The notes under the pieces are model-generated. The model did not search any database. It was not told where the DNA came from and worked only from the letters and a program-made list of their open reading frames with translations. A stretch of 64,000 bases of DNA from positions 111,529-175,528 of the forward strand of contig CAMYOL010000007.1 of the NCBI GenBank assembly GCA_947260005.1, in the 5' to 3' direction. This document shows positions 1 through 64,000 of this stretch, piece by piece (position 1 is the first letter of the stretch; every line of letters begins with the position of its first letter). The DNA comes from an uncultured Ectothiorhodospiraceae bacterium (GTDB lineage: Bacteria > Pseudomonadota > Gammaproteobacteria > UBA6429 > Thiohalophilaceae). The position numbers and the translations under genes are program-made.

Positions 1-109
1 AAAAATGCAAAGTAAGTCAAGATCTAACGGATTTGTGACGATATCTTACCCGTCATGTAAAGAAAAACGATATCATATCGAGCGTTAAGGAACTGATAAA
101 AGCAGATTT

Positions 110-1825
110 ATGGCCACTCCAAATCCACAGATTCAACTCGGCGGCCTTGCCCGTAAACTCGTCGTAGACGGCCTTTTGCCTGAACCCAAAGCACTCGAGG
201 CTCAGAAAAAAGCCTTTGAGACTAAAATTCCATTCGTCAATTATCTGGTTAGTAAAAACCTGGTCAGCGGGCTCAATGTTGCTAAAGCGGCGGCCAATGA
301 ATTTGGTGTGCCGGTAGTCGATATCGCGTCCATCGAGCTGGATCCTGAAGTCGTCAAGCTGGTCAGTGAAAAATTGATCCGTAAGCATCGCACTCTACCC
401 ATCTATAAACGTGGCAGCCGACTTTTTGTGGCCGTCTCTGACCCAACCAATCTGCAAGGTCTCGATGAGATCAAGTTCCAGGCCGGAATGGGAACTGAAG
501 CTATATTGGTTGAAGATAACAAACTCACGACGGTTATCGAAAAAGCGATGGAAGCCACCGACACCGTCATGTCCGATTTAGGCGATTCTGATTTAGATGA
601 TCTTGACTTTGCTGATGAAGATACTGCTGGTGGCCCCGAAGTTTCAGAAAGTGATATTGATGATACCCCCGTGGTTCGCTTTATCAATAAAGTATTACTC
701 GATGCCATAAACAAAGGGGCATCGGATATCCACTTTGAGCCCTATGAAAAAAATTATCGGGTAAGACTCCGAATGGACGGTATGTTAAGCGAAGTGGCTT
801 CGCCCCCCGTGGGTATGGCGCCCAAACTCTCGGCCCGGATCAAGGTTATGTCCCGTCTGGATATCTCTGAACGCAGAATCCCACAAGATGGTCGCATCAA
901 AATGAATTTATCGAAAAACCGTTCGATCGATTTTCGTGTTAATACCTGTCCGACACTCTATGGCGAAAAAATAGTATTACGTATTTTAGATCCAAGTTCC
1001 GCCAAGATGGGTATCGATGCACTCGGTTTCGAACCATTTCAAAAAGACATTTACATGGAAAATCTGGCCAAACCCTATGGCATGATTTTAGTGACCGGCC
1101 CAACCGGTAGTGGTAAGACCGTATCGTTATATACCGGTGTAAATGTATTAAATCAACCCGGAGTCAATATCTGTACCGCGGAAGATCCGTCCGAAATTAA
1201 CATGCCTGGCGTTAACCAGGTAAACGTGAATACGAAAGTCGGCTTGACCTTTGCCAGTGCCCTACGCGCCTTTTTGCGTCAGGACCCGGACATCGTACTG
1301 GTTGGCGAAATCCGGGATCTGGAAACGGCTGAGATCGCCATCAAAGCGGCACAAACCGGTCATCTGGTATTATCCACCTTACACACCAATGACGCTCCAC
1401 AAACACTCACGCGTTTAAGTAACATGGGTGTACCAACTTATAATATAGCGTCATCGGTAAACTTAATTATTGCGCAACGCCTGGCTCGTCGTCTTTGTAC
1501 TCACTGCAAAAAGCCAGTTAATATTCCAAAAGAAGCCCTTCTGAAGGAAGGTTTTACTCAGGAGGATGTCGCAAAAGGGATTACGGTGCATACGCCTGCA
1601 GGTTGTGACCAATGCAATGAAGGCTACAAAGGCCGGGTTGGTATTTATCAGGTTATGCCCGTTACTGAAGCGATTGGTCGGATTATAATGGAAGGTGGCA
1701 ACTCAATGCAGATTGCCGAACAGGCCGCGAAAGAGGGCGTTCCCGATCTACGCCAATCCGGTCTGAAAAAAGTCAAAGACGGTATGACTAGTCTCGATGA
1801 GATCAACCGCGTAACAAAAGATTAG
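110..1825 (+). CDS. pilB: Type IV pilus extension ATPase PilB
   Basis: Cytoplasmic hexameric ATPase that powers pilus extension at the PilC platform. The 571 residues have the GspE/PilB layout: an N-terminal MshEN-like domain (about 1-150), an acidic linker (about 155-185), then the ATPase. Walker A GPTGSGKT is at 330-337, the Walker B stretch DPDIVLVGEIRD near 392-403, and the His box TGHLVLSTLHTND near 416-428. Two zinc-binding CxxC pairs are at C463/C466 and C499/C502, as expected for PilB. First gene of a pilB-pilC-pilD run; no pilin gene is present in the 109 bases upstream. The start is the first in-frame ATG; an AAGGA lies rather far upstream, so the exact start is slightly uncertain. 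Confidence 0.97.
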   Translation: MATPNPQIQLGGLARKLVVDGLLPEPKALEAQKKAFETKIPFVNYLVSKNLVSGLNVAKAAANEFGVPVVDIASIELDPEVVKLVSEKLIRKHRTLPIYKRGSRLFVAVSDPTNLQGLDEIKFQAGMGTEAILVEDNKLTTVIEKAMEATDTVMSDLGDSDLDDLDFADEDTAGGPEVSESDIDDTPVVRFINKVLLDAINKGASDIHFEPYEKNYRVRLRMDGMLSEVASPPVGMAPKLSARIKVMSRLDISERRIPQDGRIKMNLSKNRSIDFRVNTCPTLYGEKIVLRILDPSSAKMGIDALGFEPFQKDIYMENLAKPYGMILVTGPTGSGKTVSLYTGVNVLNQPGVNICTAEDPSEINMPGVNQVNVNTKVGLTFASALRAFLRQDPDIVLVGEIRDLETAEIAIKAAQTGHLVLSTLHTNDAPQTLTRLSNMGVPTYNIASSVNLIIAQRLARRLCTHCKKPVNIPKEALLKEGFTQEDVAKGITVHTPAGCDQCNEGYKGRVGIYQVMPVTEAIGRIIMEGGNSMQIAEQAAKEGVPDLRQSGLKKVKDGMTSLDEINRVTKD

Positions 1826-1865
1826 TAATGATCTAAACACAAAATTTATAACTAAGGATTAAACC

Positions 1866-3089
1866 ATGGCAGCATCAACAGCAGCGAAACAGGACATTTT
1901 TGTTTGGGAAGGCCGCGATAAAAAGGGTCAGAAGATCAAAGGTGAACTAGGTGGTAAAAACATATCTTTAGTCAGAGCCAATCTGCGCCGCCAGGGCATC
2001 AACCCAACCAAAGTTCGTAAAAAGTCTAAACCGTTATTTGGCGGTGGTCGTGTAAAAGCCAAAGACATCGCCCTGTTCGCCCGTCAACTCGCCACGATGA
2101 TGAACTCAGGTGTTCCACTGGTACAAGCCTTCGATATTATTGGTCGTGGTCATGAAAACAAAGGTATGCATGATCTTCTCGTTACGATTAAAGCCGACGT
2201 TGAAGGTGGTAGTAACCTCTCTGACGCTTTGGGCAAACATCCCTATCACTTTGATGAATTATTTGTGAACCTGGTCCAGGCTGGTGAACATGCCGGTATC
2301 CTCGATGATATTCTAGATAAAGTCGCGACCTATAAAGAAAAAACAGAGTCCATCAAGGGTAAGATCAAAAAAGCCATGTTTTATCCTACTGCCGTGTTAG
2401 CGGTATCGTTTATCATTACCGCTATATTAATGATTTTCGTTGTTCCCGAATTTGCAAATCTCTTTTCAGGCTTCGGTGCCGATTTACCCGCGATGACTAA
2501 ATTTGTGGTGACTCTATCCGGGATCTTTACAGATTATTGGTGGTTAATTTTTGGCGGTATAATTGGTAGCATTGTTGGTTTGATACAAGCCAAAAAACGC
2601 TCGAAAGCCTTTAATCACTTTCTGGATCGCGCGTTACTTAAGATTCCAGTGTTAGGCACCATCCTGACAAAAGCCGCGATTGCGCGTTACGCCCGTACCA
2701 TGTCTACCATGTTTGCTGCCGGTGTACCGCTGGTAGAGGCCATGACCTCGGTCGCGGGTGCTGTCGGTAATGTCGTCTACGGTGAAGCGGTGATTAAAAT
2801 GCGCGATGAAGTCGCAACCGGTACCCAATTAAACGTCACCATGCAAAAAACCAACCTGTTTCCAAATATGGTCATACAGATGACTGCAATAGGTGAAGAA
2901 GCCGGTTCGGTCGACTCGATGTTAGGGAAAGTGGCCGACTTCTATGAGGAAGAGGTCGATAACGCCGTCGACTCCTTAAGTAGTCTATTAGAGCCATTGA
3001 TCATGGTGATCCTCGGTACGTTAGTCGGCGGTATTGTTGTCGCAATGTATATGCCTATCTTCCAAATGGGCAAGGTCATTAGTGGCTAA
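1866..3089 (+). CDS. pilC: Type IV pilus inner-membrane platform protein PilC
   Basis: Polytopic inner-membrane platform that couples PilB to pilin insertion. The 407 residues match the usual length. They contain two GspF-type domains (about 68-190 and 270-395), each ending in strongly hydrophobic stretches, such as the segment around 170-195 and the C-terminal segment with LVGGIVVAMYMPIF. The first domain begins FARQLATMMNSGVPLVQAF and the second repeats the pattern as YARTMSTMFAAGVPLVEAM, the family's internal duplication. An AAGGA ribosome binding site lies 7 bases before the ATG. It lies 40 bases after pilB, consistent with one transcript. Confidence 0.97.
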   Translation: MAASTAAKQDIFVWEGRDKKGQKIKGELGGKNISLVRANLRRQGINPTKVRKKSKPLFGGGRVKAKDIALFARQLATMMNSGVPLVQAFDIIGRGHENKGMHDLLVTIKADVEGGSNLSDALGKHPYHFDELFVNLVQAGEHAGILDDILDKVATYKEKTESIKGKIKKAMFYPTAVLAVSFIITAILMIFVVPEFANLFSGFGADLPAMTKFVVTLSGIFTDYWWLIFGGIIGSIVGLIQAKKRSKAFNHFLDRALLKIPVLGTILTKAAIARYARTMSTMFAAGVPLVEAMTSVAGAVGNVVYGEAVIKMRDEVATGTQLNVTMQKTNLFPNMVIQMTAIGEEAGSVDSMLGKVADFYEEEVDNAVDSLSSLLEPLIMVILGTLVGGIVVAMYMPIFQMGKVISG

Positions 3090-3124
3090 CACATAAACAA
3101 CTGTCAATTAACGAATCCTCAACC

Positions 3125-4036
3125 GTGTCGATCATTGTTGCCTTTCAAGAAGATCCTGCGCTGTTCTATGCGTCGGTAATCATCTTTAGTTTATTAGTCG
3201 GTAGTTTTCTAAACGTTGTCATTCATCGAATTCCAGTAATGATGAAACGAGAGGCGAAACAAGACTGCAGTGAATTCTTTGCTGAACATTTCCCCGATTC
3301 ACTTTCCTCTAGTGAGCAAACGCTTGTAAAATCCCAAAATCCAGTCGCAAGTAAATACAACCTGATTGTACCTCGCTCTGCTTGCCCTCACTGCGGACAT
3401 TTAATTACCGCACTTGAAAATATCCCGGTTATTAGTTATTTGTTTCTCAAAGGAAAATGCCGGGAATGCGGCAGCAAGATTTCGATAAGATATCCTTTCG
3501 TCGAGATCTTAAGCGCCATTTTAGTCGTTATTGTGGCATTAAAATTCGGTGTCAGTTATCAAACATTGTTCGCTGCTTTTTTTACCTGGGCCTTACTGGC
3601 GCTAACTTTTATCGATCTGGATACACAATACTTACCCGATCAAATTACTCTCCCCTTTCTTTGGCTAGGATTGTTAATCAACCTCGATAATACCTTTACT
3701 GATATACACTCTGCTTTAATCGGTGCAGCTGCTGGATACCTGACATTATGGAGTGTATACAAACTGTTTAAGTTGTTAACCAATAAAGAAGGCATGGGTT
3801 ACGGTGATTTCAAGTTGCTCGCTATGATTGGGGCCTGGTGTGGCTGGCAGGTTATCCCCGCGGTAATTTTAATATCTTCCGTCATTGGTTCTATTGCCGG
3901 CATTTTAATGATTGTTACCAAGTACCATAAAAAAGGTAAACCCATTCCATTTGGTCCCTATCTAGCTGGCGCGGGTTGGATTGTTCTGCTTTGGGGTACT
4001 GAAATCAATAATACTTATTTAAAACTTTTTGTCTGA
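3125..4036 (+). CDS. pilD: Prepilin peptidase / N-methyltransferase PilD
   Basis: Inner-membrane aspartyl protease of the A24 family that cleaves prepilin leader peptides and methylates the new N terminus. The zinc-binding cysteines C87/C90 and C112/C115 of the cytosolic domain are present. The two catalytic aspartates sit in FIDLDTQYLPD (near 164) and in the GxGD motif of GMGYGDFK (D228). Multiple transmembrane segments follow. A roughly 35-residue insert between the first membrane segment and the cysteine motif is usual in gammaproteobacteria. The start is GTG with no obvious ribosome binding site, 35 bases after pilC. Confidence 0.96.
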   Translation: MSIIVAFQEDPALFYASVIIFSLLVGSFLNVVIHRIPVMMKREAKQDCSEFFAEHFPDSLSSSEQTLVKSQNPVASKYNLIVPRSACPHCGHLITALENIPVISYLFLKGKCRECGSKISIRYPFVEILSAILVVIVALKFGVSYQTLFAAFFTWALLALTFIDLDTQYLPDQITLPFLWLGLLINLDNTFTDIHSALIGAAAGYLTLWSVYKLFKLLTNKEGMGYGDFKLLAMIGAWCGWQVIPAVILISSVIGSIAGILMIVTKYHKKGKPIPFGPYLAGAGWIVLLWGTEINNTYLKLFV

Positions 4037-4077
4037 CCCGCTAGCGTCCCTCACTCAAATTCTTATACAATTTATCT

Positions 4078-4701
4078 ATGTTGGTCATTGCACTCACAGG
4101 TGGAATTGGTTCCGGTAAAAGTACGGTAGAAAATTTGTTCCGTTCTTATGGTATCCCGATTATCGATACGGATGTTATCGCTCGCGAATTATTATCAGAT
4201 AACTCAGCCATCAAGAAAGAAACGATTAATTATTTTGGTCAGGAGATTACTCAAGAAAATGGTGAAATTGATCGCTCCAAGTTACGCACACTAATCTTTG
4301 ATGACGAACAGAAACGTAATGCTTTGCAAACGATTCTACACCCTGTCATTCATCAGCAAACATTACGACAGTTAGAACAACTGGAAAATTCCGATGCACC
4401 CTATTGTGTAATTGTGATCCCTTTATTGGCTGAATCAAACCACAAATATCCGCATCATCGGGTTCTTCTGATTGACAGCCCTGAATCACTGCAAATAAAA
4501 CGTGCTAGCACTCGCGACCGATCGACTCCAGATCAGATTAAAAAGATCATCGCTAGTCAGGCAAGCAGGAAACAACGTCAGACTATTGCCGATGATGTTA
4601 TCGAGAATGATGGCGATCTTACATTATTACGTCAAAAAGTTAATCGTTTGCATGAGAAATATTGCTCACTGTCGGCTAGTGAACAGGAAGTTAATTCCTA
4701 G
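4078..4701 (+). CDS. coaE: Dephospho-CoA kinase CoaE
   Basis: Catalyses the last step of coenzyme A synthesis, ATP-dependent phosphorylation of dephospho-CoA. The 207 residues fit the family length. The P-loop GGIGSGKST is at residues 8-16, followed by IIDTDVIARELL, the conserved substrate-binding stretch, and the lid-type RASTRDRST near 140-148. It lies between pilD and zapD, the usual pilD-coaE-yacG neighbourhood of gammaproteobacteria, where it is probably cotranscribed although its role is housekeeping. Confidence 0.96.
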   Translation: MLVIALTGGIGSGKSTVENLFRSYGIPIIDTDVIARELLSDNSAIKKETINYFGQEITQENGEIDRSKLRTLIFDDEQKRNALQTILHPVIHQQTLRQLEQLENSDAPYCVIVIPLLAESNHKYPHHRVLLIDSPESLQIKRASTRDRSTPDQIKKIIASQASRKQRQTIADDVIENDGDLTLLRQKVNRLHEKYCSLSASEQEVNS

Positions 4702-4782
4702 TCAGGACAAGTCGATAAAATCAAATTACCGGTTCATTCCAGCTCATTTCGCGATAAATAAAAAAGCGTGTACAATGCGCTC

Positions 4783-5550
4783 ATGAGCGACACTATCTAC
4801 TATGAACAGCCGTTAAATGAGCGTATCCGCACCTTTTTACGCCTCGAGCATTTATTCTGTCAATCCGACTATACTTTACGCGGTTTTTCAATTTGGGATA
4901 GTCGCAGTACCCTACATGCTTTAGTTGATACCCTGGAGATTTTAAGCCGATCTGATTTTAAATCCGAATTACTGATTGAGCTTGAACGTCAGTCCAGTAA
5001 ATTAATAGCATTACAAAATGCACCGGGGGTGGATACACAACAACTGGATATGGTTTTATCTGAATTACAGTCAGCAGAACAAGCCTTACATGAATTAAAT
5101 GGACAAATCGGACAACAAGCACGAGACCATGATCTAATAGCCAATCTTCGCCAACGTGGCCCGACGCCTGGCGGAGATTGTCCTATCGATCTGCCTGCTT
5201 TACATTTATGGTTGCAGCAAGCCCCTGAGCAACGTATCGAACAACTCGAACACTGGAATAATGAATTATCCATTGTACGCAAACCAGTTGCGCTTTTGCT
5301 TGGTATGATTCGTGAAGCGTCGATGCCTGAAAACAAGCAGGCCAGCGAAGGATTTTATCAACAAAGCCTGGACAGTAATACACCCATTCAATTGATTCGC
5401 GTTATGGTTGATGGAAACTTACCACACTATGCAGAAATCAGCGCGGGGAAACATCGTTTAACGATTCGTTTTTTAGAACCTCAACTCGGTCGACGCCCCT
5501 TACAAGCCCAGAATAATGTCGACTTTAAGCTAACCTGTTGTTCAATATGA
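4783..5550 (+). CDS. zapD: Cell division protein ZapD
   Basis: Cytoplasmic FtsZ-associated protein that crosslinks FtsZ filaments at midcell. The opening residues [21 protein letters not shown] and the later [14 protein letters not shown] stretch are hallmarks of the ZapD (YacF, DUF1342) family. The 255 residues match the usual size. An in-frame GTG exists 15 bases upstream at 4768, but the ATG at 4783 gives the family N terminus MSDTIYYEQ and is preferred. The stop overlaps the start of yacG as ATGA. Confidence 0.94.
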
Positions 5551-5753
5551 AAAAGAAAATTAAATGCCCAGGTTGTGGAAAGTTATCAGAATGGAATAAA
5601 AATAATCCTTTTCGACCTTTTTGTTCCGAACGATGTCGATTAATAGATTTAGGCGACTGGGCAAACGAATCACATCGCATTCCCAGTGATACACCTGGCA
5701 ATGCCTTCAATGATATTCCCAGTGATTACTTCAACGATGATAGCTCGTCATAA
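5547..5753 (+). CDS. yacG: Zinc-binding DNA gyrase inhibitor YacG
   Basis: Small zinc protein known in E. coli to bind gyrase B and block its DNA binding. The 68 residues contain a CxxC at C7/C10 and CxxxC at C26/C30, then [16 protein letters not shown], the family signature. The C-terminal tail is acidic and rich in S, D and N, as in relatives. The ATG at 5547 overlaps the zapD stop (ATGA), so it is translationally coupled; an in-frame TTG upstream at 5538 is unlikely. Confidence 0.94.
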
Positions 5754-5801
5754 CCTGTATCACTATACCGCGAGTACTGTAATTAACCTGATTTTCGTCT
5801 A

Positions 5802-6761
5802 TTAGGCATTCCATAATGCCGAGATTGCAGCAATACCCTGGGCACCATGTTGGTAGGCACATTCAAGCAGATCAACGTTCATACCTCCCAGGGCATAAAC
5901 CGGTATTGGGATATGATCTACAATATCTCTAAATTTTTCCCATCCTAATGCCGGTTCACCTGGATGGGATTGGGTCGGTAAAACCGGTGATAGCATAGCA
6001 AAATCCGCTCCTATCTCCACCGCATGTTTTAATTCCTCCAAAGTATGCGTTGACACTGAAAAGAGTTTATTTTCAGCAACCGGACGTTGCTTACAGTCAC
6101 GCAAACGTTGTCCGGTATAATGCAAACCATCCGCATTGGTTTTTGAATATAAATCGAATGAAGAATTTAAAATGAGTTTGGTCGGTGAAGGCTCCGTTAT
6201 TTTTAATAATTTTTTTGCTAAATCTAAATAATCTGAATCGGACATTTCTTTCTGACGGAGTTGAATTAATCCTGTATGACGATCAACCGCTGTTTGAATC
6301 TTTTTTTCGAATAATTCAATTGACTCATACCTACCGGTTATCACATATTTTTCAGGTAATTGAATGGCTGAAATGATTGCTTTATTTGCCGCAGGAAAAG
6401 CATACTCCGATAAACGGGCGATATCAGCCCAGACAAATTCTTGACTTTCATTACTTTGAGGCGTTCCAGAATAGGACTCGGTAATATAAACGTTTAAATA
6501 GACTTGTTTATCACTGTACTCATGTGGAATGGTAATTAACGGTCGATAATCTGTAACATTCAAATTTAGTTCTTCTAAGAGTTCACGTTTCAGCGCAGCT
6601 TCAGGTGTTTCAAAGCTCTCAACTTTTCCACCTGGAAATTCCCACAATCCGCCTTGATGTAGATAATCATGGCGTTTAGATATCAGTACTTGATTGTTTT
6701 TATTAATGACTACGCCTACGGCCACCTGTACATAATCAGTTTCTAGGTCAGAAATAGTCAT
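5802..6761 (-). CDS. Nudix hydrolase fused to a ThiE-like domain
   Basis: Two domains in 319 residues. The N-terminal part (about 10-135) is a MutT-type Nudix hydrolase. Its Nudix box runs from GGKVES near 44 through RELLEEL near 59, with the late glycine replaced by asparagine. MutT enzymes remove oxidised purine nucleotides. The C-terminal part (about 160-319) resembles thiamine phosphate synthase, with ILNSSFDLY, GLHYTGQRLRD, AMLSPVLPTQSHPG and YALGGMN. The same fusion occurs near argJ and secA in Pseudomonas-type genomes. Whether the ThiE half makes thiamine phosphate is unclear. Nudix chemistry is the safer call. Confidence 0.9.
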   Translation of the reverse strand: MTISDLETDYVQVAVGVVINKNNQVLISKRHDYLHQGGLWEFPGGKVESFETPEAALKRELLEELNLNVTDYRPLITIPHEYSDKQVYLNVYITESYSGTPQSNESQEFVWADIARLSEYAFPAANKAIISAIQLPEKYVITGRYESIELFEKKIQTAVDRHTGLIQLRQKEMSDSDYLDLAKKLLKITEPSPTKLILNSSFDLYSKTNADGLHYTGQRLRDCKQRPVAENKLFSVSTHTLEELKHAVEIGADFAMLSPVLPTQSHPGEPALGWEKFRDIVDHIPIPVYALGGMNVDLLECAYQHGAQGIAAISALWNA

Positions 6762-6847
6762 TTATTTATAAATTAGTTTAAAAATGTAGAGATCGATTCG
6801 TATCACACAGTTTGGGTAAACTGATATTAATATCCAGAAATTTAAAA

Positions 6848-8056
6848 TCAGGTACGGTACTCAGCATTAATTTTCACATAGTCGTAAGAAAAATCGCAAG
6901 TCCAAACTGTCGTTTTAGCTGATCCACGATGTAAGTTAACGCTAACCGTGATCTCAGCTTTGTTCATCACACGCTGTCCTTGTTCTTCAGTATACGATTG
7001 AGATAATCCTCCATGCTGAACCAGGCAAACATCATCTAAAAAAAGTTCGACTTTATCAATATCCAGACTTTCTACTCCCGCATAACCGACGGCCGCGAGG
7101 ATACGCCCCCAGTTCGGATCGGAGGCAAAAAATGCGGTTTTAACTAAAGGAGAATGAGCAATCGCATACGCAACCTTTGCACATTCAGTTTCATCCAATC
7201 CATTCTCAACAACCACATTGATTAGTTTAGTTGCACCTTCGCCATCGCGAATGATTGCTTTCGCGAGCGTTTCACATAATTCATTTAACACTTTCTGGAA
7301 TGATTCAAGATTAGTTTTATCGATGGTAACACCTGATTTCCCAGTAGCCATCAACACGACAGAGTCATTCGTTGAAGTATCACCATCAACGGTAATCCGG
7401 TTAAAAGAATGATCTACGGCTTGTTGCAAACTTGATTGCAGCTGCGCAGAATCAAATTTAGCATCTGTCGCGATATAACTTAACATTGTTGCCATATTGG
7501 GACGGATCATACCGGAACCTTTTGCCATACCGGTGATATTGAGCGCCTTCCCATCGATTTCAAATTTCGCAGAAAATAATTTGGGCACGGTATCGGTCGT
7601 CATGATCGCTTCGGAAGCATTACGCCATAGTTGTGCATCCAGCCCAGAATTTAAATCAGTTAAGCAAGAAGTAATCTTGTCGACAGGCAGCGCCTCGCCA
7701 ATAACGCCCGTGGAAAAAGGCAAAACTTCATTAGTCAAACATTGAGTAACTTTAGCAACACCTGAGCAACAAGCTAATGCGGCTTCAATACCACCCTGCC
7801 CTGTACCAGCGTTTGCATTACCGCTATTGATTAACAGGTAACGTGGTGTAGCTTCGGCAAGATGTTGCTTAGCAATTTGTACAGGGGCTGCACAAAAGGC
7901 ATTTTTGGTGAACACCGCGGCTACGTTAGTACCCGCAGCCAGTTCAACTAAAACCAGATCTTTGCGATCAGGTCGACGGATATGCGCAGCGATTGTATTT
8001 AAACGAATACCATCAATGATCAGCGGTAATTCTTGAATAGATGAAGGTTCTGTCAT
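6848..8056 (-). CDS. argJ: Bifunctional ornithine acetyltransferase / N-acetylglutamate synthase ArgJ
   Basis: Transfers the acetyl group from N-acetylornithine to glutamate in the cyclic arginine pathway, and in bifunctional forms also uses acetyl-CoA. The precursor is cut by itself into two chains before the nucleophilic threonine. The site is visible as RPNMATML, with T190 as the new N terminus. Other family motifs are INSGNANAGTG near 76-86 and DPNWGRILAAVGYAG near 310. The length of 402 is typical. It lies downstream of secA on the same strand. Confidence 0.96.
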   Translation of the reverse strand: MTEPSSIQELPLIIDGIRLNTIAAHIRRPDRKDLVLVELAAGTNVAAVFTKNAFCAAPVQIAKQHLAEATPRYLLINSGNANAGTGQGGIEAALACCSGVAKVTQCLTNEVLPFSTGVIGEALPVDKITSCLTDLNSGLDAQLWRNASEAIMTTDTVPKLFSAKFEIDGKALNITGMAKGSGMIRPNMATMLSYIATDAKFDSAQLQSSLQQAVDHSFNRITVDGDTSTNDSVVLMATGKSGVTIDKTNLESFQKVLNELCETLAKAIIRDGEGATKLINVVVENGLDETECAKVAYAIAHSPLVKTAFFASDPNWGRILAAVGYAGVESLDIDKVELFLDDVCLVQHGGLSQSYTEEQGQRVMNKAEITVSVNLHRGSAKTTVWTCDFSYDYVKINAEYRT

Positions 8057-8077
8057 GGTTCATTACTATCCCGTCAA

Positions 8078-8115
8078 CTCCCTTTCCCACCGGGAGAGGG
8101 TTGGGGTGAGGGGAA
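8078..8115. repeat. REP-like intergenic hairpin
   Basis: Between secA and argJ the sequence CTCCCTTTCCCACCGGGAGAGGG can fold into an imperfect hairpin and is followed by TTGGGGTGAGGGG. This combination is the common extragenic palindrome type seen in many proteobacterial genomes. It probably acts as a transcript 3' stabiliser or weak terminator for secA. Confidence 0.55.
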
Positions 8116-8125
8116 ATATAAATAG

Positions 8126-10822
8126 TTAACTAATTTTACCATGACACTGTTTATATTTTTTACCTGAACCACAGGGACAGGGCTCATTGCGTCCTACTTT
8201 ACGTCCATCGCGTACGAATGGTTTCGCTTCTTCCTCTTGATTTGGTGCGGTTATTGAACCTGCTTCATCATGTTGAAATTCCATCGGATTCTCATTTTGA
8301 CGACGATGTTCTTCTTCCATTCGCTGCACTTCTTCTTCACTGCGAATTTGTACCTTACTTAAGATACTAATCACTTCATTTTTGAAGCGTTGCAACATTT
8401 CGCTAAACAGCTCAAATGACTCACGCTTATATTCCTGTTTAGGATTTTTTTGCGCGTAGCCACGTAAATGAATACCCTGGCGTAACTGATCCATGCTGGC
8501 CAGATGATCTTTCCATTGTTTGTCTAAACTTTCGAGTGTTACCGCCTTTTCAAAATGGCGCAGCACTTCAGATCCTGCCTCATCTTCTTTTACCTTATAG
8601 GCGGCTGCTAGTTCCTCTGAAATTCGCGCACGTAATGTCTCTTCATGTAAGTCGTCATTTTCATCTAACCAACGGCGTATTTCTAATTTCAGACCAAACT
8701 CACCTTCCAGGGACTCTTCTAAACCCGGGATATCCCATTGTTCTTCAATACTTTGAGGAGGGATATAGGTATCAATAACCGCGTGTAAAACATCGTCGCG
8801 AATTGCAAAAACCGTTTCAGAGATATCATCCGTTGACATCAAATCATCACGAATACTGTAGATTTCTTTACGCTGATCATTGGCAACGTCATCATATTCC
8901 AACAGATTTTTACGCATATCGAAGTTATGTCCTTCGACTTTACGTTGTGCATTTTCAATAGCGCGAGAAACCAGATTGTGTTCAATCGCTTCCCCTTCCT
9001 GCATACCAAGTCGTTTCATTAAACCTGCTACTCGGTCGGAAGCAAAAATGCGCATTAAATTGTCTTCTAATGACAGGTAAAAACGGGAAGAGCCCGCATC
9101 ACCCTGACGTCCTGAGCGACCACGCAGCTGGTTATCAATCCGACGAGATTCATGTCGTTCAGTACCAACAATATGCAAACCACCGGATTCTAAGACTTGC
9201 TCATGACGTTTTTCCCATTCTTTACGTAACTCGTTTATTTTTTCCTCAGAAGGATTCTTTAATCCCTCAACCTCAACATCAAAATTTCCACCCAATACGA
9301 TATCTGTACCACGACCTGCCATATTAGTCGCAATGGTCACGGCACCAGGGCGCCCGGCTTGAGCAACGATCTCCGCCTCGCGCGCATGTTGTTTTGCATT
9401 GAGAACTTCATGTTTAATGTTTGCTTTTCTTAGTGCATTTGAAAGTAATTCCGACACTTCAATCGAAGCGGTACCAACTAACACAGGTTGCTGGCGTGTT
9501 AAACAGTCTTTAATGTCTTCAATGATAGCCATGAATTTTTCTTGTTGAGTCAAATAAACAAGATCTGGCATATCATTACGTATCATCGGACGATGCGTTG
9601 GGATAATGACAACTTCAAGACCATAAATAGACTGGAATTCGAAGGCCTCGGTATCCGCCGTACCCGTCATACCAGACAATTTTTCATATAAACGGAAAAA
9701 GTTCTGGAAAGTAATTGAGGCCACCGTTTGATTTTCCTGTTGAATCGGTACCCCTTCTTTCGCTTCGACTGCCTGATGTAAACCATCCGACCATCGTCGT
9801 CCCTGCATGGTTCGACCGGTAAATTCATCAACGATAACCACTTCATTATTACTATCGACGATATAATCGACATCTTTTTGAAACAGGTAATGTGCACGCA
9901 AACCTGCATTGATGTGATGCATCAAACTAATGTTCGCGGCATCGTAAAGACTTTCACCTTCATTAAGCACACCGGATTTATACAGCATCTCTTCAACATG
10001 CTGATGCCCTTCCTCGGTTAAGAAGATTTGTTTGTTCTTTTCTTCAACCGTAAAATCACCCGGGCCATCTTCTTCCTCTTGTTTGACCAGATTCGGCACC
10101 AGTTCATTGACTCGATAATACAAATCGGAACTGTCATCAGTCGGGCCTGAGATAATGAGCGGTGTACGCGCTTCATCAATTAAGATTGAATCCACTTCAT
10201 CGACGATCGCAAAAGCATGTGAGCGCTGAAATTTTTCTTCCGTCTTGAAGGCCATATTGTCGCGTAAATAATCAAAGCCATATTCATTATTCGTACCGTA
10301 GGTAATGTCTGCATTATAGGCGGCTTTTTTATCTTCAAATGACAAATCCGCTATGACCACGCCGACACTCATGCCCAGGAAGTTATATAACTGTCCCATC
10401 CAGGCGGCATCACGCTTAGCTAAATAGTCGTTCACCGTCACCACATGCACGCCTCTTGCAGGCAATGCATTGTGATAGGCCGCCAGTGTGGCCATCAGGG
10501 TTTTACCCTCACCCGTACGCATCTCGGCAATATTGCCATCATTCAAAACCATCGCACCAATTAGCTGCACATCAAAATGACGCATGCCCAATACGCGCTT
10601 GGATCCTTCGCGCACCACGGCAAAAGTCTCAGCTAACATATCATCCAGCTTAGCCCCATCATCCAGTCGCTTACGAAATTCTGTGGTTTTCTCTTTTAAT
10701 TGTTCATCACTTAGTGCAGCGAACGTTTCTTCCAGCCCATTAATAACATCAACGGTCTTACGGTATCGTTTCACCAGGCGGTCATTGCGGCTGCCAAAAA
10801 CTTTTTTTGCAATTGCTAACAT
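8126..10822 (-). CDS. secA: Preprotein translocase ATPase SecA
   Basis: Peripheral membrane motor that drives unfolded preproteins through SecYEG. The 898 residues include Walker A TGEGKT at 103-108, the DEAD-like [16 protein letters not shown] near 207-222, the preprotein-crosslinking region, the second nucleotide-binding fold with [10 protein letters not shown], and GRSGRQGD. The C-terminal zinc site [16 protein letters not shown] has ligands C882, C884, C893 and H894 and binds SecB and phospholipid. No secM-like regulatory gene is seen upstream. Neighbour argJ follows, as in Pseudomonas. Confidence 0.98.
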
Positions 10823-10964
10823 GATTGTCGTCTTTAATTTTGTTTAATAAAATTGATCGGCCGTTCGCAGACCCATCAGTCAGATTCGGTAAAACCCCGT
10901 ATTCTACAGGTCCATCCTAAGTTTGTCCCAGCTCATTAATGGCGCGAAAATTCATTTTGAAAGG

Positions 10965-11053
10965 AAATAATTGGGGTCAGAGACGTATTTTTAGCTAGCT
11001 ATCTTGCTACTAATAATTGCCAGGTTAAAATACGTCTCTGACCCCAATTATTT
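10965..11053. terminator. 27-bp perfect inverted repeat (family A hairpin) after the capA-like gene
   Basis: Perfect arms at 10965-10991 and 11027-11053 separated by 35 bases. The arms contain the core GGGGTCAGAGACGTATT. The repeat starts 5 bases past the stop codon of the capA-like gene, so the transcript would end in a long hairpin. Two other hairpins with the same core follow the SIS-domain gene and sspB. Confidence 0.7.
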
Positions 11054-11058
11054 GACCC

Positions 11059-12288
11059 TTAATCCAACAATTTACGCACTTCGCTAACTTCTTTCACTTT
11101 AATTTGGCCATCAGCAGAGATTTCAAGCGGCGTATTAGGAAAATCTTTTGCCGTCAGTTCGGCAATTAACTTAGCCGCCCGGTGGTGCGGATCCAGTGTG
11201 GGGCCGTTTGGCCTAATTTGCTCTGCGGATATAATTTGAGCAGATACAAGCTGACCGTCAGACGATAATTTCACACTTAAAATAGGGGCTAAGCCATTGA
11301 GGCCCCTTACATTAATCCCATAATAAGTACAAAAATTACCCAGGCTATAAGCTATCAAATGCCCCTGATAAAGTTCGATTGCTCGGGGTACGTGTGGTCC
11401 GTGCCCTATTACCAGTGCTGCACCGGCATCGATCATTGTCCTGGAAAAAAGTACAACATCACCTCTATTCTCTCCATGAAAATATTCTTCGTTAAATGGA
11501 ATTCGCGTGGCCTCGGCACCTTCAGCGCCCATATGCATCGAGATTATTACGATATCGTTCTCTGTTTTAACTTCCCGAATCAATTGCGCCGCCAATTCAA
11601 TATCCAGAGGATTGTGTGCGCCACGAAAAGGGGCAAAGGCAACCATGGCAAGTTGCTGGCCATTGACCTGCCAACGGGCCACATCGCCCTGTAAACCCGA
11701 GTGAAGAATACCCGCCTCAGCTAATGTCGACATGCTCGATAATCGTCCTGATTCACCAAAATCACGGGCATGATTGTTGGCAAGACTCATGACATCGAAA
11801 CCGGAATTAACTAGATTTTGTACATAATGAGGGGGCGTTCTGAACAGATAGCAACGCTTTGGATTACTGCATTTTTTTGCCGGCTCGCCAGCCACCAATA
11901 AACTACCTTCATAGTTCCCAAAGGTAACATCAGCATCGACTAATATAGAAGCCACCCCTGATAGTAAATGCTTACCATCATCGGGTGGTAGGTGGTTTTC
12001 AGGAAAATCCGTTCCTAACATCACATCCCCGACGGCAATAATATGAAGCGGTTCCTTCTCAGGTAAAGATGGTTCCACCGACTCTTCACTATGCTTTGTC
12101 GTCTCCTGAGGAGTCGTATCGCTTGCTTCAACTGGAGAATCTGAAGAGGGAGTTGTTTCCGACAAGGTCGAACAGGCAGCCGCTGTTAAGCCCAGAACGA
12201 GTACTAATAAAATTCTATAGATCTGATTATAAGTAAGGATAAATAACGGAATAGACATGCTTAACGATCCCTCTTTGTCATAAGACAT
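11059..12288 (-). CDS. CapA-family lipoprotein, metallophosphatase-like
   Basis: Resembles the CapA/PgsA poly-gamma-glutamate protein family, which has a calcineurin-like phosphoesterase fold. Typical pieces are AVGDVMLGTDF, FGNYEGSL, LANNHARDFG, ISMHMGAE and IGHGPHVPRAIELYQGHLIAYSLGNF. The N terminus has a hydrophobic signal and lipobox LTAAAC, so it is probably a lipoprotein anchored in the envelope. A Ser/Thr/Glu-rich linker follows. A second in-frame ATG (residue 11) gives a better signal peptide start. No other capsule or polyglutamate genes are nearby, so the substrate is unknown. Confidence 0.85.
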   Translation of the reverse strand: MSYDKEGSLSMSIPLFILTYNQIYRILLVLVLGLTAAACSTLSETTPSSDSPVEASDTTPQETTKHSEESVEPSLPEKEPLHIIAVGDVMLGTDFPENHLPPDDGKHLLSGVASILVDADVTFGNYEGSLLVAGEPAKKCSNPKRCYLFRTPPHYVQNLVNSGFDVMSLANNHARDFGESGRLSSMSTLAEAGILHSGLQGDVARWQVNGQQLAMVAFAPFRGAHNPLDIELAAQLIREVKTENDIVIISMHMGAEGAEATRIPFNEEYFHGENRGDVVLFSRTMIDAGAALVIGHGPHVPRAIELYQGHLIAYSLGNFCTYYGINVRGLNGLAPILSVKLSSDGQLVSAQIISAEQIRPNGPTLDPHHRAAKLIAELTAKDFPNTPLEISADGQIKVKEVSEVRKLLD

Positions 12289-12317
12289 CGACTAAGCACT
12301 AAGTATATTAGGATATA

Positions 12318-13241
12318 CTAACGTGAAGCGTGGATATATTTTTTCGGATTGACCGCTCGGCCGTTAACCATCACTTCAAAATGGACATGGGGCCCGGTCG
12401 AACGACCCGTCGTACCCATCTTAGAAATCACCTGCCCTTTTTTAACTGTTTCACCAACTGAGACAAGATTTTTCAAACTATGACCATAGCGTGTGACATA
12501 ACCATTTCCATGGTTAATTTCGACCAGGTTACCGTAACCTGAGCGCTTGCCAGAATAAGTCACGACACCCGCTGCAACCGCAACGACATCTGAACCTAAC
12601 TTACCGGCAAAATCGACACCAGAGTGATGGACTCGGCGACCAGAGAAAGGATCTGTTCGAATACCAAAATACGATGACAACCAACCACGTGAAACAGGAC
12701 GACCGGTCGGCATCACTTCAGCCTGTAAATTACGGGTCATCAGCATGGTTTCGAGCACATCGAGTTGTTTACTGCGATCATCTAACTGTGCGGATAATCC
12801 ATTTAAGGCTGAAATAAAATCGGGGACCTGGATTGGGCTGCCCTGTGTCGCAACCGGACCACCTTGAGCAGGTGGGCTGGCAAAATCAAATTCACCTTTA
12901 TCAAGCTTGGCCATGTTAGTAAGGCGACCACCTAATGCATCCAGTCGAATGACATGTGCCTGTAATTTACCTAAGCGTAATGCCAGGGCATTGAGATTAT
13001 CTTCTGCCTTGGTGGTGACTTCGGTCAACTCCAGTCGCTGAGCATCCAGCTCGGCCTGAACAGCGACAGTGAGGTCATCAGGATTGGCTTTCATATGCGC
13101 GATACCAATTTGGTAACCGGCATAGATAAGGACTGCAGGCAATAATATAAAGAAGCTTGTTAACACCGCAGCCAATTTCTGATGACTTAGCGAAACAAGA
13201 CCCGAACACCCTTTTTTACGTCTCAATACAACGATATTCAT
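12318..13241 (-). CDS. M23-family (LytM-type) peptidoglycan endopeptidase
   Basis: Envelope zinc metallopeptidase that hydrolyses peptide crosslinks or activates amidases. One N-terminal membrane segment lies near residues 20-45, followed by a coiled-coil-rich region and a C-terminal LytM domain. The zinc and active-site residues HxxxD (H206, D210) and HxH (H285, H287, in GPHVHFEV) are intact, so it should be catalytic. The ATG at 13241 gives MNIVVLRRKKG and is preferred to an in-frame ATG 42 bases further upstream. Its position between secA and the lpxC/ftsZ end of the division cluster matches Pseudomonas. Confidence 0.9.
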   Translation of the reverse strand: MNIVVLRRKKGCSGLVSLSHQKLAAVLTSFFILLPAVLIYAGYQIGIAHMKANPDDLTVAVQAELDAQRLELTEVTTKAEDNLNALALRLGKLQAHVIRLDALGGRLTNMAKLDKGEFDFASPPAQGGPVATQGSPIQVPDFISALNGLSAQLDDRSKQLDVLETMLMTRNLQAEVMPTGRPVSRGWLSSYFGIRTDPFSGRRVHHSGVDFAGKLGSDVVAVAAGVVTYSGKRSGYGNLVEINHGNGYVTRYGHSLKNLVSVGETVKKGQVISKMGTTGRSTGPHVHFEVMVNGRAVNPKKYIHASR

Positions 13242-13410
13242 TTTCCAAGCGCCACTGAGCCAGAATAAGTGCTGGCTTCTCAATTAGTTATCGGTTAGGT
13301 AACATTTAACTTTATTTTTATTTACTTAAGGACTGATTTAAAACACAATCCTGAAAGCGTTTCACAAAATTTAACTAAGCCGAAAGTAAATAGCAAGCTA
13401 AATTTACCCC

Positions 13411-13860
13411 ATGATTATGAAATTAAGTCGGTCCGTAAACAAGGTTCTTGTAGAAGCAAATGATGATCTTGCGATCTTAGTCACAAGAACCAGGCAATTA
13501 TCACACCTGACCCACATTTTGCGGCAGCAATTAGAACCCGATCTGGCTGCTCATTGTTATATAGGTAATCTGGACCGAGAAAACCTGGTAATATTAGTCG
13601 ATTCAGCTGCATGGGCAAGTAAATTACGTTTTCACTCTCAAACCCTGCTGGCACAATTGCAGGCCGCACACCAGAGTTTCGCGTCGATCGAAATGATTCG
13701 AGTGAAAATTCTCAGCCAATCGGTCTCGGCTCCCGAACCGGTATACCAAAAACCGCAGATGAATAAAGAAAATGCAAAAGGGCTGAACACCTTAGCGGAG
13801 AGCATCCAGGATGAGGCATTACAGTCGGCACTGGCGCGCCTCGCCAAACGCGCTAAATAG
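13411..13860 (+). CDS. DciA-like protein (DUF721)
   Basis: Small protein of the DUF721 family, whose founding member DciA assists loading of the replicative helicase in bacteria lacking DnaC. The 149 residues show the conserved region with LRQQLEPDLAAHCYIGNLDRENLVI and VDSAAWASKLRF. The C-terminal tail is variable and basic. It is convergent with lpxC and divergent from the M23 gene; the same neighbourhood occurs in other gammaproteobacteria. Two close ATG codons (13411 and 13417) could start translation. Confidence 0.85.
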   Translation: MIMKLSRSVNKVLVEANDDLAILVTRTRQLSHLTHILRQQLEPDLAAHCYIGNLDRENLVILVDSAAWASKLRFHSQTLLAQLQAAHQSFASIEMIRVKILSQSVSAPEPVYQKPQMNKENAKGLNTLAESIQDEALQSALARLAKRAK

Positions 13861-13899
13861 TATTTATTTTAATTAATTCAATAAGTTAAGGGGAATAAT

Positions 13900-14811
13900 T
13901 TAATTAGCTTGAACAGGCTGCATAAATGAGATCGGGGCCTTATCTTCGTCTTCGAAGGTCACCAGATCCCAGGCATTTTCATTGGCAATCAATTCACGTA
14001 ACAAGCGATTGTTAAGTGCATGACCGGACTTATGACCACTGAAGGCACCAATAAGACTGCGACCCAGCAGATACAGATCACCAATCGAATCGAGGATTTT
14101 ATGCTTCACAAATTCATCCATATAACGCAAACCATCTTCATTTAATACACGATAGTCATCCAGAACCACGGCATTATCGAGACTTCCACCTAAGGCCAGG
14201 TTACTGGCACGCAAACTTTCAATTTGGTTCATAAAACCAAATGTTCGCGCGCGTGATATCTCTTTTACAAAGGAAGTGGTCGAAAAATCGACTTCAGCTT
14301 GCTGGTGAGCTTCTTTAAAGGCCGGATGGTTGAATTCAATCGAAAAGCCAACTTTAAAGCCATCAAATGGCTCAAATTTGACCCATTTATCACCATCTTG
14401 CACTTTAACTGGGCGTTTAATGCGAATAAACCGTTTTGGGGCGTTTTGCTCCGCAATTCCAGCGGATTGAATCAGGAAAACAAAGGGGCCGGCACTGCCA
14501 TCCATGATAGGGACTTCCGCTGCATTCAAGTCGATATACGCATTGTCGATACCAAGCCCTGCGAGGGCAGAAAGCAGATGCTCAACCGTCGAAATGCGTA
14601 CGCCGTCTTTAATCAATGTCGTCGAAAGTGTTGTATCCCCTACGTTTTCAGGGCTTGCCGGGATTTCGACTGGCTCATCTAAATCAACGCGTCTAAAGAT
14701 AATTCCTGTATCAGGAACCGCAGGCCGTAGCGTTAAATATACTTTCTCACCAGTGTGTAAACCGACACCAGTCGCCCGAATTACGTTCTTTAATGTGCGT
14801 TGCTTAATCAA
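13900..14811 (-). CDS. lpxC: UDP-3-O-acyl-N-acetylglucosamine deacetylase LpxC
   Basis: Zinc deacetylase, the committed step of lipid A synthesis. The family N terminus (M)IKQRTLKN is reached from a TTG at 14811 with AGGGG about 7 bases upstream; this gives 303 residues, the usual length. An ATG at 14865 would add 18 unusual residues. Zinc ligand H78 with catalytic E77 (TVEHLL) and the later [13 protein letters not shown] motif supply the active site. It closes the division cluster, downstream of ftsZ as in E. coli. In E. coli the level of this enzyme is set by FtsH proteolysis. Confidence 0.96.
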
Positions 14812-15013
14812 GGTCGAACCCCTAGCCTTTATACGTTTATAATTAATATGCAATATATTTGCCAAATACTGCTAACAATAACTAACAGAATTTTTATCAG
14901 CCGGTGATGATAAATCAACCACTGCTATTCGGCAACATTTTATAGCATAGCGTCTTTTGCATATAAATCTTTAATTCAACTCACAATTTTCCTTAATTGC
15001 CGATTAAATATGC

Positions 15014-15039
15014 AAAATCCAGCCCAAAAACTGGATTTT
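15014..15039 (-). terminator. Hairpin downstream of ftsZ
   Basis: Nine-base arms AAAATCCAG (15014-15022) and CTGGATTTT (15031-15039) with an 8-base loop lie just past the ftsZ stop. Read on the - strand the stem is followed by TTTT. It could end or attenuate transcription between ftsZ and lpxC. Confidence 0.5.
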
Positions 15040-15043
15040 ATTT

Positions 15044-16192
15044 TCAATCTGCCTGACGACGCAAAAAGGCTGGAATATCCAGATAATCCATATTCCCGGA
15101 TGCCTCGCCTTCATATTTATCACCTGACACTTTTTTGCGAATCACGGTTGGGCGATCCAGTTTCTCGTAATCCACTTCACCGTTGTTAGTTCTATCAACA
15201 ACTAATTTTGGTGCCTCAGAATGTTCGATTCCACCGCCTAGTCCGGTTGCAACTACAGTGACACGCAATTCCCCATCGAGTTCAGGATCAATCACCGTTC
15301 CCACGACCACGGTCGCATTTTCAGAGGCAAAAGATTTAACCGTGTTACCCACCTCTTCAAATTCACCAATCGCAAGATCCATCCCGGCAGTCACATTCAC
15401 CAGAATTCCACGTGCTCCTGCTAAATTAACATCTTCAAGCAACGGACTTGCGATGGCCGCTTCGGCCGCTTCGCGTGCACGTTCTTCGCCAGATGCCCGA
15501 CCCGAGCCCATCATCGCCATGCCCATTTCAGACATCACTGTGCGAACATCCGCAAAGTCGACGTTGATCAGACCTGGACGTGTAATTAACTCGGCAATGC
15601 CTTGCACTGCACCTAATAACACATCATTGGCTGCTTTAAACGCATCCAACAGGGTGATGTTTTTACCCAACACACTAAGCAATTTCTCGTTTGGAATCGT
15701 AATCAAGGAATCAACAAAACTTTTTAATTCAGTTGTTCCATCGAGTGCAATCTCCATTCGTTTTTTACCTTCAAATGGAAATGGCTTGGTAACAACCGCC
15801 ACCGTTAAGATGCCCATCTCTTTAGCCACTTGAGCAACGATTGGCGCACCACCAGTACCGGTACCACCACCCATGCCAGCAGTGATAAACACCATGTCCG
15901 CACCATCCAGCACTTCTTGAATGCGTTCACGATCTTCCATTGCTGCCTGGCGACCAATTTCAGGATTAGCACCTGCCCCTAAACCTTTGGTAATCGTACT
16001 ACCAAGTTGTAACAAGGTTTTAGCAGAACTGTTTTTCATCGCTTGCGCATCTGTATTAGCCACGATGAAATCCACACCTTCGATGTTTTGTTGCAACATG
16101 TGTTCAACGGCATTACCACCGCCGCCGCCCACGCCCACTACTTTAATTACTGCCTCTTGCGAGTAATTGTCCATTAATTCAAACATACTCAT
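15044..16192 (-). CDS. ftsZ: Cell division GTPase FtsZ
   Basis: Tubulin homologue that forms the division ring. The GTP-binding segments [14 protein letters not shown] near the N terminus and the tubulin signature [12 protein letters not shown] are intact. The C-terminal conserved peptide [14 protein letters not shown] is the docking site for FtsA and ZipA and, in this family, also a binding point for ZapD, which is encoded at 4.8 kb. The start is ATG at 16192 (MSMFELMDN) with AGAGG and GGAGG upstream; an in-frame ATG five codons earlier is less likely. A 100-base gap to ftsA could carry a promoter. Confidence 0.98.
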
Positions 16193-16308
16193 ACCTCTGC
16201 CCTCCAACTACTGTTTTAAACACCAGACGATGATATATATCCTTTGTATACCAATGTCTGAACTTCAAAATTACGTAAAATCTATTTACTTCACTTTTCA
16301 CGTAATCT

Positions 16309-17544
16309 CTAAAAATTTCCCTGAAACCAACTTTTCATTCGTCTCATTACTGAGCGGAAACCTCCACCCATTCGTACTTCTGCTTCACGCATGGCACGAT
16401 TCTGATAACCAAATAACAACAAACCAACGCCAGTTGAATAAATCGGATTACGAACCACATCAACCAGTCCTGAAATGTATTGCGGCAAGCCTAAGCGCAC
16501 CGGCATATGAAAAATTTCTTCCGATAATTCAACCACGCCTTCCATCTTGGCGCTGCCGCCCGTTAACACGACTCCGGCCGCACACAGATCTTCAAAACCA
16601 CTACGACGTAATTCAGCTTGTATCAGGGTAAATAATTCTTCATAACGAGGTTCAACGACTTCAGCCAACGTTTGCCGAGCGAGTCTGCGTGCAGGTCGTT
16701 CCCCTACACTTGGCACTTCTATCGTGTCATCAACACTGGCCAGTTGTGTTAGTGCGCACGCATATTTAATCTTGATTTCTTCCGCATGCTGTGTTGGAGT
16801 GCGTAATGCAACTGCAATATCATTTGTGACCTGATCTCCGGCAATCGGTATCACCGCAGTATGTCGAATCGCACCTTCAGTAAACACGGCCATATCAGTC
16901 GTACCACCACCGATATCGACTAAACAAACTCCGAGTTCTTTTTCATCTTCTGTCAGTACTGCATAACTTGATGCCAACTGCTCTAAGATAATGTCATCCA
17001 CTTCCAGACTACAACGTCGCACACATTTAATAATATTCTGTGCAGCGCTGACTGCACCGGTCACCATATGTACCTTGGCTTCCAAGCGTACTCCGGACAT
17101 GCCAACAGGTTCGCGTATACCTTCCTGATTATCGATAATAAATTCTTGCGGTAAGATATGCAGAATACGTTGATCAGCAGGTATCGCGACAGCACGCGCT
17201 GCATCGATGACACGTTCAACATCGAAGGTCGTCACTTCCTTATCACGAATCGCAACAATACCGTGCGAATTTAAACTGCGTATATGACTACCTGCAATAC
17301 CGGCATAAACGGAATGAATCTGACAACCCGCCATCAATTCTGCTTCTTCAACCGCTCGTTGTATTGATTGCACAGTAGACTCAATATTTACCACCACACC
17401 TTTCTTCAGTCCACGTGAAGGGTGCGAGCCAATCCCGATCACCTCAATATCATTCTCGGGTGTAACTTCTCCTACAATCGCTACAACCTTGGATGTGCCG
17501 ATATCCAATCCTACGATCAAGTTTTTCTCGGCCTTTTTAGACAC
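16309..17544 (-). CDS. ftsA: Cell division protein FtsA
   Basis: Actin-like ATPase that tethers FtsZ to the membrane and recruits later division proteins. The phosphate-binding LIVGLDIGTSKV, the inserted 1C domain and VCLVDIGGGTTDMAVF are visible. The C terminus MRRMKSWFQGNF is an amphipathic membrane-targeting helix. The start is GTG with AGGGA 7 bases upstream, one base after the ftsQ stop. Length 411 is typical. Confidence 0.97.
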   Translation of the reverse strand: MSKKAEKNLIVGLDIGTSKVVAIVGEVTPENDIEVIGIGSHPSRGLKKGVVVNIESTVQSIQRAVEEAELMAGCQIHSVYAGIAGSHIRSLNSHGIVAIRDKEVTTFDVERVIDAARAVAIPADQRILHILPQEFIIDNQEGIREPVGMSGVRLEAKVHMVTGAVSAAQNIIKCVRRCSLEVDDIILEQLASSYAVLTEDEKELGVCLVDIGGGTTDMAVFTEGAIRHTAVIPIAGDQVTNDIAVALRTPTQHAEEIKIKYACALTQLASVDDTIEVPSVGERPARRLARQTLAEVVEPRYEELFTLIQAELRRSGFEDLCAAGVVLTGGSAKMEGVVELSEEIFHMPVRLGLPQYISGLVDVVRNPIYSTGVGLLLFGYQNRAMREAEVRMGGGFRSVMRRMKSWFQGNF

Positions 17545-17545
17545 G

Positions 17546-18319
17546 TTAGTTCCCTCGTCCCATGTGTTTATCTGATTTTCGCCAACCCACTGCTAAACCA
17601 TTGCTATATCGCATATCGATGCTGGCGATCTCGGTTACTTTTTTCGCTAATGCTTTTTTATACACTCTTACAAAACGTTCCAAACGACTATGTGTTTTCT
17701 CACGTCCTAGTAACACATCAATATCATTGCTTAATTGGATTTTTATCGCGCCGCGAGAATCGAAATGTAATCGTGAAATACTGACACCCAGTACTTTTAA
17801 AATCTTTTTCGCATATAAGTAAAATTCGGTCATATTGCGCTGCATTCCGATTGGACCATCAAAAACAGGTAACGCAACGGGGTAACTGGTTTGTTTTGGC
17901 AAAAACAATACGCCTTGATTACTCACGAGTCCTCCTTTAGCCCATACGGCCACAGCTTGTTCTTCAACAACACTAATCGATAATGTATCTGGCCAAATTC
18001 GACTAACATTTGCCAAATGCACCCAGGGTAGATCTTCAACCGCTTGCTGAACTTCGACTACGTTAACTGCGAAATATCCACCATCAAGTGTTTTCGCGAC
18101 AACACTACGTAACATGGCCTCATCCACTTTATTAAACGTACCAACGGCATGTATCTTTTGAATGGGTAAAGTATCTGGTTTTTGTAGTTCATATCCTGCC
18201 CAGGCAAGTAAAGTCGCACTAACAAAAAACAAAACTACACGCCATAGCGTCGTGCTGCTGACAGGCATCAACGTTTTAGGGTGCATGTACACGGCCTGAT
18301 TGTTAGCTCGTGCTGACAT
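17546..18319 (-). CDS. ftsQ: Cell division protein FtsQ
   Basis: Bitopic divisome protein linking early and late components and binding FtsB/FtsL. One membrane segment (about 25-43, WRVVLFFVSATLLAWAGY) is followed by a POTRA domain (IQKIHAVGTFNKVDEAMLR) and the FtsQ beta domain with VSRIWPDTLSISVVEEQAVAVW. Length 257. The start overlaps the ddl end by 17 bases, so translation is probably coupled. Confidence 0.94.
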   Translation of the reverse strand: MSARANNQAVYMHPKTLMPVSSTTLWRVVLFFVSATLLAWAGYELQKPDTLPIQKIHAVGTFNKVDEAMLRSVVAKTLDGGYFAVNVVEVQQAVEDLPWVHLANVSRIWPDTLSISVVEEQAVAVWAKGGLVSNQGVLFLPKQTSYPVALPVFDGPIGMQRNMTEFYLYAKKILKVLGVSISRLHFDSRGAIKIQLSNDIDVLLGREKTHSRLERFVRVYKKALAKKVTEIASIDMRYSNGLAVGWRKSDKHMGRGN

Positions 18320-19304
18320 GACCTGCTCCGTTTATTTTATTTATTACATTTGAGTTTAAAGTTTGAGCCAAAATTCGATATACTAGCTCATCAAATTCCA
18401 TCCCGGCCGCTTTTGCCGCCATCGGTACCAAAGAATGATCCGTCATACCTGGAACCGTATTGAGCTCAATAATGTAAGGCTTACCTTGCTCGTCACACAT
18501 AAAATCAACGCGGCCCCACGAACTGGCACCGATCACTTTAAATGCTGCTATCGCAAGGCGCTGTAATTGTGATTCCTGCTTTTCATTCAGACCACAAGGA
18601 CAATGATATTTAGTATCGTTCGAGACATACTTAGCTTCATAGTCATAAAAAGTATGGGGTGTCTCAAGACGTATAACCGGCAGGGCCTGATCGGCTAACA
18701 TCGCAATGGTATACTCTTTCCCGGTTATCCATTGTTCTGCTATGACCTCACCCTCATATTGCGCCGCTAACTCATAAGCAACGAGCATATCGTTTTCGTG
18801 ATCAACTTTTGACATACCGATACTCGAACCTTCTAGCGCCGGTTTAATCATTAAAGGTAATCCAAGCTCTGCGACGACATAGTTAAGATCCACCTCATCC
18901 GTTAACACCATATAATTAGGTGTGGGTAAATTAGCACCGGATAAAATTTGCTTAGTACGTAACTTATCCATCGCTAATGCAGAACTTGCGATATCACTTC
19001 CGGTGTAAGGTATTTCTAATACTTCCAGTGCTCCCTGGATAACTCCATCTTCGCCGCCAGGACCATGTAAAACATTAAATACTCGATCAAATCCACCTTG
19101 TATTAACTTATCGATTATCGTGGCACGTTCAACATCTATGCCGACTGCCGATACACCACGCTTTTGTAAAGCCGACAATACCGCCTGCCCACTATTAAGT
19201 GAGACTTCACGTTCAGCAGACCAGCCCCCCATTAGCACGGCAACTTTGCCGAAACTCTCAGGATCTGGTGATGTATTTGAGTTGATGTTCACAATGTTAC
19301 CCAT
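18303..19304 (-). CDS. ddl: D-alanine--D-alanine ligase
   Basis: ATP-grasp enzyme making the D-Ala-D-Ala dipeptide used by MurF. Motifs include VAVLMGGWSAEREVSLNSG, NVLHGPGGEDG, PLMIKPALEGSSIGM, GRVDFMCDEQGKPYIIELNT and PGMTDHSLVP. The 333 residues include a slightly long N terminus before the first motif. Position between murB and ftsQ is that of ddlB in E. coli. Confidence 0.96.
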   Translation of the reverse strand: MGNIVNINSNTSPDPESFGKVAVLMGGWSAEREVSLNSGQAVLSALQKRGVSAVGIDVERATIIDKLIQGGFDRVFNVLHGPGGEDGVIQGALEVLEIPYTGSDIASSALAMDKLRTKQILSGANLPTPNYMVLTDEVDLNYVVAELGLPLMIKPALEGSSIGMSKVDHENDMLVAYELAAQYEGEVIAEQWITGKEYTIAMLADQALPVIRLETPHTFYDYEAKYVSNDTKYHCPCGLNEKQESQLQRLAIAAFKVIGASSWGRVDFMCDEQGKPYIIELNTVPGMTDHSLVPMAAKAAGMEFDELVYRILAQTLNSNVINKINGAGHVSTS

Positions 19305-19307
19305 ACC

Positions 19308-20216
19308 TCACTGATCGCCCACAATTTTAATTTCTCGAATCAAATCAACCCCGGTTTGCTGTTGTACTTGCACATGTACATAAGCTATTAGTTCTTCAAT
19401 ATCAGATGCCCTTGCCGTTCCAGTATTAACAATAAAATTAGCATGTTTGTCTGATACACAGGCACCGCCAATACAGGTTCCTTTTAAGCCACAAGATTCA
19501 ATTAAACGTGCTGCATAATCTCCTGCTGGATTACGAAATACTGATCCAGCATTGGGTTGTTGCGTTGGCTGGCTCGTTCCACGTTTATTTAATAATTCTT
19601 TAATTTTCTGTTGACTCAGTTCCGCATCACCTGAAGCAAGTTTCAATACACATGAGACAAACCATTCATCTTGCGGACCAGCAACATGGCGATAGGCAAT
19701 CTCATATTCCTCTGGTAAACGTGCTTTTAATTCGCCTGAAGAATTGACGGTCTGTACCGCTTCAATGACATCCCAGGTTTCTCCACCAAATGCACCCGCA
19801 TTCATTGCCAGGGCACCACCCATCGTGCCTGGAATCCCACACAGGAATTCGGCACCGGTTAAGGCGTTTTTCGCAGAAACTTTTGCTGCCTTTGGACAGG
19901 CCACTCCAGCCTCAACATATATTCGTTGCTCATCCAGTATTTCAATTCCGTTTAATACACCGCTGGTACAAATCATGGTGCCATCAAAGCCTGCATCGCG
20001 AACTAATAAATTACTACCAAGTCCGAGCCAGTAAATTTTTTCATTCTGATCAAGGCCAGCCAGAAACAAACTAAGATCATCAATATCCGCTGGTTGATAA
20101 AATCTTTTCACTGGCCCACCGACACGCCATGAGGTGTGCTTCGAAAGCACTTCCATTTCACGTAATACTCCACGTAATGGTTTGCCGGTTGAAACTGTCA
20201 TTTTCATATTTTCCAT
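19308..20216 (-). CDS. murB: UDP-N-acetylenolpyruvoylglucosamine reductase MurB
   Basis: FAD enzyme that completes UDP-MurNAc synthesis from the MurA product. FAD-binding pieces WLGLGSNLLVRD and CGIPGTMGGALAMNAGAFG are clear. The active-site serine lies in QPNAGSVFRNP. Length (302) and sequence order match the shorter type II MurB, not the longer E. coli form. Three bases separate it from ddl; a small gene precedes it. Confidence 0.96.
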   Translation of the reverse strand: MENMKMTVSTGKPLRGVLREMEVLSKHTSWRVGGPVKRFYQPADIDDLSLFLAGLDQNEKIYWLGLGSNLLVRDAGFDGTMICTSGVLNGIEILDEQRIYVEAGVACPKAAKVSAKNALTGAEFLCGIPGTMGGALAMNAGAFGGETWDVIEAVQTVNSSGELKARLPEEYEIAYRHVAGPQDEWFVSCVLKLASGDAELSQQKIKELLNKRGTSQPTQQPNAGSVFRNPAGDYAARLIESCGLKGTCIGGACVSDKHANFIVNTGTARASDIEELIAYVHVQVQQQTGVDLIREIKIVGDQ

Positions 20217-20231
20217 AGATCGTTATCAGGT

Positions 20232-20396
20232 TTACCTGACTTTATTTGATCCCGTTTTATCCTTTTCGTTCATTTTTTCAAAAATTTTTCTATTCATTTC
20301 CTGAAATTTAATTTTTAGCTCACTCTTTAAATCTGAAAAATCTGTCTGCAAGCGATGACCACAACCTAAATGATAATGACGTAATTGATTATTCAT
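20232..20396 (-). CDS. Small uncharacterised protein between murC and murB
   Basis: A 54-codon reading frame fills the murC-murB gap. Its ATG directly follows the murC stop, and the end of murC supplies a GGAGG ribosome binding site about 8 bases upstream. The product begins MNNQLRHYHLGCGHRLQTDF and continues as a charged, probably helical segment rich in K, E and M. No membrane segment and no family that I recognise. The start position, ribosome binding site and stop 15 bases before murB argue for a real cotranscribed gene. Function unknown; a link to the neighbouring wall enzymes is only suggested by position. Confidence 0.6.
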   Translation of the reverse strand: MNNQLRHYHLGCGHRLQTDFSDLKSELKIKFQEMNRKIFEKMNEKDKTGSNKVR

Positions 20397-21845
20397 TTAC
20401 TTTGCCTCCAGCAATGATTTAATTTCAGTTGCTATCGCACCAACGTTACCGGCACCCTGGGTTAATAAAATGTCGCCATCTTGTAATACACTTTTCAAGG
20501 CCTCGGGTAATTGCTTACCCGATTCAACAAATATCGGATCAACTTTTCCTCGCGTACGAATTGCACGAGATAATGCCCTTCCATCAGCACCGCTAATAGG
20601 CGTTTCCCCTGCGGGATAAACATCCAGTAAAACCAAATTGTCTACCTCAGATAACACGATACAAAAATCCTCAAATAGATCACGTGTCCGCGTATAACGA
20701 TGAGGTTGAAAAACAAGAACAAGACGTCGTTCAGGCCAGCCACTACGTATTGCCTGCACAACCGCAGCCACCTCTGTTGGGTGATGACCATAATCATCAA
20801 CATGCATCACCTTTCCATCACTAATTTTAATCTCGCCATAATGTTGAAATCGACGACCAATACCCTGAAATTGCTTGAGCGCCTCGATAATAGCCTGGTC
20901 TTTAATGCCCAGTTCATGCGCAACCGCAACCGCCGCTAAGGCATTTAAAATATTGTGGTGCCCTGGCATGTTCAATGATAATGACAGGCTTGAACCCTGC
21001 TCTTTAAACAGAACTTCAAAATGTGTCAGAAACCCTTCACTTTGAATATTGGTCACCCGAACATCTGCATCCTCATGCATCCCATAGGTCACTACCGGCC
21101 GAGTCACCTTTGGAATAATTTCCTGTATAACCGGGTCATCAAAACATAATACGGCTAAGCCATAAAATGGCAGGTGGTGCAAAAAATCTACAAAGGTTTG
21201 TTTTAGAACTTCAAAGTCGCCACCATAAGTTTCCATATGATCCGCATCTATGTTTGTTACTATGGATAACATCGGTTGCAACAACATAAACGAAGCATCA
21301 CTTTCATCTGCCTCGGCAACTAAATAGCGTCCACTTCCCAATCGGGCATTCGCATTGGCACTATTTAATTTTCCGCCAATAACAAATGTTGGATCCACTC
21401 CACCTTCAGCTAAAACACTCGCAATTAAACTGGTCGTGGTCGTTTTACCATGTGTTCCTGCTACCGCTATGCCATAACGGAAACGCATTAATTCAGCTAA
21501 CATTTCAGCCCGCGGAACAACAGGAATTCTTAATTCATGAGCAGCAATCACTTCCGGGTTATCGTCTTTTACTGCACTGGAGATCACCACAACATCGCAG
21601 TCTTTAGCATTAGCTTCTACATGACCAATAAATATTTTGGCTCCCATTGATTCTAATCGTTCAGTGACAGCGCTTTTGTTTATATCTGAGCCGCTCACTT
21701 CATAGCCTAAATTTAATACCACTTCAGCAATACCACTCATACCCGCGCCACCGATACCGACAAAATGAACACGTTTGATGCTACCCATACCCGGTTCTCC
21801 ACGACCGTGTTTAACGTCTGTTATGCGACGTGCGTGTTGTATCAT
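20397..21845 (-). CDS. murC: UDP-N-acetylmuramate--L-alanine ligase MurC
   Basis: Cytoplasmic Mur ligase adding L-Ala to UDP-MurNAc. The dinucleotide-like motif [16 protein letters not shown], the ATP loop [13 protein letters not shown] and the later [10 protein letters not shown] are typical. The 482 residues include about 19 extra residues before the conserved core. The start overlaps the murG stop as ATGA, so it is translationally coupled. Confidence 0.97.
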
Positions 21846-22924
21846 CGCGCCACCTCAAGACAATGCTGCATCACAACCTGGGTCGCATCCCGGCGCGCTA
21901 ATTCATAGGCTCGGTTTGCCATACTCAATAATCTTTCACGGCCAGATATAAATAACTTATGTAACTCATTCGCCAATTTGTGTGACGTTAATTCATCTTG
22001 CTGAATCAGAATCCCTGCATTAGCATCAACCAAATATCGTGCATTTGCCGTCTGATGATCATCTACCGCATAGGGATATGGGACAAGTATGGAAGCCAGA
22101 CCAACGACACAAATCTCTGACACTGTCATTGCCCCAGAACGACATATGATCAAATCTGCCCATTCATAGGCTAAATCCATATCATCAATAAACTCAACAA
22201 CCTTAGCGTCCAGATTTTGATCCTGATAGGCCGTCATAGTTGTATCTGACTTTTGTTTTCCGGCCTGATGCCAAATCTCTAATTTATTTTCAGTACCTAA
22301 TATAGACAGAGCTTGTGGTACCACTTCATTTAACGCCTGTGCACCCAGGCTTCCACCAACAATCAGAATTCGAATGGCCATTTCACGATTAGCATATCGT
22401 TGTTCTGGATTATCCAGCTGTAATATTGAATCGCGTACCGGGTTTCCCGTATGGAAAGATTTTTTAGTCGCCTTAAATGCATTTGGAAAAGCTTCCAGCA
22501 AGCGGGTTGCTATTTTGCTTAACATGACATTAGTAAAACCTGGGATCGCATTTTGTTCATGAATGATCAATGGTTTTGCTAATAATCTAGAAGCAACCCC
22601 ACCTGGGCCGGTAACAAATCCACCCATACCTAATACAAAGTTTGGCTTTAACTTTAAACAAATTAAAATAGCATGCGTGGTTGCATATATAAGTTTAAAA
22701 GGTGCCAGTACTAAACGTAATGCACCATTTCCTCGTAGCCCTTGTATATTTATATACGAGATATCAAAGCCAGCTTGTGGTACAACTTTTGATTCGATAC
22801 CTGCACGAGTACCGAGCCAATGCACCGTAACTCCACAGGTACGTAATGCCTGGGCAACAGCAAGAGCTGGAAAAACATGTCCGCCTGTTCCGCCCGCCAT
22901 AATTAATGCAACTTTATCCTGCAT
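21842..22924 (-). CDS. murG: Lipid II synthase MurG
   Basis: Membrane-associated GT28 glycosyltransferase adding GlcNAc to lipid I. The N-terminal [17 protein letters not shown], the acceptor-side [13 protein letters not shown] and the donor-side [12 protein letters not shown] are present. The ATG at 22924 is preferred to an in-frame TTG at 22936 that would overlap ftsW. With the ATG the gap to ftsW is 2 bases. Confidence 0.96.
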
Positions 22925-22926
22925 AG

Positions 22927-24126
22927 TTAATCCCAACGTTTTCCTTTTTGTATACTTCGATCTTCTTTACGAGTTTCATAATCGATTCTGACCAGCAACC
23001 CAATCGCAATACACATGGCAACCATGCTACTTCCACCATAACTCATAAAAGGCAGCGTTAAGCCTTTAGTCGGTAATACACCCATGTTGACTCCAATATT
23101 GATAAAGGCTTGCAGCGCAATCCAGATACCAATTCCATAAGCTACATACCCGGCAAATGGACGTTCACGAGTCTCCGCAGCACGACCTATTTTCAATATG
23201 CGATAAACTAAAAAGGTAAATAACGCTATAACAGTAATAACACCAAACAATCCAAGCTCTTCGGCTAACACAGCAAACAGAAAATCAGTGTGTGCCTCTG
23301 GTAAATAAAATAATTTTTGTACACTGGCCCCTAAACCAACGCCCATCCATTCACCACGTCCAAATGCAATTAATGCCTGCGTTAACTGGAAGCCGCTGTC
23401 AAAAGGATCACCCCACGGGTCTAAAAATCCTGTAAATCGTTTCATGCGGTATTCAGATGTTCTAATAAGCAATACCGCAGCAGATGAAACTGAGATTATC
23501 AATAATGAAAATTGCCCCGCTTTTACACCAGCAAGCCACATCATTGCAACCGCTGTGCTAATAAGAACGGCTGCTGCACCAAAATCAGGTTCCAATAACA
23601 GCAAAAACATAAGAAACGTTAACAGTCCGAGTGGGCGAAGAAATGCACTAGCTGTTGTCCTTACTGCCGTTGTATGGCGCACCAGGTAGCCCGCTAAATA
23701 TAAGATCATGAACAATTTTACAAACTCAGATGATTGCACATGCAGACCACCTAATGAGATCCAACGTGTACTATGATTTGCGGTTTTGCCTAAACCGGGA
23801 ACGAAGACCAGTATTAACAACAGGATGCTAACGATAACTAAAGCGGGTCCAAGTTCTTGCCACAAACGCATTGGTATCTTTGAGACGATTAACGCCGCGA
23901 AGACACCAATACCGGTAAACGTCAATTGACGCCATAAATAATAAAACGGCTGCCCGGTATTCTTTTCGGCTATCGATATTGATGTTGAACCAACCATAAT
24001 CAATCCTAAAATCAAAATTGATAAAATGGTTCCTAATAACCAGTAATCGGAGGTCCAGACTATTTTGGATTTTTTTTGCTTTTGATTAAATGCAGCATGC
24101 ATATATGAAGTTAATGTCTGACTCAA
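22927..24126 (-). CDS. ftsW: Septal peptidoglycan polymerase FtsW
   Basis: SEDS-family glycosyltransferase with about ten membrane segments that polymerises lipid II at the septum together with FtsI. Recognisable are the repeated hydrophobic segments, LLEPDFGAA, the loop QLTQALIAFGRGEWMGVGLG and the C-terminal LPTKGLTLPFMSYGGSS signature. A basic cytoplasmic N terminus precedes the first segment. It overlaps murD by 4 bases (ATGA). Confidence 0.96.
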   Translation of the reverse strand: MSQTLTSYMHAAFNQKQKKSKIVWTSDYWLLGTILSILILGLIMVGSTSISIAEKNTGQPFYYLWRQLTFTGIGVFAALIVSKIPMRLWQELGPALVIVSILLLILVFVPGLGKTANHSTRWISLGGLHVQSSEFVKLFMILYLAGYLVRHTTAVRTTASAFLRPLGLLTFLMFLLLLEPDFGAAAVLISTAVAMMWLAGVKAGQFSLLIISVSSAAVLLIRTSEYRMKRFTGFLDPWGDPFDSGFQLTQALIAFGRGEWMGVGLGASVQKLFYLPEAHTDFLFAVLAEELGLFGVITVIALFTFLVYRILKIGRAAETRERPFAGYVAYGIGIWIALQAFINIGVNMGVLPTKGLTLPFMSYGGSSMVAMCIAIGLLVRIDYETRKEDRSIQKGKRWD

Positions 24127-25517
24127 GAGGTCACCTCCTGAGCCAGACGAATAAATTCGTCGCCACGTTGTTCAAAGCCGGTAAACATATCGAAACTGGC
24201 ACAGGCTGGAGACAATAAAATCGTATCACCCGACTCAGCCAAGTGTTCCGCCTCTGCTACGGCCTCTTCTAAATTTTCAACGATTGTTACCTTTAGATTC
24301 TGTCCTAGATCAGCTTGAATTAACTGCGCATCCTCACCATAAATCAAAACCACTTTTGCATAATCCATTAACACCGGTTGTAAAGGAGAGAAATCCTGCC
24401 CTTTACCCTGACCACCCAATAGCACAATTAATTTTGGTGAGTCTTTGTCAGTACCCAGGCCTTTAATTGCAGCGAGAGAGGCACCAACATTTGTTGCTTT
24501 AGAATCATTAATCCAACTTACACCATGGCTTTCAAGCACCCATTGTGTACGATGAGCCAGCCCAGAAAATTCCTGAAGCGCTAAAATCATTGCTGTCATA
24601 GGAAACTTAGCACTATCACCCAGTGCTAATGCGGCAAGTGCATTGGCAATATTATGTTGCCCTTTAATTTTCAAGCTTGAGGTCGTCATTAGTTTATTCG
24701 TCCCTTTAGCCAACCAGATATATTCACCTTCACGAATCAAACCGAAATCACTATCTGTTTCGGGTACCTGCCGGGAAAAATAAACTATATTGCGTGACTC
24801 ACTAAAACTCCCTATCGCCTCTTCATCTTTGTTTACAATGACAATACCGTCACCATGGTAGATTTTTTTCTTCGCCATTTTATAATCGGCAAATGAATCA
24901 TAACGATCCATATGATCTTCACTGACATTCAAAATAGTACTCACTGCAGCATTAAAGCTATACGTCGTTTCCAGTTGAAAACTGGATAACTCAAGTACAT
25001 ACAGCTCTGTTTGCTGGTCATCAGTTAATAGATCTAAAACTGGCACACCAATATTCCCGCCAACAGCAACCTTGATGTTTGCTTGTCTGGCCATTTCACC
25101 TAACAGGGCGGTCACAGTGCTTTTACCATTCGAACCAGTTATAGCCACTATCGGCTTATCTGTGCATTGAGCAAAGAGTTCAACATCACCCATTATTTGT
25201 TTATTATTTTTTACTGCAAGTTTTACGATCGGCTCTTTTACAGAAATTCCAGGGCTCACTAACACTACGTCAAAATCGTTAACTTTATTTAAATCGAAAC
25301 AACCAAACATACACTCAACGTTCGGTAAATATTTCTTCAAGATATCAACGCCAGGTGGGTTCTCGCGACTATCCATCACTGAAAAATCAATATTTCGATC
25401 CGCTAAAAAGCGTGCACAAGAAACACCCGTTTGGCCTAAACCCAAAACGAGTACCCGCTGATCACTAAAAAGATCTGCACAAACTAATTGTTCATGTATA
25501 TTTTTCATCGCCAACAC
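24123..25517 (-). CDS. murD: UDP-N-acetylmuramoylalanine--D-glutamate ligase MurD
   Basis: Mur ligase adding D-Glu. The N-terminal VLVLGLGQTGVSCARFL, the ATP loop AITGSNGKSTVTALLGE and WINDSKATNVGA are characteristic. The start is either GTG at 25517 or ATG at 25508; the ATG would remove three residues. Length 461-464. It lies 12 bases after mraY. Confidence 0.96.
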   Translation of the reverse strand: MLAMKNIHEQLVCADLFSDQRVLVLGLGQTGVSCARFLADRNIDFSVMDSRENPPGVDILKKYLPNVECMFGCFDLNKVNDFDVVLVSPGISVKEPIVKLAVKNNKQIMGDVELFAQCTDKPIVAITGSNGKSTVTALLGEMARQANIKVAVGGNIGVPVLDLLTDDQQTELYVLELSSFQLETTYSFNAAVSTILNVSEDHMDRYDSFADYKMAKKKIYHGDGIVIVNKDEEAIGSFSESRNIVYFSRQVPETDSDFGLIREGEYIWLAKGTNKLMTTSSLKIKGQHNIANALAALALGDSAKFPMTAMILALQEFSGLAHRTQWVLESHGVSWINDSKATNVGASLAAIKGLGTDKDSPKLIVLLGGQGKGQDFSPLQPVLMDYAKVVLIYGEDAQLIQADLGQNLKVTIVENLEEAVAEAEHLAESGDTILLSPACASFDMFTGFEQRGDEFIRLAQEVTS

Positions 25518-25529
25518 AATCAGTTTCTC

Positions 25530-26612
25530 TTATCGTACCTTTAACGTTGCCAAACCAATTAACACCAAAATAACCGTAATGATCCAGAATCTCACAATCA
25601 CTCGAGGTTCAGGCCAACCTTTTAATTCAAAATGATGATGCAATGGTGCCATGCGAAAAATTCGTTTCCCTGTTAGCTTATAAGATGCAACCTGAATAAT
25701 GACGGACACCGTCTCCATTACAAATACACCGCCCATAATAAACAGGGCAAACTCCTGTCGAATCATAATCGCAACGACACCAAGTGCCGCACCTATAGAC
25801 AAAGCACCAATATCACCCATAAATACCTGAGCAGGATAGGTATTAAACCAAAGAAATCCTAAACCTGCGCCAACAAGTGCTCCACAGAAAACAACTAACT
25901 CACCCGCACCCGCAACATATGGAATCGATAAATATTCTGAAAAATTTGCATGTCCCGTTAAATAGGCAAAGATACCAAGTGCTCCACCAACCATGACGGT
26001 TGGTAATATTGCCAGGCCATCCAGACCATCCGTAAAATTCACCGCATTACTTGAACCGACAATGACAAGAAAAGATAAGCTTACGAAGGTAATGACGCCT
26101 AACGGAATAGCTACCGATTTAAAGAATGGCACTATTAATTCCTTTTCTACAGGCGATGCGGTTTCAAATAGATAAATTGAAACAACCAGGCCAAAAAATG
26201 ATTGCCAGAAAAACTTATAACGAGACTTTAAACCTTCAGGATCTTTTTTGATCAGTTTCTTATAATCATCAATCCAGCCAATAATACCGAAACTTAGTAA
26301 TACAAATAGTACAACCCATATTTGTCTATTATCCAGATCAGCCCACAACAGCGTAGCCACAGAAACTGCGATAAGAATAAGTGCTCCGCCCATCGTCGGA
26401 GTTCCCGCTTTAGAAAAATGAGTTTCAGGCCCATCATCACGTACGGTCTGTCCAATCTTTAAAATGCTTAATTTTTTTATCATGTAAGGACCGATAATGA
26501 ATGAAATCATTAATGCCGTTAACGCTCCTAAAATGGCACGCAAGGTCAGATAATTAAAGACATTAAAGCCACTATAATATTCAGCAAAGTATTGAGTTAA
26601 ATGGAACAGCAT
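25530..26612 (-). CDS. mraY: Phospho-MurNAc-pentapeptide transferase MraY
   Basis: Polytopic enzyme producing lipid I from UDP-MurNAc-pentapeptide and undecaprenyl phosphate. The 360 residues are exactly the usual size. Catalytic-site motifs include [18 protein letters not shown] (the DD pair), [10 protein letters not shown], and the C-terminal [19 protein letters not shown]. One base separates it from murF. Confidence 0.98.
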
Positions 26613-26613
26613 T

Positions 26614-27972
26614 TTATTTATCTCCGTTTTGCGCAGATTGAACTAGCGCATCCACGATGACTTCCATTTTCATTAAACGAGATCCTTTCACTAACAGCGT
26701 GACATCACCTGCCAGGCAGTTTTTCAGATCTGAAACCATGCTTGGTTTATCATCAAAAACCTTACTGTTTGGGCCAAAACTCTTAGCAGCTAAACGAGCG
26801 TACTGACCTATTGTATAAAGTTTTGTTACGCCAGAATTTCGTGCTTGCTTGCCTGCTTGTATATGCAATTTTTCAGTTTCTTTACCAAGCTCACCCATAT
26901 CCCCCAATGCCAGCAAATGTTCACCTGGGTAATTATTCAAAACGGATAACGCCACTCCTAATGAAGCGGGATTTGCATTATAAGTATCATCAATAATGCG
27001 ACTCCCATTACATCCTGCTTTAAGTTGTAAACGGCCGGTTACCCCTTGAATAGCCTCTAGCCCTTGTTTAATAGATTCCAGGCTCGTTCCAATCGCAATG
27101 CATGCCGCGACCGCAGCCAATGCGTTCATTACATTATGTTCACCGAGCATTTTAAATTTCACATCAATATTACCAACAGGGGTCGATATTAAGATATGTT
27201 CAGACTTTTGTACTGCGCTCACATTCGCTTCTGAGTTCATACCGAAGGTAATCGATTTTTTAGTTCCGCATAATGATTGCCAATACTCAAAATAATTATC
27301 ATCAGCATTCAAGATGGCCGTACCATCTTCGCCAAGCTGTTCAAATATCTCACCCTTCGATTTCGCAACGCCATCTATATCACCAAACCCCTCTAGATGA
27401 GCTGGACCGGCGTTAGTCAAGATGGCCACGGTGGGCGATGAAAGTTTAGTTAGATACTCAATTTCTTTTGGATGATTGGCTCCCATTTCAATAACGGCCG
27501 CATCATGATGCTTATCCAGCTGCAATAATGTTAGTGGCATGCCAATTTCGTTATTTAAGTTTCCTTGCGTCGCTAACACTCTATTTTCGCAAGACAATAT
27601 TGATGTCGTAATCTCTTTTACCGTTGTTTTACCATTACTGCCTGTTATTCCGATTAATGGAATTGAAAATTGATTTCGCCATGCCTGTGCAAGCAGACCT
27701 AACGCAATATAAGTATCTTTTACAATTATTTGTGGCAAAGACGTTGCTATCTCTTTTTCGACTAGAATAGCAGCAGCATGTCGTTGTTCTGCATGATGAA
27801 CAAAATCATGCCCATCGAATGAAGGACCTTTTAAGGCAATAAATAATTTACCTTTTGCCACACTCCTTGAATCAGTACTTACACCAGTAACGCGTAAATC
27901 ATCACCAACTAACTCTCCGTCGATAACTCGAGCAATGTGGTCCAGATTCCAGTTAAATGAGATGCTGGTCAT
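26614..27972 (-). CDS. murF: UDP-N-acetylmuramoyl-tripeptide--D-Ala-D-Ala ligase MurF
   Basis: Adds the D-Ala-D-Ala dipeptide made by Ddl. The N-terminal domain holds [19 protein letters not shown], the ATP loop [14 protein letters not shown] follows, and [13 protein letters not shown] marks the C-terminal domain. Length 452 is typical. The start overlaps the murE stop by 4 bases. Confidence 0.97.
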
Positions 27973-29513
27973 AGCGGTAAACCTTGTAAATAATCTGTCA
28001 CAACATCTGCATCATTAAACGGAAATCGATTTTCACCTATTTGCTGATAGGCTTCATGCCCTTTACCGGCGATTAAAACCACTTCATTATCTTTTGCCTT
28101 ACTAAGCGCAGCATAAATGGCCTCACGGCGATCAACTTTAGTGATTACATTTTCTGAATTACTTATTCCAGACAATATGTCATTAATGATTTCTTCAGCA
28201 TCTTCATTACGTGGGTTATCACTTGTGACAATAACGTGTTCAGCTAGCTCGCTGGCAATGGCGCCCATTATTGGTCTTTTTTCTTTATCCCTGTCACCAC
28301 CACATCCAAATACGCACCATATTGGCTGAGAAAAATGTTCATGCATGGTCAACAAAGATTGTTTTAAAGCATCGGGGGTGTGAGCGTAATCGACTATTAT
28401 CGTTCTATGTGGAACCTGAGTAGCCAGTGATGATTGTTCTACAATAGATAATCGTCCATTGACTGTTTGAACCAAATTCAACTTTGATGCAATGTCGTTA
28501 AGCGATGTTTTATTGATTAACAAGATTCCAGCTGTCGCCAATAAGTTATAAACATTAAATAAACCGTATACCGGACTGGTGATCTTGATGTTTCCAGCTG
28601 GCGTATGAAGATCAAATTCTAGCCCCAATTCAGTCTGTAATATATTATTTGCATAGATATCAGGTTGTGTTGATTCATTTTTTAAACCATAACTCAGTAC
28701 CTGAATGTTTTTACTTATTTGTGACTGTAATTTTCTACCAAATGTATCGTCAATATTAATGACAGCATAGCGTATACCTTCCATAGTGAATAAACGTGCT
28801 TTTGTTCGAGCATATTCTTCCAGGCTGCCATGATAATCCAGGTGATCATGAGTTAAGTTTGTAAACACGGCACTATCAAATGCTATGTTATCAACCCGCC
28901 CCTGATCCAGAGCATGCGATGACACTTCCATAGCGACAAATTTAACACCCTGTTGCTGCATTTCAGCTAACCATTTATGACAGGTAACCACATCCGGTGT
29001 TGTATGTGAACTAATATGCAGGTTATCCAGTTGCCCCCAACCTAAAGTACCAATAACACCAGTAGTCGATGATTCTCCCAATGCATTAGCAATAAAGTGA
29101 CTACAGGATGTTTTACCATTGGTACCAGTAATTCCGATGACTTGCATTTTCTTTGAAGGACCCTGATAGAAACGGTCGGCTATCTTGCCGACCTTGTTTG
29201 TTAAATCCTCAATTGCAATCACAGGCACTTTTAGTCCATCTTTATTTACCCTCCAGGCAACGGGTATAGGTACCGCTCCTTGCTCACACCCCCAAATAAC
29301 AGCACTGGCACCCGATTCTATCGCTGCATCGATAAACTCTCGTCCATTAACTGTCGCTCCGGGTAATGCAATAAACAAAGAATTATTTTGTACATTACGG
29401 CTATCGAGTACTACATCTTCTACAACTATCGTGACAAAATCTTTTACTTCAACAAATCCATCCAACAATTTGCTAAGTAAAATTTTTAATGGAATGTGAT
29501 TCGCTGTCATCAT
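27969..29513 (-). CDS. murE: UDP-N-acetylmuramoyl-tripeptide synthetase MurE (meso-DAP type)
   Basis: Mur ligase adding the third residue. The ATP loop VIGITGTNGKTSCSHF and the substrate motif DNPRNEDAEEI are present. DNPR is the signature of enzymes that use meso-diaminopimelate, so the wall should be of the usual Gram-negative A1-gamma type. Length 514. Overlaps with ftsI (upstream) and murF (downstream) by 4 bases each. Confidence 0.97.
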   Translation of the reverse strand: MMTANHIPLKILLSKLLDGFVEVKDFVTIVVEDVVLDSRNVQNNSLFIALPGATVNGREFIDAAIESGASAVIWGCEQGAVPIPVAWRVNKDGLKVPVIAIEDLTNKVGKIADRFYQGPSKKMQVIGITGTNGKTSCSHFIANALGESSTTGVIGTLGWGQLDNLHISSHTTPDVVTCHKWLAEMQQQGVKFVAMEVSSHALDQGRVDNIAFDSAVFTNLTHDHLDYHGSLEEYARTKARLFTMEGIRYAVINIDDTFGRKLQSQISKNIQVLSYGLKNESTQPDIYANNILQTELGLEFDLHTPAGNIKITSPVYGLFNVYNLLATAGILLINKTSLNDIASKLNLVQTVNGRLSIVEQSSLATQVPHRTIIVDYAHTPDALKQSLLTMHEHFSQPIWCVFGCGGDRDKEKRPIMGAIASELAEHVIVTSDNPRNEDAEEIINDILSGISNSENVITKVDRREAIYAALSKAKDNEVVLIAGKGHEAYQQIGENRFPFNDADVVTDYLQGLPL

Positions 29514-31228
29514 TTCATTCCACCTAATAATGCAAACGTATTTTCATTCTCTGGCAATACATCAGGAGCGATATCTAATAAACGTAATGCACCCGCCATA
29601 ACATGACTAAATACGGGTGCCGCTACTTCGCCACCATAATAATGTTCACCACGCGGTTCATGAATGGTTATTGCCATTACCAATCTGGGATTATCTGCGG
29701 GTGCCATGCCAACAAAAGTCGAAATATACTTATTATCGGTATAACCATTTTTACCTACTTTTTTGACCGTACCCGTTTTGCCTGCAACATGATAGCCAGG
29801 GACACTCGCTTTTGTGCCTGTGCCACCATCACTGACCACTGCCTTTAACATTTTTATGACTTGTTTTGTATATTTTTTGGAAATAATTTGTTCGCCATCA
29901 ACATCAGTCGATTGTAATTCAATAGTGACCGGTTTTAATTTCCCACCGCTAGCAAGTACCGAGTAGGCCCGGGCAAGCTGCAATGTAGTTACCGACAATC
30001 CGTAACCATAAGATAAGGTTGCACGTTCTATATCACGCCAGACTCGAGGTTGATTAATCGAACCTTCCACTTCACCGGATAAGCCACTTTGGGACAAGTC
30101 ACCAAAACCAACTCTACGATGTAATTTAACCAAATCGTTTGCTTTAATCGCTAAAGCCAATTTTGATGCGCCAACATTGCTGGATTTTGAGATCACCTTG
30201 CCTAATGAAATTCGACCGTAATTTTTTATATCTTTGATAATACGACCGCTTGCCTTCATGTATCCCGGACTAGTATCAATAGTGCTAGAGGCAGAAAACT
30301 TGCCTGACTCCAGGGCTGCAACAATTGTAAATGGTTTCACGGTTGAACCCGGCTCAAATGTGTCAGTAACCACACGGTTACGATATCGATATCCTTTCAA
30401 GCTACTACGATTATTTGGATTAAACGAAGGTTGATTAACCATTGCCAATACTTCACCCGTTTGCACATCAAGTATGACTGCTGAGCCAGATTTTGCCTTG
30501 TGTTTAAATACGGCACGTTTTAACTCACGATAAGTTAAGTACTGCAAACGACGGTCAATGCTTAAGACTAAATCTTTTCCAGCGCGAGGTTGTTTTATTA
30601 AATCGATATAATTGACAACTCGACCAAGATTATCGGTCATAACAACCTGTTGCCCTTTTTCACCTTTAAGCCACTGCTGATAAGCCAGCTCAATACCTTC
30701 CTGTCCTTTATCATCGACATCGGTGAATCCAATAATATGGGCCGTTACCTCACCGGTTGGATAATAACGACGGTATTCACGACGTAGCGATATGCCTGGA
30801 ATATTTAGAGCCGTAACTTTCTTTGCTTGTGACGGAATAATACGTCGTTTTAAATAAACAAAACTTTTATTGGCTTTTTTCTTATCATTAACAAGCTTAC
30901 TGATCTGCTGTGGCTTAATATCCAGTGTCTTAGCAAGCCTGGCCAATTGAGCCGGTGTAACAGCAAAGCGTCGTGGATCAGCACAAATTGAATCTACCGG
31001 TGTGCTAACCGCTAGTGGCTCACCATGGCGATCGACAATCATACCTCGATGCGCTGCCACCGGTAACTCACGAATTGAACGAGCATCGCCCTGACCTATT
31101 AAAAACTCTTTGTTGGTCACATGTAAATCAAAGGCGCGAACCACTAAGGCAATCGGAACGATCAACACGATCACCAGGACAGTGCCTATCCGAAATCGAC
31201 TTGCTGGTTTGTGTACAGTCTCAGTCAT
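29510..31228 (-). CDS. ftsI: Penicillin-binding protein 3 FtsI, septal transpeptidase
   Basis: Septum-specific transpeptidase partner of FtsW. One N-terminal membrane segment (VLVIVLIVPIALVVRAF) is followed by the PBP dimerisation domain (RGMIVDRHGEPLAV) and the transpeptidase domain. The active-site motifs are intact: STVK in EPGSTVKPF, SSN in ISKSSNVGA, and KTGT in VAGKTGTVKKV. Length 572. Overlaps ftsL and murE by 4 bases each. Confidence 0.97.
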   Translation of the reverse strand: MTETVHKPASRFRIGTVLVIVLIVPIALVVRAFDLHVTNKEFLIGQGDARSIRELPVAAHRGMIVDRHGEPLAVSTPVDSICADPRRFAVTPAQLARLAKTLDIKPQQISKLVNDKKKANKSFVYLKRRIIPSQAKKVTALNIPGISLRREYRRYYPTGEVTAHIIGFTDVDDKGQEGIELAYQQWLKGEKGQQVVMTDNLGRVVNYIDLIKQPRAGKDLVLSIDRRLQYLTYRELKRAVFKHKAKSGSAVILDVQTGEVLAMVNQPSFNPNNRSSLKGYRYRNRVVTDTFEPGSTVKPFTIVAALESGKFSASSTIDTSPGYMKASGRIIKDIKNYGRISLGKVISKSSNVGASKLALAIKANDLVKLHRRVGFGDLSQSGLSGEVEGSINQPRVWRDIERATLSYGYGLSVTTLQLARAYSVLASGGKLKPVTIELQSTDVDGEQIISKKYTKQVIKMLKAVVSDGGTGTKASVPGYHVAGKTGTVKKVGKNGYTDNKYISTFVGMAPADNPRLVMAITIHEPRGEHYYGGEVAAPVFSHVMAGALRLLDIAPDVLPENENTFALLGGMK

Positions 31229-31491
31229 GGCCTTACGACTATTACCTCATTATAATCAACATTACGCATCGCTAAGCGCTTGCGTGCCGCACCTTCAACA
31301 CGCGCATGCGTCGCCCAGGTACTTTGTTCCAGTTGCAATCTATCCCAGTCCACATTCAAATCATCACGGGTTGTTTGTAAACCGCGTAATTCGACATACA
31401 ACATACGATTATGGTGTTTTGAATAAATAACACCGATAGCGCTTATTACGATGACGACTAATAATCCCAAATTGATCAGGCGCATCCTCAT
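31225..31491 (-). CDS. ftsL: Cell division protein FtsL
   Basis: Small bitopic protein of the FtsQLB complex. The 88 residues contain one membrane segment near the N terminus (LINLGLLVVIVISAIGVIY) and a short periplasmic coiled coil with LQLEQSTWATHARVEGAARKRL-type heptads, the usual FtsL end. Position between rsmH and ftsI with ATGA overlaps at both ends supports the call more than sequence alone. Confidence 0.93.
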   Translation of the reverse strand: MRMRLINLGLLVVIVISAIGVIYSKHHNRMLYVELRGLQTTRDDLNVDWDRLQLEQSTWATHARVEGAARKRLAMRNVDYNEVIVVRP

Positions 31492-32429
31492 GCCAGTTTC
31501 TCCGCGACACGCATGATGGCGCTACGTGAACGTGGATTGTTTTGTACTTCTTCTTTGCTTGCCTTAACGGCTTTACCAACCAGCTTTAAGCGCGCATTGA
31601 CTTCAACATGTCGAATCGGTAAATCGTGAGGATATTGATCACCCTGACTTTGTTCGCGCATAAAACGTTTTACGATTCGGTCTTCTAATGAATGAAAGCT
31701 AATGACGACTAAACGTCCGCCGATGGCCAGCGTTTCAAGTGATGCTGCTAAACAGGCTTTTAAATCATCTAATTCATGATTAATTTCAATTCGTATCGCC
31801 TGAAAGGTACGTGTTGCCGGATCCTTACCCTGTTCACGAGTGGGTACAGCTTGCGCCACAATCGAAGCCAAACGCTGCGTTGTGGTAATGGCCTGGGTCT
31901 CGCGCTCTCTTAAAATGGCTCGGGCGATGCGTTTCGCAAAACGTTCTTCGCCATATTCTTTCAATATCTTAATCAACTCTTGCTCTTCAACCCTGGCAAG
32001 CCACTGTGCAGCCGACATACCCTGTTCAGTATCCATGCGCATATCCAAAGGACCATCGCGACGAAAACTAAAGCCACGCTCTGCATCATCCAGCTGTGGA
32101 GAAGAAACGCCTAAATCCAGCAATATTCCATTCGCAGGCTGTGCCCAGCCTGTTTCTGCCAGGGCCTGATCGATGTCGGCAAAACTGCCTCTATATATAT
32201 AGGTATGTGCCCGCTTGCCTAAACGCTGTTTTGCATCCGCGAGTGCCGCAGGATCCTTATCGATGACCAATAAATGTCCGGATTCGGGCATCTGCTCGAA
32301 TTTCTGCAGGATCATTTGACTGTGACCTCCCCGTCCATACGTTCCATCGATATAAACCCCCTCGGGTTTGATTTGCAAAGCCTCAACCGCCTCGTTCAGT
32401 AATACCGTTTCGTGTAAAAAATCTTCCAC
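31488..32429 (-). CDS. rsmH: 16S rRNA (cytosine-1402-N4)-methyltransferase RsmH
   Basis: AdoMet-dependent methyltransferase modifying C1402 in the ribosomal P site; RsmI, encoded at 33.5 kb, adds the 2'-O-methyl to the same nucleotide. Motifs: HETVLLNEAV, DGTYGRGGHSQMIL, LLDLGVSSPQLDDAERGFSF, and VISFHSLEDRIVKRFM. Length 313 is typical. Five bases separate it from mraZ. Confidence 0.97.
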   Translation of the reverse strand: MEDFLHETVLLNEAVEALQIKPEGVYIDGTYGRGGHSQMILQKFEQMPESGHLLVIDKDPAALADAKQRLGKRAHTYIYRGSFADIDQALAETGWAQPANGILLDLGVSSPQLDDAERGFSFRRDGPLDMRMDTEQGMSAAQWLARVEEQELIKILKEYGEERFAKRIARAILRERETQAITTTQRLASIVAQAVPTREQGKDPATRTFQAIRIEINHELDDLKACLAASLETLAIGGRLVVISFHSLEDRIVKRFMREQSQGDQYPHDLPIRHVEVNARLKLVGKAVKASKEEVQNNPRSRSAIMRVAEKLA

Positions 32430-32434
32430 GGCGG

Positions 32435-32890
32435 CTATAACGACAATGACTCCAGATCGTCAGAAAAACCATCATCTGAATTGGTTTCATCCAACCATTG
32501 GTCACGGCGATCGTTCCAGGTTGTTTCATCCCAGACTTCAAATTTATTTCCCTGGCCAAGCAAAATGACGCGTTTTTCTAATCGAACCAGTTCACGCAGC
32601 GCAGGCGGTAACAAAATTCTTCCATGGGAATCGAGGTCAACCTCCGAGGCATGACCTAACAAGAGGTGTCTTAGACGAGAAGCTTGTTTATTGAGGCTTG
32701 GCAGACGAACCAGTTTGCGTTCTATTTCTTCCCATTCATTTGCTGGGTAGATCGATAGACAAGGATCACTCATACCGAGAGTGACCACTAACTGACCATC
32801 CACAGACGACTGTATGCCTTCCCGATATTTTGTCGGAATAGCCATTCGCCCCTTGGCATCGAGATTTAGAATCGTGACACCTTTAAACAC
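32435..32890 (-). CDS. mraZ: Transcriptional regulator MraZ
   Basis: DNA-binding protein that represses its own division cluster in E. coli. It has two SpoVT/AbrB-type repeats with the DxxxR core, LDAKGRMAIPTKYR and LDSHGRILLPPALRE. The GTG at 32890 gives (M)FKGVTILNLDAKGR and 151 residues, the family length; GGGGA lies upstream. An upstream ATG at 32932 would add 14 residues and would sit inside the putative operator. Confidence 0.95.
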   Translation of the reverse strand: MFKGVTILNLDAKGRMAIPTKYREGIQSSVDGQLVVTLGMSDPCLSIYPANEWEEIERKLVRLPSLNKQASRLRHLLLGHASEVDLDSHGRILLPPALRELVRLEKRVILLGQGNKFEVWDETTWNDRRDQWLDETNSDDGFSDDLESLSL

Positions 32891-32916
32891 GCTTTTTGTC
32901 CCCTTTAGACGGTATG

Positions 32917-32941
32917 ATCCATCTAGTCCCACTTTTTCCCA
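32917..32941 (-). promoter_or_regulatory. Putative MraZ operator (TGGGN direct repeats)
   Basis: On the - strand, TGGGA, TGGGA and a weaker TGGAT occur at exact 10-base spacing (32937-32941, 32927-32931, 32917-32921), each separated by 5 bases. E. coli MraZ is known to bind TGGGN repeats with 5-base spacers upstream of mraZ. A further TGGGA at 32967-32971 is in phase, 30 bases upstream. Confidence 0.75.
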
Positions 32942-32950
32942 CTACATAAC

Positions 32951-32979
32951 ACTATAGTGCCTAACTTCCCACGGAGCAA
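32951..32979 (-). promoter_or_regulatory. Candidate sigma-70 promoter of mraZ and the division cluster
   Basis: Read on the - strand, TTGCTC (32974-32979) and TATAGT (32951-32956) are separated by 17 bases. TATAGT differs from TATAAT at one base; the -35 is weaker. Transcription would start near 32943, directly at the TGGGN boxes, so MraZ binding there would fit repression. Confidence 0.55.
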
Positions 32980-33171
32980 GGGGAATAGCCCACAAAACTA
33001 AGAAAATAGTTGCTTATTTGTCAGTAACTTAGAGAGGTTTTGATCAAGAAATGGGCAAATATTCAAGAAAGCTAATGGATAAATATCCTTCATAAACAGA
33101 TGGTTACAGAGGGTAGTTAAAGTGAAAAATCAGGAAATTTCGATCAATATTTGATCAAATTTAGAAAGATA

Positions 33172-33531
33172 AGTGAAAGTCGGCCGATAAGCCGGGTTCT
33201 GTCGTGGACAACCATTCATCTAGGCCATTCGTCACCAAATGGCTCAAGCAGCCTACCCGGGTGCAGCATGGGCCATGCTATAACACCCCTATTTGGCCTT
33301 GCTCCGAGTGGGGTTTTCCCTGCCACTGATGTTACCATCAGCGCGGTGCGCTCTTACCGCACCATTTCACCCTTACCAAGCTTTGAATTCACAAAGCCAG
33401 GCGGTATATTTTCTGCGGCACTTTCCATCGGCTCTCGCCGCCCAGGCGTTACCTGGCACTCTGCCCTAGTGGAGCCCGGACTTTCCTCTAGAAATTTTCA
33501 TTGCTAGCGATTGCCTGGCCGACTTTCACTG
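33172..33531 (-). ncRNA. rnpB: RNase P RNA (M1 RNA)
   Basis: Catalytic RNA of RNase P, which trims tRNA 5' ends. On the - strand the 5' end GTGAAAGTCGGCCAGGCAATCGC pairs with the 3' end CCGGCTTATCGGCCGACTTTCAC to form helix P1. Conserved blocks are present: GAGGAAAGTCCGGGCTCC, GGGTGCCAGGTAACGCCTGG-like P3/P4 region, GGTAAGGGTGAAA, GTGCGGTAAGAGCGCACCG, GGAGCAAGGCCAAATAGGGG, GGTAGGCTGCTTGAGCC, and GACAGAACCCGGCTTATCGG. It is bacterial type A. A TAAAAT -10-like box lies just upstream, inside the short gap after rsmI. Confidence 0.96.
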
Positions 33532-33548
33532 TCTATTTTAACGGATAG

Positions 33549-34418
33549 TTAATCATAATGCTGCTTTGCTTGCTCTCGTATCTGCAAAGCTTGTTCATAG
33601 AGGGCATTTTTCTTTTTACCGGTAAGTTCAGCACTGATGGTGGCGGCATCTTTTACACTCATTTTTTGTAACAACGCCTTCAATAAACTTTCAACCTTGA
33701 TATTAGCCTGTTCAGGATCCTCAACCGGTAGCGCTCCCTCGATCACCAAAACGCACTCACCCTTTTGCTGCTCGGGATTTTCACGAATCCAGTTGGCCAG
33801 TTCTATCGCCGGGGCTCGTTTCACAGTTTCATAAATTTTCGTCAATTCTCGTAACAGGGTCAGCATGCGTTGTTCGCCCAATATAGCCGCTACCGACTCC
33901 ACACAGGCTAATATACGATGCGGCGCCTCATAAAACACAAGCGTTCGGGTCTCGTCTTTAAGCTCACTCAATATTTTTTCCCGAGCCCCTGATTTGGCGG
34001 GTAAAAACCCCTCAAAACAAAACCGATCAGTGGGCATGCCAGCAACCGATAAGGCCGTAATCAATGCACTGGCACCTGGGATTGGGACCACCTTCATTTC
34101 GCGTTGATGAATCCGTGTGACAATTTTATATCCTGGATCACTGATCAACGGTGTGCCCGCATCACTGATCAAGGCTATGGACTGCCCATCCTGTAATCGC
34201 TTTATAATTTCGTCGCTTTGATCACGTTCATTATGCTCATGAACTGCCATCATCGGTACCTGAATCGAAAAATGCCTAAGCAACTTTTGGCTATTTCGTG
34301 TATCTTCAGCAGCAATAAGGTCAACCGATTTTAGTACCTCTACTGCGCGTTGGGTCATATCCCCCAAATTACCAATTGGGGTCGCCACCACATAGAGAAC
34401 GCCGGTTTTTGTAGACAC
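33549..34418 (-). CDS. rsmI: 16S rRNA (cytidine-1402-2'-O)-methyltransferase RsmI
   Basis: Tetrapyrrole-methylase-fold AdoMet enzyme that 2'-O-methylates C1402, paired with RsmH on the same base. Motifs: LYVVATPIGNLGDMTQRA, AAEDTRNSQKLLRHF, LISDAGTPLISDPGY and PGASALITALSVAGMP. Length 289 is typical. It is divergent from lpoA over 44 bases and ends 17 bases before the RNase P RNA. Confidence 0.97.
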   Translation of the reverse strand: MSTKTGVLYVVATPIGNLGDMTQRAVEVLKSVDLIAAEDTRNSQKLLRHFSIQVPMMAVHEHNERDQSDEIIKRLQDGQSIALISDAGTPLISDPGYKIVTRIHQREMKVVPIPGASALITALSVAGMPTDRFCFEGFLPAKSGAREKILSELKDETRTLVFYEAPHRILACVESVAAILGEQRMLTLLRELTKIYETVKRAPAIELANWIRENPEQQKGECVLVIEGALPVEDPEQANIKVESLLKALLQKMSVKDAATISAELTGKKKNALYEQALQIREQAKQHYD

Positions 34419-34462
34419 GCTATAATCCTTAAGTTAGAGATGAAAATGGGAATTAATTTAAT

Positions 34463-36319
34463 ATGACAACACGTTTTCTGGTTTTATGCGGCCTTCTGAT
34501 TGGCTTAGCTGGTTGTACAATTACAAAAGACACCGACATTACTGACGCAGAAATTTCTGATACTGATCCTGAACTGTTGTTTCAATCAGGTCAATTTGAA
34601 AATGCAGCAAGAAGTTTTTTAGTCATATCAAAATCTTCAACGGGTAGTCAGCAGACCTATTTTCAACTTCGTGCCAGCGCGGCGCTGGCCCGATCTGGCA
34701 AATTAACTGAGGCTCAGCAGATATTAACAACCATTGATTACGCTGCCCTGGATTCTTTTCACCAGATGATATATCGCTTAACCCAGGCAAATATGACCAT
34801 AGCGGAACGTCAGCCAGCTCAAACCTTAATTGCTCTTGAAACCCCATTTATAGATACGACGCCTGAGATTTATCTGGCAGAATTTCATGATCTGCGTGCT
34901 GAAGCCAATACCTTACTCGGTAATCGACTGGAGACCGCTAAGGAACTGGTTGCCCGTGAAAATTACTTATCCAATAAAGAGCTGATAACTCAAAATCAAC
35001 AGGATATCTGGTCGGCACTCGCCAGTATGTCGGAACGCGCCCTGCAACAATTACGTTCGGCCCCGCCACCCGATGCATTAAGCGGCTGGATGGAGCTGGT
35101 ACAAATTGCAAAAATCCATCAACTCAGCCCTAATCGATTAAAAGAGCAAATTTATTTATGGCGAGAAAAATACCCAAACCATCCGGCTTCTGAAGAGATC
35201 TTATTAGCCTTATCTCAACGCAAACAAGAAGACGTTTCTTACCCTGATCGTGTCGCTATGTTAGTGCCGTTGAGTGGTAAGTTTTCAAAAGCAGGAGAGG
35301 CCTTGCGTGATGGCTTTCTAGCAGCCTATTTTACCTTGCGTCCCAACACGGATCAGTCAATACGAATTTATGATGTTGGAGATGATCAACAAGTACAAAA
35401 CATATACCAACAAGCGGTTGATGATGGCGCCCAGTTTATCATTGGACCATTAACCAAAGATGCGGTTAAACGAATTAATGACCTGGAAGAATTGCCGGTA
35501 CCGATCATGGCCCTGAATTATACTGCAGAAGATGAAGCGGCGCGTAGCAACTTCTACCAATTTGGTCTCTCTCCTGAAGAGGAAGCCCGACAAGTTGCAG
35601 AGCGAACCTGGTTAGACGGACATGTGAATGCAGCCGTGTTAGTGCCCGATGGTCCATGGGGTGAGCGTATTTATCAGGCCTTTAAAGGGCGTTGGGAATT
35701 AATGGGTGGCCGTATTGTCGAAAAACAGGCCTATGAAGCAACAAAAACTGATTTCGCTCAACCTATTCGAGCCATGCTGAACATTGATGATAGTAAACGT
35801 CGTTATCGTCGAATCGCAACAACATTAAAGCGCGACATCAAATTTACCTCACGACGTCGTAAAGATATAGATTTTATCTTTATTGCCGCCTACCCAAGAC
35901 AAGCAAGACAAATTCGCCCTCAACTCAAATTTTATCACGCCAGTAAAGTCCCCGTTTATGCGACTTCCCATGTTTATACAGGAGTATTAAACCAGGAACG
36001 GGATCGCGATATGGATGGCCTTCGTTTTGGTGACATGCCTTGGGTCTTATCAGAGAGCTCAGAACATCGCGGTATTCGTGCCGAGATTGATAGTCAGATT
36101 TCGGATGCCGGTAATGCTTTGCAAAGATTATATGCCCTTGGTATCGATGCGTTTAATATCATCGGTGCATTGAACACACTTAGAAATTATCCTTATGAAC
36201 GTTTTGATGGGGAGACTGGAAGTTTAAGCCTGGATGATCAATTACGTGTCCGTCGCCAGTTAACCTGGGTGAAATTCCGTAGTGGTCGCCCGGTGGCGAT
36301 TGAGCAAGGCAAACTTTAA
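34463..36319 (+). CDS. lpoA: Penicillin-binding protein activator LpoA
   Basis: Outer-membrane lipoprotein that in E. coli reaches through the peptidoglycan to stimulate PBP1A. The signal peptide ends at the lipobox LAGC, with C18 to be lipidated. An N-terminal TPR-like helical region (about 35-250) precedes a periplasmic-binding-protein-like domain beginning VAMLVPLSGKFSKAGEALRDGF (near 270). The 618 residues and the gene order rsmI/lpoA/yraN/SIS match E. coli and Pseudomonas. Confidence 0.94.
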   Translation: MTTRFLVLCGLLIGLAGCTITKDTDITDAEISDTDPELLFQSGQFENAARSFLVISKSSTGSQQTYFQLRASAALARSGKLTEAQQILTTIDYAALDSFHQMIYRLTQANMTIAERQPAQTLIALETPFIDTTPEIYLAEFHDLRAEANTLLGNRLETAKELVARENYLSNKELITQNQQDIWSALASMSERALQQLRSAPPPDALSGWMELVQIAKIHQLSPNRLKEQIYLWREKYPNHPASEEILLALSQRKQEDVSYPDRVAMLVPLSGKFSKAGEALRDGFLAAYFTLRPNTDQSIRIYDVGDDQQVQNIYQQAVDDGAQFIIGPLTKDAVKRINDLEELPVPIMALNYTAEDEAARSNFYQFGLSPEEEARQVAERTWLDGHVNAAVLVPDGPWGERIYQAFKGRWELMGGRIVEKQAYEATKTDFAQPIRAMLNIDDSKRRYRRIATTLKRDIKFTSRRRKDIDFIFIAAYPRQARQIRPQLKFYHASKVPVYATSHVYTGVLNQERDRDMDGLRFGDMPWVLSESSEHRGIRAEIDSQISDAGNALQRLYALGIDAFNIIGALNTLRNYPYERFDGETGSLSLDDQLRVRRQLTWVKFRSGRPVAIEQGKL

Positions 36320-36328
36320 CTGCGCATT

Positions 36329-36694
36329 GTGGGCTATACTCAAAGAACAGGGCAACAGGCAGAAACACTGGCCTGTGATTTTTTAAGCGATAAGGGTTTA
36401 AAGCTTATCACTAAAAATTATCATTGCCGCTATGGAGAGATTGATCTGATTATGAAACAAGACCAGACCATTGTATTTGTGGAAGTTCGTTCAAGAAAAT
36501 CAAATAATCTTGTTGATAGTGCTAGCAGTGTTAATTGGACTAAACAACAAAAATTACAACGGACTGCAGAAAATTACCTGCAACAAAACCATGTGCCTGC
36601 ATCTATTCCGGCACGATTTGACGTTATCGCGGTAACTCACAACCAGAGCCAACGTGCTGACATAAACTGGATACAAAATGCATTTGAAGGTTAA
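36329..36694 (+). CDS. yraN: YraN family protein (UPF0102), endonuclease-like fold
   Basis: Small protein of unknown role with a restriction-endonuclease-like fold. Signature pieces are GQQAETLACDFLSDKGL, NYHCRYGEIDLIMKQD and VFVEVRSRK; the E, D and ExR residues form the predicted nuclease-type site. The start is GTG at 36329, 9 bases after lpoA. Length 121. Confidence 0.93.
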   Translation: MGYTQRTGQQAETLACDFLSDKGLKLITKNYHCRYGEIDLIMKQDQTIVFVEVRSRKSNNLVDSASSVNWTKQQKLQRTAENYLQQNHVPASIPARFDVIAVTHNQSQRADINWIQNAFEG

Positions 36695-37295
<601 letters not shown>

Positions 37296-37297
<2 letters not shown>

Positions 37298-37374
37298 AAA
37301 AATAGGGGGCAGAGACGTATTAATTATTTTCTGTGGTAGAAAATAATTAATACGTCTCTGCCCCCTATTTTTTT
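37296..37374. terminator. 37-bp perfect inverted repeat (family A hairpin) after the SIS gene
   Basis: Arms at 37296-37332 and 37338-37374 are fully complementary with a 5-base loop GTGGT. They contain the core GGGGGCAGAGACGTATT. The right arm ends in a run of Ts, so it would act as a strong bidirectional terminator. It begins within the stop codon of the SIS-domain gene. Confidence 0.75.
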
Positions 37375-37405
37375 TTGACCCCTATTTTTTTCAATTCACT
37401 TGTCA

Positions 37406-37457
37406 TTCCCGCGAAGGCGGGAATCCACATATATTTAGATTCCCGCCTTCGCGGGAA
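37406..37457. repeat. REP-like palindrome (GCGAAGGCGGGAAT type)
   Basis: Perfect 20-bp inverted arms at 37406-37425 and 37438-37457 around a 12-base spacer, followed by GTGCCCTGCGGGTATGACGG. The arm contains CCCGCGAAGGCGGGAATC, itself an inner palindrome. This is a widespread extragenic repeat type. It sits directly after the preceding hairpin and before the CDP-alcohol transferase gene. Confidence 0.65.
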
Positions 37458-37575
37458 AAGTGCCCTGCGGGTATGACGGTAACGTAATCCTTTTCCTACA
37501 AGCAAATCAGACTTTTCCGATGTTGCCCCGTCGCATACAACGTTACTCTGCTCAAATCAATAAATGGGGTTATTA

Positions 37576-38859
37576 ATGAGTAAAATAAACAATTTAAAAG
37601 TTAAAACAGAAAAACGGGTGGCAGATAGTATTTCCTGGCACCCAAATGTGATCTCTACATTAAAGTTGATGCTCAGTATTCCTATTATACTATTACTGCT
37701 TTTTCCGAACAGTATAACCGGCTATTCCTCCTACGCGATTGTATTTGCATTTGTCATTTTTGGTTTGCTGGATTATTTAGATGGTGTCATCGCTAAACAT
37801 CATGACCAGGAAACAGTATTTGGTCGTTATTTTGATCGGATAACGGACTACCCGCTCTTACTGGTACTTGGTTATCTTGCCATTGGTATGGTGCCGGCCA
37901 TTCTGATAGCACTTAAAATAATTCTCGATGCAATCTTGCTCTATCTTTACGCGCGATATAAATATTATAGTTACAATCGTTTACGTACGGGGATTCATTA
38001 TCTAACCCTGTTTATTTTATTGATCAATGCATTACAAATAAATTCTCCATTTTTAAACACTCAACTTGCGACCAATATTTTAATACTCAGTAGTTTTGTA
38101 AACAGTATTATCATTGCTATCCATCTGGGTTGGCTGAAAAAGAAATATATTGCCGACAGCTTATCTTTTGGCAATTTACTCTGTGGCGTGATTGCCATCT
38201 ATATGGCCTACCTGGGCAAATTAGAGTTTAGTATATTATTTTTATTGACTGGCGCATTGTTTGATGGCCTGGATGGCTTTGCTGCTCGCAAATACGGCTC
38301 AACTCGATTCGGCGTTTACAGTGATGACATCGCCGACGGCTTTACATACGGCGTCGCCCCTGCCATTGCCTTAATGATTCATTTTTATCAGGTTGATGCA
38401 AACCTGTTAGTTGATGGCCTAATCATTGGTAGCATTTACATTATTTTTACCATTTCAAGGCTGGTGTACTTTACCTTAAATAAAGAAAATGCCGATCCGA
38501 ATTACTTTCAGGGAGCCCCCAGTACCCTGGGCGGAATTGTCGTGTTGTCGAGCTGTAACATTTTTAAAGATCACGTCACTCTGATAGCCCTATTCATCGG
38601 CATAGCCTGCATCCTGATGGTGAGCCTGAATTCCCAATATCGGCACATTGGTCGACTGTTGCAGAACATTCAATTAAAACGCCGCTTGCTCGTACCCGGC
38701 ATATTATTGGTCTTATCCTTAACCGTCATCGGCCATGCCGATTGGTTGATTATCGGTTTGTTTAGCCTGGTGATGGCCTATGGTCTTGCACCTATCTTGT
38801 TGATTTTTTATCGACTATTTCAAAAAATCCCCCAAACAGACGGCAATAATCAGGCCTAG
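37576..38859 (+). CDS. Two-domain CDP-alcohol phosphatidyltransferase-like membrane protein
   Basis: A 427-residue polytopic protein carrying two CDP-alcohol phosphotransferase motifs, where family members normally have one. The first, at residues 66-91, reads DYLDGVIAK then G83, D87 and D91; the usual AR is AK. The second, at 230-254, reads DGLDGFAAR then G246, D250 and D254, one residue shorter than the usual spacing. The second half, with SLSFGNLLCGVIAIYMA and FTYGVAPAI, resembles phosphatidylserine synthase; the first is closer to generic PgsA-type proteins. The products are probably membrane phospholipids, but substrates cannot be fixed. ATG 37576 is chosen over 37564 because GGGG lies upstream. 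Confidence 0.82.
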   Translation: MSKINNLKVKTEKRVADSISWHPNVISTLKLMLSIPIILLLLFPNSITGYSSYAIVFAFVIFGLLDYLDGVIAKHHDQETVFGRYFDRITDYPLLLVLGYLAIGMVPAILIALKIILDAILLYLYARYKYYSYNRLRTGIHYLTLFILLINALQINSPFLNTQLATNILILSSFVNSIIIAIHLGWLKKKYIADSLSFGNLLCGVIAIYMAYLGKLEFSILFLLTGALFDGLDGFAARKYGSTRFGVYSDDIADGFTYGVAPAIALMIHFYQVDANLLVDGLIIGSIYIIFTISRLVYFTLNKENADPNYFQGAPSTLGGIVVLSSCNIFKDHVTLIALFIGIACILMVSLNSQYRHIGRLLQNIQLKRRLLVPGILLVLSLTVIGHADWLIIGLFSLVMAYGLAPILLIFYRLFQKIPQTDGNNQA

Positions 38860-38975
38860 TATTGTCAAAATGTGTTAAATTTCACATTATTTATAGTGTT
38901 ATACATAGATAATCACTCTTAATAATAACTTTAAGCTCGAAACAGAATAATCAAGAAACTGGGGAGAACACGGCG

Positions 38976-39251
38976 GTGTTACGTAGAATACGGAAGAATT
39001 TTAATTCAGCCTATATCAGCCCGATGTCGGCTTCGAGAAAAGCTCAACAACTGACCTCTTACGAGTCTGCACAGTTGAACAATACTGAACAGCAGCCCCG
39101 TCGGGAACACGATCGTCGTTGTGGCCGGGATCGCCGGCAATCACGCCAGGCCGTCATGTTGGATCTACGCAGTCCTTATGCTCGCCGAAAAAATGGACGC
39201 CGAGATAAAGAAATGAAATACCACTCGATTGGGTTGGATGTGTACGTTTAA
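38976..39251 (+). CDS. Small Arg-rich protein, function unknown
   Basis: A 91-residue strongly basic protein. The middle is rich in arginine: RREHDRRCGRDRRQSRQ, then VMLDLRSPYARRKNGRR, and the end is GLDVYV. Small gammaproteobacterial hypothetical proteins with similar DRR repeats and a GIDVY-type end are known to me, but without an assigned role. GTG start with GGGGAG 10 bases upstream. No signal or membrane segment. RNA or DNA binding would be a guess from charge. Confidence 0.6.
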   Translation: MLRRIRKNFNSAYISPMSASRKAQQLTSYESAQLNNTEQQPRREHDRRCGRDRRQSRQAVMLDLRSPYARRKNGRRDKEMKYHSIGLDVYV

Positions 39252-39270
39252 AAAATAAATGGGGGTCAGG

Positions 39271-39351
39271 AAAAAAATTGGGGTCAGAGACGTATTTTTG
39301 GTTCGATAATTAAATAAAATTCAAAAATACGTCTCTGACCCCTATTTTTTT
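39271..39351. terminator. Family A inverted-repeat hairpin after sspB
   Basis: Arms at 39280-39300 and 39322-39342 are 21 bases and perfectly complementary, with the core GGGGTCAGAGACGTATT. The flanking A-run and T-run extend pairing with one mismatch. It abuts the sspB stop codon and faces the end of the small Arg-rich gene, so it would terminate both convergent transcripts. A half copy, GGGGGTCAGG, lies at 39261-39270. Confidence 0.7.
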
Positions 39352-39720
39352 CTATTTAACCAACTTCAAAGAAGGTTTGTCCGGCTTAGGCGGTTCTGGT
39401 GGTTCATCACCTTCGTTGAATACCATACCCTGGCCATTTTCCTTGGCATAGATGGCCAGCACGGCATCAATCGGAAAAATGACCTGCATCGGTTTACCAG
39501 AAAAACGCGCATCAAAATTGACATGTTCATTATTTAATTCGAGATTGCTGACTGCACGTGGGGCTATATTTAAAACTATCTTGCCATTTTCGACATATTG
39601 CACGGGAACTTGCACATCGTCATTGCTCGCATCAACCAATAAGTAGGGCGTAAGTTCATTATCAACAATCCATTCATAGATGGCTCGAATCAGATAGGGC
39701 TGACTGGGGGTTAATTCCAT
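39352..39720 (-). CDS. sspB: ClpXP adaptor SspB
   Basis: Adaptor that delivers ssrA-tagged proteins to ClpXP. The substrate-binding domain shows PYLIRAIYEWIVDNELTPYLLVD, GKIVLNIAPRAVSNLEL and FDARFSGKPMQVIFPIDAV. After a Pro/Asp/Glu-rich linker, the C-terminal PSLKLVK is the ClpX-docking tail. Length 122. It lies downstream of sspA, the usual operon. Confidence 0.95.
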   Translation of the reverse strand: MELTPSQPYLIRAIYEWIVDNELTPYLLVDASNDDVQVPVQYVENGKIVLNIAPRAVSNLELNNEHVNFDARFSGKPMQVIFPIDAVLAIYAKENGQGMVFNEGDEPPEPPKPDKPSLKLVK

Positions 39721-39768
39721 GGTTCTATCCCCGAACGTAAAATAAACGCGTAAATTGACTAACGATAA

Positions 39769-40392
39769 TTAAGAATGCATTTCTCTTTCACTTTCCGTTA
39801 AACTTTCCTGGAAAGCGGGACGTTCAAATATTTTATTCGCATAGTTCAATAATGGTTTGGCCGCGCCCGGTAATTGAATATTATATTCAGGTAAGCGCCA
39901 CAACAACGGTGCGATTGAACAGTCCATTAAACTAAACTCATCACTCATGAAAAATGGTTTTGAGTCAAAAATAGGGACCGCACTGAGTAGACCGTCTCTA
40001 AGATCATCTCGAGCGGTATCGGCATCCGCGCCACCCTTACTGATCTTCTCCGCAAGTTCATACCAGTCACGATCAATGCGTTGTAACATGAGTCGATTAC
40101 GGCCACGTGAAACAGGATCAACTGGCATTAATGGTGGATGTGGAAATCGCTCATCCAGATATTCGACAATGACCTGATGATGATATAAAACAAGATCTCG
40201 ATCCACCAAGGTAGGCACTTCATTGTACGGATTTAGATCAATAAGGTCTTCCGGACTATGCTCATCAGTGACGGGTTTAACTTCGAAATTAATTCCCTTT
40301 TCAGCTAAAACAATACGTACCGTATGACATCGAGCACAGGTGTCCGAAGAGAAAAGTGTCATTGCCAGACGACGATTGGTGACTTGCGCCAT
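39769..40392 (-). CDS. sspA: Stringent starvation protein A SspA
   Basis: Glutathione-S-transferase-fold protein that binds RNA polymerase and acts in stress and virulence regulation. The N-terminal thioredoxin-like part has VRIVLAEKGINFEVKPV and NPYNEVPTLVDRDLVLYHHQVIVEYLDERFPHPPLMPV, then the helical C-terminal domain. Unusually there is a CARC motif (CxxC) before VRIV. Length 207. Downstream of petC, as in Pseudomonas. Confidence 0.93.
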   Translation of the reverse strand: MAQVTNRRLAMTLFSSDTCARCHTVRIVLAEKGINFEVKPVTDEHSPEDLIDLNPYNEVPTLVDRDLVLYHHQVIVEYLDERFPHPPLMPVDPVSRGRNRLMLQRIDRDWYELAEKISKGGADADTARDDLRDGLLSAVPIFDSKPFFMSDEFSLMDCSIAPLLWRLPEYNIQLPGAAKPLLNYANKIFERPAFQESLTESEREMHS

Positions 40393-40484
40393 AAGTGAAT
40401 TACCTCGGTTAGATTACTTTATAGAACTTAAAGACTTTGAGGGGAAGATTCCCCTCTAGCCAGGAATTAATACTCGATAACGGA

Positions 40485-41228
40485 TTAGTGAACGTCTTTC
40501 CAGTATTCTTTTTTGAGTAGATAGGCAAACAAGAAGAATACTATTAAGAAAAACATAACAAATATGCCAACACTTTGGCGTTTAAGCTTAATGGGCTCAC
40601 CCATGTAAACCATAAAATTAACCAAATCGTTCATGGCACGTTTGAATTCAACATCACTCATGCTGCCCTTCTCTATATACTCGAACGTGGGTTTACCATG
40701 ATCATCCTTACTAACTAATTTTTTCAGCCCATCCATTTCCACAAGAACGTGCGGCATACCTACGCCAGGAAAAACCGTGTTGTTAACACCGAAGGGGCGA
40801 TTTTCATCCGCATAAAATGACGTCAGGTAGCTATATAACCAATCGGCACCACGGGCACGAGCAACAGCCGTCAAATCAGGAACCGGTGTTCCAAAATATT
40901 GTTTGGCATCTTTGGTTTTCATTGCCACGCTCATCAGATCACCAATTTTTTTAGCTTCACCAGACTCAAGTTTTTCAAAGTTAGCAATAAACATTAAGTT
41001 TTGTTCAACCTGATCGTCGCTCATGCTTAAGTCTTTCGCCATGCGGTTATAACGCATAAAACTTGCCGAGTGGCAGCTTAAACAATAGTTAACAAAAAGC
41101 TTAGCACCGGCACGAAGCGAATCTTTATTTTCAAGATTGATATCGGCCTTTTCCAAGTGTACACCCGACGCGGCATGCGCAAAGATTGGTAGACACAACA
41201 ATAAACAAGTCATTAATTTCTTCTTCAT
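40485..41228 (-). CDS. petC: Cytochrome c1 of the bc1 complex
   Basis: Periplasmic haem subunit passing electrons from the Rieske protein to cytochrome c. Signal peptide about 1-20; haem-binding CLSCH at 49-53; likely Met ligand in the FPGVGMPHVL region; one C-terminal membrane anchor. Length 247. It overlaps petB by 4 bases (ATGA). Confidence 0.96.
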   Translation of the reverse strand: MKKKLMTCLLLCLPIFAHAASGVHLEKADINLENKDSLRAGAKLFVNYCLSCHSASFMRYNRMAKDLSMSDDQVEQNLMFIANFEKLESGEAKKIGDLMSVAMKTKDAKQYFGTPVPDLTAVARARGADWLYSYLTSFYADENRPFGVNNTVFPGVGMPHVLVEMDGLKKLVSKDDHGKPTFEYIEKGSMSDVEFKRAMNDLVNFMVYMGEPIKLKRQSVGIFVMFFLIVFFLFAYLLKKEYWKDVH

Positions 41229-42658
41229 TTTGTCACCCTTTCTGGAACAGCTTTAACAACAGCCGGTTTAACATAAGCTGGAAGTATCAGGAAGTATGCC
41301 GTATACACCAGCGTTATAACGGTTATTAGTGCTGTAATTCTGTTATCTACTTCACCACCCCACCAATACGCAATAATTCCTAACGTAACGAAAGAATAAA
41401 GTGCCACTAGAGGTGCTCTAAACATACTTGGCGTTATTTCAGCACGACTGTAATAAGGCATGTACAGGAAGTATCCGAAATAGATGATGGTTGCACACTG
41501 CGCAATCATGGTCTTAATCGGGCTTGCGGATACAACACCAAAATAACCTAGCAAAACAAAACTAATGACAAAACCCGCCAGGGCCAATTTGGTACGCATG
41601 TCTTTGTAACGAATAGATTTAACCGGTGACTTGTCCATCCAGGGCAGGAAGAACAACACCACAATCGCCGCCCCCATGACAATAACGCCAGGGAACTGCG
41701 AGGCGAACATGGGTGGAACCGCACGCAACATGGCATAAAACGGTGTGTAATACCAAACCGGGGCAATATGATCCGGCGTTTTCAATGGATTGGCCGGTTC
41801 GAAGTTCGGCACTTCAATAAAGTAACCAAACATAGTCGGCGCAAAGAACACCACGGCAAAGAAGCCCATCAGGAACACCACCACACCCATGATATCTTTC
41901 ACGGTGTAGTAAGGGTGGAACGGAATACCATCAAGCGGAATACCATCCGGGCCCTTGTTCTTCTTGATTTCAACACCATCCGGGTTACCAGAACCTACCT
42001 CATGTAAGGCAATGATATGTGCAGCAATTAACATAATCAGTACCAGTGGCACCGCAATTACGTGGAAGGCAAAGAATCGGTTCAAGGTGGCATCAGAGAT
42101 AACAAAGTCACCACGAATCCATTCAGATAAAGGCTCACCAATACCAAACGGTACGGCCGCAAACAGATTCACAATAACCTGTGCACCCCAATACGACATC
42201 TGTCCCCATGGCAATAAGTAGCCAAAGAAACCTTCGGCCATCAGGGCGAGGTAGATAAATACACCGAAGATCCAGATGAGTTCACGTGGTTTGCGATAAG
42301 AACCATACATCAAACCGCGGAACATATGCAGATACACGACAATAAAGAACGCAGAAGCACCGGTCGAATGCATATAACGAATGAACCAGCCCCATTCCAC
42401 ATCACGCATGATGTATTCAACGGAGGCAAAGGCAACCGGTATACCATCGGCATTAAGCGAAGCATCGGGTTTGTAGTGAATGGTCAAGAAAATACCACTG
42501 ACAATCTGGATAACCAGTACCAACAGAGCTAATGAACCAAAGTAGTACCAGAAGTTAAAGTTTTTAGGGGCATAGTATTCCGCTAAATGCTCGTTCCATA
42601 ATTTGGTCAGTGGAAAACGATCATCTACCCAGCCTAAGAAAGCCATCATCATATTCAT
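41225..42658 (-). CDS. petB: Cytochrome b of the bc1 complex
   Basis: Core membrane subunit with two b haems and both quinone sites. Visible are the haem-binding histidine regions (RYMHSTGASAFF, YLHMFRGLMYGSYR, FFAFHVIAVPLVLIMLIAAHIIALHEVG) and the quinol-oxidation motif, here as PVWYYTPFYAMLRAV near the second half. The 477 residues are longer than most proteobacterial forms; the extra C-terminal 70 or so residues carry additional hydrophobic segments. The start overlaps the petA stop by one base. Confidence 0.95.
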   Translation of the reverse strand: MNMMMAFLGWVDDRFPLTKLWNEHLAEYYAPKNFNFWYYFGSLALLVLVIQIVSGIFLTIHYKPDASLNADGIPVAFASVEYIMRDVEWGWFIRYMHSTGASAFFIVVYLHMFRGLMYGSYRKPRELIWIFGVFIYLALMAEGFFGYLLPWGQMSYWGAQVIVNLFAAVPFGIGEPLSEWIRGDFVISDATLNRFFAFHVIAVPLVLIMLIAAHIIALHEVGSGNPDGVEIKKNKGPDGIPLDGIPFHPYYTVKDIMGVVVFLMGFFAVVFFAPTMFGYFIEVPNFEPANPLKTPDHIAPVWYYTPFYAMLRAVPPMFASQFPGVIVMGAAIVVLFFLPWMDKSPVKSIRYKDMRTKLALAGFVISFVLLGYFGVVSASPIKTMIAQCATIIYFGYFLYMPYYSRAEITPSMFRAPLVALYSFVTLGIIAYWWGGEVDNRITALITVITLVYTAYFLILPAYVKPAVVKAVPERVTK

Positions 42659-43260
42659 TACGCTGTCGCCTCCGAATCGTCACCCACCAAAATCGTGGTG
42701 TCACTTAAAAACTTAAATTTAGGAATCACAAGATTCGTAGGAGCTGGCGCACCCTTATAAACACGTCCAGCTAAATCGAAAGTCGAGCCGTGACATGGGC
42801 AGTAAAAACCACCCACCCAACCGTCTTCAAAACCGGCGGGAGCAAGATCAGGGAAGTGTTTTGGTGAACAACCCAGGTGCGTACAAATACCGACCATCAC
42901 AAGGACATTCTTATGGTCTTCACGCGAGCGGTGCTCGTTTATTGCATAGTCAGGCTGTATAGAACCTGCGGAAGTAACATCGGTCAGTTTAGCTTCGAGC
43001 GATGAGAGATCGGAAAGATTCTTATCGGTACGCTTCAAGATCCAGACTGGCTTCTTGCGCCATTCAACGATGAGTAATTCACCTGGTTGTAGCTTGCTAA
43101 TATCTACTTCAACCGGGGCACCCGCTGCCTGGGCTCGCTCGCTGGGCAACATGGATTTAACAAAGGGTACGGCTATCCCGGCTGCACCGACAGCGCCAGT
43201 TGCTGCTGTCAGAGCAATTAAAAACCGGCGTTTATCTTTATCTACTGCGTCTTCGCTCAT
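42658..43260 (-). CDS. petA: Rieske iron-sulfur protein of the bc1 complex
   Basis: Carries the 2Fe-2S cluster that takes electrons from quinol. Cluster ligands are in CTHLGC (C126, H128, with C131 for the disulfide) and CPCHGS (C154, H157, with C156). The N terminus KRRFLIALTAATGAVGAAGIAV is a Tat-like membrane anchor. First gene of petA-petB-petC; unlike many gammaproteobacteria, no rplM-rpsI pair precedes it. Confidence 0.96.
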   Translation of the reverse strand: MSEDAVDKDKRRFLIALTAATGAVGAAGIAVPFVKSMLPSERAQAAGAPVEVDISKLQPGELLIVEWRKKPVWILKRTDKNLSDLSSLEAKLTDVTSAGSIQPDYAINEHRSREDHKNVLVMVGICTHLGCSPKHFPDLAPAGFEDGWVGGFYCPCHGSTFDLAGRVYKGAPAPTNLVIPKFKFLSDTTILVGDDSEATA

Positions 43261-43432
43261 GCAATTTCTCTCCGCATAATTTGGATCACTGAACTATATC
43301 GACTCAATTTATTAAAACTTGTTGAGAATGTCAGAATATTAGTAAATAGTCCGACAAAATCGGTGGCATAGTTTGCCGTAATGACCCTACTCGGTCAAGA
43401 AGAACATGGAAATAATAATGAATATCAAAGGG

Positions 43433-44188
43433 TTACGCTGGGTTATCTATATCAACAAAAGTATTTTTTATGGCAAAATGATCGGCCAGATGCTCGCCGA
43501 GTGCCATCGCACCGTAGCGCTCCGTGGCGTGATGTCCTGCCGCAATGAAGTGCATTCCGTTCTCACGAGCAACGTGAGTCGTCTGTTCTGAAATCTCACC
43601 ACTTATATAAGCATCAACGCCCAGTTCCACCGCTGTCTCAATATAAGATTGCGCACCGCCCGTGCACCAGGCAACCTTTTGGATCGATTTTACTTCGCCG
43701 GGAATATGAGTGGGTGGCCGCGATAATTGTTGTTCGATTGTTTGCAGAAATTCTGCTGCCGGTGTGGCTTTAGAGAGTGTCCCATACAAACCAATGGCAG
43801 GCTGCTCAAGGCCAAACTGCCCTTCAATGTTCAATCCAAGTCGCTGAGCCAGTTGTGCATTATTGCCTAACACCGGGTGGGCATCTAACGGGAGATGATA
43901 AGCCAGCAAGCTGATCTCCGACTGCAACAAGGCTTGAATACGCTGGCGTTTGATACCGACGATTCGGGCATCCTCTCCCCGCCAGAAATAACCATGGTGA
44001 ACCAGAATGGCATCCGCTTGTTGCGCAACCGCCGCATCGATCAATGCCTGACACGCGGTCACCCCACTGACGATATGTTCTATTTGAGCCTTACCCTCAA
44101 CCTGTAATCCATTCGGACAATAATCGTGAAAACGATCCACCTCGAGTAAATCATCGCAGTATCGGCTTAATTCAGTTAATTTTACCAT
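43433..44188 (-). CDS. NIF3-family dinuclear metal protein (YbgI-like)
   Basis: Member of the conserved NIF3/YbgI family of hexameric metal-binding proteins of uncertain function. Metal-site pieces are ILVHHGYFW near residue 65, YHLPLDAHPVLGN near 100, and the late FIAAGHHATERYG. Length 251 matches YbgI. It lies divergent from the DegS/AlgW-type protease with 55 bases between. Confidence 0.92.
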   Translation of the reverse strand: MVKLTELSRYCDDLLEVDRFHDYCPNGLQVEGKAQIEHIVSGVTACQALIDAAVAQQADAILVHHGYFWRGEDARIVGIKRQRIQALLQSEISLLAYHLPLDAHPVLGNNAQLAQRLGLNIEGQFGLEQPAIGLYGTLSKATPAAEFLQTIEQQLSRPPTHIPGEVKSIQKVAWCTGGAQSYIETAVELGVDAYISGEISEQTTHVARENGMHFIAAGHHATERYGAMALGEHLADHFAIKNTFVDIDNPA

Positions 44189-44243
44189 GCACCCACCCTC
44201 TCCTTCGGGTATCCTGTAGTTCGTATTCTAACCAACTATCACT

Positions 44244-45404
44244 ATGCGCTTCAGTAAAAACATCGCTTTTCTGTTTCAATTCACCACCATTGGTCTTGCT
44301 CTGGCTTTCGTGATTGTCTATCTATATCCAAACCTGCTTGGACAATCCAATGCGCCGATTCAATTGCAACAAAATACCACGGATCATCCCCGTAATGACT
44401 TAAACAACACCATGGGCGTTGTCTCTTACGCCAGTGCGGTACAAAAGTCGGCTCCCACCGTTGTGAATATTTACGCAACACAAATGGTTGAAGAGCGCCA
44501 ACCGGCGCTACTCGAAGATCCCTTCTTTAAACATTTTTTTGGGGGTCCTGAAGGCCAACAACCACAGCGCAGTGAAGCTAGTCTGGGTTCCGGTGTTATT
44601 ATGGACAAACAAGGTTATATCCTGACAAACAACCATGTTATCAAGGATGCCTCAGAGATCGCCGTTGTCCTTTATGATGGGCGTAGCGCCAGCGCTAAGA
44701 TTGTGGGTGCCGATCCTGAATCTGATCTTGCGATCATAAAAATAGATTTACCTGATCTACCCGTTGCCACCCTGGGGCAATCTGAAAAGTTACTCGTCGG
44801 TGACGTGGTCTTAGCCATCGGCAATCCTTTTGGGGTCGGCCAAACCGTTACCTCGGGTATCGTCAGCGGCCTGGCACGTAGCGGGCTTGGTTTTAATACC
44901 TTTGAAAATTATATCCAGACCGATGCCGCCATTAACCCCGGTAACTCGGGCGGCGCACTGATCAATGCCTATGGCGAACTGGTTGGAATCAATACCGCTA
45001 TTTTTAGCAAAAGCGGCGGCTCACAGGGCATTGGTTTTGCAGTCCCAATCAAACTGGCGAAGAGTGTATTAACCGAGCTGGTTGAACATGGTCGGGTAAT
45101 TCGTGGCTGGTTAGGCATTAAAATTCAAAATCTTAATCCTGAACTCGCCAACGCACTAAAACTTGAATCGACAGAAGGCGTCGTCATTAGCAACATCGTG
45201 CTCAATGGCCCTGCGGATAAAGCTAAACTGGACCGCGGTGATGTGATCACTCACGTAAATGGAAATAAGGTGCGTGATTTTCGCGAAACCTTAAATCACA
45301 TCAGCAAACATAAGCCCGGTGAACAAATCGAACTCTCCATTGTGCGCAATGGGGAAAAAATGAAAACAAAAGCAACTGTGGCAGAACGCCCAAGCACTAA
45401 CTAA
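44244..45404 (+). CDS. algW: Membrane-anchored serine protease, DegS/AlgW type
   Basis: Trypsin-like periplasmic protease of the HtrA family. One N-terminal membrane anchor (about 7-33), catalytic triad H131 (NNHVIKD), D161 (ESDLAII) and S235 (NPGNSGGAL), and a single C-terminal PDZ domain (about 280-380). One PDZ domain plus an anchor fits DegS/AlgW, which cleaves the anti-sigma factor RseA/MucA in the envelope stress response. The position next to hisC, hisD, hisG and murA is that of algW in Pseudomonas. The family name is certain; the substrate is inferred. Confidence 0.9.
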   Translation: MRFSKNIAFLFQFTTIGLALAFVIVYLYPNLLGQSNAPIQLQQNTTDHPRNDLNNTMGVVSYASAVQKSAPTVVNIYATQMVEERQPALLEDPFFKHFFGGPEGQQPQRSEASLGSGVIMDKQGYILTNNHVIKDASEIAVVLYDGRSASAKIVGADPESDLAIIKIDLPDLPVATLGQSEKLLVGDVVLAIGNPFGVGQTVTSGIVSGLARSGLGFNTFENYIQTDAAINPGNSGGALINAYGELVGINTAIFSKSGGSQGIGFAVPIKLAKSVLTELVEHGRVIRGWLGIKIQNLNPELANALKLESTEGVVISNIVLNGPADKAKLDRGDVITHVNGNKVRDFRETLNHISKHKPGEQIELSIVRNGEKMKTKATVAERPSTN

Positions 45405-45420
45405 ATTCACCTTGCTGTTA

Positions 45421-45794
45421 TTTGTCATTCTGAGCGTTCCGGATAACCGCCTGATTTGTCATTCTGAGCGAAGCGAAGAATCTTTATCTTACCTTGAATT
45501 CGACTTTCTACGAACAAGATCCTTCGCTGCGCTCAGGATGACAGCCTGATTTGGCATTCTGACCGTTCCGGGTAATAGCCTGATTTTGGCATTCTGACCG
45601 TTCCGGGTAATAGCCTGATTTTGGCATTCTGACCGTTCCGGATAATAGCCTGATTTTGGCATTCTGACCGTTCCGAATAACAGCCTAATCTGTCATTCTG
45701 AGCGAAGCGAAGAATCTTTATCTTACGTTGACCCCGACTTTCGACGGACAAGATCCTTCGCTTTGCTCAGGATGACAGCCTAATCGCTCAGGGC
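45421..45794. repeat. 35-bp tandem repeat array between two REP-like hairpins
   Basis: Intergenic block between the protease and hisC. Four consecutive units, each 35 bases and starting TTGGCATTCTGACCGTTCCG, begin near 45551, 45586, 45621 and 45656, with one to few differences. On both sides lies a longer hairpin, TGTCATTCTGAGCGAAGCGAAGAATC paired with GATCCTTCGC...GCTCAGGATGACA (45457-45543 and 45691-45777). A diverged single unit precedes the first hairpin at 45421. No gene is seen here. Confidence 0.8.
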
Positions 45795-45825
45795 GACAAT
45801 ATGAATTGAACTTTAGAATTTAATT

Positions 45826-46905
45826 TTACAAACGAGTTAGCGTCGATTTGAAAACCGATAAAAACAACATATTCTCTTCAGCCTTACCAACCGTCACCCG
45901 CAAACAATTTTTTAAACTTGCATCGGCATGCGAAAGATTTTTAATTAAAATATTTTGTTCTTTTAATGATGCAAACACTTCATCCGCATCATGTTCAAAT
46001 AAACGTAATAAAATAAAATTCGCATCCGAAGGATAAACTTTCACGCCGTCAATCATTTTTAATTCTTTAGCTAATTTTTCTCGATCTTGTTTTATTTGTT
46101 CGGTTTGTTGATCCAGTACCGATTTATGCTCTAAAGCAAACTCCGTACTTAATTGCGTTAATATGTTTATATTATAGGGCAAACGGACTTTATCCATTTC
46201 ATCAAGCAGTGATTTACTGCCGGCCATATAACCGAGCCGTAAACCAGCCAGGCCCATTTTTGAAACAGTGCGCATCACAATCAGATTTTCATACTTCGAT
46301 AATTTATTCGCATAACTTTTATCGGCAAAGGCAAAATAGGCTTCATCAATGACAACAATGGCATCGGTGCTGGATAAGATCTTATCTACCGACGGCTCTG
46401 AAAATAAATTACCAGTCGGATTGTTTGGGTAGGCGATAAAAATCACCGCAGGTTGATGTTGATTTATCTTATCTAACATCAGTTCAAGATCTATTTCGAA
46501 CTGATCATGCTTATTACTCAGCGGCACCCCAACATAGGGCATATCCAGGAAGCTTGCGATCATTTTATACATCACAAAACTCGGTTCGACCGACATGACC
46601 ACACGATCTTTACCGCTCACTGCCATTAAAATGAGCTGGATTAATTCATCCGAACCATTACCGAGAATAATTTCTGAATCGCCGGGTAAATCTAAACGGG
46701 TTTGAATCTTAGCCTTGAGTTGTTTTGCGGAAGGATCCGGGTAACGATTTAAACTGGCATCGCCTAAAAGTTCTAACCATTTATTGATCAGATCCTGCGG
46801 CCAGCTATACGGATTTTCCATCGCATCTAACTTGATATAACCGGAGGCATCCGGCACATGATAGGCCGTTAAGGCCTTAATCTCAGGGCGAATCCAGTCT
46901 TTCAT
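45826..46905 (-). CDS. hisC: Histidinol-phosphate aminotransferase HisC
   Basis: PLP enzyme of histidine synthesis, converting imidazole acetol phosphate to histidinol phosphate. Motifs: LGNGSDELIQLI, IAYPNNPTGNLF, IDEAYFAF and the PLP-lysine region MRTVSKMGLAGLRLGY. Length 359. Six bases from hisD, in a hisG-hisD-hisC order. Confidence 0.96.
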   Translation of the reverse strand: MKDWIRPEIKALTAYHVPDASGYIKLDAMENPYSWPQDLINKWLELLGDASLNRYPDPSAKQLKAKIQTRLDLPGDSEIILGNGSDELIQLILMAVSGKDRVVMSVEPSFVMYKMIASFLDMPYVGVPLSNKHDQFEIDLELMLDKINQHQPAVIFIAYPNNPTGNLFSEPSVDKILSSTDAIVVIDEAYFAFADKSYANKLSKYENLIVMRTVSKMGLAGLRLGYMAGSKSLLDEMDKVRLPYNINILTQLSTEFALEHKSVLDQQTEQIKQDREKLAKELKMIDGVKVYPSDANFILLRLFEHDADEVFASLKEQNILIKNLSHADASLKNCLRVTVGKAEENMLFLSVFKSTLTRL

Positions 46906-46910
46906 TTTTG

Positions 46911-48230
46911 TTAGTCTTTAATGCGATATTCAGCGGATTGGGCATGTGCAGTCAGGCCTTCACCGCGAGCCAATACCGAGGCGGTTTTACCTAATTCCGA
47001 TGCACCCTCGGCCGAACACATAATTAAACTGGAGCGTTTTTGGAAATCATACACCCCTAACGGTGAGCTATAACGTGCCGTACGTGAGGTGGGTAATACA
47101 TGATTCGGTCCGGCACAGTAGTCACCCAACGCCTCGGCCGTATACCGACCCATAAAAATCGCACCGGCGTGTTTGACTTTTTTTGACCAGGCTAACGGGT
47201 CATCCATTGATAACTCTAAATGTTCTGGTGCAATGTAATTCACCACATCCATCGCCTCATCCAGATCTTTTACTTTTATAAACGCACCGCGTCCGCTTAA
47301 CGAGGCACGTATAATCTCAGCACGAGGCATTGTCTTCAGCAGTTTGTCGATGCTGTTTTCAACCCTGGTTATAAACTCACTGTCGGCTGAGATCAAGATC
47401 GACTGCGCATCTTCATCATGTTCCGCTTGAGAAAATAAATCCATCGCAATCCAGTCCGGATCGGTTTTACCATCGCAGACCACCGCAATCTCAGATGGCC
47501 CGGCGATCATATCGATGCCAACCTTACCAAACACCATTGATTTTGCAGTCGCCACAAAGATATTACCCGGCCCCACAATTTTATCGACACCGGGTATGCT
47601 CTCAGTGCCATAAGCCAGGGCGGCAACGGCTTGCGCACCACCAATGGTAAAGACAGTATCCACGCCGGCAATTTTAGCGGCGGCTAACACAAGATCGTTT
47701 TTTTGACCGTCCGGTGTCGGTACCACCATCACTACTTCTTCAACACCGGCCACCTTGGCGGGAATCGCATTCATTAATACTGATGAGGGATAAGCGGCCT
47801 TGCCGCCAGGGACATACAAACCCACGCGATCAAGTGGTGTCACCTGTTGACCGAGAACCGTTCCATCGGCTTCGGAATAGGACCAACTCTCGGTCTTTTG
47901 TTTGTCGTGATATTGTCTGACGCGATCCGCCGCTTTTTGTAAGGCGGCATATGTGTCTTTATCAATCTTATCAACCGAGGCATCCAGTTCAGCAGAACTG
48001 ATTTTAAGTTCGGCCATGTTGGCAACCGACATACGATCAAATTGATTGGTGAATTCAATAACGGCCTTATCACCGTCTTCGCGGACCCGAGCAATAATGT
48101 CACGTACCGTATTAAAAACCTTGTCATCAGACACACTGTCCCAGGCTAATAGCTGATCGAGCTCAGACCAGAAATCAGTTTCTACCGTAGAAAGTTGTTT
48201 TATATTTACATCAGACATTAAATTCAGCAC
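46911..48230 (-). CDS. hisD: Histidinol dehydrogenase HisD
   Basis: Zinc, NAD-dependent enzyme carrying out the last two oxidations to histidine. Motifs: [61 protein letters not shown] and [18 protein letters not shown]. Either GTG 48230 or ATG 48218 could be the start. Length 435-439. Confidence 0.96.
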
Positions 48231-48866
48231 TCATTTTATCGCAGCAGAAATGTTATCGATTAAACTTTGAATGCTCTGGTGTTTCATTTTCATTGACGCT
48301 TTATTAATAACCAGGCGTGAACTGATATCGGCAATGTGTTCCAACGGTTCGAGCCCATTGGCCTTTAAGGTGTTACCGGTATCCACCACATCGACTATAT
48401 AGTCAGCCAGATTAACCAGCGGGGCCAGTTCCATTGAGCCATACAACTTAATAAATTCGACCTGTTCGCCTTTTTGCGAATAATATTTACGCGCGCTATT
48501 AATATATTTGGTCGCAATTTTAAGCCTGCCCGCTGGACGAGCCTGGCCTTTGATTCCAGCCACCATTAATTTACATTTTGCAATCTTGAGATCAACCGGT
48601 TCGTACAGACCTTCACCACCGTGCTCCATTAAGACATCTTTACCCGCCACACCGATATCCGCTGCACCATATTGCACGTAGGTCGGCACATCGGTCGCAC
48701 GAATGATGACGAGCTTGACGTTATCCTGATTGGTATCAAGAATGAGCTTACGACTCGTTTCAGGATCATCAATCGGTTCGATACCAGCCTGTTTTAATAA
48801 CGGCACGGTTTCTTTAAAGATTCGCCCCTTTGAAAGTGCGATGGTTAATTTGTCTGTTTTGCTCAT
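48231..48866 (-). CDS. hisG: ATP phosphoribosyltransferase HisG, short form
   Basis: First enzyme of histidine synthesis, feedback-regulated by histidine. Motifs: [30 protein letters not shown], and [17 protein letters not shown]. At 211 residues it lacks the C-terminal regulatory domain of the long form, so by family knowledge it needs HisZ as partner. No hisZ lies in this window. Confidence 0.95.
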
Positions 48867-48875
48867 TTAAAAACC

Positions 48876-50147
<1,272 letters not shown>

Positions 50148-50170
50148 TTAAAATGTGATGAGTAACGAGA

Positions 50171-50425
50171 TTAAGAGACTCTTAACTTACTGGCCTTTTC
50201 CCACTCTTCTGGAGTAAAGGTTTTGATGGTCAAAGCATGCAGTTCACCACTGGTAATTCGGTCATTGACCGTGGCATAAACCAGCTGCTGTTTCTTGACC
50301 AGCGATAAACCGGCAAAGACTTCACCGATGACAGTGGCATCAAAATGGCTACCATCACCGGTTACGGTAATCTCACAATCGGGTAATCCGGCAGCAATGA
50401 GCTGTTTGACTTGATCGGGTTCCAT
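50171..50425 (-). CDS. BolA-family protein (IbaG-like)
   Basis: Small BolA-fold protein that partners monothiol glutaredoxin in iron-sulfur handling. The 84 residues include GDGSHFDATVIGEVFAG, KKQQLVYATVNDRI and the conserved HALTIKTFTPEEW with the cluster-ligand histidine. Location just upstream of murA is that of ibaG/yrbA in E. coli. Thirty-five bases from murA. Confidence 0.92.
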   Translation of the reverse strand: MEPDQVKQLIAAGLPDCEITVTGDGSHFDATVIGEVFAGLSLVKKQQLVYATVNDRITSGELHALTIKTFTPEEWEKASKLRVS

Positions 50426-50708
50426 AGGGCTTCCTAACTATATATAAGGTTGATGTTAAAAGAGGGCTATTTTAACGAATGCCGCTGGCAAAGCCACAGT
50501 TTATGACCCATTTTTGGCGATTTTTTAGATTTGGTTAGATTTACAGTCAGAGTAAAAACTCTCTGTTTGGCTTTCAGGCTTCGTTTTAAGAGGTGCTAAT
50601 GCCCTCCACCTAGAACCTAAATCGCTTGTTTAATCTGTCCCAAACTGATGGCCCTAAACTCCGAATTTACGAGCAACTAAAGTGAGATCAAACTACCCCA
50701 TTTTTCAT

Positions 50709-53519
50709 TCAATTCACAATAAAAGTCGATTCCAGCCAATTAATATATGCCTTTTGTTTTGCTATAAATTCCGCATCCACAATATTAGAATATTGTTCTT
50801 TTGTTAATTCATTATTTATTGCCAAGACATATAGGTAAAGTTTGTAAAAAAATTCTTCCTGGTTTTTGGGTCGTGAATGTTCTGCACATTTCTGTAATGC
50901 AGATAATGCTAATTTATAGTCGCGTTTTGCTAAAGCAACTTTTGCTTTAGTAAACCTATACTCAAAATTGTCTATTGGTTCAATTGATTCAATGATTTCT
51001 CTTTCATCTGGGGTGCTTCTTAACGCCAGCAATGGCAGTTCTGTCAATCCTGTCTCCATTATAATTGAATGTAGACTCTTCCAAAAATTTAAATCGACAT
51101 ATCTGTTATCATAGTAGTAAGTCCATGCCAACATGGTTTCCAAATAACTTTCATTTACTGCCTGTTCTATTAAAACGCCTGGAAAGATTTTTTTAATTAA
51201 CTCGCTGTTCTTTATTTCACTCACTCTTCTATTTTGATCCAGCAAGTAAAGGTTTATATTTGATTGATAATTAATATCAGAATACGAAGGGGAGATACGG
51301 TGAGGGTAATTGTCAGTTACTGGTTTATAATTTTTAGTCAAGTCATCCAATGATTTGGTATCAGCCAAAAACATTGATACCAATTGTGATGGTGATTCCA
51401 AACCAATCTTGAATAATTCATTTGCAAAGTCAGAGTGCCATACTTGTTCAAACTTTTCCTCAGAGATTGGCTGCAATCCTCCATTGGAGCCGATTAACAT
51501 GAATTCCAATCCTATTCCATTCCATAAACTACAATCATCAAAGGCATTACAAAACGCTTTGATGATCTGAATGGCATCAGTTTCAGACAGGCTATGCATC
51601 GGCAACCAGTAAGAGACAATACCGTTCAGTTTTAGCTTTGACCTGATTAGTCTAAAATATTCTTCTGTATACAGGTTAACTACGCCAGCCATTTTGGGTG
51701 GTGGTGGTTCTCCTGTAATCAAGTCATATTGTTTATTTGTAGTTTGCAAATAAAATCGACCATCTTCTATATGCATGGTCGCACGATCATCATCTAAAGG
51801 ATAATAACCTGTAAAATCGTGTATAACTTTACTATTTTGAATAATTTCTTCAGAGATATCCACTACATCAAAATTTTTTAATGATGGTAACCGCGTAATA
51901 GCCTCAGCAGTACTCCCGACACCATAACTAATTTGTAAAGCATCCTCGATGTTTTGATTGAATATATAGGGAAAATAAGCATACATCTTCATATATCGCT
52001 TTGCTTTATAGTCAGTTCCAGACATACTAAAATTATTAGTAATAAGACGATAGTTTAAAGTCTTTCCAAATTTACTTTTACGATAATATTGTAGAGTTTC
52101 ATTCAGGCCTTCATGCACCTTAACGAGTTCATAGTCACGGAAAAATGTTCTGGCAAAGGTCTGATAGGTATTATTAATATCCCCTATTGGGAAAGCCAGG
52201 AATAATATAATTGCAGTAACAACAGGCAGTATAAATTTATATATATGTGATGTTATTTTTATGAATAAAATGACAAAGAAAAAACCAGTCAAACAATATA
52301 AAATTGATAAGGTAAATATCGAATCCTCAATACCGAGGTATGGTAAGAATACAAAGGTTGCTACAGCTGACCCAATCCCCGCCCCCACAGTATTCATTAA
52401 TGTAACTATGCCAGAAGCGCGAGTCGTCTCCGGTGCTGATTGAAAAAATTTCTCTCCCAACAACGGAAACAACATCCCTGTAATAATGCTGACTGGCAAC
52501 ATCAATACAAGACTGGATAGGACAAATACTATTAAATTGCCACCAAGCAATGAATAATAATTCTCGGCTATATTATTATATATATAGTATCCAAGGGTGA
52601 CATAAATTCCAGCGAACAATAATAAGACTAATATGAGGGTGTCTAGATTATATTTAAATCTGGTTATTTTAGTTGTAATTAAGCCTCCCACTCCTATACC
52701 AACTAATATTACTGACAACATAATGGCGAAGGCAATACTTGTGCCATTAATAAATAATAAAGAATACCTGAACCAAACTACTTCCAACGCTAACAATGTA
52801 AAACCGGTTAAAAAGGGAACCACCAAATAAATCTTATAAACTGTTGGTATAGCATATTGTTGATTCTCGGTAACCAGATTGGTTTCTGAAGTCTTAGGCA
52901 GACCTGATTTTATTAATATATAAGCGGCAATAAAATTTAACACACAAGCCATTAAGGCTGTGTTTATAATTCCAATATATTGAATAAATACAAATTCAGC
53001 CAATAACACCCCAACCACAGCACCGACGGTATTCCAGCCATATAAACGCGCAAAAGAACGACCAAATGATTTTTCATAGGGATAAATAATTTTCTGTAAT
53101 ACAGGCAATGTCGCGCCCATTGCCACTGCTGGAACCATAAACACTAAAAATGCAAGTGTAAATCGGAGCGCAGTTAGAGCTGTTCTATCTTGCCCATAAT
53201 CCAGTACCAGATTGGCAATCATTGGGCTCATTAGTGGTAATAAAAAAACACTTAGTACACCTGATAAACCTATTAACAGTTCAATGCAGACATAGAAAAG
53301 TACTGTTCTTCTTATTTTACGACCATACCAGGCAACAAATGCATTGCCGATACCCAGCCCTAACATGAACGCCATCAATACCGCTGCTGCACTATATATT
53401 GAGGAACCCAATACAATACTAGCAACTCGGAACCAGGCCGTTTCAAAAATGAGTGCCGCACAACCTGAAACGAAGAATATTAAAGAAATAATGCTTATTT
53501 TTGAATTTTTAAATAACAT
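50709..53519 (-). CDS. Membrane-fused spermidine-synthase-like protein
   Basis: A 936-residue protein. The N-terminal 450 or so residues hold about a dozen hydrophobic segments in two similar halves, each opening with a pattern like FVSGCAALIFETAWFR / FLTGFTLLALEVVWFR. The C-terminal part (about 520-690) resembles spermidine synthase: QISYGVGSTAEAI, VVDISEEII, HIEDGRFYL. The active-site region reads ITGEPPPP, without the usual catalytic Asp, as in other fused proteins of this class. A last segment (about 780-936) is helical and lacks a known domain. The transported or modified substrate is unknown; aminopropyl transfer is doubtful. Confidence 0.8.
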   Translation of the reverse strand: MLFKNSKISIISLIFFVSGCAALIFETAWFRVASIVLGSSIYSAAAVLMAFMLGLGIGNAFVAWYGRKIRRTVLFYVCIELLIGLSGVLSVFLLPLMSPMIANLVLDYGQDRTALTALRFTLAFLVFMVPAVAMGATLPVLQKIIYPYEKSFGRSFARLYGWNTVGAVVGVLLAEFVFIQYIGIINTALMACVLNFIAAYILIKSGLPKTSETNLVTENQQYAIPTVYKIYLVVPFLTGFTLLALEVVWFRYSLLFINGTSIAFAIMLSVILVGIGVGGLITTKITRFKYNLDTLILVLLLFAGIYVTLGYYIYNNIAENYYSLLGGNLIVFVLSSLVLMLPVSIITGMLFPLLGEKFFQSAPETTRASGIVTLMNTVGAGIGSAVATFVFLPYLGIEDSIFTLSILYCLTGFFFVILFIKITSHIYKFILPVVTAIILFLAFPIGDINNTYQTFARTFFRDYELVKVHEGLNETLQYYRKSKFGKTLNYRLITNNFSMSGTDYKAKRYMKMYAYFPYIFNQNIEDALQISYGVGSTAEAITRLPSLKNFDVVDISEEIIQNSKVIHDFTGYYPLDDDRATMHIEDGRFYLQTTNKQYDLITGEPPPPKMAGVVNLYTEEYFRLIRSKLKLNGIVSYWLPMHSLSETDAIQIIKAFCNAFDDCSLWNGIGLEFMLIGSNGGLQPISEEKFEQVWHSDFANELFKIGLESPSQLVSMFLADTKSLDDLTKNYKPVTDNYPHRISPSYSDINYQSNINLYLLDQNRRVSEIKNSELIKKIFPGVLIEQAVNESYLETMLAWTYYYDNRYVDLNFWKSLHSIIMETGLTELPLLALRSTPDEREIIESIEPIDNFEYRFTKAKVALAKRDYKLALSALQKCAEHSRPKNQEEFFYKLYLYVLAINNELTKEQYSNIVDAEFIAKQKAYINWLESTFIVN

Positions 53520-53654
53520 AGGAATAATATTTATATTTTAAATTGTAATTAGTATAGTTGGTTCCTACCACTTATTCGATCACCATCAAAATCTTATTGG
53601 ATTATATTAAGTATATACTTTTAATTTGTTATTAAACTTGTAGACCTCCCTATT

Positions 53655-53766
53655 TTAATTACATGTTAAATTAAAGTTTTTCCGGTTGTTTAACATGCAA
53701 TCCAGATATTCGCACGGTATTAAATCGCCAGGCGAATCGTGAGGTCGTTCCTTGTTATATTCCATT
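53655..53766 (-). pseudogene. C-terminal remnant of an IS3-family transposase (OrfB)
   Basis: Read on the - strand a short frame gives MEYNKERPHDSPGDLIPCEYLD and then ends. YNKERPHDSxGxLxPxEY is the characteristic end of IS3-family OrfB integrases. Upstream codons contain stops, so only about 35 residues survive. No intact inverted repeats were found. Confidence 0.7.
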
Positions 53767-53855
53767 TAGAAGTTAATACGACTTATTTCACCCCTATTTT
53801 ATCGCATATAAAGCAGGCGAGACTTTGAGTCCAACGTGCATCACGTAATCGCGCC

Positions 53856-54010
53856 CTATCCTTTTTTCAATTCATCATCGACCCAACCACGGTGTCGCGT
53901 TTTTAATTGTTCATAATCAGTAGTAGGGCTAAGAGACAATAAACTTGATTGATCAATAATGCGATAACGTTCAGGCGGTCGCTGAATTTCATGATAACCA
54001 CAATGCGGCC
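53856..54010 (-). pseudogene. Remnant of a transposase-like reading frame
   Basis: A 51-codon open stretch on the - strand without a start codon. It reads CGYHEIQRPPERYRIIDQSS, then TTDYEQLKTRHRGWVDDELKKG and stop. This pattern recalls the C-terminal part of Y1-type (REP-associated) transposase proteins, but I cannot confirm the family. It lies between the IS3 remnant and a GGGACAC palindrome, so the 765-base gap upstream of the FG-GAP gene looks like mobile-element debris. Confidence 0.4.
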
Positions 54011-54028
54011 ATTATTGCGGACACCTGA

Positions 54029-54059
54029 ACCACCAGGGACACGGTGTCCCTAGTGTCCC
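54029..54059. repeat. Short GGGACAC palindromic element
   Basis: ACCACCAGGGACACGGTGTCCCTAGTGTC contains GGGACAC followed directly by GTGTCCC with a G-G centre. The same ends, with an intervening 80 or so bases, recur at 57567-57674. The two copies bracket the FG-GAP/PEP-CTERM/toxin-antitoxin block. Confidence 0.65.
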
Positions 54060-54284
54060 AATAACCACTGTTAAATTAGCTGACAATATTGCCCAGAATA
54101 TCTACAGAAAATATTGAATATTTTACACATTAATAATCGCGGATTTCTCATAATGCAGTTAACTTATTGATATTACTTTAGATACTTATTATTCATTGGA
54201 TTGGCATGAATGCTGCTCATCTTTGTTTGAAGTCAACCCGTCGCAATGACGGTCAAATGGAAAATAAAACAGGGAGAAGACATC

Positions 54285-55856
54285 ATGCACAACATCAAGC
54301 GTATTTTCCTATACGTGGCTACACCTATTATTTTATTAGCTGTAATAACGGGACAGGCACATGCAGATCCGATACTTGAGTGGGCTTGGACATCCAGTTC
54401 TGTACAACCGAATGCCCTGAATGTTATGGGAACTCCTTCAGTGATTGATTTAAATAAGGACGGTACTCCAGATGTAGTATTCACTTCTACTGCATCCACA
54501 GGAGGGGGATTGGTTGAAATCGGTTATTTACGAGCCCTGAATGGTAATAACGGCACTGAGATGTTCACGGTAAATGATCCTGCCTACCAGGTGAATACGG
54601 CCTCTTCCATCGCGACAGGTGATATCGACAATGATGGCTTTGCTGAAATCATTGCTTGTGATAGCAGCGGCAGACGACTCATTGCCTTTGAACACGACGG
54701 TACATTTAAGTGGCGAAGTGTTTTCCTGGAAACGATTTACTGGGGCGCGCCTTCAATTGCCGACCTCGACAACGATGGCAATCCGGAAATCATTGTCGGT
54801 CGCCAGGTGCTGAACAATAATGGGGCCTTAGTGTGGACGGGTAGCGGTGGTCGTGGAACCCAAGGAAGCGTAGGTCCTTTATCGCTGGTTGCAGATATTG
54901 ATCTGGATGGCAGCCCAGAAGTCATCGCCGGCAACACGGCCTATGATGCCGCAGGAAACATCGAGTGGCAGGTTGCTCTGCCGGATGGCAGTAGCGCAGT
55001 GGGTAATTTCGACGCTGATAATCTTGCTGAAATCGTGCTGGTTAGTAATGGTAGAGTTTGGCTGCTCGAACACGATGGCACCACCAGGTGGGGCCCGGTG
55101 TTTATTCCTGGTGGTGGTGCCGGTGGGCCACCTACTGTTGCTGATTATGATAATGATGGTGAGCCGGAAATCGGTGTTGCCGGCGCACGTCGTTACGCCG
55201 TTTTTGAAACGGATGGCAGTCTGAAATGGGCAGCAGTGACACAAGACGTCAGCTCAAATCGAACTGGCTCATCCGTATTTGACTTTGAAGATGATGGTGT
55301 CGCCGAGGTGGTTTACAGCGACGAGTTAACGTTATGGGTCTATCGCGGTACCGATGGCGCGGTTGTTTTTTCAACTCCGTTGAGCTCATGCACCTGGCAC
55401 GAATATCCACTGGTTGCCGACGTAGATGGTGATAATCGTGCAGAATTACTCGCCGTGGCCAACAATAATTGCGGATATGGTCCTCACCGAGGTGTGTATG
55501 TTTATGGTGATGCCGACGATGAATGGGTGCTCACGCGCCAGATCTGGAATCAACATACCTATCACATCACCAACGTCAATCCGGATGGCACCATTCCGAT
55601 GTTAGAAAGAGATAACTGGCTGGAGCCCGGGCTTAATAACTTCAGGTTGAACACATTCGGTCAATTCGAAGGTCCGCCGTGTGATATCGATGCCAACAGA
55701 ATTGTAGATATCAACGATATTAGAGCCATTAGTGCGGCAAGAAATACGCCGGCTGTACCTGGCGATGCCCGGGATGTAGATGGTGATGGCTTTATAACAC
55801 TGAATGACGCACGTCAGTGTGTACTGCAATGCACCAACCCACGTTGTGCGCCGTAA
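54285..55856 (+). CDS. Secreted FG-GAP/VCBS repeat protein with C-terminal dockerin-like module
   Basis: A signal peptide (about 1-27, ending GQAHA) leads into a beta-propeller-like array of repeats. Calcium-type loops include DLNKDGTPD, DIDNDGFAE, DLDNDGNPE, DIDLDGSPE, DYDNDGEPE and DVDGDNRAE, about eight in all. The final 55 residues contain two dockerin-like loops, DIDANRIVDINDI and DVDGDGFITLNDA, flanked by cysteines. The ATG at 54285 has GGGAGAAG upstream; an in-frame ATG at 54246 would bury the signal. The next gene, 35 bases on, encodes a cohesin-like protein, suggesting that the two bind each other. No enzymatic domain is seen. Confidence 0.85.
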   Translation: MHNIKRIFLYVATPIILLAVITGQAHADPILEWAWTSSSVQPNALNVMGTPSVIDLNKDGTPDVVFTSTASTGGGLVEIGYLRALNGNNGTEMFTVNDPAYQVNTASSIATGDIDNDGFAEIIACDSSGRRLIAFEHDGTFKWRSVFLETIYWGAPSIADLDNDGNPEIIVGRQVLNNNGALVWTGSGGRGTQGSVGPLSLVADIDLDGSPEVIAGNTAYDAAGNIEWQVALPDGSSAVGNFDADNLAEIVLVSNGRVWLLEHDGTTRWGPVFIPGGGAGGPPTVADYDNDGEPEIGVAGARRYAVFETDGSLKWAAVTQDVSSNRTGSSVFDFEDDGVAEVVYSDELTLWVYRGTDGAVVFSTPLSSCTWHEYPLVADVDGDNRAELLAVANNNCGYGPHRGVYVYGDADDEWVLTRQIWNQHTYHITNVNPDGTIPMLERDNWLEPGLNNFRLNTFGQFEGPPCDIDANRIVDINDIRAISAARNTPAVPGDARDVDGDGFITLNDARQCVLQCTNPRCAP

Positions 55857-55891
55857 TCTGGAAAAAATATTTATCGTAAGAGGAAGAAATC

Positions 55892-56530
55892 ATGAAAAAG
55901 TTGTTATTCGCGATAGGGGGTTTACTGACACTTGGTCTGGTTAGTCAGGCAAACGCCGTCATGTTAAGTTTATTACCTGCTTCACAGACAGCATCATCGG
56001 GTGACACCGTGTCACTCGATCTTGTTATCGATGGTCTGGGAGATTTTTCTGCAAGTTCACTGGGCGACTTTGATATCAATATTAGCTATGACATGGCTAT
56101 TTTATCTTTTCAAAGTTATTCGCTGGGGTCTATGCTCGGTGACGAGTTATTGGGTGAAGCGATAGACTTTAGCCTGGGCGATATTGGCAGCGGCCAAGTG
56201 AACATAGCCGAGCTCAGCCTGCTGGATCCCGATCCATTTTCAGGCCCCTCTTTTATTGGCCCTTACCTGGATGATATCCAGCCAGGCAGTTTCTCGCTTG
56301 CAACACTCGAGTTTCATGTTGATTCTTTGGTACCAGGGAGTCTTACAACCGTAAGCATTGCTTCAGTTAATGTGCTCGGTGATGGGTTTGGGCTGCCGCT
56401 CATTCTTGACAGTACCAGCGATGCGGTAATCGGCTCACCAATAGCATCTGTACCCGAACCTTCCAGCCTGATACTTATGGGATTAGGTTTAGCAGGTATA
56501 GGTTTTATACGAAAAAGAAAAACAACGTAA
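55892..56530 (+). CDS. PEP-CTERM-anchored protein with cohesin-like domain
   Basis: A 212-residue exported protein. Signal peptide about 1-22 (ending QANA); a beta-sandwich domain (about 25-180) with ASSGDTVSLDLVIDGLGD, DINISYDMAILSFQSYSLG and SLATLEFHVDSL, a pattern typical of cohesin domains; then the sorting signal VPEPSSLILMGLGLAGIGF followed by RKRK. PEP-CTERM tails are processed by an exosortase, none of which is in this window. GAGGAAG ribosome binding site; cotranscription with the dockerin-like gene is likely. Cohesin assignment is by pattern and not certain. Confidence 0.82.
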   Translation: MKKLLFAIGGLLTLGLVSQANAVMLSLLPASQTASSGDTVSLDLVIDGLGDFSASSLGDFDINISYDMAILSFQSYSLGSMLGDELLGEAIDFSLGDIGSGQVNIAELSLLDPDPFSGPSFIGPYLDDIQPGSFSLATLEFHVDSLVPGSLTTVSIASVNVLGDGFGLPLILDSTSDAVIGSPIASVPEPSSLILMGLGLAGIGFIRKRKTT

Positions 56531-56704
56531 ATATAAAACTACGCTAACTTTTTACCCCGTCCACTTTTTAGAATAAATCTGTGGCGGGGTTTTTATTTGC
56601 CGTGTTGCATTTTTGGGGTCAATTGGGGTAGGTTTACTCTGCCCCGGACCTGACGGACTCGCGCACCATAGGCACCACAGCTAATTTCATGCTATAGTTT
56701 CTGC

Positions 56705-56935
56705 ATGGCAACAGAAATTAAAGACCTTGAGAAAAAAATTCTGGCCCTCTCTTCTGAAGAGCGAGCAAAGCTTGCCGAGCATATTATTTCCAGCCTAGAC
56801 GTCGCAACAGACATTAATGCAGAAGCGCAATGGTTGGACGAAGCCGAACGCCGTTATCAAGCCTATCGAGAAGGGAAGCTCGAATCAAAACCTGCAAATG
56901 AGGTATTTGAGTACGCTTTCAACAAGCTCAATTAA
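56705..56935 (+). CDS. Addiction module antitoxin-like protein
   Basis: A 76-residue protein of the putative addiction module component family. It has LSSEERAKLAEHIISSLD, then WLDEAERRYQAYREGK and a C-terminal tail with a FEYAF motif. Such proteins neutralise RelE/ParE-type toxins encoded directly downstream. The stop and the following start overlap as TAATG, so coupling is clear. Confidence 0.82.
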   Translation: MATEIKDLEKKILALSSEERAKLAEHIISSLDVATDINAEAQWLDEAERRYQAYREGKLESKPANEVFEYAFNKLN

Positions 56936-57227
56936 TGCCAGTCCATTTTCTTCCTCAGGCATCCGACGAGATGAGTGCCGCAGCACAGTTTTACGAAGAA
57001 AAATCCCAAAACCTTGGTAAACAATTCATTACAGAAATAAAAAACCTGACGACACTTATTGAAAAGATACCGACACAAGGCAAAAAAGTCAGGGCAGAAG
57101 TACGCAGGCGTTTTTGAAGGGTTTTCCTTATGCGTCACTCTACAGCATCGAACAACAACACATTGTAATTATTGCCGTCATGCATCTAAGACGAGATCCT
57201 GATTATTGGTCATCTCGAATTAAGTAA
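56935..57227 (+). pseudogene. RelE/ParE-family toxin with a frameshift
   Basis: The frame starts MPVHFLPQASDEMSAAAQFYEEKSQ and follows the ParE pattern to VRAEVRRRF, then meets a stop at 57116. In the next frame the family ending continues: GFPYASLYSIEQQHIVII, then AVMHLRRDPDYW and SSRIK to a stop at 57225-57227. A single extra T in the run of five Ts at 57111-57115 would restore the full toxin. The gene is therefore either inactivated by a one-base loss or affected by a sequencing error. A slippage site is possible but unproven. Confidence 0.82.
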
Positions 57228-57566
57228 ACAATAGACGATTCGAAGATATACGTGAATCTAATCAGACGATGTGTTTTATTAAACCGACCATTTCGATATC
57301 AAAAACAGGCGTCTAAGCTTATAAAACACCTCGGTTTTCGATGTTTCTTATTATCATTCAACCGCTTAGCTTGGTCTGACCCGACGAATTGATGTCCGAC
57401 CCGACGAATTCAATAAAAATAAAACAAACGCTAATGTGGTTTTGCAAGACCTGACACCCTTACCTCTTACCTAAAATCAATGGTTTTTTATTAAACTAGG
57501 CCCGAAAAAAAAATAAATACTATTGATTTATTTCTTTAGCCGCCTTGCTGCGGTAGTAGCAAATGG

Positions 57567-57674
57567 AACCACCAGGGACACCGATAAAGGGTTAAGTTAT
57601 TAAGCACTTAATATTAATTTGAAAACAAGAATAAAGGGTTAAGTTATTAAGTTATCGGTGTCCCTAGTGTTTCA
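57567..57674. repeat. Long GGGACAC inverted-repeat element
   Basis: Arms GGGACACCGATAA (about 57574-57586) and TTATCGGTGTCCC (about 57652-57664) are perfectly complementary over 13 bases. The interior holds a direct repeat AAAGGGTTAAGTTATTAAG at about 57586-57604 and 57633-57651. The outer ends match the short element at 54029-54059. The rest of the gap 57228-57849 contains no gene; a tandem TCTGACCCGACGAATT / TCCGACCCGACGAATT pair lies at 57375-57410. Confidence 0.65.
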
Positions 57675-57849
57675 AACAGAACGACCCTACATGAAATCGT
57701 AAATCGACCCGAATAGACTAACAAAGACAACCATTTAAAAGAACATGAGCCTTAAAAAGTTAAGGCTCGATAAATATTTCCTGATGCGATTTTAGCTTTT
57801 ACTCTGACTCGATATGTTTTATATGTTCCTCTTTGGGAGCAAGTTTTCT

Positions 57850-58113
57850 CTAGCATAAAACCTTTACAAGTTGAAAATAAATTATTATGCCAATAATAAT
57901 AGCTAAAGAAACGACCAACCATCTAACGCGGTATTTCTTCCCTTTTTCATCTAATTTTGATCCATCAAATAACCATGACCATATAAGTAACCCTGATTCT
58001 CGCCTATCTTCAAAATGAGAATTTACCAATATATATAAATACACACTATACAGCGCGGCACTTGTAATAAAGATTAATATAAACCAACCAAGCAAATCAC
58101 AACTCGTTATCAT
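57850..58113 (-). CDS. Small two-helix membrane protein, putative RHS immunity protein (module 2)
   Basis: An 87-residue protein with two membrane segments (about 7-30 and 66-84) around a polar loop. The loop contains SWLFDGSKLDEKGKKYR. It is a paralogue of the protein at 58762: both are 87 residues, with the shared loop pattern W-FD-S-L-GKK-R and the same topology. It begins 9 bases after the orphan RHS tip, the position expected of an immunity gene. The function is inferred from position only. Confidence 0.7.
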   Translation of the reverse strand: MITSCDLLGWFILIFITSAALYSVYLYILVNSHFEDRRESGLLIWSWLFDGSKLDEKGKKYRVRWLVVSLAIIIGIIIYFQLVKVLC

Positions 58114-58122
58114 ACCTTTCTT

Positions 58123-58632
58123 TTACTCCTGTGGTGTAATATCCCATTCTGCTCCAGGTATCGAAATCATAGGTCCGATTAAAAAGCAAACATCACCATC
58201 ATCTTCAATTGTACCTCCAATTAACATTTTCCATGAGCCGCTAAATCCATCTATACCTAGCGGGTCAGGATCTTCTTTATTGGGGCATGGTTCTTTATCA
58301 TCTTCAGTCGGACATACTGATACGTATAAGCCAATACCTATACCAGTTGTTTGGGTCCACTTAGTGCCATCTGGTCCAAATGTCATTATTGTGCCACCAA
58401 GTTGTAAATTTAGTCTATCTTCAATACCTCTTGGTGATTTTTTCCTGCAAGGTCGACCACTACATTCTCTACCTCTTGCAGCTAATCCATTCGGATCAAT
58501 CCAATGCAGTGGATTACTGTCAACATAAGCATAGGTATTTAGACTAGGTGCTAATCCAATCGGATCAGAAGTAATATATCTCCCTATCGAAGGATCATAA
58601 TACCTAAAGTAGTTATAAAGTGGTGGTTCGTA
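58123..58632 (-). pseudogene. Orphan RHS C-terminal module (displaced tip)
   Basis: An open frame of about 168 codons without its own start; a TAA stands just before 58632. It begins inside the conserved RHS end, YNYFRYYDPSIGRYITSDPIG, and continues to WIDPNGL, the normal boundary of RHS tips. The following 119 residues are unlike those of the full RHS gene but share a cysteine/tryptophan pattern with them (CPTEDDKEPC, SWKML, DVCFLIG). The first internal Met is at 58386, with no supporting ribosome site. This is the classical arrangement of a displaced RHS tip awaiting recombination with the full gene. It is not expected to be expressed alone. Confidence 0.85.
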
Positions 58633-58761
58633 TTACTATGATTCCCACCATGGAAAAGACTAAATGAATTGATTGAGTTAACAGCACTGAGCTAACAATT
58701 ATCAGAGCTGATTAGTATTTTGCCTGGTGCGAATGATTCTCATTTGTCACCGCCCCTTTTT

Positions 58762-59025
58762 TTAATTCCCAAAAGCATACTGAAAAAGGTAAAACAACAT
58801 AATGCCGTATGGTATTGTAACAACTAAGATAAGCCTACGAGCCTTTTTTCCTTCTGGGTTGAGTACTGAGCTATCGAAAACCCATCGTGGAAAAATATGA
58901 TGTCCATATTTGTCCCCATCTTTAAAATTCATTGACATGTTTACATAGTGATAAAGGTAAAAAACCGCCCAGATCGCAAACATAATCCAAAAGATAAACT
59001 TCACACTATTTCTCCACTTCCACAC
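58762..59025 (-). CDS. Small two-helix membrane protein, putative RHS immunity protein (module 1)
   Basis: Predicted membrane protein with two hydrophobic segments and the loop WVFDSSVLNPEGKKAR, a paralogue of the protein at 57850. The frame opens at a GTG at 59025 inside the RHS gene (20-base overlap). A second GTG at 59004, directly after the RHS stop and preceded by GGAG with 7 bases spacing, is the better start and would give 80 residues. Immediate placement after the RHS tip supports an immunity role against the tip domain. Family not recognised. Confidence 0.75.
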   Translation of the reverse strand: MWKWRNSVKFIFWIMFAIWAVFYLYHYVNMSMNFKDGDKYGHHIFPRWVFDSSVLNPEGKKARRLILVVTIPYGIMLFYLFQYAFGN

Positions 59026-62000
59026 CGATAGGAAGACCTACCCCCGCACCAAATGAGTAACATTTAGTTCCATCAGGATTAAAGGTTACACCTATGAATC
59101 TCCAACCCGCAACAAATATAGGCGGAGATTCATTGTTGCCGTCTGTGTCATTACATGATTTATCTTCCGATGGAGGTTCACATCTCTCAAAAAAAATACC
59201 AGTCTGGGGTATAGGGGAAACAGTTTCAGATGTTTCCCCAGTATGAGCATCAATAGTATACGTATTAAAAATTAAGCTGAACCCGACAGCTACACTCCCG
59301 TTATCACCTACAGGGCCGTGTCCCATTTGACCATGTGGCCTTCCATGGTGAAGTCCGAGTATATCTATAAATCGTACCGGATTCCCGCCAACATACCCAT
59401 ACGTATTCAAACCACCCTCAAGCCCAATCGGATCACTGGTAATATACCGCCCAGTGGAGGGATCGTAGTACCGGAAGTAGTTATAATGTAACCCCGACTC
59501 AACATCATAATACTGCCCAGCAAACCGCTTGTTATAAACAAACGCCGACCCATCCCCATCCACATCGTCATTCGCGGCTGTAGCTCCAAACGGATCACTC
59601 TCCCATTGCCAAACCGCAGTTTGGTTTTGATCGGTGATCACTCTCGGGGTGCCAAGGTGGTCGGTATGCACGTAATACACATTGCCGTTTTGTATTACCG
59701 CCAGGGGTTGATCGCCGAGGTAGATGTGTTCGGCTTGCGCCGCTCCGGCAGGGTATTCCCCTAACAACTCACCACTCAGACCATAGGCAAAACCGGTCAC
59801 GGTGCCGCCGACGTCTTTCAGCGTGCGTTGGCCCAGCGCATTGTATTGATACGTCACGTCGGCATCGACGCCGATTAAACGGTTGTGTGTGTTATAGCGG
59901 TAACTATGTTGACCGTCGTTTAAGGTGTTGCCGTTGGCATCACGCTGGATGGCCACGCTGTTTTGGCTGGCTAACCGATTCGCGTTTGGTTCGTATGCGA
60001 ACGTGGTACTGACGGCATCACTGGTCAGGTCGAGGCGATTGCCATTTTTGTCATAGCCTAAACTCTGGGTGCCAAAACTACCGTCGGCGTCGGTTAACCG
60101 ATTTAACGCATCGTATTGATAGAGTGCGTGGTTGGCCGGGTTGAGTGTATCGTTGGTTGTTTCAAGATTACCATTGGCATCGTAGAGCGGGTATTGTCGT
60201 TGCATCACGCCCGTGATGTTTTGTGCGGTCAAGCGATAGGCTTGATCATAGCTCTGTGTTAGCTGGGCCCCATTGCCGTAGCTCATCGTTTTTATTGGGC
60301 CAAAGGGTTCGTAGCTGATGTTGGTGGCCAGTGTGATGGCGGTGCCGTCGATCACGCCATTGATCTGGGCGATGTTGCCGGCCAGATCATATTGATAAGT
60401 GATCACCGCACCAGATGGATAGGTTTGCTGACTCAGTCGACCCAGTGCATCGTAGCCATAGCTCATCCCTTGATGCGAGATAACGTCACCATAGGCATTG
60501 TATTGATAATCCACCTGGTTCGTGCCCTGGGTGATCGAACAGACACGACCCTGACCATGGGCGCAAGTGTCATACTGATAGCTTATGTCGTCGGCCGTGC
60601 CCGGGGCATCCAGTAAGGTCAGTCGGTTCAGCGCATCATAGACATAGCTAAAGGTTTGATCGTTAGCATCGGTACGCAGACGGAGGTTACCCGCGGCATC
60701 ATAGGACAGGATCTGGCTGCCGGTGTCGGCGGAGTCTTGTTGCAATAAGTTACCCAGATCATCATATTCATAGGTCGTTGTTCCATTGATGGGATCAATG
60801 ACATCGGTAAGATTATCTTGAACATCATAACTATATTCAGTCAACGCATCCGCGGTCGAGGGATCGGTGCCGCCCAGGTCCTGGGTCGAACGGAACACAC
60901 GTTTTAGATCATCGTATTGGTAATCCTGATGGGTCTGTTTGCCATCGAGCACGGTGGTCAGATCGCCAGTGGGATTATATACATAGGTGGCCGTTTCGTT
61001 GGCCTGGCTCGTACTCTGCAGTCGGTCGTACAGATCAAACACCTGGGTCAGCGAGCGGCGCAGTTGTTGCTGGGCATCTTCGATGGTTTCGCCGATCTTG
61101 TTGCCTTCGCTATCGAGTTCATAGTGCATCACGTTACCCAGGCCATCGGTGATGCTGCGCAGGCGACGGCCGTCGTCATAACCTAAGGTGATCACGATCG
61201 GGCTTACGGTGCCGGCGCCGAGGGTAATCGTCTCGACTTCGCCTGTCGGTAAATAGGTATAGGTCGTGGTGCGGGTCGTCAGGCCATCGCTTTGGCTGAG
61301 GGATTGCAGACGATCGTTGCCCGGGTAATAGGCGTAGCTCAATTGCAAACCATTACTGCGGGTTTCGCTTAAGACTTTTCCGGTCGCTGAGTATTGCAGG
61401 TTATCGCGCAGGATCAGACCGCTCGCGGTTTGTACCTGACGTAACCGTGCCCGGTTATTATTTTGATCGGGATCGTCCGGGTAATAGTTTAATAACACAC
61501 GATCATCGACATCGCTGCGTGGGCCGTCTACCACACTGAGTTGATTCAATGGGCCCGAGTATTGAAAACTGGTGGTGCGCGACACGGAAGTACAGCTCGG
61601 GGTAAAGCCGTCGATGCTGATTTGTGTGATGTTCGCAAAGTTATCGTAACCATAGGTCGTGGTTTTTACATTACCGGCACACACCGACGGTTCGGTTTTG
61701 CTGGCGACTTTGTCGTTAAAGCGCGCATCGTAGGTGTAACGGATGGTGCGCGCATTCGGTGTGCCCGCTGCACGGGTAATCGACGCCACGTTGTAATCAT
61801 TATAGGTGTACTCCGTCCGCACGCCATTGGCATCGGTTTTGGAGAACAGGCGTATTTGCTTATTGGTCCAGTCCACATACCGATTGTATTCTCGATAATC
61901 GTAAAGCGTGGCGGTGCCGTTCTCTTCAATCGACGTGACGCGTTTGATGTGATTGAGCACCGAAAAATTATAACGCGTTTGGCTGTTGCGCGAGTTCACC

Positions 62001-63406
62001 ACTTCGGTGTTGTCCGCATTAAAGGTTAAATCAATTCGATCGATGTCATTCGCGTGGGTCGATAAGATCGCCCGGCCTTGTGAATCGTAATCAAAGGTGG
62101 AATAGCGAATACCGCGCTCATCGGTTACGCCGGTTAAGGCGTTGGTATGGGTCGCATGCTCATAGTGATAAGTACGTGTGGTGTCATCGGGATTGATCAC
62201 CGAGGTCAGGCGATCGAGATCGTCGTAGACATAGGAGACGGAGTGGTCCGCCTGATTGTCGACACGTTGTAAAAGACGGCCGTCATCATCGTAGTGAAAC
62301 GTTAAGTACTGCCCAAGACGGTTTTCAACGCGACTCAATTTGCCGTTGGGTCCCTGGTAACTTAATGTGTAGACCTCAAACGCCGACTTCTCGAGGCGAG
62401 TTAATCTACCCTCGACGTCATAAAATTCTTTATCGCCATCGTCTTCAATCAATACCCAGCCGCCGACCCCATCGGGCTCAATATGAAAACCGGCACCGGT
62501 GATCGGCACATAATTTGGGGTCCGACTGTGTAACCTCAACGGTTCGACAAACGCGGAACCGCGCACCGCGAGGTTCGGTCGACCACCGTATAAGATGAGT
62601 GATCGTGCGAACGAGTGATACCAACGTGGGCCCAACGAGGATTGGCTCTCAACGTGGGTCGCGGATTGATAGGTGCGGCGCAGGCTTAATGATTGACCGA
62701 CGAAGTCGGTTTCAAATTCAATCTTATTCCCCGTATACACATCACAGGGATTCCCAGCGCAGATACCGGGATTCGAATCGAGGGGACCGTTGATGTAAGC
62801 CGTATGATCGTTGCTACACGTTTGAGTGGCTGAGCTATACGAGAAACCCTCGGGGCAGTCGAAACGGCGAAACGCGTTTACCGAGGCGGTATTATAGTTG
62901 ATGCGGGAAAATACACAGGCGCCTTCAACGAGACTGTAGCTATGGATATCAACTTGATGCCGGGTATATTCATTGGGGGGAGAAATACCACAGCCGAAGG
63001 TGTTTGTGCCTCCTGAGAGGGAGGGCTCGGTACGTGCGCCAGAGAAATGCAATTGACTGCGACAGGTGGCGTCACCGTTTAGAAAATCTTCTCCCGCCTG
63101 CAACGCCTCGGTTTCACTGCTGTAACAGTCGGTCGTACGCCATGGGTTGGCAAATTGCCATTGGCCACGCGTCGGAGAGATCTGAGGCGCCCGATATTCG
63201 TAGCGTATGCCCCGACTACGGTAGATACTGTCGACTTGTTGGTGCTGAGCGTATTGGGAACCAACGGCCCGTAATTCAGCCTCGGCCTCGGACTTCGTGT
63301 CAAAGATCCGGTCAGGAATAGTACTAACGGTAAAACCGGCAAATACAGTGGGTACGTTGATGATGAAGCCTATGAACAAGACTAATACCGTAATGATTCG
63401 ATGCAT
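59006..63406 (-). CDS. Sec-secreted RHS-repeat protein with variable C-terminal domain
   Basis: A 1466-residue RHS protein. A signal peptide (about 1-23, ending TVFA) directs it through Sec, unlike type VI-delivered RHS proteins that lack one. A DUF6531-like segment (near 215-290, CDVYTGNKIEFETDFVG) precedes many YD repeats such as YDDLGNL, YDAAGNL, YDALNRL. The core ends with YYVHTDHLGTPRVITD and YFRYYDPSTGRYITSDPIG, then FIDILGL; the usual boundary DPxGL is altered to DILGL. After it comes a variable tip of about 114 residues with GFSLIFNTYT, CEPPSEDKSC and GWRFIGVTF. GAGAGGG lies before the ATG. The core has richer G+C than the tip. Cell-surface or contact-dependent function is inferred. 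Confidence 0.92.
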   Translation of the reverse strand: MHRIITVLVLFIGFIINVPTVFAGFTVSTIPDRIFDTKSEAEAELRAVGSQYAQHQQVDSIYRSRGIRYEYRAPQISPTRGQWQFANPWRTTDCYSSETEALQAGEDFLNGDATCRSQLHFSGARTEPSLSGGTNTFGCGISPPNEYTRHQVDIHSYSLVEGACVFSRINYNTASVNAFRRFDCPEGFSYSSATQTCSNDHTAYINGPLDSNPGICAGNPCDVYTGNKIEFETDFVGQSLSLRRTYQSATHVESQSSLGPRWYHSFARSLILYGGRPNLAVRGSAFVEPLRLHSRTPNYVPITGAGFHIEPDGVGGWVLIEDDGDKEFYDVEGRLTRLEKSAFEVYTLSYQGPNGKLSRVENRLGQYLTFHYDDDGRLLQRVDNQADHSVSYVYDDLDRLTSVINPDDTTRTYHYEHATHTNALTGVTDERGIRYSTFDYDSQGRAILSTHANDIDRIDLTFNADNTEVVNSRNSQTRYNFSVLNHIKRVTSIEENGTATLYDYREYNRYVDWTNKQIRLFSKTDANGVRTEYTYNDYNVASITRAAGTPNARTIRYTYDARFNDKVASKTEPSVCAGNVKTTTYGYDNFANITQISIDGFTPSCTSVSRTTSFQYSGPLNQLSVVDGPRSDVDDRVLLNYYPDDPDQNNNRARLRQVQTASGLILRDNLQYSATGKVLSETRSNGLQLSYAYYPGNDRLQSLSQSDGLTTRTTTYTYLPTGEVETITLGAGTVSPIVITLGYDDGRRLRSITDGLGNVMHYELDSEGNKIGETIEDAQQQLRRSLTQVFDLYDRLQSTSQANETATYVYNPTGDLTTVLDGKQTHQDYQYDDLKRVFRSTQDLGGTDPSTADALTEYSYDVQDNLTDVIDPINGTTTYEYDDLGNLLQQDSADTGSQILSYDAAGNLRLRTDANDQTFSYVYDALNRLTLLDAPGTADDISYQYDTCAHGQGRVCSITQGTNQVDYQYNAYGDVISHQGMSYGYDALGRLSQQTYPSGAVITYQYDLAGNIAQINGVIDGTAITLATNISYEPFGPIKTMSYGNGAQLTQSYDQAYRLTAQNITGVMQRQYPLYDANGNLETTNDTLNPANHALYQYDALNRLTDADGSFGTQSLGYDKNGNRLDLTSDAVSTTFAYEPNANRLASQNSVAIQRDANGNTLNDGQHSYRYNTHNRLIGVDADVTYQYNALGQRTLKDVGGTVTGFAYGLSGELLGEYPAGAAQAEHIYLGDQPLAVIQNGNVYYVHTDHLGTPRVITDQNQTAVWQWESDPFGATAANDDVDGDGSAFVYNKRFAGQYYDVESGLHYNYFRYYDPSTGRYITSDPIGLEGGLNTYGYVGGNPVRFIDILGLHHGRPHGQMGHGPVGDNGSVAVGFSLIFNTYTIDAHTGETSETVSPIPQTGIFFERCEPPSEDKSCNDTDGNNESPPIFVAGWRFIGVTFNPDGTKCYSFGAGVGLPIGVEVEK

Positions 63407-64000
63407 GATATCCCTCTCTTAATCTTTGTATTTAACTTTATATAAGATGTAAAACATCTGTGATAAAAATATTTATTTAATAATAAAAACGATCTGATGC
63501 TCGTCACTCAACCCCGTTCAGGCACGCGCGCAACGTCGAGTTTTGGAAAAAAATAAAATGTGATCAGACCGGGGACGGCCCATAAAGATTTGAAACTGAC
63601 AAAAACTATAGCCGAAGCCTTCCCTGGTCGCATAAAAATTCCCCTCTCTCTTAATGAATTAAGAGACTCGATAAAATAAAGTCGATCAATAAATTTTTAT
63701 TTACGAATCATTAATCAGGGGCGGGATATCGACGTAAACTTAAAATTTATTTTTATTAAAACACACCAAAAATTTATGCCGACTACGTTAGCAATCTTAG
63801 ATGACTGAAACAAGGATCAAAGTTCTAAATGAAAACAAAGTTCACAAATGTTTTGATTTCGATAAAAGTGTGAAGTAGTTCACATGTTTGTTTGGTTGGT
63901 GATCTTTTAAACAAGGTTACCTATTTATACATTTTGGATTTGCTTATGACAAAAGGAATTAAGATCCTTCACTCCGCTATGCTGCGTTCCACATGCTTTG
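63407..64000. other. Upstream region of the RHS gene; no gene seen
   Basis: About 590 bases without a supported gene. It contains a 20-base inverted repeat TCTCTTAAT-GA-ATTAAGAGA at 63647-63666, roughly 240 bases before the RHS start, and a CRP-like palindrome (separate entry). The last 45 bases contain AAGATCCTTCACTCCGC, similar to the REP hairpin arm at 45.5 kb, so the window end is probably an extragenic repeat. Confidence 0.6.
63869..63884. promoter_or_regulatory. CRP/Vfr-type palindrome
   Basis: TGTGAAGTAGTTCACA is TGTGA-N6-TCACA, an exact match to the core CRP consensus. It lies about 460 bases upstream of the RHS start and also upstream of whatever follows the window. Role unproven. 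Confidence 0.45.

Follow-up and report, generated by a model that had tools for sequence, protein, structure and literature searches.

The question raised by this locus is what is encoded by two consecutive modules on the (-) strand, between positions 57850 and 63406 of the window (the whole stretch of 64,000 nucleotides that was analysed). In each of them an RHS tip is followed by a small two-helix membrane protein, an arrangement that the initial annotation had read from the letters and that was located here in full. An Rhs tip with an immunity protein is a known kind of system; the tip/partner family itself matches nothing in the libraries searched. Many predicted Rhs tips are without a named domain, and what had been a pair in one genome is now a defined family with a core motif. 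The explanation favored here, held with evenly divided confidence, is that the tip would be a non-enzymatic antibacterial toxin which damages the inner membrane of rivals from the periplasm, the membrane protein being its likely immunity protein. The features of the locus are the following.

59006..63406, (-): Rhs/YD-repeat protein of 1466 codons (amino acids), with a predicted signal peptide, DUF6531, RHS repeats, Rhs core and tip 1
63338..63406, (-): predicted Sec signal peptide of about 23 residues, judged by eye from the sequence
59351..59596, (-): Rhs-associated core end (TIGR03696, E 1.3e-23), residues 1271-1352
59009..59350, (-): tip 1, predicted toxin domain, 114 aa, with Cys 57, 66 and 97
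58762..59025, (-): membrane protein 1, a predicted immunity protein with two helices; 87 codons if read from GTG 59025, 80 if read from GTG 59004
58483..58632, (-): displaced Rhs core end of an orphan cassette (TIGR03696, E 7.7e-17), in which 111 bases imperfectly repeat the main core end
58126..58482, or 58123..58482 with the stop codon, (-): tip 2, 119 aa, of the family of tip 1
57850..58113, (-): membrane protein 2, 87 aa, likewise a predicted immunity protein with two helices

The N-terminus of the Rhs protein resembles a signal peptide (MHRIITVLVLFIGFIINVPTVFA, followed by G), as judged by inspection of the sequence. RHS/YD repeats are present (PF05593, E 3.2e-48), and no PAAR family was found among the Pfam matches at E 1 in a sequence-level search. 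The Rhs core stops at residue 1352 (TIGR03696), leaving the remaining 114 residues as tip 1. Depending on the start codon, the gene for membrane protein 1 abuts or overlaps the stop of tip 1. The two membrane proteins had been described as equal in length, which holds (87 residues) if protein 1 starts at GTG 59025 and fails if it starts at GTG 59004. Because this second GTG is preceded by a good ribosome-binding site (GGAG, seven bases upstream), membrane protein 1 may have 80 rather than 87 residues. The displaced Rhs end begins 129 bases beyond the membrane protein 1 gene; its reading frame is open only from 58632(-), closed upstream by two stops, and gives 50 core residues and then the 119-residue tip 2. 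Nine bases past the tip 2 stop lies the gene for membrane protein 2.

Orphan Rhs cassettes are exchanged through the core. The displaced tip cassette in the window carries homology to the main core end, and the 111-base DNA repeat between the two gave an alignment score of 51, the best of 200 shuffles reaching 18.5. No DNA similarity above that of shuffles was found between the tips, or between the partner genes, of the window. GC content falls from 0.52 in the main core to 0.44 in tip 1 and 0.36 in partner gene 1; for the orphan cassette the values are 0.37 (core end), 0.42 (tip 2) and 0.31 (partner gene 2). A variable tip and a partner gene, both of lower GC, stand straight after the Rhs core, as expected of an Rhs/YD polymorphic toxin system, and the layout is typical of Rhs loci that carry an orphan cassette. 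A partner gene matched to its tip is found directly downstream of it twice in the window, and the same order recurs in three further loci (L185, L176 and L207, see below). The genome itself has no third copy, the next match having an E of 0.3.

Within the window, the two membrane proteins are paralogues, as had been proposed: they share 35% identity over 63 residues (BLASTP E 2e-8), and each has two 19-residue hydrophobic peaks. A three-member membrane-protein profile, which includes a protein of the same genus (P0004), matches membrane protein 2, P0004 and the metagenome protein P0005; the latter is 62% identical to membrane protein 2 and is encoded on a 968-base metagenome contig. The tips, at 24% identity, are far more diverged than the membrane proteins. 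Tips 1 and 2 are homologous. Their alignment gave z 6.2 for the local and z 5.5 for the global score, neither being reached by any of 2000 shuffles, and they are each other's top match among 64 tips, 63 of which are other Rhs tips of 70-200 residues. BLASTP gives the two tips weak scores (E 7e-4 and 1e-3), and the top segment is shifted in register, with the second hairpin of tip 1 placed on the first of tip 2.

Profile searches with the tips found no named family, in keeping with the initial impression that the tip is no named toxin, and no match to a known non-toxin domain occurred. Neither tips nor membrane proteins have a convincing family in Pfam, NCBIfam, PHROGs or PADLOC. The best library match of tip 2 is at chance level (PHROG 14610, E 0.029), and those of membrane protein 2 (WLS-like_TM, 0.019; EI24, 0.03) and of P0005 (TIGR00373, 0.0024) are weak, the weak matches to curated families lying far below family cut-offs. 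PDB sequence searches returned two chance-level matches (E 0.35 and 0.41) for the first tip profile and otherwise none. At E 10, tip 1 retrieved from 5.8 billion proteins only itself and one Rhs protein, P0002, which was rejected as a homologue; it has the common core end and linker only, and its tip differs. The orphan tip 2 had no match in the protein search, in which a length rule excluded full-length Rhs proteins. No lead came from the viral contigs scanned, from plasmid searches (one of which gave three chance-level matches) or from a first scan of genome contigs with the partner. Among 40 family genomes and 370 relatives of the window genome, the tip profile matched only in the window's genome, and an early tip profile found no match outside the window in Rhs loci that included 100 further Rhs regions. 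A literature search by titles and the starts of abstracts, a partial coverage that is not proof of absence, returned no paper on such a tip.

The same pairs were recovered in other genomes from a set of 79 Rhs loci of named genomes (the best of 484 relatives). These loci were collected by core end alone, so their choice used neither tip nor partner. A tip profile made of the two window tips only (A2) and a partner profile made of the window pair, P0004 and P0005 (A4) were searched separately, and both match the same three of the 79 loci, L176, L185 and L207. The hosts are an Ectothiorhodospiraceae bacterium, an 'Aquificales' MAG and Pseudomonas viridiflava. The E-values for tip and partner are 2.9e-6 and 2.8e-6 in L176, 1.5e-4 and 1.1e-8 in L185, and 0.0032 and 0.055 in L207, where the partner match is marginal and which alone would be marginal. 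The partner profile has no other match at E 1 or better among the 79 loci, and column-shuffled profiles (20 of each kind) gave none at E 0.01 or better. By hand calculation, two independent draws of three from 79 would yield identical triples with a chance of 1 in 79,079.

In all three loci the tip lies directly upstream of the partner. L185 has an intact tip behind the Rhs core end, with the partner beginning two bases past the tip stop. The 62-residue tip frame of L207 is the 3' part only, with a stop that overlaps the partner start, and the 70-residue 3' part in L176 either runs into the partner gene or stops 28 bases short of it, according to which start is taken. L176 and L207 look like decayed orphan cassettes with an intact partner gene. 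With the window included, there are five tip/partner pairs in four genomes. Since both profiles match the same three loci, with the tip before the partner, tip and partner make up a real, rare effector/immunity-like family, which bears out the diverged family first suggested from the window alone.

Proteins of the partner family have 76-96 residues and are 16-61% identical to membrane protein 2. By the positive-inside rule, the charge distribution favors placing the loop in the cytoplasm, in at least three of the four partners considered. A wide occurrence of the small proteins without RHS tips, named at the outset as the observation that would speak against the family, was seen in part: three members are tip-less (G002, G446 and G635), two of them in toxin/immunity-like arrays. 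In G002, of the same genus, the gene stands behind a PT-HINT fragment and another small gene, and an improved partner profile found only this gene and the window's two copies in 233 genomes around the window. The same profile found L176 itself only in 234 genomes around that locus. Among 398 Pseudomonas genomes, the genus of L207, partner matches at E 0.001 were confined to three: the L207 genome, G446, where the gene follows a DUF7336 gene and a frame of 142 residues, and G635, where no toxin gene was recognised by eye within 1.5 kb. Of the partner members with a known context, 5/8 adjoin a tip, a figure that is biased because three pairs came from loci chosen for their Rhs core, and two of the three others are in arrays resembling toxin/immunity islands. 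The tip-less members would fit orphan immunity genes, with the G635 member unexplained.

Several weaker partner matches (L012-L015 and L021-L027) were dropped before any count. Five that were inspected (L013, L021, L022, L023 and L025) are without a comparable small two-helix gene, and the rest were judged from match tables alone. L021, at 3e-5 with the early profile, gave no match with the improved one; L014/L024, a 48-residue frame, stayed at 0.008 even with the improved profile.

What the tips could do was approached through their conserved residues and predicted structure. Across the five tips (the window's two and those of L176, L185 and L207) invariance is limited to D, C, G and P, in a core motif D-[GD]-x-x-C-x3-G-x5-P that is present in 5/5. 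Of the motif by which the tips had initially been aligned, these four residues are kept in the five tips, and the Trp, Thr and Glu are not. The three full tips have 11 identical columns, the seven beyond D, C, G and P being P, G, G, C, P, F and G; none of the identical columns is His, Ser, Glu, Lys or Arg. An enzyme is unlikely, because so few residues are invariant in the five tips and because tip 2 is without any His. Such conservation makes the usual nucleases, phospholipases and peptidases unlikely candidates. Cysteines occur in all five tips; they fit an oxidising compartment, and the conserved ones may form disulfides.

No 19-residue segment of hydropathy above 1.5 is present in any of the five tips, and the peak 19-residue values of 0.80 (tip 1) and 1.14 (tip 2) do not indicate membrane-spanning helices of the Tse5 type. 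AF2 models of both tips are all-beta, with four long strands at matching positions and two further short strands in tip 1. Mean pLDDT was 47.8 and 37.9, and the two runs used the same two sequences and are hence not independent. Because the confidence is low, the all-beta fold is weakly supported and is taken as a hint; on these models the tips may form two beta hairpins. Hydrophobic alternation of the kind found in membrane strands is not above that of shuffled tips (z 0.0 to 1.2), and therefore nothing in it shows membrane insertion by beta hairpins.

A further line of evidence came from the tips of related Rhs loci and the partners that accompany them. The comparative set comprised 132 places among the matches listed and the window's orphan, 131/133 of which gave a tip. 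The partner was taken as the longest ORF starting from -60 to +200 bases, and a membrane segment as a 19-residue Kyte-Doolittle mean of at least 1.6; as these rules amount to the longest nearby ORF and a hydropathy cut, some partner and segment assignments will be wrong. Leaving out the window's two tips, tips below 60 residues and tips without a partner ORF, 115 tips remained among the matches listed, and a partner with at least two hydrophobic segments accompanies 25/63 tips with at least three Cys and 6/52 others (Fisher p 7e-4). In a second set (86 of 93 tips, those below 60 residues or without a partner ORF being left out and 10 duplicates having been dropped before), which includes the L185 member, the counts are 18/58 and 3/28 (p 0.06). 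The link between beta propensity of the tip and a membrane partner depends on the cut, with p 0.11, 0.004 and 0.09 for the top 15, 20 and 30 tips; a rank test gave p 0.011. The trend of Cys-containing tips towards membrane partners may help to sort nameless Rhs tips by their likely site of action.

The domains found in these tips bear on where the tips act. At Pfam E 0.01, the 31 tips with membrane partners among the matches listed (window excluded) include matches to Tlde1, YkuD, CHAP, prokaryotic phospholipase A2 and C97 peptidase, the Tlde1 and YkuD matches possibly being on the same tip; weaker matches occurred too, as did one to ABC_tran_CTD (1.5e-5) whose meaning is not clear. The 60 tips with soluble partners among the matches listed include matches to TreTu, Tox-REase-9, colicin D, colicin E5, HINT, DUF4951 and DUF6765. 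There is no clean split between envelope and soluble types, because soluble-partner tips also match a glycine zipper (5e-4), PASTA (0.002) and M15 peptidase (0.0035). With these exceptions, the comparison indirectly supports the envelope target that the membrane location of the partner had hinted at. The relatives also contain a second nameless glycine-rich Rhs tip family, fam2 (L107, L120, L136, L172, L176, L210 and L234).

From these observations a chain of events can be proposed. The Rhs protein would be exported by Sec and its tip delivered to the periplasm of a neighbour, where it may fold as a Cys-bonded beta domain, a step for which the structure prediction is weak. There the tip would disturb the inner membrane, either by making it permeable or by capturing a membrane protein, and the two-helix protein would block this action inside the membrane. 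Our confidence in the chain, which we see as standing midway between belief and disbelief, covers both modes of membrane action alike. The second module may be a silent spare cassette that could replace tip 1 by recombination in the repeated core end, and the membrane protein 2 gene would protect against siblings carrying tip 2. If the tip does act on the inner membrane, a small, Cys-containing and probably non-helical design would join the known helical ionophores and offer a test case for neutralisation by a two-helix protein.

Other explanations have to be weighed against this chain. The tip might jam an essential inner-membrane protein, such as a transporter, Sec or the division machinery, with the two-helix protein competing for the target or guarding it. 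Such a blocker, which we consider unlikely, accounts for the membrane partner of a non-enzymatic, Cys-containing tip without long hydrophobic segments, and CDI ionophores are described as needing specific inner-membrane proteins (PMC11630599); no target gene, however, is linked to the locus. Alternatively, the tip might be a small enzyme that attacks lipid or peptidoglycan in the periplasm, and the membrane protein might inhibit it or protect its substrate; we hold this to be distinctly improbable. Rhs tips of relatives with multi-helix partners do match phospholipase A2, CHAP, Tlde1 and YkuD domains, but the tips here are without a family match, the five share no conserved catalytic set and tip 2 has no His. 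Rhs/teneurin-like proteins can serve at the cell surface, and the tips might accordingly be surface or adhesion modules and no toxins at all, with the membrane protein serving in export or anchoring. This we regard as very improbable: the partner family goes with the tip family, the other Rhs tips of relatives have other partners, and 2/3 of the tip-less members stand behind a PT-HINT fragment or a DUF7336 gene, as would be expected of orphan immunity genes.

Action of a non-enzymatic tip on the inner membrane is the explanation retained here, and several observations count against it as well. These are the low AF2 confidence, the negative strand test, a partner orientation that, by the charges, would be opposite to that of CdiI and the alpha-helical nature of the known ionophore tips. 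Two of the three further tips are remnants, some partner members are tip-less, and envelope-type families occur among soluble-partner tips. A narrower version, in which the tips would be the first all-beta, disulfide-bonded, non-enzymatic membrane-permeabilising Rhs domain, with two short hairpins that assemble at the inner membrane, on it or in it, from the periplasmic side and that the two-helix protein stops inside the membrane, is rather doubtful.

Among known systems, one of the closest in outline is Tse5/Tsi5 of Pseudomonas aeruginosa, which is described as having an Rhs core, a tip without predicted enzyme activity and a small two-segment immunity protein; in Tsi5, which protects against the Rhs pore-former Tse5, two transmembrane regions are predicted (PMC9637101). 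This likeness is drawn from the published description. Unlike the Rhs protein of the window, Tse5 is described as a T6SS effector whose N-terminus is PAAR-like and whose tip contains predicted membrane helices (PMC9637101), whereas the window protein has a predicted signal peptide, no PAAR match and a short Cys-containing tip without a long hydrophobic segment. The CdiI immunity proteins of CDI ionophores are reported as hydrophobic two-helix proteins of 72-100 residues with ~30% identity in the group (PMC11630599). Partners of the window family agree with this size and are predicted to be two-helix proteins as well; their match to CdiI and Tsi5 is in size and hydropathy only. CdiI is reported as an N-in/C-in hairpin, whereas the charges of the window-family partners suggest the opposite orientation.

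Zhang et al. (2012) list two-helix Imm-CdiI proteins and helical W-TIP tips (PMC3482391). Tox-WTIP domains are described there as short tips without enzyme activity, borne by RHS and other polymorphic toxins and with predicted membrane action, a likeness to the tips here; in contrast, the W-TIP motif (W-x-[ST]-I-P) and long hydrophobic segments are missing from 5/5 of the present tips, two of which are remnants. The fam2 tips of relatives likewise belong to Rhs proteins, contain Gly and Cys and have partners that are mostly hydrophobic, but have no detectable homology to the window tips (hhalign probability 0.2%). CdiA-CT ionophores are predicted five-helix bundles, whereas the tips of the window are predicted to be beta, at low confidence (pLDDT 48 and 38). 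If the all-beta permeabilising reading were true, the tips would stand beside the helical Tse5 and CDI ionophores as their beta-type counterpart.

A second unnamed family of Rhs tips was found in Rhs loci from other genomes (denoted by L-numbers). Its seven members are 142-158 aa long and glycine-rich, with a tryptophan close to the start, a motif like [ST]-x-C-V-x-G and a C-terminal cysteine. Four of these tips lie, in coordinates of their own loci, at:
L107:289-762, tip of the second family
L120:2200-2634, (-) strand, tip of the second family
L136:2948-3373, tip of the second family
L176:3322-3771, tip of the second family

The further members are in L172, L210 and L234, and a profile match added L236 as an eighth, beside which no partner ORF was found. 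In six members the partner has one to four hydrophobic segments (19-residue Kyte-Doolittle stretches), and the L234 partner appears by eye to be lipoprotein-like. No match was found in NCBIfam for the tips of L107, L120 and L136, nor in Pfam for those of L107 and L120. Other glycine-rich, beta-looking tips, whose partners have one or two segments, occur at L082:334-687 and in L088 and L125. The latter two are mutually related (z 9.2), but neither is clearly related to the window tips (z up to 2.1).

The L185 locus, which carries a member of the window family, is on contig JALWWX010000147.1. The record assigns this contig to an Aquificales MAG, but the L185 core end shares 66% identity with the Rhs core end of the window, and most of the 78 other Rhs loci in its set of 79 are labelled Proteobacteria; the contig is possibly misbinned.

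Further features were observed in the window itself:
33172-33526, (-) strand, bacterial RNase P RNA class A (RF00010)
54246-56530, (+) strand, FG-GAP repeat protein beside PEP-CTERM protein
56705-57117, (+) strand, addiction module

The C-terminus of the FG-GAP repeat protein is dockerin-like by eye. The adjoining PEP-CTERM protein matches cohesin weakly, at E 0.0034, which falls short of the family's cut-off, and the two proteins possibly form a cohesin/dockerin-like pair. In the addiction module an Unstab_antitox antitoxin gene (PF09720, E 7e-14) precedes a frame of 60 codons that matched no Pfam family. This frame ends early, and by eye similar coding potential seems to carry on in another frame; the module looks decayed.

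Among the 31 tips in relatives whose partners have at least two hydrophobic segments, one matched PF09056 (prokaryotic phospholipase A2) in the Pfam search. In L074, L087, L117, L181, L199, L212, L218 and L228 the Rhs tip is rich in cysteine and bears the motif H-D-x-[CT]-Y, which resembles that of secreted phospholipase A2; every partner has two or three hydrophobic segments.
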